A stretch of DNA of 22,481 nt from a virus (IMGVR_UViG_3300002460_000040:27460-49940), one strand, 5' to 3'. Shown: positions 1-22,481, numbered from the stretch's first letter. The notes: generated by a model from the sequence alone, not told the origin. Translations and numbers: made by a program.

Positions 1-291
1 CCCCCGCCATGCGTCCTGGCCGCGACCGAGGAGTACTTTGAATCGCAGGATGCAATCAAACGCTGGCTGGATGAAGAGTGCATCCTATCTGATCGCGCTA
101 CGGTCACGACCGAAGAGGCGTACGGAGCCTGGAAGATGTGGGCGGAGAAGCAGGGCGAATATGTGGGTTCGATGAAAAAGTTTACCGAGGAACTGACCAA
201 ACGCGGCTTCGAGCGTTGGCGTAGCGGCCAGAAGAGGGGAATCCGGGGCCTAGTGCTCCGGGGAATGGAAACCCAGGAGGAAATGTTTTGA
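1..291 (+). CDS. P4-type phage/plasmid primase-helicase, C-terminal fragment (5' end outside window)
   Basis: Frame 1 is open from the first base to a TGA at 289-291, giving 96 residues. The text runs from ATEEYFESQDAIKRWLDEEC through an AYGAWKMWAEKQGEY segment and KKFTEELTKRGFERW to GIRGLVLRG. This is the usual C-terminal tail of the D5/P4-alpha family: the 'ATEEY...D.I..WLDE.C' segment after the SF3 helicase core, then a small winged-helix-like domain that in P4 alpha binds the origin. The family primes and unwinds DNA at the phage origin. The primase and helicase motifs lie upstream of the window. The gene is about 60% G+C, clearly above everything downstream, so it may have a different history. 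Its stop codon lies inside the first of two 31-bp repeats. Family assignment is confident; the exact subfamily is not. Confidence 0.85.
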   Translation, partial: PPPCVLAATEEYFESQDAIKRWLDEECILSDRATVTTEEAYGAWKMWAEKQGEYVGSMKKFTEELTKRGFERWRSGQKRGIRGLVLRGMETQEEMF

Positions 292-407
292 AATTCAAAG
301 ATTTCTGATATATAACAGCATTATTATGAAGAACCGTCACTATACGTCACTCGAATGTGGATTGAGACCCAAAATGAAATGCTTTGAAATTCAAAGGTTT
401 CCGACAT
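281..407. repeat. Pair of 31-bp direct repeats carrying a 13-bp palindrome
   Basis: The segment 281-311 recurs at 377-407, 96 bp later, with 27 of 31 positions identical; all four differences are transitions. Each copy contains the perfect palindrome TTTGAAATTCAAA (287-299 and 383-395). The first copy covers the stop codon of the primase gene. Repeats of this kind next to a replication gene commonly act as initiator or repressor binding sites; that role is inferred here. Confidence 0.75.
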
Positions 408-512
408 TATCCGTAAAAAGTGACGGATAGTGACCCTTCTGCCCATTATACGCGTTACGCGCGCGCGCACGCGCGTAACGCGTTAATACGCAGAACCGTC
501 ACCATCCGTCAC
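331..512. other. Candidate replication origin: three paired CGTCAC boxes around a GC-rich hairpin
   Basis: Three copies of a 20-bp element have the form GAA(cc)GTCAC(y)ATCCGTCAC: 331-350 (+), 420-439 (-) and 493-512 (+). In each, two GTCAC boxes are spaced exactly 10 bp apart (CGTCAC at 335 and 345; GTGACG/GTGACC at 420 and 430; CGTCAC at 497 and 507). The second and third copies face each other and enclose a perfect 13-bp inverted repeat, CGCGTTACGCGCG, at 451-463 and 470-482, with a 6-base loop. Together 420-512 is one large imperfect palindrome. It lies directly downstream of a P4-type primase, so an origin bound by that protein is the natural reading. A transcription regulator site is the alternative. 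Confidence 0.5.
451..482. repeat. Perfect 13-bp inverted repeat, alternating pyrimidine-purine
   Basis: The arms CGCGTTACGCGCG (451-463) and CGCGCGTAACGCG (470-482) are exact reverse complements around CGCGCA. The core is an alternating CG tract that could adopt Z-DNA or extrude as a cruciform. It has no T-tract after it, so an intrinsic terminator is unlikely. It sits at the centre of the larger palindrome 420-512. Confidence 0.85.
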
Positions 513-606
513 TTTGTGATGTAGCACCGATGATTTTGATGCGTGAACTCGTGCTGAAATGACAATTTCCTCTTTAGCGTTTGGGATTATCATGGCCTCA
601 ACCAAA

Positions 607-624
607 GAGTACTTTAGAGTACTC
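607..624. promoter_or_regulatory. 18-bp operator-like palindrome
   Basis: GAGTACT at 607-613 and AGTACTC at 618-624 are exact reverse complements separated by TTAG. Size and symmetry fit a dimeric helix-turn-helix repressor site. It lies between the origin-like region and the terminase operon. No clear sigma70 promoter overlaps it, so regulation is inferred from symmetry only. Confidence 0.35.
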
Positions 625-647
625 CAACATAAAGTTAAATTTACTAT

Positions 648-706
648 ATTGAAGATTCATTGAAGATTTATTGAAAATGATTATTGAAGAAATAATAATT
701 GAAATT
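648..706 (+). repeat. Degenerate ~11-bp tandem repeat, ATTGAAGATTY
   Basis: ATTGAA begins at 648, 659, 670, 683 and 698. The first units are ATTGAAGATTC, ATTGAAGATTT and ATTGAAAATGA at exact 11-bp steps, after which spacing loosens. The tract is very AT-rich and helically phased. It could be a DNA-unwinding or curved element linked to the origin-like region, or simple slippage sequence. The start of the small ORF at 677 lies inside it. Confidence 0.5.
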
Positions 707-832
707 ATCGATGTTCTACTTGTCATAATAAACTCTGATTTCTTTTGGTTTGCTGGAAGTTTCATCGGCATGCAAAGCATATTTCTAATCGGCTATATCA
801 TTGGGAAATTTCATGGAAAAAATAGAAGATGA
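677..832 (+). CDS. Possible small membrane protein, 51 aa
   Basis: An open frame runs from ATG 677 to TGA 830-832, in an AT-rich stretch otherwise without a gene. The product begins MIIEEIIIEIIDVLLVIINS, continues with an aromatic, hydrophobic segment at about residues 22-43 (DFFWFAGSFIG, then SIFLIGYIIG) and ends in the basic tail KFHGKNRR. One membrane helix with a positive C-terminus facing the cytoplasm is the obvious reading. Small single-helix proteins are common in phages (holins, superinfection exclusion, inhibitors), but no family is recognised. The weak point is the lack of a good Shine-Dalgarno site; the start lies in the ATTGAAGA repeat. An opposite-strand frame also crosses this region but has neither a ribosome site nor a recognisable product. 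Could be chance in AT-rich DNA. Confidence 0.38.
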   Translation: MIIEEIIIEIIDVLLVIINSDFFWFAGSFIGMQSIFLIGYIIGKFHGKNRR

Positions 833-964
833 AAATTTAAAATTAAATGTTCAAAATGTCATCATTTGAATACGATTTTATCAGGTTGTGAATTTTATTG
901 ATATACATGATAATATAACAGGATGATATGATATGATTAAATCTAAAATCTTCCAGGATCTCAT

Positions 965-2383
965 ATGAAACAAAATTACGAAAAACTCGAAATTCAATAT
1001 GTTCCGATCGATAAATTAAAACCATCCCCAGCTAATCCAAGAATACATCAAGAAAGCGATCTCAATATGCTTCGAAAATCAATTGAGCATTTTGGATTCG
1101 TCAATCCCATTCTAGTCCAAAAAGAATCTATGCGTGTCATATCCGGTCACGGACGCCTTGATGCGGCCAGGAAACAAAATATTGATCATGTGCCGGTGAT
1201 CATTCTTGATTTAAATGACAAAGATTCAAGCCGGTACATGGTGGCTGATAATAAACATGCAGAAAATTCGAAGTGGGATTTTAACCAGTTACGCGAATTC
1301 GTTATCGGCGAAGATGATGGGTCTTTTGATATTTCAACACTGGGATTTGATCAGGATGCTCTCGCACAAATTGTAGAATGGATGCCGGATGAAGAAAATT
1401 TGATAGAAGAACCGAAAAAATATGAGCTGCCAATAAATCCAATAAATCCAATAATAAAACGTGGCGATCTTGTGATAATGGATGGACATAAATTATTATG
1501 CGGGGATTCGACGGAAAATGAGGATTTCGATAGATTGATGATTGATGAAAAAGCGGAAATGATTTTTACAGATCCTCCGTATGGAGTCAATTATATCGGA
1601 AGTCTTGATAAAATTCATGAGAAAATACCCGGGGATATGATGACTGGAGATGAATTGGTTCATAAATTATTGATACCGGCATTTAAAAACGTGATGCAAC
1701 GATCTTATGACAATGCCGCATTCTATATTTGGCATAGTACAGAAACGAGAAATGATTATTTGTTCGCTATGAAAACTGTTGGATTGATAGAAAAACAATC
1801 GTTGATTTGGGTTAAAAATCATTTGACATTAGGACGTTCTGATTATCAATGGTTGCATGAAGAATGTTTTTATGCATCAAAAGATGGTCATAAACCGATT
1901 TTTTATGGAGATAGAGCGCAATCAACCGTATGGACGACAGCATCATCAAAAGACGGATCAATAGCGACTATAATTGGGCAAGGAGTGCTTGTGAGCGATG
2001 ATTCGGGCCAATCAATATTTTTATCTGCCAAGCCGCCGAAAGGGAAAAAGATAAGACGAATACGAATCAGTGCTGGAAATAAAGCGACATTTTTGGGCAA
2101 TAATCCAACGGGAACAGTATGGGAAATTGCCAAAGATCCAAAAATTGAACATTCAACACAAAAACCGGCGGAACTTTCAATGCGAGCCATTGAAAATTCA
2201 AGCCGAAAAAATGGGATCGTGCTTGATCCGTTTGCCGGATCAGGGAGCACATTGATTGGGGCGGAAAGAACAGGCCGCCGATGTTTTGCTATGGAAATTT
2301 ATCCAAAATATTGTGATGTAATTATGAATCGATGGGAAAAAATGACAGGGAAAAAAGCGATAATTGAAAAAATAAATCAATGA
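965..2383 (+). CDS. ParB-like nuclease domain fused to DNA methyltransferase (N6-adenine/N4-cytosine, beta class)
   Basis: Residues about 8-100 form a ParB/sulfiredoxin-type domain (VPIDKLKPSPANPRIH, then GFVNPILVQ and ISGHGRLDAARK). The methyltransferase follows, with motif IV DPPYG at residues 203-207 and, later, the AdoMet-binding motif DPFAGSGST at 421-429. IV before I is the beta-class order, and DPPY implies amino methylation of adenine or cytosine. Fusions like this are frequent orphan phage methylases placed just before the terminase, where they may protect DNA from restriction or mark packaging substrates; target unknown. Between GDRAQSTVW and TGTVWEIAKDP is an insert of roughly 50 residues that carries a second TVW. 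AGGA lies 6-7 bases before the ATG. The stop overlaps the start of the next gene. Confident on domains, not on specificity. Confidence 0.9.
   Translation: MKQNYEKLEIQYVPIDKLKPSPANPRIHQESDLNMLRKSIEHFGFVNPILVQKESMRVISGHGRLDAARKQNIDHVPVIILDLNDKDSSRYMVADNKHAENSKWDFNQLREFVIGEDDGSFDISTLGFDQDALAQIVEWMPDEENLIEEPKKYELPINPINPIIKRGDLVIMDGHKLLCGDSTENEDFDRLMIDEKAEMIFTDPPYGVNYIGSLDKIHEKIPGDMMTGDELVHKLLIPAFKNVMQRSYDNAAFYIWHSTETRNDYLFAMKTVGLIEKQSLIWVKNHLTLGRSDYQWLHEECFYASKDGHKPIFYGDRAQSTVWTTASSKDGSIATIIGQGVLVSDDSGQSIFLSAKPPKGKKIRRIRISAGNKATFLGNNPTGTVWEIAKDPKIEHSTQKPAELSMRAIENSSRKNGIVLDPFAGSGSTLIGAERTGRRCFAMEIYPKYCDVIMNRWEKMTGKKAIIEKINQ
1430..1455 (+). repeat. 9-bp tandem repeat inside the methyltransferase linker
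   Basis: CCAATAAAT occurs twice in tandem (1430-1438, 1439-1447), followed by a partial third copy. It encodes PINPINPI between the ParB-like part and the methyltransferase part. Repeat slippage in a flexible interdomain linker is the likely origin; unit loss or gain would keep the frame. Confidence 0.6.
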
Positions 2384-2928
2384 ATGAGAATAACGAGATT
2401 AAATATATTTTTTCCAAAAAAGGTTATCCAAAACCTCAAAGGAAATCCGTCACGATCAATAAAAGGGATGCTGAAGTATTTGAAGAATATTTCAGGACCA
2501 AGAATTACGGTCTTGTTGCCCAAAAATTCAAATGTAACGAAAGGACGGTCAGGAACCACGCGGCAAGGTTCGATTGGCTGACCAGGCTCCAAGAAAGAGA
2601 AAAGATACTAAGAGATGAAACCGAGAAATATGTCATCAGCCATTTCGTTGAAGATCAAGTAAACCTTTATAAAACATTGACTATTGGCCATAGGCATATC
2701 CATAATAAATTGACCTATGGCGTTAATCTTAAAATGAATCAATACTTAGAACCAAATGAAGTGAAAGAATGTATGGATGCTATGGATAAAATTATCCGCA
2801 ATAAACGTCTTATTGCCGGCGAATCGACGGAAAAAACAGAATTCAACGTAAAAGACTTAATGGAGCAGCTTCATGAAAAACTTGATGGAAGATCCCAGTC
2901 TTATCTTGAGGCTCCGAGAGCGGCCTGA
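2380..2928 (+). CDS. Probable terminase small subunit
   Basis: The 182-residue product has a helix-turn-helix segment at about residues 38-66 (GLVAQKFKCNERTVRNHAAR, then FDW). A helical middle and a C-terminal part (about 120-170) contain MDKIIRNKRLIAGE and a run resembling the large-subunit-binding tail of small terminases. These proteins bind the packaging site as a ring and deliver DNA to the large subunit. The gene starts within the stop of the methylase gene (ATGA) and ends 56 bases inside the large terminase gene. The assignment rests mainly on this position and the DNA-binding domain, since small terminases diverge widely. It could instead be a separate regulator, but the gene order argues against that. 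Confidence 0.68.
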   Translation: MNENNEIKYIFSKKGYPKPQRKSVTINKRDAEVFEEYFRTKNYGLVAQKFKCNERTVRNHAARFDWLTRLQEREKILRDETEKYVISHFVEDQVNLYKTLTIGHRHIHNKLTYGVNLKMNQYLEPNEVKECMDAMDKIIRNKRLIAGESTEKTEFNVKDLMEQLHEKLDGRSQSYLEAPRAA

Positions 2929-4327
2929 AATATTCAACGAGATGTTCCTCGGAGTGACTAAGATTTGGGAAGGCCAATCAGAAATATTGACTGCTATCGC
3001 CAAGCATAGGCGCGTTATCGTTCCATCCGGTCATTCGCTCGGCAAAGATTATATAGCGTCCTGTATAATTTTATGGTTTTTGTTAACTCATATCCCATCC
3101 ATAGTAGTGGCCACGGCTCCATCAGCCCGACAGGTAGAGAAGGTGATATGGGGAGAATTGGAAAACAAAATCGCAAACGCCAGGATGCCTATAGGTGGCC
3201 GGCTTCTATCGAACCAACTTATCATGGATATGTCCAAACGCTGGTACGCGATAGGATTTACCACCAAAGACATTAGGAGAACGCCGGGGAAATTTCAAGG
3301 TTTCCATCAAAGACATGTCATGCTTATATTTTCCGAAGCCCAAGCCATTGAAAAAGCAATATGGGATCAAGGCGAATCATTGATGACCGCCGCCAATGTT
3401 AAATGGCTCGCTTTGGGTAATCCTTTGGTTAGTTTCGGGCCGTTCATAGACGCTTTATCTCCAAAAAGCGGATGGCATTCGATTAGACTGGATGCTGAAA
3501 AAAATCCGAATTTTCTGGAGAAAAAAGAAATAATTCACGGCTTGGCTTCCTATGAATGGGTTGAAGAAATGAGAAAAAAATACGGATCGACTCATCCTAT
3601 ATTTTTAGCCAAAATCAATGGGATCGCGCCGAAAAAATCAATCGGATCATTCATTGAACCCGCATGGATCGAATTCGCCAATGGCATAGGCATGGAATGC
3701 GTGCCAGAAGATGGGCCTATGGTGATCGGAGCTGATATAGCTGGATTTGGTTCTGATAAAACAGTCATAACCGTCAGGCGGGGAGGAGTGATTATTGAAA
3801 CCAAAAAATTTGAGAAGAGATCGACGATGGAAACAACCGGCGAACTTGTTGGTTTTTTGAATGCCGGGGCCTCCCGGGTATTTGTTGATTCAACCGGGAT
3901 CGGGACTGGAGTAGTAGATAGATTGGTAGAGTTGGGTTATGGCGATAGAGTGGTCGGCGTGAATTTCGGAGCCAGGCCTTATGATGAAGACACATTGACA
4001 AATACATCTATTCCAACATCTCAGAAATATGCTGATGCAATTACGCAATTGTATCATGAATTCGCCGGGATGATGGAAGCGAAAAAAGTCGCGTTCCCAA
4101 TGGATGATGATAGGAACCTTCAACTTCTGAATCGAAGGATATCAATCCAATCCAATGGGAAAATGAAACTTGAATCAAAAAAAGATTATATGGCCCGGGG
4201 ATTCGATAGCCCGGATGAAGCAGATAGTCTTGTTTTAGCATATGCGGATTCATGTATGCCTATTCAATCTATGACGCCTTATATAAATATTACCGAAGAA
4301 CCGGTTTTAAAAAATATATGGGGATGA
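2873..4327 (+). CDS. Terminase large subunit (packaging ATPase and nuclease)
   Basis: The 484-residue product has the two-domain plan of TerL. The ATPase part has a Walker A-like VPSGHSLGKD at residues 50-59 and a Walker B region HVMLIFSEAQAI around residues 149-160, where the usual Asp before the catalytic Glu is Ser154. A coupling-type segment WLALGNPLVSFGPF follows. The RNase H-like nuclease part begins with VIGADIAGFGSDKTVI, continues with VFVDSTGIGTGVVDRL and ends with DSPDEADSLVLAYAD, giving three conserved acidic positions. It drives genome packaging into the prohead and cuts the concatemer. GGAG nine bases before ATG 2873 supports this start despite the long overlap with the small subunit. 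The protein is complete for its family. The Walker B change is the one odd feature. Confidence 0.92.
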   Translation: MKNLMEDPSLILRLRERPEIFNEMFLGVTKIWEGQSEILTAIAKHRRVIVPSGHSLGKDYIASCIILWFLLTHIPSIVVATAPSARQVEKVIWGELENKIANARMPIGGRLLSNQLIMDMSKRWYAIGFTTKDIRRTPGKFQGFHQRHVMLIFSEAQAIEKAIWDQGESLMTAANVKWLALGNPLVSFGPFIDALSPKSGWHSIRLDAEKNPNFLEKKEIIHGLASYEWVEEMRKKYGSTHPIFLAKINGIAPKKSIGSFIEPAWIEFANGIGMECVPEDGPMVIGADIAGFGSDKTVITVRRGGVIIETKKFEKRSTMETTGELVGFLNAGASRVFVDSTGIGTGVVDRLVELGYGDRVVGVNFGARPYDEDTLTNTSIPTSQKYADAITQLYHEFAGMMEAKKVAFPMDDDRNLQLLNRRISIQSNGKMKLESKKDYMARGFDSPDEADSLVLAYADSCMPIQSMTPYINITEEPVLKNIWG

Positions 4328-4361
4328 AAAATGACGGCACTATACCATAGAAGGGGAAAAT

Positions 4362-6005
4362 ATGAGAAATGATAAAAATTTGATTGATCAAGTCATTGAA
4401 GATGGCAGGATCATTTATTCAGACCAATCAGAAACGATCCATGAAGATGCGATAGACCAAAAACTTATGGGCGTCATCCCGGGAGGGAAAAGTGCTGAGG
4501 TATCAGACGAACCTGGGTTTCATGAAATTGATGATGTTAAAGGGCCGTCGGGAATAATTCTTACAAGCCAAAAACACCGAGAAGCGCAAAATGCCAGTTT
4601 TGAACGATATGAGATTGATTCGATTTACAGGGGGATCCTGGATGGATTTATTCATTTCATAATCGGCAGAGGATTCCAAGTCAAGGCAATAGATGAAAAT
4701 CCGGCTGTTCAAGATTATTTAAACAGGTTCATGGCGATCAATAAATTCGATGGCAGGGATAGGCAAATCGTATCGAAAGTCATAAAGGGAGGGGAAACAT
4801 TTATCAGGTTCTTTAGAGACGCTGATGGCAATAAAGAAATCCCTCGCAGGATTGCCATGATTCCAACCATCAGGACGTTGAATTATTGGGAAATTTCAGA
4901 TATCCAGGTATCAGCTTCGGATTCGGAAACCGTCTATAGATATAAGAGGATATATAGGGACGAAAAAAATGAAATTCAAACTGAAAAGATAGAATCGGAA
5001 GATATGATTCATATAAAATTCGCGGATTTTGAACAGAAACGCGGTTTGCCGCCATTCTCGGTTTTGATCAAAGGTTGTCAATGGTATGCTGACTGGATAT
5101 TTAATCGGATCGTTTTGAATCGTACTAAAACAGCTTATTATTTGGAAGAAATAATTACCGGAACCCCAGCCCAAACGACAGCAGCCAGTGATATGCATCC
5201 TGATGCGCTCAAAAAGGGAAAAGCTGGGGGCGAAGTTAAAAGGATGCCTAAACCCGGGAGCAAAATTACCCACAATAAAGCGGTTGAGTATAAATGGCTG
5301 TCGCCAGAAGTTAAAGCCGATGATGCGAAAGAAGACGGACGGGCCATAAGGCTCCTCATATGCGCTGGCGCGCAATGCCCGGAATTCCTTCTGGGCGATT
5401 CAAGTCAATCTAATTATGCAAGCTCCTTGGTTTCACAAAATCCATTCGTTAGGAAAGTCCAATTCTTTCAGGATTTTTTTGAAGCATATTTCAAAGAAAT
5501 TTTTTCAAAAGCGATCCAACATGGCATTGATGTGAAAGCGCTTCCGCGTTTATCGACGGAAACAGTGACCAGGGAAAATGCCGCAGATAGAGGCTGGGGA
5601 AAAATGCTGATATCTAGATTTTTTGGCCTTTTTCAACCGGAGAATGTCAATTTACAGGAACGCAATGTAGGAGATATTTTACGTGAAACTGTGGAACAAA
5701 ATGGAGATGCCGTGATTAGAAAAGTCGTACAAACTAAAATTGAAGTGGATATTCAATGGCCTACTATGATCGCCCAAAACTTAAAAGAAGAAACCGAAAC
5801 TTATCAATTGCAGCAATCAATGGGCATTGCATCTGATGAGACATTATCTCAAAAACTTGGATATGATTGGAACGAGGAACGGCGCAGGATGATGCAAGCT
5901 GAAATAGAACGAAAAAGCGGTCGACCGGATGATGATGTGGATGACGATTTCAAAGCTGAAGATCGAGATAATGAGATTAACAAAAAGGATGAACCGGAGG
6001 AATAA
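4362..6005 (+). CDS. Phage portal protein
   Basis: The 547-residue protein follows the large terminase. It has the typical portal sequence style: a disordered acidic N-terminus, a 'RYEIDSIYRGILDGFIHFII' core start, RQIVSKVIKGGETFIRFFRD, WEISDIQVSASDSETVYRY, the SEDMIHIKFADFEQKRGLPPF segment that precedes the wing and stem, NYASSLVSQNPFVRKVQFFQ before the crown, and a strongly acidic C-terminal tail (DDDVDDDFKAEDRDNEI). Portals form the dodecameric ring at one vertex through which DNA is packaged and to which the neck attaches. AGGGG lies shortly before ATG 4362. It is followed after three bases by the MuF-type genes, the normal order in SPP1-like and Mu-like phages. Confident on family. Confidence 0.87.
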   Translation: MRNDKNLIDQVIEDGRIIYSDQSETIHEDAIDQKLMGVIPGGKSAEVSDEPGFHEIDDVKGPSGIILTSQKHREAQNASFERYEIDSIYRGILDGFIHFIIGRGFQVKAIDENPAVQDYLNRFMAINKFDGRDRQIVSKVIKGGETFIRFFRDADGNKEIPRRIAMIPTIRTLNYWEISDIQVSASDSETVYRYKRIYRDEKNEIQTEKIESEDMIHIKFADFEQKRGLPPFSVLIKGCQWYADWIFNRIVLNRTKTAYYLEEIITGTPAQTTAASDMHPDALKKGKAGGEVKRMPKPGSKITHNKAVEYKWLSPEVKADDAKEDGRAIRLLICAGAQCPEFLLGDSSQSNYASSLVSQNPFVRKVQFFQDFFEAYFKEIFSKAIQHGIDVKALPRLSTETVTRENAADRGWGKMLISRFFGLFQPENVNLQERNVGDILRETVEQNGDAVIRKVVQTKIEVDIQWPTMIAQNLKEETETYQLQQSMGIASDETLSQKLGYDWNEERRRMMQAEIERKSGRPDDDVDDDFKAEDRDNEINKKDEPEE

Positions 6006-6008
6006 CGA

Positions 6009-6533
6009 ATGGCCGAGATTAATCTTCATCCAGATCTCATTAGAATTAGGGATAAATATAGAGGTGTCAAATGCGTTGTTGATAGATGGGAAGAAATCAA
6101 AAGATTAGTATTAGCCGGCAAATCAGAAAAAGCCGAAGAAATCGCTAAGGCTTGCTTGAAAGAATATCCTAGGATAGCTGTGAGACATAAAGTAGCGATT
6201 CGGCATAGAATACTCAGACGAGAATATCTCAGATTTCAACGAGATCAAGAGATGAAAATAGCCGATATTTTGCGCTCGTTTGGAGAAAAACTTTCTACTA
6301 TAGTTTTAGCGGCTGCGGATCCTGATGGAAAAATTAAATTGGTCAAACTGAAACCTTTAATCACGCGCATCGAAAACATGAATAAAGACGTTTACAGAGA
6401 GATTCGCATAGAGACAGGAAGCGCAATTAGAAAATCGATCAAATTCGGGATAACGATATCTGCTAAAAGCGCTCAAGATGGGATTGATATGAAGAATGAA
6501 ATGAATGGGAAAACAAAAGAAGGAAACAGTTAA
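6009..6533 (+). CDS. Head morphogenesis protein, probable N-terminal half of a split MuF/SPP1 gp7-type protein
   Basis: GGAGG lies nine bases before ATG 6009, directly after the portal gene. The 174-residue product is basic and helical (HPDLIRIRDKYRGVKCVVDR, EEIAKACLKEYPRIAVRHK, RFQRDQEMKIADILRSFGEK) and has no enzyme motif. By itself it is not diagnostic. The next gene carries the C-terminal MuF domain, and the two together match one normal minor head protein in length and order. The sequence after RIETGSAIRKSIKFGITISA looks like the central helix that normally leads into the MuF domain. The gene ends in TAA two bases before the next ATG, in another frame, so the products are probably co-translated. 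It could be an independent neck protein. Moderate confidence. Confidence 0.55.
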   Translation: MAEINLHPDLIRIRDKYRGVKCVVDRWEEIKRLVLAGKSEKAEEIAKACLKEYPRIAVRHKVAIRHRILRREYLRFQRDQEMKIADILRSFGEKLSTIVLAAADPDGKIKLVKLKPLITRIENMNKDVYREIRIETGSAIRKSIKFGITISAKSAQDGIDMKNEMNGKTKEGNS

Positions 6534-6535
6534 AT

Positions 6536-7222
6536 ATGAATCAAAATATTTGGAAACTGGAGGTCTCTGGGAACTCTCTGGAGGTTCCTGGGAATTCCTT
6601 GGAAATCCCTGGGGACTCTCTAGAGGTCCCTGGGAATTCCATGGCAGAAGAACCTCAAAAGGCGGTTGTGAAAATCACCTCCCCGATATTCAAAACGATT
6701 TTTGATAGAGTGAAAAAATATCGGATCGAAAAGGGATTGTTTCGACAAAGGTTCAGAAAAATTAAGAAAGGCGTATTTCAACATGGATTTCCTCTTTCTA
6801 ATGTGATCTGGGATTTGAGGGATCAAAACATCAGGACATTAAGGGTAACAGTAGCCACAGCCATATCGCAAGGAAAGGCCGCTACGACTTTGGCCAGAGA
6901 TCTTAAAGCTCTCACGTTCACAGGTCTATTATCAAAATCAGAGCTCGAAACATTGACTTTACCGCGCGGCGTTTATAAATCCGCTTATAAGAACGCTCTC
7001 AGGATGATCAGGACCGAAACCAATAATGCATATACAGAAGCTGAATTAGAATTTGCCCGGGAGAAAGGATATAAAAAGATGTGGAACGTTTCCCCGGGTC
7101 ATTCGGTGGTTGATGCATGCGATGATCTTGATGGAAAGATTTTCGATCCAGATGATGTTCCATATCCCATCCATCCTAATGATCTTTGTTTTTTGACAAC
7201 AGTTATCCCGGAGATAGGATGA
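6536..7222 (+). CDS. MuF-domain minor head protein (C-terminal half), with N-terminal heptapeptide repeats
   Basis: The 228-residue product begins with a low-complexity stretch of four heptapeptides of form LEV(S/P)G(N/D)S at residues 8-35. A helical region (SPIFKTIFDRVKKYRIEKGL, VIWDLRDQNIRTLRVTVATA) follows, then the MuF signature ALRMIRTETNNAYTEAELEF...KMWNVSPGHSVVDACDDLDGK with PIHPND near the end. MuF proteins are minor capsid components ejected or placed inside the prohead. AAGGAAA upstream supports ATG 6536. A second in-frame ATG at 6641, right after the repeats, would give a product without them (MAEEPQKAVV). The 21-bp repeat separates this half from the upstream half and may have split an originally single gene. 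Confidence 0.72.
   Translation: MNQNIWKLEVSGNSLEVPGNSLEIPGDSLEVPGNSMAEEPQKAVVKITSPIFKTIFDRVKKYRIEKGLFRQRFRKIKKGVFQHGFPLSNVIWDLRDQNIRTLRVTVATAISQGKAATTLARDLKALTFTGLLSKSELETLTLPRGVYKSAYKNALRMIRTETNNAYTEAELEFAREKGYKKMWNVSPGHSVVDACDDLDGKIFDPDDVPYPIHPNDLCFLTTVIPEIG
6557..6640 (+). repeat. Four tandem 21-bp repeats (eight ~10.5-bp half units)
   Basis: Units lie at 6557-6577, 6578-6598, 6599-6619 and 6620-6640. The consensus half units are CTGGAGGTCC (10 bp) and CTGGGAATTCC (11 bp), alternating. Each 21-bp unit encodes one heptapeptide in the reading frame of the MuF gene. Units 2 and 4 contain the palindrome GGAATTCC, and three of the four carry a (G/A)GAGGT ribosome-site-like string. Confidence 0.9.
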
Positions 7223-7239
7223 ACCTTACCTTCCTTTAA

Positions 7240-8214
7240 ATGAGAATTTTGATTTCAGGCATAACGGGTTTTTGTGGATCACACCTTGCCGAATTTTGCA
7301 TTGGCAAAGGATGCGTCGTATTCGGCCCATTCAGGCAACGCAGCCGTATGGAAAATATTGAGCACATTAGAGATGAAATATGGCTTAGGGAATGCGATAT
7401 GACTGATCCGAATGCCACTGAATCATTAGTGAAATGGGCTAAACCTAATATCGTATTTCATCTGGCCGCCCAAAGTTTTGTAGGCGGATCTTGGGACAAT
7501 GCCGCTTCCACTATCAGAACGAACATTTATTGCCAATTAAATCTTCTGGAAGCGATAAGAAAATTAAAGATGGATGTTGTTGTGATCATCGCTGGATCGA
7601 GCGAAGAATATGGGATAGTCACGCCCGAAGAATGTCCAATTCGAGAGACAGCGGAATTGAAACCGACATCTCCCTATGGACTGAGCAAAGTGGCGCAAGA
7701 TTTGATGGGTCGTCAATATTATGAAAGTTATGGGATGAGAATTATAAGATGCAGAGCGTTTAACCATGAAGGACCTCGCAGAGGCGAACAGTTTGTGATA
7801 TCCAATTTCGCCAAACAAATCGTTGAAATTGAAAACGGTATGAAAGAACCGGTAATCGATGTCGGCAATTTGGATTCCGAAAGGGATTTTACAGACGTAC
7901 GTGATGTCATACGGGCTTATTGGTTATTGGCTGAAAAAGGAGACCCTGGAGATGTTTACAACATATGCAGCGGAATATCTGTTAAGATCAAGGATGTTTT
8001 GCAATCTCTTATAAAACAATCCGCGTATAACGGCAATATAGATATAAAACCGGATGAGAGCAGGATGAGGCCATCGGATATCCCATTTTTAAGAGGATCT
8101 AACGAAAAAATTGCCGGTAAAATCAAATGGAACCCGGTTATTCAAATAGATGAAACATGGCAGAACATGATGGCTTATTGGAGATTAAAAATAAAAAGTA
8201 AAAAAAGATCTTGA
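7240..8214 (+). CDS. GDP-mannose 4,6-dehydratase-like SDR enzyme
   Basis: An extended short-chain dehydrogenase of 324 residues. The NAD(P)-binding motif GITGFCGSH lies at residues 7-15, FHLAAQSFVGGSW follows, then GSSEEYG at 119-125 and the catalytic pair Tyr146/Lys150 in SPYGLSK. RCRAFNHEGPRRGEQFVISN and the run VGNLDSERDFTDVRDVIRAY are characteristic of GDP-mannose 4,6-dehydratase and its close relative GDP-6-deoxy-lyxo-4-hexulose reductase. The former makes GDP-4-keto-6-deoxymannose, the precursor of GDP-fucose, rhamnose-type sugars and perosamine. It is full length with all key residues present, so probably active. No good ribosome site precedes ATG 7240, which starts 17 bases after the MuF gene. 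A sugar-nucleotide enzyme between head genes is unusual; it may feed glycan modification together with the later sugar genes. Confidence 0.85.
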   Translation: MRILISGITGFCGSHLAEFCIGKGCVVFGPFRQRSRMENIEHIRDEIWLRECDMTDPNATESLVKWAKPNIVFHLAAQSFVGGSWDNAASTIRTNIYCQLNLLEAIRKLKMDVVVIIAGSSEEYGIVTPEECPIRETAELKPTSPYGLSKVAQDLMGRQYYESYGMRIIRCRAFNHEGPRRGEQFVISNFAKQIVEIENGMKEPVIDVGNLDSERDFTDVRDVIRAYWLLAEKGDPGDVYNICSGISVKIKDVLQSLIKQSAYNGNIDIKPDESRMRPSDIPFLRGSNEKIAGKIKWNPVIQIDETWQNMMAYWRLKIKSKKRS

Positions 8215-8239
8215 CAAAGTCATAAATGGACAATAGTAT
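8211..8239 (+). promoter_or_regulatory. Candidate sigma70-type promoter
   Basis: A perfect -35 hexamer TTGACA at 8211-8216 is separated by 17 bases from TAGTAT at 8234-8239, which matches four of six -10 consensus positions. The -35 overlaps the stop of the dehydratase gene. A start near 8246 would give a transcript of about 230 bases ending at the hairpin terminator 8442-8477. AT-rich DNA produces such matches by chance, so confidence is limited. Confidence 0.35.
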
Positions 8240-8411
8240 TAAAGTAGATCAGATAAATGCATTGATCAATAAATGGATTCGCATGAATAAATGGGGCGAG
8301 ATATTTTTGTCTTTTCAGAATGGTCATATCACGAATGTAAAAATAGCGGAAACGGTTAGAGGAGAACGATTGGAATCTATAATTCAGGAAAAATCAATTC
8401 CATCGGGTTAA
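8226..8411 (+). CDS. Small protein of unknown function, 61 aa (DUF2292/YezD-like appearance)
   Basis: A 61-residue frame starts 11 bases after the dehydratase stop. The sequence has an N-terminal helix (IKVDQINALINKWIRMNKWG) and then a beta-like part, EIFLSFQNGHITNVKIAETV. This resembles the short phage and bacterial family in which a strand-turn-strand 'hxhxFQNGxIxxhxhxExV' follows a helix (DUF2292-like). The function of that family is unknown. No clear ribosome site is seen, so the start is uncertain; it may be translated by read-on from the dehydratase gene. A candidate promoter overlaps its 5' end and a terminator follows 31 bases after the stop. Confidence 0.6.
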   Translation: MDNSIKVDQINALINKWIRMNKWGEIFLSFQNGHITNVKIAETVRGERLESIIQEKSIPSG

Positions 8412-8441
8412 TTTACATTTCGTGCTATTGAAAAAATCAAG

Positions 8442-8477
8442 GCATCCAATCACATGGTGATGGGTGCATTTTTTTAT
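8442..8477 (+). terminator. Rho-independent terminator
   Basis: GCATCCAATCAC (8442-8453) pairs with GTGATGGGTGC (8457-8467) around the loop ATG. The stem has one G-U pair and one bulged A, and ATTTTTTTATC follows. An A-run just before the stem (AAAAAAT at 8431-8437) means it could also stop - strand transcription. It closes the packaging part of the operon before the protease/scaffold gene. Confidence 0.72.
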
Positions 8478-8502
8478 CTTTTTATGATCAGGATTTAATT
8501 TC

Positions 8503-10068
8503 ATGCCGTGGCAGATAGAAGACGTAGATCGGTTCAAAAAAGGATTATCGCTTAAAGGCAAACGCAAGTGGGTTGCGATAGCTAATTCTACTTTGACCAG
8601 ATGCCAAAAAAATGGCGGTTCGGATTGCGAAGCGATGGCCATTAAAATCGCCAATGGATTTGTGAAGGAGAATGAAATGAAAACTCAAGAACAAGAAGAG
8701 AAAGCTGAGTTTTACAGATTCAGACAAAAAGACCCTAAAGAATATGTTCGATTCAGGGTCCAAGACGCAAAACCTGGGATTAGATTGGTGATTGGATTTA
8801 AACGCGACGGTGGTTCCGAAACACAATCAGTTTTATTTGATAAAGAAAAATTTACCGTAATTCAAGCCAAGAAATGGCTTGAAGATCATGATATGAAAAC
8901 AACTGGAATGGAAGAAAATATGAATAAAAGTCGCAATTTTCACGACATTACTCAAATGGATATGCTTGAAGTAATTGAAGATGAAAAAGATCCTAAGAAA
9001 AGAGAATTCGTCGTCACGTTTCTAAAAGAAGGTCCTGGAAACAAACTCCATAAAAATTACTATAAACGAAGCGCTTTGAATTCGGCAAAAAAATTGTTAG
9101 AAAGCCGGCGTAAGATGTTTTTCAATCATGCTGATAATATAGATAATCCCAACAGAGATTTGAGAGACTGGGCCAGCTCCGTCCAAGAAGCATGGGTGGA
9201 AGAATCTGCTTCTAATGTTTTTTTGAAAGGACGTGTTAAAGTATATGATGAATGGCTTTGGTCCAGAGGAAAAGAAGCCGCTTCCGAATTGGCTCTAAGC
9301 ATTGAAGGAAAAGGGATCGGTTCTGGAGAAAAGATAAAGGTTGATGGTGAAGAATTCAATGCCATAGAAAAAATAGCTTTTCTGAATGGCGTTAACTGGG
9401 TTCCATATCCAGGAAATGCCAGTATGGGAGTAGAGCTTGTTGAAGAAAACAAATCTAAGGAGGATGCTGAAATGACATTTGAGGAATTGAAAGAAAAATT
9501 CGCATTGATGACTGATGACGAAAAAAAGGAATTTTTAAAAGAAAATCAGCCGAGCTCTGATCGAGATGAATCACATGATGAAAAATCAAAAATAGAGATC
9601 AAAAAGCTTGCTGAGCAAATCAAAACAATGGAATCACGTACGACAAAAACATCCGAAGATACTGAAAAAGTTAAATCGGAAAATATTGCCTTAGCCAATA
9701 AATTAGAAGCATATGAAATCAAAGAACGTCAAAACGCCAAGAAAGAATTGATTGAATCGCTTCTTGCCAAATCCAAATTGAAAGATGAGCATAAAACCGA
9801 GGCTTTTCGAAGTATCCTTCTGGCTCTAGCCGAAAGAAAAGAAGGAGAAAAAATCGTGACGATCGCAGATCAGGCGAAAGTATTGATTGATGATCGCGAG
9901 AAGATATGTATCGCTGAAAAAGCAGATGTGAATAGTCCTGGAAGTGGATCAGGTGGAAAAGAACTATCTGAGAGAGAACAGCAGGATCAATTCAATAAGA
10001 ACATATTTGGAATTGATACAAGTCTCCCTATTGAAAAAAAGAAAGGAGATGGCACTGAAGATGAATAA
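8503..10068 (+). CDS. Prohead protease/scaffold fusion with N-terminal ChaB-like and accessory domains
   Basis: The 521-residue protein has four visible parts. Residues 1-55 (MPWQIEDVDRFKKGLSLKGK, WVAIANSTLTRC) form the small ChaB-like helical domain often found in front of phage proteases. Residues 65-130 (YRFRQKDPKEYVRFRVQD, LFDKEKFTVIQAKKWLEDH) are a second phage-associated domain. Residues 150-320 look like a prohead serine protease, with MFFNHAD (His209) and ELALSIEGKG (Ser266) as likely catalytic positions. From 325 on lies an acidic, coiled-coil-rich scaffold (EDTEKVKSENIALANKLEAY). The protease would mature the head by cleaving scaffold. AGGA precedes ATG 8503, just after the terminator. 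Its place before decoration and capsid genes agrees. Catalytic residues are assigned by pattern only. The alternative is an inactive scaffold. Confidence 0.62.
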   Translation: MPWQIEDVDRFKKGLSLKGKRKWVAIANSTLTRCQKNGGSDCEAMAIKIANGFVKENEMKTQEQEEKAEFYRFRQKDPKEYVRFRVQDAKPGIRLVIGFKRDGGSETQSVLFDKEKFTVIQAKKWLEDHDMKTTGMEENMNKSRNFHDITQMDMLEVIEDEKDPKKREFVVTFLKEGPGNKLHKNYYKRSALNSAKKLLESRRKMFFNHADNIDNPNRDLRDWASSVQEAWVEESASNVFLKGRVKVYDEWLWSRGKEAASELALSIEGKGIGSGEKIKVDGEEFNAIEKIAFLNGVNWVPYPGNASMGVELVEENKSKEDAEMTFEELKEKFALMTDDEKKEFLKENQPSSDRDESHDEKSKIEIKKLAEQIKTMESRTTKTSEDTEKVKSENIALANKLEAYEIKERQNAKKELIESLLAKSKLKDEHKTEAFRSILLALAERKEGEKIVTIADQAKVLIDDREKICIAEKADVNSPGSGSGGKELSEREQQDQFNKNIFGIDTSLPIEKKKGDGTEDE

Positions 10069-10153
10069 TGATTTATATTGCAGGACGGGCTGTTTAATCG
10101 GAATAACCGAATTTTTGAGCTCTCCTGATTAAATAAGATAAAAGGAGAAGAAA

Positions 10154-11137
10154 ATGACGCAACAAGCGCAGGCTTTTGATCATGAAGGCGAGATTCAAAT
10201 GATTATTCCAAAAGCGAGCACGGATATTTCCTCGGGAGATTATGTCGTTATGCCAAGAAATTCAGACCCTATCTCCAGAGCCAGGTTAGGAGGTGAAAGC
10301 AGAATTAGTCCTGTTGGCGCCACATGGAATTCCCAATGGGGAGCAGGAATTTGTGATACAGACTTTACCACCAATACTGTCGGTTCTACAAAATATGCGG
10401 CTCCCACATCTGATGAAGCTTTGCCAGTTATCAGGCGCGGTGTGGTTCGATTGGCGATTAGTCAAACAAGCGGCCAAAAAGGAGATAAAGTCATATATTC
10501 AAGCGGAGCAACCGGAGCCCAAGTATTTAAAATCAACAATTTCCGGCAGGATGTAGCGGTTGGCGAAATATATGAGGATTTTTCTGGAGCAACGGCAAAT
10601 GACGTTCAACCAGTATTTCTCTATGAGAAAGATATTGGTGGCCGGGATATCCATTTTTGGCTTGGCAATCGTGTTCTTCAAGGATGCAAGATTAAAATGC
10701 ATTCGGTTAACACCCAAAAATCAAGTCAAGTGAATGCAGGAGCCACCGGAGAAGTCAATCTTCTGGTAATCAAAGGAAAACTTCAGTCAGTAGCTAGAGT
10801 AACCGACTTAGTTGTTGGAGCGATCAATCCTACTGGACAAAGCGCGGTCAGGTTTTACTGGCTGGCTGTCAAGGCTTCTGTAACTGGAGGGGCGGTTGCA
10901 TTTACCAAAGAAACATGCACCGGGCCTTTTAGCGCGTTTGCTTCATGGACGAATTCGGGGATCAGTGCTGGCATGATGATCCCAATCACATGGACTTCAA
11001 ACATGGTTCCTGTAGCGCTCCTAGTTGGATGGTCCAATACGCAAGTCTCAATTGGCAATAATAGGATTTTGAATCTAACCGGCGCATTTTTGCCGAATGG
11101 AACAACGGTAGTTGATCACGAAAAATGGTATCTATAA
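10154..11137 (+). CDS. Probable capsid decoration/structural protein
   Basis: The 327-residue protein is preceded by AAAAGGAG at a good distance. The N-terminal half (residues 10-190) is rich in beta strand, glycine and threonine: ISSGDYVVMPRNSDP, ALPVIRRGVVRLAI, SGQKGDKVIYSSGATGAQVF, RQDVAVGEIYEDF. This resembles the DUF2190-type decoration proteins found between the protease and major capsid genes, which sit on the outside of the shell. The C-terminal half (GEVNLLVIKGKLQSVARVTD, AVRFYWLAVKASV, SWTNSGISAGMMIPITW) looks like an added beta-sandwich and is not recognised. It has no signal peptide or membrane helix. Structural role is likely; the exact family is uncertain. It is followed by the repeat array at 11151-11292. 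Confidence 0.5.
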   Translation: MTQQAQAFDHEGEIQMIIPKASTDISSGDYVVMPRNSDPISRARLGGESRISPVGATWNSQWGAGICDTDFTTNTVGSTKYAAPTSDEALPVIRRGVVRLAISQTSGQKGDKVIYSSGATGAQVFKINNFRQDVAVGEIYEDFSGATANDVQPVFLYEKDIGGRDIHFWLGNRVLQGCKIKMHSVNTQKSSQVNAGATGEVNLLVIKGKLQSVARVTDLVVGAINPTGQSAVRFYWLAVKASVTGGAVAFTKETCTGPFSAFASWTNSGISAGMMIPITWTSNMVPVALLVGWSNTQVSIGNNRILNLTGAFLPNGTTVVDHEKWYL

Positions 11138-11150
11138 GATCTTTCAAATA

Positions 11151-11292
11151 AAACATTTGAGAAGATCTGAAAGGATTTGAGGGGATCTGAAGGGATATTA
11201 GGACGCCTGAGGGCTTTTGAATAACCTTTCTGGAGGGCCTGAAAACGCCGAAGGATCCCTGAAGACCCCTCAATAATCCTCAAAGGCCGTAA
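11151..11292 (+). repeat. Array of 10-bp phased repeats, consensus ~AGGGATCTGA
   Basis: Seven units sit at exact 10-bp steps from 11151: AAACATTTGA, GAAGATCTGA, AAGGATTTGA, GGGGATCTGA, AGGGATATTA, GGACGCCTGA, GGGCTTTTGA. After a 22-base interruption (11221-11242, ending CCTGA) the phase resumes with AAACGCCGAA, GGATCCCTGA, AGACCCCTCA, ATAATCCTCA and AAGGCCGTAA. The array fills most of the 196 bases between the decoration-like gene and the first DUF115 gene. I see no ORF in it and no ordinary terminator. Confidence 0.75.
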
Positions 11293-11333
11293 ATAAACCC
11301 ATAATGGGCATATTTCATAGCGTTATATAAATT

Positions 11334-12395
11334 ATGGACCTAACACAAGAACAATCTCTTGCTATGGATTTCCTCGGTGATATGTCAAATCTCCTGACGA
11401 AGGAAAATAGAAATGATGTGTGGCAATCCAATATAATCGCCAATCGTAAATATTTCAAAAAAGGCAATCCTGATTTAACGGGTTTGACATCATTTATTGT
11501 AGCTGCTGGACCAAGCCTTGAAAAAAACGCGCATATCCTTAATGATATTTCAGAAAGAGGAGTGATAGTTTGTGTTGATGCTGCTCTCAGATATCTTTTT
11601 AAAAAAGGAGTGCGTCCTGAATTTTGTCTTTGCATAGATGGGTCTGAAAAGATGTTCGAGATGGTGAAAGAATGCGATACATCAGGGATAATCCTGGTCA
11701 CCACCCCATCGGCAGATCCTCATTTAATAGATTATTGGCGCGGACCAAGATGGTTTTTTACAACTCCATACCTCAATACAGATAAAAAGTTTAATCATAG
11801 GCATCTGACCAGGATCGTTAAAGCTAAAAAGGAACTAAAACCTGGAGATGAATTATTTTTGAACCAAGAATATGAGGTTGAATTCGAGGGAGTCAATCCC
11901 ATCGTTATGTGCGGTGGAAATGTAAGCACTTGCGCTCATCATTTCGCTCTTCAATATCTTAAATCTCAACAAGTGGTTTTCGTGGGTCTTGATCTTTCTT
12001 GGAAGTTTCAATCTCATCATTATGCCGGCAAAGAACACATGAATAACGTGATCGATAGGACCACGGTGGGCGTTGGCCTTCATGAAGACATTGATGGAAA
12101 AAATGTGTTCACGAATTTAAGTTTGCTTGGATTCAAAAGATGGCATGAAGCCATGGCCAGACAATTCGCCGGGACCGTCATAAATGCCACGGAAGGCGGC
12201 ATATTCGGAATTGAATTGGATGCAAAAACTCAACAATATAGAAAAGCGGATTTTATAGAGTTTTTGACATTATCTGAAGCAATAAAAAAATACGCGCCCA
12301 AACGCGATAGAGTATTCATACCACCCCAAGAACTTTTCGAGAAAAATGGACATGAAGATGCAGACGATGAACATGATGATGCAAGCAGCCAATAA
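11334..12395 (+). CDS. DUF115/MptE-like protein (Maf glycosyltransferase-related), copy 1
   Basis: The 353-residue product carries the DUF115 (6-hydroxymethylpterin pyrophosphokinase MptE-like) signature: FIVAAGPSLEKN, then VCVDAALRYLFKKGVRPEF and CIDGSEKM, followed by VMCGGNVSTCAHHFALQYLK and VVFVGLDLSWKF. The family includes archaeal MptE, a pterin pyrophosphokinase, and bacterial Maf proteins, which transfer CMP-activated nonulosonic acids to flagellin. A CMP-sugar synthetase in the same operon favours the Maf-like reading, but this is inference. The C-terminus is strongly acidic (GHEDADDEHDDASSQ) and overlaps the next gene by 50 bases. It has no clear ribosome site and follows the 10-bp repeat array. 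It and its neighbour stand between the decoration-like and major capsid genes, an unusual place for enzymes. Confidence 0.72.
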   Translation: MDLTQEQSLAMDFLGDMSNLLTKENRNDVWQSNIIANRKYFKKGNPDLTGLTSFIVAAGPSLEKNAHILNDISERGVIVCVDAALRYLFKKGVRPEFCLCIDGSEKMFEMVKECDTSGIILVTTPSADPHLIDYWRGPRWFFTTPYLNTDKKFNHRHLTRIVKAKKELKPGDELFLNQEYEVEFEGVNPIVMCGGNVSTCAHHFALQYLKSQQVVFVGLDLSWKFQSHHYAGKEHMNNVIDRTTVGVGLHEDIDGKNVFTNLSLLGFKRWHEAMARQFAGTVINATEGGIFGIELDAKTQQYRKADFIEFLTLSEAIKKYAPKRDRVFIPPQELFEKNGHEDADDEHDDASSQ

Positions 12396-13215
12396 ACTAG
12401 TTGAAGAAGAAATATTCAGGACGCGAACCATCAGGACCCTTGTTAAGAAAAAAGATGGCTGGATGGATAATGCTAAAGAAAATTCTTCTTTCATACAAAA
12501 TACAATCACCGATCTTTGGAAAGACAATGGGAATGAAAAAGGGATTGCATGCGCCGCTGGACCGAGTTTATCCGAAGATTTATTCGATTTGCGATTGGAA
12601 AGAAAAAATGCAGAATTGATCTGTGTTGATGCCGCGCTCAAATTCCTTCTGAATAATGATATCGAACCGGACTATTGTTTTTCATCAGATGATAATTTTG
12701 AAATCATGAAAATGTTGGATGTAGGCCGCGTTAAAACGAAATTGATCGCCAATGTGATAATCCATCCTCTTGTGAATGATGTTTGGAAAGGGGATGGAAT
12801 TTTTTGGTTCATCATGGCCAATAACGCTTATGATCTCGATAATAAAGCCATGATCCAAGATATGCATGCAATAGCGACAAGAGTAGGAGCCAATATTATT
12901 CCAGGAGGGAATGTCAGCAGTCTCATGAATGGATTCATGCTTTCTGTCAGGAATATTAACAAATTGATTCTTTATGGTCATGATTTTTGTTGGAAAACTG
13001 ATATGTATTGCGGTGGAAATCATAAAAACCTTGAAAAAATAAGAATAGAAACTGAAAGAAATGCAGGAACCTTGTTTGAAACGATCAATACCAAAGGCGA
13101 AACTGTTTTAACGAACAATAGCCTTAAATCGTTTTGCGCATGGCATAAACAGAATCTCTCACGCATGAGGAATAGGATCGAAAACAGAACTACAAGCACT
13201 ATACTTGAAATTTAA
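12346..13215 (+). CDS. DUF115/MptE-like protein (Maf glycosyltransferase-related), copy 2
   Basis: A 289-residue paralogue of the preceding gene. The shared blocks are CAAGPSLSEDL, ELICVDAALKFLLNNDIEPDY, SSDDNFEIMKM, IIPGGNVSSLMNGF, LILYGHDFCWKTDMYCGG and VLTNNSLKSFCAWHKQNLS, matching AAGPSL, VCVDAALRYLF, CIDGS, GGNVS, VGLDLSW and VFTNLSLLGFKRWHEA of copy 1. The N-terminus is methionine-rich (MDMKMQTMNMMMQ) because it reads the GATGA-rich tract that gives copy 1 its acidic tail, so the true start among several ATGs is uncertain. Translation is probably coupled to copy 1. The stop is 14 bases before the major capsid start, and the AAGGAGG of that gene follows at once, so the pair is co-transcribed with the capsid gene. 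Likely role: transfer or recognition of an activated sugar; unproven. Confidence 0.7.
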   Translation: MDMKMQTMNMMMQAANKLVEEEIFRTRTIRTLVKKKDGWMDNAKENSSFIQNTITDLWKDNGNEKGIACAAGPSLSEDLFDLRLERKNAELICVDAALKFLLNNDIEPDYCFSSDDNFEIMKMLDVGRVKTKLIANVIIHPLVNDVWKGDGIFWFIMANNAYDLDNKAMIQDMHAIATRVGANIIPGGNVSSLMNGFMLSVRNINKLILYGHDFCWKTDMYCGGNHKNLEKIRIETERNAGTLFETINTKGETVLTNNSLKSFCAWHKQNLSRMRNRIENRTTSTILEI

Positions 13216-13229
13216 GGAGGAAACGGCAA

Positions 13230-14204
13230 ATGAAGCCGATTTATCAATTGAGGAGTATAAAAGAAGCGGCGACTAGACCTGAATTTTACCGCTTTTTGAA
13301 TGTTGGTTTGAAAGACCTTTTATTTAAAGCGTACAAGGAAGCTGCTTCTACATATGAACAGCTTGTCCATTTTGAGGATTCCGATAAATCAAAAGAAGGA
13401 TATCCCTCTATGGGCGCTCCGGGTCTTCCCGAGCAAGTACGTGAAGGAGAATCTTACAAGGAAGGTCAATTCGGGCTTGATGACATGGTTGAAATTACCA
13501 ATCTGAAGTACGGAGAAATTATCGCTGTGACGCATGAAATGATTGAGGATGATCAAACCAAGCGCGTCATTCAGCAGCCAAATAGGATCGGAGCTGGGCA
13601 TAAGAAGTTTGAAGATAAAATCACGTATTCGATTTTAACAGCCAATGCCACTGCCTATGATTCACAAGCATTTTTTTCTTTGAATCATCCTGGAATAACA
13701 GGAGGAGGCGCTATTGCCGCTAATGACAATATTCTTACTGCTGTTACTCTCAGTGCCAATGCAATCGCTCAAGCCTTAGGTATCATGGCAAGATGGACTG
13801 GAGCTTCAGCTGATGATATTTTAGATGTGACTGCCAAAAATTTGGTGGTACCTAAAAACTTAAAATATACGGCGAATATTCTGACGCAAAGCGCTTTCCT
13901 TCCATTGGCGTTTGCCGCGGGAGTTTTGGGTCCAGGAGCCACCACAGGTCAAGCCAAAAATGTTCTAGCAGATGAAAATCTAGGCGTCATATCATCTGCC
14001 AGACTTGATAGCTCATCGACGACTGATTGGTATATTTGGTCGGATTTTCCAGGACTGATTTTTCAAACCAGAGAACCTCTAAAATTATTGGCTGAAAGCG
14101 AGGAATCTGGAACTTTCTTTGAAAGAGATGTTCGTAGATGGAAATCTAGAAAAAGATTCCGCATTGGCGTCATCAATTGGCGTGTTGGAATGTTGATTTC
14201 TTAG
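13230..14204 (+). CDS. Major capsid protein, Mu gpT-like (HK97 fold)
   Basis: The 324-residue protein has a near-perfect AAGGAGG site nine bases before ATG 13230, the strongest in the window, as expected for an abundant product. Characteristic pieces are the N-terminal PEFYRFLNVGLKDLLFKAYK, EGQFGLDDMVEITNLKYGEI and the following AVTHEMIEDDQTKRV, DSQAFFSLNHPG with glycine-rich turns, NLVVPKNLKYTANIL and the C-terminal TDWYIWSDFPG followed by RFRIGVINWRVG. This matches the Mu major head subunit group, which builds the icosahedral shell. No long N-terminal scaffold domain is present, in agreement with a separate protease/scaffold upstream. It is a strong marker of a Mu-like or siphovirus-type head. 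Confidence 0.87.
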   Translation: MKPIYQLRSIKEAATRPEFYRFLNVGLKDLLFKAYKEAASTYEQLVHFEDSDKSKEGYPSMGAPGLPEQVREGESYKEGQFGLDDMVEITNLKYGEIIAVTHEMIEDDQTKRVIQQPNRIGAGHKKFEDKITYSILTANATAYDSQAFFSLNHPGITGGGAIAANDNILTAVTLSANAIAQALGIMARWTGASADDILDVTAKNLVVPKNLKYTANILTQSAFLPLAFAAGVLGPGATTGQAKNVLADENLGVISSARLDSSSTTDWYIWSDFPGLIFQTREPLKLLAESEESGTFFERDVRRWKSRKRFRIGVINWRVGMLIS

Positions 14205-14232
14205 AAAATAAAAAAACGATGGAGGTTAAAAA

Positions 14233-14775
14233 ATGACAGACGGAGCTATGGGAACAACCCGGGAAATTTCCGTTGAAGAAACGCAAGCCGGCATGAAACT
14301 TGAAAGAGACGTGATAGGACGCAAAAACAGGGTTTTGGCTTATGCTGGGGAAGTTTTGACCAAAAAACATGTCGATCAATTCAATAAATGGGAAAAACGC
14401 GAAAAACCGTTAGGGCCGGCTATCGCTAGGCCGAAAGATTCACCGTCATGGACGAAGGTCAATCATGAAGAATTCCAAGGCGGATATAAATTGTCTCATT
14501 TCCAGCCTGATGGCAAAATCTCAATATCACGAACACTTGCCAGTGGACAAATAGCGCCAGATGTAGAGAGAGATCCAACTAAATCGCCATTATTTCAGAA
14601 TAGAGACACCAATCCAAGAAAGTCATTTGCGATGTCACCTAATCTGAATATTGAATCTCCTCTTTTGCGTGAGATGCAGGAAAAGGTAACAAAACTTGAA
14701 TTAGAAAATATTAAATTAAAAATGAATCAACCAAAACCTAAAAGGAAATATACGAGGCGAGTTAATATTGCCTGA
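14233..14775 (+). CDS. Unknown protein of the head module, 180 aa
   Basis: GGAGG precedes ATG 14233, 28 bases after the capsid gene. Residues 10-55 (ISVEETQAGMKLERDVIGRK, YAGEVLTKKHVDQFNKW) resemble the short 'L..GM.L.RDV....G..L...G..LT..HI..L' unit that also appears at the N-terminus of HD-GYP signalling proteins; no HD-GYP domain follows. The middle (residues 56-140) is proline-rich and looks disordered. The end has a short coiled coil (SPLLREMQEKVTKLELENIK) and a very basic tail (PKPKRKYTRR). Basic tail and position would fit a head-completion or DNA-contacting protein, but no function can be assigned. The stop overlaps the TTG start of the next gene. Confidence 0.6.
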   Translation: MTDGAMGTTREISVEETQAGMKLERDVIGRKNRVLAYAGEVLTKKHVDQFNKWEKREKPLGPAIARPKDSPSWTKVNHEEFQGGYKLSHFQPDGKISISRTLASGQIAPDVERDPTKSPLFQNRDTNPRKSFAMSPNLNIESPLLREMQEKVTKLELENIKLKMNQPKPKRKYTRRVNIA

Positions 14776-15040
14776 CGAAAAAGATAAAATACGTGTCGGC
14801 CTCTGGATCAAAAAAATAATAGATTCAGATAAAGCGCATGGCAGGTCTCAAAATGATTTCAATGCCGACAATATGGAGCTTTCTGTACGATCTGCCGCTC
14901 CTGTCATGAATCTGAGAGGGTTCGATGTTTACCAAGGCGGGGGGAATATATTCTATGTCAAATATGATCCAAAAGGACCTATAGCGATCCAAACAAGGCC
15001 TTTGGCTCAAAGAGTGGTGCGACTAAAATTCTCTGATTGA
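14768..15040 (+). CDS. Small unknown structural-region protein, 90 aa
   Basis: The frame starts at TTG 14768, overlapping the previous stop by 8 bases; GAGG at about 14755 may serve as ribosome site. The product (DKIRVGLWIKKIIDSDKAHG, then VMNLRGFDVYQGGGNIFYVK and GPIAIQTRPLAQRVVRLKFS) looks like a small beta-rich domain. I do not recognise a family. It sits between the head-module unknown and another small beta-rich protein, a position often taken by neck, connector or decoration proteins. The TTG start is the weakest part of the call. Confidence 0.55.
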   Translation: MPDEKDKIRVGLWIKKIIDSDKAHGRSQNDFNADNMELSVRSAAPVMNLRGFDVYQGGGNIFYVKYDPKGPIAIQTRPLAQRVVRLKFSD

Positions 15041-15050
15041 TGGAGGCATC

Positions 15051-15368
15051 ATGGGTTTTGCTCATATTCAAAAATCAAGCAGGCTTCAAGATACTGCTGC
15101 GGATGCGTCGATAACATTCGGAGCGCCCGGGGCCGGAAAATATAACATTATCACTGGTATTGAAGTGGAAAGCAGTGCGGCAGCCACTATAACGATACAA
15201 AGCCCGGCGAGCACGAATTTGTGGCAAACCGGCATAACTGCCGATGAAACATCTTTTATTGCTTGGAACGATTATAATGCAATCAGAGGCGCAGAGAATC
15301 AGGCTGTAGTCATCGCTGTAAGCGCCGGAAATTATACTGTGAATGCGAGAGGATACGTGACGCCGTGA
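15051..15368 (+). CDS. Small beta-rich virion-type protein, 105 aa
   Basis: TGGAGG lies just before ATG 15051. The 105-residue product is rich in Ala, Thr, Ile and Gly (ITFGAPGAGKYNIITGIEVE, SAAATITIQSPASTNLW, AVVIAVSAGNYTVNARGYV), the usual composition of small jelly-roll or beta-sandwich decoration and tail proteins. It resembles in style, though not clearly in sequence, the protein at 18910-19359. The stop overlaps the GTG start of the CMP-sugar synthetase (GTGA). Structural role is likely; exact function unknown. Confidence 0.55.
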   Translation: MGFAHIQKSSRLQDTAADASITFGAPGAGKYNIITGIEVESSAAATITIQSPASTNLWQTGITADETSFIAWNDYNAIRGAENQAVVIAVSAGNYTVNARGYVTP

Positions 15369-16135
15369 TTTATTTTATTCCTGCCAAAAAAGAATCCAAA
15401 AGAGTTAAAAATAAAAACACCAGGGTAATCGGCGGGAAACCATTGATCGAATGGACATTTGAATCAATCCCGAAATTTTCCAGAATCATTTTATCCACTG
15501 ATGACAAAGAGCTCATAAGCATGACGCCTTTTTTTTCTCGAGGCATTGAAACTGTTTTAAGACCCTCCTCTCTTTGTACTGAAACAGCCAAAATGTCAGA
15601 TGTTCTTTTCTATCATTCAGATAGAGGAGATTTTGAGGGGGAAGATCTGGTTTGCGTTCTATATCCGACAAGCCCTTTCAGAACGATAAAGCATATAAAT
15701 GAATCAATCGCCAAATGGAAAATGGAGAAGAAAGATTCCGTTTTGATGAGCGTATGCGGAGTGAATTATAGGCCAAGAGGTTTGATGACCATTGATCCAG
15801 ATGGAGCTCTCAAATTCAATAGAGAGGATGCCACACTATGGTATCAAACGCAAAATATGCCCATAGATTATCGAGCGAATGGGGCGATATATCTCATACC
15901 ACCCATATTCATCCGAAACAGGTTGATAGATGCCCAATTGTTCGCTAAAAGGACGATCCCATATATTATGAACAGCATTGATGGATTTGAAATTGATGAA
16001 GAAAATGATGTCAAAATTGCAGATCATCTCCTTAGAATATTCAGATTTAATAAAATAATTTCATCCTCAGTGTATGCATCTAATGTCAGCACATCCGTCA
16101 TTGATCCTATCGATATATGCGTTTCCCAGACTTAA
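15365..16135 (+). CDS. CMP-nonulosonic acid (sialic/pseudaminic-type) synthetase, cytidylyltransferase
   Basis: The 256-residue protein starts at GTG 15365, overlapping the previous stop. The N-terminus IPAKKESKRVKNKNTRVIGG with KPLIEW and ILSTDDKELI is the CTP-binding region of the NeuA/PseF/KdsB-like family (usual form IPARxGSKRIxxKN, here with Lys for the Arg). It is followed by VLYPTSPFRTIKHINESIAKW, YRANGAIYLIPP and the metal-binding end FEIDEENDVKIADHL. The family couples CTP to N-acetylneuraminate, pseudaminate, legionaminate or Kdo, giving the CMP-sugar used by glycosyltransferases. Length and motif order are complete, so it is probably active; the sugar cannot be read from sequence. 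No biosynthetic genes for the sugar are in the window, so it would be taken from the host. It overlaps the next gene by 19 bases. Confidence 0.85.
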   Translation: MIYFIPAKKESKRVKNKNTRVIGGKPLIEWTFESIPKFSRIILSTDDKELISMTPFFSRGIETVLRPSSLCTETAKMSDVLFYHSDRGDFEGEDLVCVLYPTSPFRTIKHINESIAKWKMEKKDSVLMSVCGVNYRPRGLMTIDPDGALKFNREDATLWYQTQNMPIDYRANGAIYLIPPIFIRNRLIDAQLFAKRTIPYIMNSIDGFEIDEENDVKIADHLLRIFRFNKIISSSVYASNVSTSVIDPIDICVSQT

Positions 16136-17832
16136 CCAAAACAAAAAGATCAGTCAGAAAATATATTCATCCAAAAGATATAATCAAAAACATTGATCTA
16201 AAAAACTTGGCGGGGACCAATATCCTTTTTATAAATATGCCGATCCGCGAATCAGCGCCGCCAAATTGTCTTCCTACTGGAATCGCTTTACTCTCATCTA
16301 GATTAAAATTATATGAATGTAAAGTATCGGCGATAGATCTCAACGCGTACAGATTTGACGACGGAAATAAATTTCGATGTATTTCAGGAATCCAAGCGTT
16401 TCAATTAATCAAACGCCACATCGAAAAATATGGAATGCCTGATCTGGTGGCTTTTTCAGGCATGATAACCACGCTTAGGTGGCAGGAAAAAATAGCAAAA
16501 ATCATTCGGCAAATAGCCCCGGATTCATTCATCGTGTCTGGCGGAGGTCTTGCCACGGAATTCAAAGAGGATCTATTTTCATGGATACCAGAATTGGACG
16601 CAGTCGCTCATTCAGAAGGCGATTTATCCATACTCAAAATTGCATGGGATTCCAAAAAAATTAAAATGTTTGGATTTGATTATTGTCATTTTTCTGGAAT
16701 GCTCAAGCCTTACCATATCGGCAGGTTTGGAAATAGGGAAAGATTTGTATACGATGGCGGAAGACCGGATAATCTTGAATTGGTACCATTGCCGGACTAT
16801 GATCTTTTCAGGGAAGATGTCGATGGATTTCCAATTCTTGAAACTTATTTGAAAAATCAGATATGGGGCATTCAGGCAAACAATAGCTCGGCCACGCCAT
16901 TTTCCATGCAGCGAAGCATAAATATGATTTCAAGCAGAGGATGTCCGTTCGCTTGTAATTTTTGTTTCAGAAAATCATTCGGAGATAGAAATTATGGCAT
17001 TCGTTCAGGCAAAAGCATGGCGGATGAGATGCTGGAATATGCCGCGAAATATAAAATTGATTTCATTGGAGTACTTGACGACAATTTTATGGTTGATAGA
17101 AAAAGGATAATAGAGCTGCCAGAAAAAATGAAGATGGTCAAATCGATAGGAATCAAATGGGGAACCCATGGAAGGCTTGATGAAGCGGCGGACCTTAAAC
17201 CAGAAAAAGGATTTAATGATCCATTAAGAGTGGAAAAAATGGCCGAGGCTGGATGCGTTTATATAGGATTTGGTGCCGAAAGCGCCTCCGAACGAATCAT
17301 TAAAGCAATGGGAAAAAACGGCTTCATTTTATCGAACGGATCAGTTGAAATCGATGGATGGGAATTTCCAAAGACGATGGTTGAAGGAGTTAAGAACACC
17401 AAAAAAGCGGGAATCCATGCTAACCTCACCTGGATCATGGGATATCCCGGCGAAACATTGGAAGATTTAAAAAACACGATTGCTTTTATAAAATGGCAGG
17501 AAGATTTTTATAAATCATTCGATGCACAAAATGCAGTCAATAAAAAATTATTCATTGCCACGGCATATCCAGGGACCGAAATGTTCGAACATCCGACGGT
17601 TAAAAGAAAACTTTCATATAATTTCGGCGTCAAATTCGACGAACATGGAATCCCTTGCATGGACGACAATTTCCATTATTATGTCTCGGGACTTGATGAT
17701 GCCGACAAGCTCTTGACCGACAGAGATGGACGTCCGCTTCATTATGGAGAGATGACTGATGAGTCATTTCTTGAAGCCAAGAGATTAGTAGATAATGATA
17801 GAACGTTCGATATCCTGGAGATGGCGGCATGA
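16117..17832 (+). CDS. B12-binding-domain radical SAM protein
   Basis: The 571-residue product has an N-terminal cobalamin-binding-type domain (about 33-190: TNILFINMPIRESAPPNCLP, ALLSSRLKLYECKVSAIDLN, DLVAFSGMITTLRWQEKIAK, FIVSGGGLATEFKEDLFSWI). The radical SAM barrel follows, with the iron-sulfur motif CPFACNFC (Cys276, Cys280, Cys283), FIGVLDDNFMVDRKRI, YIGFGAESASERIIKAMGK and LTWIMGYPGETLEDLKNTI. Such enzymes methylate or rearrange unactivated carbons on sugars, lipids, tetrapyrroles and peptides, using S-adenosylmethionine, a 4Fe-4S cluster and often B12. All cluster cysteines are present. The last about 60 residues are not recognised. It lies between the CMP-sugar synthetase and sialidase-like genes with overlaps on both sides, suggesting a sugar or surface-glycan substrate. 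Substrate unknown. A phage-encoded enzyme of this type is uncommon. Confidence 0.88.
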   Translation: MRFPDLTKTKRSVRKYIHPKDIIKNIDLKNLAGTNILFINMPIRESAPPNCLPTGIALLSSRLKLYECKVSAIDLNAYRFDDGNKFRCISGIQAFQLIKRHIEKYGMPDLVAFSGMITTLRWQEKIAKIIRQIAPDSFIVSGGGLATEFKEDLFSWIPELDAVAHSEGDLSILKIAWDSKKIKMFGFDYCHFSGMLKPYHIGRFGNRERFVYDGGRPDNLELVPLPDYDLFREDVDGFPILETYLKNQIWGIQANNSSATPFSMQRSINMISSRGCPFACNFCFRKSFGDRNYGIRSGKSMADEMLEYAAKYKIDFIGVLDDNFMVDRKRIIELPEKMKMVKSIGIKWGTHGRLDEAADLKPEKGFNDPLRVEKMAEAGCVYIGFGAESASERIIKAMGKNGFILSNGSVEIDGWEFPKTMVEGVKNTKKAGIHANLTWIMGYPGETLEDLKNTIAFIKWQEDFYKSFDAQNAVNKKLFIATAYPGTEMFEHPTVKRKLSYNFGVKFDEHGIPCMDDNFHYYVSGLDDADKLLTDRDGRPLHYGEMTDESFLEAKRLVDNDRTFDILEMAA

Positions 17833-18932
17833 TAAACAGATCGATAGTCAGAGAATCGGATGATATTTCAGGATTTTATTTTCCAGATATCGTTACAGAT
17901 GGAAGTAAACTTATCTGTTGTTATGTAGAGAGTCAAAATCATTCTATTAGAAAAGGGAGCCGGTTATGGATTTCTAGATCAGATGATTTCGGAATCCATT
18001 GGGAACATCAAATTATTTCTGAATCCGATATCGCTGGGGATTCTTTTTGGAACGCGCCGCGCATGATCGTTGATATCGACTTAAAAATAACCATCGTTAT
18101 CGATAAGATGCCGGCTGTCAAAATCGGATATGATTTTCAATCCGATCTTGGGGATCAGGCCCGCCTGGAAGTATGGGCTTTTGAATCAGATAATTTGGGT
18201 CAAACATGGAATAAGAGAAAAACGATGATAACCGGCTTATGTCCCTCAATCAGTCATGCTATCAATGGCGATGTGGTCGTAGCCGTCAATAAATTCGATG
18301 CGTTCGATGGGATAAGGAAAGTCCAAACATGGAGATCAAATTCGCTTTATTCAAATGAATGGATAACCGCATTGGTCCCCGGCCAAAAAAACGTATGCGA
18401 AGGAGAATTGATTGAGATTGGAGACAAATGGATTCTTTTGATGCGTGCCATGTCTTCCGTTTGCGTCCCGGGCGCCAGATCAATTTCAGCGGATGGATGC
18501 CGGACATGGTCTGAACCCGAAGGGTTCATTGTGCCAGGCGGAATGCATAGGCCTAATGCTGCCAGGCTTAGAAGCGGTCATTTTTTTATATCTTCCAGAT
18601 TATTCGCCGGATCGGGAGCCGGTTCTCAAATGACGATTGCTTCTCTTGTGCCTGAATGGTCTATGCTTGCTCCCAGGATATCTCAAAATGCGCTTATCAT
18701 GCCGCTGGATTATAATGCAAGATGCGATTCGGATCAAGGATATACGGGTTCCTGCCAAATCGATGATGGAACCATTTTCGTCGTAAATTATTTGAATCCG
18801 CCCGGGCATGGAACAGGAATATATTTTTATCAATTAATGGAATCTGATTTTGACGACTCAATGAAGAAGCAAAAACCGATTTATGAATATGCATTAATAG
18901 GAGGAAACAATGGGAAGAAGATATGCAGTTGA
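17829..18932 (+). CDS. Sialidase-like protein (Asp-box/BNR beta-propeller)
   Basis: The 367-residue protein starts in the stop of the radical SAM gene (ATGA). It has three Asp-boxes of form S-x-D-x-G-x-(T)-W: SDDFGIHW (51-58), SDNLGQTW (120-127) and SADGCRTW (220-227), spaced as in a six-bladed sialidase propeller. NVCEGELIEIGDKWILLMRA (188-207) resembles the sialidase strand that carries a conserved Glu and Arg. It has no signal peptide or anchor, so it is probably cytoplasmic or virion-bound. Sialidases remove terminal nonulosonic acids; as a virion part it could cut a host glycan receptor. Asp-box propellers also occur in non-enzymatic or other glycosidase proteins, so activity is not certain. 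It overlaps the following structural gene by 23 bases, which ties its expression to virion proteins. Confidence 0.75.
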   Translation: MINRSIVRESDDISGFYFPDIVTDGSKLICCYVESQNHSIRKGSRLWISRSDDFGIHWEHQIISESDIAGDSFWNAPRMIVDIDLKITIVIDKMPAVKIGYDFQSDLGDQARLEVWAFESDNLGQTWNKRKTMITGLCPSISHAINGDVVVAVNKFDAFDGIRKVQTWRSNSLYSNEWITALVPGQKNVCEGELIEIGDKWILLMRAMSSVCVPGARSISADGCRTWSEPEGFIVPGGMHRPNAARLRSGHFFISSRLFAGSGAGSQMTIASLVPEWSMLAPRISQNALIMPLDYNARCDSDQGYTGSCQIDDGTIFVVNYLNPPGHGTGIYFYQLMESDFDDSMKKQKPIYEYALIGGNNGKKICS

Positions 18933-19359
18933 CGGGCAGGGGACCAACACGGCAAGCACATCGTTGCTGGGTTTGGCGGGCACCGCGGCCATCAGGACCA
19001 GGCTCTATGATATTATCGTCGGTTCTGACGCCACACCGGCGGATAATGCGGCGGAATATGTGATTCAAAGGTTTACAGCCGATGGATCAGGAACATTAAC
19101 TCCAACACCTCAAGCGCTTGATTCAGGCGATCCGGCTGCGGCAGCTACTAGTATAGAGGATCATACGGCAGAACCAACGTATACAGCAAATGCCATTATG
19201 CTCCAATGGGCTCAGAATCAGCGGGCCACGTTCCGCTGGGTCGCTGCGCCAAATGGAGAAATCGTTTCACCGGCATCGACCAATGGCATCGCGCTTCAAG
19301 TAATTACAGTGGCAGGCAGCGCGATCAATACGAACGTTTGTTTCCATTATGAAGAATAA
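18910..19359 (+). CDS. Conserved phage virion-associated protein, 149 aa
   Basis: TAGGAGGAAACA lies just before ATG 18910, a strong ribosome site inside the end of the sialidase-like gene. The sequence has a recognisable phage pattern: GRRYAVDGQGT, IRTRLYDIIVGSDATPADNA, EYVIQRFTADG, PTYTANAIMLQWAQNQRATF and RWVAAPNGEIVSPASTNGIA. Homologues of this style are small beta-sandwich proteins in the structural region of many phages, probably decoration, tail-tip or fibre-associated proteins. No enzyme motif and no signal peptide are present. The strong ribosome site and high Ala/Thr content suggest an abundant structural product. Family recognised by pattern; role inferred. Confidence 0.65.
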   Translation: MGRRYAVDGQGTNTASTSLLGLAGTAAIRTRLYDIIVGSDATPADNAAEYVIQRFTADGSGTLTPTPQALDSGDPAAAATSIEDHTAEPTYTANAIMLQWAQNQRATFRWVAAPNGEIVSPASTNGIALQVITVAGSAINTNVCFHYEE

Positions 19360-19376
19360 AAACAACTGATTAAAGA

Positions 19377-19775
19377 ATGGAAATTAAAACAGGAAATTCG
19401 GCATCTATGGATTTGGCGGCTGAATGTGAACGTCGGATAGATCCGGGTAATTTGGCGTCTTATGATCGAAATGGTTGTCCGGTCTGTATTGGATGGAACA
19501 AAACCAAGGTCTTAACGAAATCGAACGGCAAAAACGGGATCATCGAGGTTCCAGCTTGCACCAAATGCGGCCATGGGCTTGAATCAACGCCCAAAGGGCA
19601 AGGATATGAATCGCAGCGTATCAACCATTGGCATTTCAGACCTATCGGTCCCATGATCGGCAGGACGGCGATCCATGACCGCCTTTGCGCAAAATGCTGC
19701 GAAAATGATTATAAAAACGTATACCCGCACAAAGAATCGCCTATCAATGGGGAACCAGATCCATTGTTTCGGTAA
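19377..19775 (+). CDS. Unknown protein with two zinc-ribbon-like Cys clusters, 132 aa
   Basis: The 132-residue frame follows the virion protein by 17 bases, with only a weak ribosome site. Two CxxC knuckles, CPVC and CTKCG, are about 31 residues apart (roughly residues 35-70), consistent with one zinc ribbon, and a third cluster, CAKCC, lies near residue 102. Between them is HWHFRPIGPMIGRTAIHDR. Small zinc-ribbon proteins are common near phage structural genes, but their task is mostly unknown. The end overlaps the next zinc protein gene in another frame. Coding is supported by the metal-binding spacing; function is not assigned. Confidence 0.55.
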   Translation: MEIKTGNSASMDLAAECERRIDPGNLASYDRNGCPVCIGWNKTKVLTKSNGKNGIIEVPACTKCGHGLESTPKGQGYESQRINHWHFRPIGPMIGRTAIHDRLCAKCCENDYKNVYPHKESPINGEPDPLFR

Positions 19776-20019
19776 AACAAAGTTTGAAGGATCAAGAGCG
19801 CGCGGGCATGTCATGATGGATGATATCGTGATCGGTGATACGCGGCAATGCGTCCATTGCAATGCGCATTTTGTATCTATCATGGGATCGGGAATAAAGC
19901 GGGGATTTTGCATGAAATGTTTCGGCATAACATGCGGAATGAAGAAATGCGATGAATGCTTTCCATTTGAAAAAAAACTTGATTATTATGAAAAAGGCAG
20001 ATTGCCGGTCTTGAATTGA
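19747..20019 (+). CDS. Phage zinc-ribbon protein (CxxC ... RGFCxxC ... CGxxxCxxC)
   Basis: The frame contains RQCVHCNAHFVSIMGSGIKR, then GFCMKCFGITCGMKKCDECF and PFEKKLDYYEKG. This is a compact small zinc protein seen in many phage structural operons, with CxxC, GSG(I/K)KRGFC and CG...C..C elements. Three starts are possible: ATG 19675 (AGGA upstream but nearly 100 bases inside the previous gene), ATG 19747 (chosen, 90 residues, smaller overlap, no good ribosome site) and ATG 19813. The Cys-rich core is in all of them. It may be a virion or assembly factor; function unknown. The stop lies inside a 17-bp palindrome. Confidence 0.7.
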   Translation: MGNQIHCFGKTKFEGSRARGHVMMDDIVIGDTRQCVHCNAHFVSIMGSGIKRGFCMKCFGITCGMKKCDECFPFEKKLDYYEKGRLPVLN

Positions 20020-20031
20020 TCAATGATCAAT
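20015..20031. repeat. 17-bp palindrome with two GATC sites
   Basis: ATTGATCA (20015-20022) and TGATCAAT (20024-20031) are exact reverse complements around one central A. The first arm covers the stop codon of the zinc-ribbon gene, and the rest is in the 52-base gap before the next gene. It has no T-tract, so it is not a terminator; an operator or methylation-sensitive site is possible but unproven. Confidence 0.5.
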
Positions 20032-20071
20032 AAGGAAAGAATCCAATATAGAAAATAAGGGATATGGTGGA

Positions 20072-21304
20072 ATGCGACCTGTCATTGAACGTTGGGCCGA
20101 ATCTGTACGGCAATATGATCTTGGAGATATAGGCCGGCCAAATCGATTTATCATGGATGCTCAGGTCGGTCCTATGAATTTTCGAGATACAGGCGGTCCC
20201 TGGCAAGCCATTGACGAAAAAATTTCAGACCCCGATGGCGAAACATTTTCTGCCCGATTCTCCAAACTGCCTTATATTTTTCGTATAGGCGAAGATTCAC
20301 ACCGGCGGTTTTATCCTGACCGCAATAATGATCAAGCATGGATTCAATTCGAGAAATTTTTTCCTAATATGGGAACACCAATTAAAAACGGTAATGTCTG
20401 GACGTGGGATTTTACCCATATTTCCATATCCCTTGAAATTCAGTTTCTTGGCGTCAAATTGAGTTTTATCCTTAAAGACACCCTAGCGCCCAACTCATTA
20501 TCAATTCCATTTACAATGAAAGGACTTGTTCGACAAGGCGCATTCCTTCTGTTATCCGGCATTCCTGTAGTCCTTCTGCGGCGTCCTTTGGCTATAGATT
20601 CGGCAGGAACGGAGCGAGCATTAAACGTGTCTTTTGGAGCAGGAACCGTACAATTAAATTTAGATACGGCTAGTCTTGTTTATCCCATTGTTATTGATCC
20701 GACTCTTGACCTAACCCCAGAAGTAAGCGGAGATGACGGTCATTGGCGTACTAACGGATCGCTTTTTGAAAATAATACAACTGCTTGCCTATTTGGCCGC
20801 ACTTCAAATTTGCCTATTAATTCATGGTTCAGATATACCGGAGTCGGCGGATTAACCGGATCAACTATCAATGTTTCCTATATGCAGTTATATGGTTATG
20901 CAACTGGCGGCGCGCCTGAAGCCTATATAGACGCCGATGATTCAGAGGCACCTGTCGCTCCAACTTCAGCGGCTGATGCAAATACTAAAGCTCACACGAC
21001 GGCGAACGTTCGATGGGATGGCGCTTTAACTGTCGGCGTATATAATGATAGTCCGAGTATAAACACCATCATTCAAGAAATTGCGGACAGTTATGATCCG
21101 GCAGTTATTCAAATATTAATCATGGGCGAAGGTGTGGGTGATGCCTCCTATAATCAAGTACGGACGATAGATAATGGGACCCTTTTCCCAAAACTTCACA
21201 TTGAATATACAGCGGGCGGCCTTACTGTTGGCGAAATGATGACGTCTCGGCATATCGGTCAAATTGATCCGGTTCTAAAAAATTATGAAGTGGTGAGTTA
21301 TTGA
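20072..21304 (+). CDS. Virion structural protein, probably fibre or tail-associated (DNRLRE-like C-terminus)
   Basis: GGTGGA precedes ATG 20072. The 410-residue protein has an N-terminal part with RWAESVRQYDLGDIGRPNRF, FRDTGGPWQAIDEKI and an AWIQFE segment, a hydrophobic beta-rich middle (TWDFTHISISLEIQFLGVKL), the marker LVYPIVIDPTLDLTPEVSGD at about residues 206-225, and a C-terminal sandwich-like part (STINVSYMQLYGYATGGAPE, SINTIIQEIADSYD, FPKLHIEYTAG). 'YPIVIDPT' followed by a sandwich domain of this kind is common in large phage and prophage surface proteins (DNRLRE-like). The end, VGEMMTSRHIGQIDP, reads into the next gene, whose ATG overlaps its stop. Structural role likely; exact position on the virion unknown. 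Confidence 0.6.
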   Translation: MRPVIERWAESVRQYDLGDIGRPNRFIMDAQVGPMNFRDTGGPWQAIDEKISDPDGETFSARFSKLPYIFRIGEDSHRRFYPDRNNDQAWIQFEKFFPNMGTPIKNGNVWTWDFTHISISLEIQFLGVKLSFILKDTLAPNSLSIPFTMKGLVRQGAFLLLSGIPVVLLRRPLAIDSAGTERALNVSFGAGTVQLNLDTASLVYPIVIDPTLDLTPEVSGDDGHWRTNGSLFENNTTACLFGRTSNLPINSWFRYTGVGGLTGSTINVSYMQLYGYATGGAPEAYIDADDSEAPVAPTSAADANTKAHTTANVRWDGALTVGVYNDSPSINTIIQEIADSYDPAVIQILIMGEGVGDASYNQVRTIDNGTLFPKLHIEYTAGGLTVGEMMTSRHIGQIDPVLKNYEVVSY

Positions 21305-22481
21305 TGTCTAATTATTATTTTTATCAATATCCCATAGAAACGAAAGTTTATTCGACCGAAGGCGAAAGGATCACACCGGATAAATGGGGTCCGAATGAAC
21401 CGCATGTTGTCAGGCCACCTCGATTTCGGAAAGCTGTCTTTGCCGTTTCCCTCTTTTTTGTCGCAACAGCAACAATCCCGGCTCCTGCAATGGATTCTTG
21501 GGTCCAGCCGACAAATGAGCCGATATTTGATATCCAACGCCGTCAAGATTCTTATCCAGCTTCTTTCTGGATTCAATATCAGACATTAGAGATTCCAACC
21601 GTCGATAGATGGGTTCGGCCTCTTTCAGAACCATTATTTGATTCGATCCGGCGTCAAGATTCATATCCATCTTCATTTTATATCGAAAAAGAGACATTGC
21701 CAGCTTCCTCCTTAGATGGTTGGGGGATTCAACAAGCTCAACCCATATTCAAGAAAAAACCGAATCCGGCGCAAGAACCTTCTTATAGTTTTGAGGCGAT
21801 TTTTGAAGAAGAAATTACGATTGATAAATGGTTCGTTAAGCCGGGCGATCCGCACCTTCCATTAAGAAATCCTAATGTTGGACCGGCATTTTTCATTGAT
21901 GATTTGGCGCTCATGCAATTGGAAACGCCTCAATTGGATAAATGGATCGGCCACCATTCAATCCCTGTATGGGATTTGCCGCGTAGACAATGGCTGTATC
22001 CTTTCGCGGACCAGGATCGAACGGCTATGTTGGAAGCAGGCGGCGCCGAACCGATGGTTTGGTGGATGGAAAATTTCGTTCCCGTTCTTCCTTTTCCAAG
22101 ACCGGCATGGTTCAAGCCATTTCATCTTGATCCGGTTATTTTCGGCGTTTCTGAAGGATTTGAAGATTTAGTTGAATTCGATTCATATTTAGGATTTTCA
22201 AGTAGACAGATTTCGAATGAGATAGGGAAACATCGAGAAAGAACGTTCATCAGTTATCTCAATAATGAAATTCATAAAGGAGATGTAGGTACTAAATTTT
22301 TGTCGACGATCCAGGACAATGATGTCATCGTGGATATATCGGGAGCAATAAGCAAACAGCTTCTATTCCAGAAACCGGACGGCACGAACATAACCCAAAC
22401 GGCGTTATTTGATACCAATGGAACGGATGGAAAAATTTATTATACGACTGCAAGCGGAGATTTGAATGTTATCGGCAGATG
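21304..22481 (+). CDS. Large fibre/tail-type protein with six W-containing repeats and a BppU-like domain (3' end outside window)
   Basis: ATG 21304 overlaps the preceding stop (TGATG), and the frame stays open for 392 codons to the window end. Residues 26-251 consist of six units of 36-40 residues, each starting D-x-W (DKW, DSW, DRW, DGW, DKW, DKW); the second and third are most alike, sharing RRQDSYP(A/S)SF(W/Y)I. From residue 326, GDVGTKFLSTIQDNDVIVDI and KQLLFQKPDGTNITQTALFD form the beta-sandwich found at the N-terminus of BppU-type baseplate and receptor-binding proteins. A fibre or baseplate component reaching past the window is likely. The hydrophobic run in the first unit (AVFAVSLFFVATATIPA) fits the repeat pattern and is not clearly a membrane helix. 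Confidence 0.65.
   Translation, partial: MSNYYFYQYPIETKVYSTEGERITPDKWGPNEPHVVRPPRFRKAVFAVSLFFVATATIPAPAMDSWVQPTNEPIFDIQRRQDSYPASFWIQYQTLEIPTVDRWVRPLSEPLFDSIRRQDSYPSSFYIEKETLPASSLDGWGIQQAQPIFKKKPNPAQEPSYSFEAIFEEEITIDKWFVKPGDPHLPLRNPNVGPAFFIDDLALMQLETPQLDKWIGHHSIPVWDLPRRQWLYPFADQDRTAMLEAGGAEPMVWWMENFVPVLPFPRPAWFKPFHLDPVIFGVSEGFEDLVEFDSYLGFSSRQISNEIGKHRERTFISYLNNEIHKGDVGTKFLSTIQDNDVIVDISGAISKQLLFQKPDGTNITQTALFDTNGTDGKIYYTTASGDLNVIGR
21379..22056 (+). repeat. Six degenerate ~111-bp tandem coding repeats
   Basis: The units are 21379-21492, 21493-21603, 21604-21714, 21715-21822, 21823-21936 and 21937-22056, each encoding 36-40 residues that begin D-x-W and usually contain a P-(I/L/V)-(F/W) element about ten residues on. 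The second and third units still share DNA identity (CGTCAAGATTC(T/A)TATCCA in both), so they are the youngest duplicates. Confidence 0.7.

Follow-up and report, generated by a model that had tools for sequence, protein, structure and literature searches.

The phage described here probably carries a virion-glycosylation system: it would synthesise a nonulosonic-type acid, activate it and couple it to its own capsid and tail-tube proteins. We consider it probable that these phages decorate their own particles, since genes for sugar synthesis and activation lie together with three genes for putative DUF115 transferases in the head-tail block. The window, i.e. the whole stretch of 22,481 nucleotides that was analysed, comprises bases 27460-49940 of a 49,940-bp IMG/VR virus genome (G000). 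The first 32 bases of this record overlap exactly with its last 32 bases, and an ORF of about 420 codons spans the joint. The map is therefore most likely circular, and consequently the right end of the window runs on into L004:1. The glycan block extends past this edge, with the genes encoding NeuB, a TIM-barrel protein and the third DUF115 protein located beyond it.

G000 is a tailed phage with genes for terminase, portal, minor head protein, a Mu gpT-like capsid protein, tail tube, tape measure and lysin; the portal, minor head protein and lysin were named by sequence and position without a family match, and the tail tube shows a weak match to PHROG 807/2175. Promoter and terminator counts matched, or came close to, those of shuffled sequence. 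A preliminary description had placed two DUF115/Maf-like proteins, a CMP-nonulosonate-type synthetase, a B12 radical SAM enzyme and a sialidase-like protein among the capsid and virion genes. All of these reading frames are open at the coordinates listed in Table 1 and have family matches. The junctions by which they were said to be joined, namely GTGA at 15365, ATGA at 17829, a 23-base overlap at 18910 and a 14-base gap preceding the capsid gene, were likewise confirmed.

Table 1. Genes of the proposed glycan block and their structural neighbours (window positions, or L004 positions beyond the window edge).
Feature	Position	Strand	Family match and remarks
SDR, GDP-mannose dehydratase / GDP-4-keto-6-deoxymannose reductase type	7240..8214	+	PF16363 2.3e-75
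DUF115a, putative Maf-like glycosyltransferase, capsid-adjacent group	11334..12395	+	PF01973 3.2e-29
DUF115b, second Maf-like protein	12346..13215	+	PF01973 2.3e-20; 14-base gap to the capsid gene that follows
Major capsid protein (Mu gpT type)	13230..14204	+	PF25209 1.5e-17; PF10124 (Mu gpT) 2.5e-13; PHROG major head
Small protein	15051..15368	+	GTGA overlap with the CTP enzyme gene; L190 and L191 carry homologues in this position
CMP-nonulosonate-type cytidylyltransferase (CTP enzyme)	15365..16135	+	PF02348 2e-17
B12-binding radical SAM enzyme	16117..17832	+	PF04055 3.2e-18; PF02310 3.3e-8; CPFACNFC cluster motif
BNR/Asp-box beta-propeller-like protein	17829..18932	+	BNR_2 PF13088 6.6e-7, below cut-off
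SAM methyltransferase	start 22466..22481, onward across the joint as L004:17-754	+	same strand as the window genes
NeuB family (sialic-acid synthase)	L004:901-1995	+	PF03102 1.8e-78
TIM-barrel protein	L004:1992-2834	+	PF01261; 4-base overlap with NeuB
DUF115c, third DUF115 protein	L004:4571-5887	+	PF01973; 22 bases separate it from the major tail protein gene
Major tail protein (tail tube)	L004:5910-6668	+	directly downstream of DUF115c

Maf proteins of the DUF115 family use CMP-pseudaminate or CMP-legionaminate. The three DUF115 proteins of G000 score 73-102 bits against PF01973 (cut-off 34.6), and in other uncultured phages members of the family are labelled MptE-like or uncharacterised only. 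As the Pfam name MptE-like would have it, these proteins could be pterin pyrophosphokinases or other small-molecule enzymes that act apart from the sugar genes, and MptE is indeed their second structural match. However, a profile of 19 viral DUF115s matched Maf (5mu5) with 5.9e-20 over 234 columns and MptE (8sd5) with 6.9e-14, followed by sialyltransferases at a non-significant E of about 0.24. The AlphaFold (AF2) models of DUF115a (pLDDT 79, pTM 0.81) and DUF115b (pLDDT 89, pTM 0.86) were compared by Foldseek, which returned Maf 5mu5 as the top match for both (6.3e-11 and 3.6e-10, respectively), then MptE, then the human sialyltransferase ST8SiaIII. Moreover, the D-L-D motif of MptE, to which we infer a role in that enzyme, is down to one acidic residue in most of the viral proteins, the first Asp being lost and the second position being acidic in most copies, and DUF115 co-occurs with NeuB and CTP enzymes. 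Since both profile and fold place these proteins nearer to Maf and the neighbours are sugar genes, we rejected the pterin kinase role, which is the least probable of all explanations considered here.

Judged by fold and context, the DUF115 proteins thus appear to be Maf-like. We use this term rather than Maf because the three-domain layout of the flagellin Mafs (PMC11339370) is absent: DUF115a and DUF115b comprise 353 aa and 289 aa, respectively, versus 666 aa for 5mu5, and DUF115c has only an N-terminal extension. The highest score with the full-length NCBIfam PseD model was 80.6 bits, for residues 175-410 of DUF115c, compared with a cut-off of 670. In the motif table, DUF115b shows NRTTSTI in place of the NATEGG motif; it may therefore be a partner protein or differ in specificity.

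At the head side, the genes for DUF115a and DUF115b overlap by 50 bp, a value that is contingent on the start chosen for DUF115b (range 12346-12379), as in-frame ATGs up to position 12379 would cut the overlap to 17 bases. The sequence AAGGAGG is located immediately 5' of the capsid start codon. The capsid protein is the proposed acceptor of DUF115a and DUF115b, and adjacency alone is no proof of an acceptor. The Ser/Thr content of the capsid protein (0.133) is not clearly enriched and that of the tail tube (0.179) is higher; these values are not used as evidence.

Alignment of the three DUF115 proteins yielded 17 viral loci, and alignments of the capsid protein, NeuB and DUF115b yielded more. 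The loci came from these alignment queries, single-protein pattern scans of viral contigs having returned no match. Five divergent genomes, G000, G010 (L015), G023 (L109), G025 (L191) and G027 (L193), have an arrangement in common; the block of G023 is also present in G022, the arrangement of G025 in G026, and fragments were found in L044 and L190. The order begins with protease, decoration protein, DUF115a, DUF115b, capsid protein and small genes, and runs on through the CTP enzyme, radical SAM enzyme, methyltransferase, NeuB, TIM barrel and tail-completion genes to DUF115c and the tail tube. DUF115 is matched three times in every one of these genomes. Some of the five contain extra genes inside the block, as in G000, where the BNR gene and others lie between those for the radical SAM enzyme and the methyltransferase.

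Protein identity to G000 ranges from about 27% (radical SAM enzyme, G010 and G023) to 72% (decoration protein, G025), and the GC content ranges from 0.39 (G010) to 0.63 (G027), which suggests that the five genomes come from different hosts. Saturation of synonymous sites precluded dN/dS values for nearly all genes, and pN/pS is given instead. Between G010 and G023, pS is 0.74-0.93 (saturated or nearly so), pN 0.15-0.38 and pN/pS 0.16-0.44, and DUF115a is more conserved than the capsid protein (78% versus 70% identity). In this one pair the enzymes are under purifying selection and thus maintained. Given that the order is kept at about 27-72% identity, and that synonymous sites have reached saturation in the one pair compared, the arrangement is beyond chance. 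Two doubts that the preliminary description had attached to its own reading, a match of the DUF115 proteins to pterin kinases and a lack of conserved synteny in related phages, are therefore dispelled, as both structure models match Maf before MptE and the synteny search recovered the arrangement in five phage genomes.

In addition, 21 viral DUF115 proteins were placed in a maximum-likelihood tree. A single branch (99/99) has 7/7 tail-tube-adjacent copies, i.e. one from each of the five genomes and the two that border the tail protein in G001, on one side and 11/11 capsid-adjacent copies on the opposite side; the capsid side also holds three copies that adjoin neither gene. The DUF115 clades thus appear to track the structural neighbour (TRANSFERASES), which is the best evidence for a pairing of transferase and acceptor. 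An old duplication kept in place could look alike.

This split also bears on the question of whether the module instead alters the host surface (flagellin, LPS or S-layer), serving superinfection exclusion or a change in host behaviour. Flagellin is the known acceptor of Maf, pseI in ocean viromes has been interpreted as augmenting motility (PMC6359870), and prophage enzymes are reported to modify the nonulosonic acid of the host capsule in A. baumannii (PMC12053666; PMC6586298). However, the genes of the module are located inside the structural block and interleaved with head and tail genes, and among the proteins scanned, a part of the gene set, there was no match to envelope polysaccharide transfer. 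Because the DUF115 clades follow the structural neighbour, the host surface, which the preliminary description had named as a second possible target, is disfavoured, and we regard this explanation as unlikely.

Aligned with N. meningitidis NeuB, the NeuB protein of G000 retains E19, K47, Q49, K125, Y188, H216, H237 and D249, which have catalytic roles in that enzyme. By contrast, the arginine of the C-terminal (antifreeze-like) domain by which the N-acetyl group of the substrate is bound, Arg314, is replaced by Ser in G000, G025 and G027, and the antifreeze-like domain is missing from several phage NeuBs. The product would therefore be a nonulosonic-type acid, though not necessarily sialic, legionaminic or pseudaminic acid, and it possibly derives from a non-acetamido precursor. 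The G000 protein scores below the NCBIfam equivalog cut-offs for both NeuB (300 versus 399.65) and PseI (220.5 versus 340.25), and neither a NeuC nor a PseC match was found in G000.

The nearest PDB entries of the CTP enzyme are CMP-NeuAc synthetases (3.2e-19 and 1.1e-18); the NCBIfam PseF model matches with 3.6e-23 and 82.4 bits, below its equivalog cut-off of 205.7. The gene for the B12-radical-SAM enzyme adjoins the CTP enzyme gene in G010, G023, G025 and G027 as well, and this enzyme and the methyltransferase are candidates for tailoring. The preliminary description had proposed that the phage activates a nonulosonic acid of the host. The gene content goes beyond such activation: the phage also has a gene for NeuB, the condensing enzyme, and NeuC or PseB/PseC/PseH genes are present in relatives.

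Two further proteins look accessory because, of the four relatives, only G027 has the SDR and only G025 the BNR protein. The SDR gene is situated between the minor head and protease genes, and the nearest PDB entry of its product is 2pk3, a GDP-6-deoxy-D-lyxo-4-hexulose reductase (273 bits). Its counterpart in G027 is 43% identical and occupies the same position; no match was found in G010, G022 and G023. The BNR protein scores 29.4 bits against PF13088 (Pfam cut-off 31.4) and contains one full Asp box together with two degenerate ones, and its sequence lacks the FRIP (RIP) arginine motif. We therefore rejected a canonical sialidase role, and the suggestion of the preliminary description that the phage can also remove the sugar finds no support. 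A homologue in L191 (G025), 35% identical and encoded between the methyltransferase and NeuB, likewise keeps the motifs HRPN, EGE and DQGYTG, and the BNR protein may hence act as an enzyme or belong to the virion.

Sugar supply genes accompany DUF115 in other viral loci, too. NeuB and a CTP enzyme occur together in 10 of the 22 viral loci that contain DUF115, versus none of the 55 that lack it; the p value of 5.9e-7 is a guide only, as this small sample of 77 loci combines sets from different queries that were partly selected by DUF115, and many of the loci without DUF115 are short. G013-G017 combine a NeuC-type epimerase with NeuB, a CTP enzyme and DUF115. In G001, which has three DUF115 copies, NeuB, the CTP enzyme and Pse genes lie between the capsid and tail genes; PseB (1.5e-103), PseC (2.8e-101) and PseH (5.9e-25, just under the cut-off) were detected and PseG was not found. 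G004-G006 encode DegT-type aminotransferases. When NeuB served as the query, the best 80 loci contained a CTP enzyme in 58 cases and DUF115 in only 18, indicating that viral NeuB often serves other uses. Among the 50,697 INPHARED records, NeuB occurs in 3, the CTP enzyme in 2 and the radical SAM enzyme in 2, and no relative of DUF115a or DUF115c is present. The DUF115 loci returned by a GTDB scan all came from Treponema and had no phage genes.

Taken together, we propose the following scheme. Starting from a hexose-type precursor that is made by the host or modified by the phage, NeuB would carry out a condensation with PEP to give a nonulosonic-type acid, which the cytidylyltransferase would convert to a CMP-sugar. 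Tailoring of the precursor or the sugar would fall to the B12-radical-SAM enzyme and the methyltransferase, perhaps joined by the TIM barrel and, in some genomes, by the GDP-sugar SDR. DUF115a, with DUF115b as partner or second enzyme, would then attach the sugar to the capsid protein and DUF115c to the tail-tube protein, in the cytoplasm before or during assembly. The substrate, linkage and acceptors, as well as any benefit in terms of shielding, charge, stability or adsorption, are what we infer here.

Phage glycosyltransferases frequently modify DNA (PMC12619734), and the sugar might accordingly end up on phage DNA, or serve as a free cofactor or decoy metabolite, with the position among structural genes reflecting operon convenience. 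Maf relatives modify proteins, however, three putative transferases adjoin two structural genes, and by inspection of the ORF lists no hydroxymethyl-pyrimidine synthesis gene was noticed; we consider this explanation very improbable. As a whole, the interpretation given in the preliminary description is partly supported. More tentatively, several phage lineages might carry complete or partial nonulosonic pathways with head- and tail-specific Maf-like transferases and coat their own virions with a sialic-like sugar, the lineage of the window using an unusual ulosonic acid that is made from a non-N-acetylated precursor and tailored by the radical SAM enzyme.

If true, this would amount to a new mode of virion surface construction, based on the phage's own sialic-acid-like sugar and separate transferases for head and tail, and charge, stability, immune recognition and adsorption might be affected. 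NeuB genes, present on hundreds of viral contigs and once interpreted as motility genes, would acquire a meaning, and MptE-like phage proteins a role. The head and tail pairs of DUF115 and structural genes are candidates for enzymes and their substrates. Among the open-access papers that our search covered, none was found to report a phage-made nonulosonic acid on virions, and virion protein glycosylation is described there for mycobacteriophages only.

Among known systems, MptE, the archaeal HPPK (8sd5), has the PF01973 fold in common with the viral DUF115s, which are closer to Maf, have a changed D-L-D position and have no pterin genes that were noticed nearby. As far as the available excerpts describe them, the prophage modifiers of capsular nonulosonic acid (EpaA/EpaB, PMC12053666; O-acetyltransferases, PMC6586298) are similar in being phage genes that act on nonulosonic acids, but they change a host-made capsule sugar, without a synthase or a protein transferase in the structural operon. 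Maf enzymes O-glycosylate Ser/Thr of flagellin from CMP-NulO, and one also takes Neu5Ac and Kdo (PMC11339370). The Maf/PseD family (PF01973; Magnetospirillum Maf 5mu5, C. botulinum CbMaf) resembles the viral proteins in its DUF115 domain, in being their best profile and fold match and in the CMP-NulO genes nearby, whereas the viral proteins are phage-encoded beside capsid or tail-tube genes, are shorter and presumably have an acceptor other than flagellin. Mycobacteriophage transferases are reported to glycosylate the phages' own capsid and tail tube (Freeman et al. 2023, via PMC11600133 and PMC12619734), as proposed here, and in cluster O a methyltransferase gene adjoins those for the transferases. 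The mycobacteriophages are cultured phages; in the present module the putative transferases are Maf-like, and sugar synthesis and activation would be phage-encoded as well. Finally, NeuB and the CMP-synthetase, together with NeuC or PseB/PseC/PseH in related phages, recall the bacterial NulO pathways (NeuC-NeuB-NeuA; PseB-PseC-PseH-PseG-PseI-PseF), whereas G000 is without the early steps, has Ser in place of the NeuB substrate arginine and adds a B12-radical-SAM enzyme, a TIM barrel and a GDP-sugar SDR.

At least 561 viral stretches of the viral_contigs collection encode a NeuB-family protein; in most of the best 80 of these, a CTP enzyme is present and DUF115 is absent nearby. No phage genes were detected near the tandem DUF115 copies of the three Treponema loci. 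The gene pair on L057 belongs to another phage, whose capsid protein is related.

In the related fragment L044, the minor head gene looks to be split by a putative intein-like insert. The DNA around the three short repeat stretches has a GC content of 41%. Both WD40-like paralogues comprise about 312-318 amino acids with the repeat unit SGSxDxKVRVYR. The C1q-domain protein is a possible receptor-binding tip.

Features of the phage (window; L004, its continuation to the right; L005) and of other loci
Feature	Location	Remarks
Short repeat stretch	L004:755-870	GC-rich, ggaggctcccgga-like
Short repeat stretch	window 6536-6650	repeated peptide units
Short repeat stretch	L004:17505-17790	repeated peptide units
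GMD-like SDR and divergent DUF115 genes	L057:1417-4052	4-base overlap
Tandem DUF115 genes	L105:7986-11101; also L104, L106	Treponema chromosomes
Minor head gene, apparent intein-like insert	L044:2-1123	insert starts CFDKETEVYT, ends near VVWSGNCM
HNH/NUMOD3 homing-endonuclease-like gene	L023:9652-10203 (divergent phage G010)	flanked by TIM barrel and tail genes
WD40-like repeat protein	L004:18449-19387	one of two paralogues
WD40-like repeat protein	L005:5034-5990	second paralogue, same phage genome
C1q-domain protein	L004:12856-13566	3′ of tail genes; PF00386, 4.4e-7
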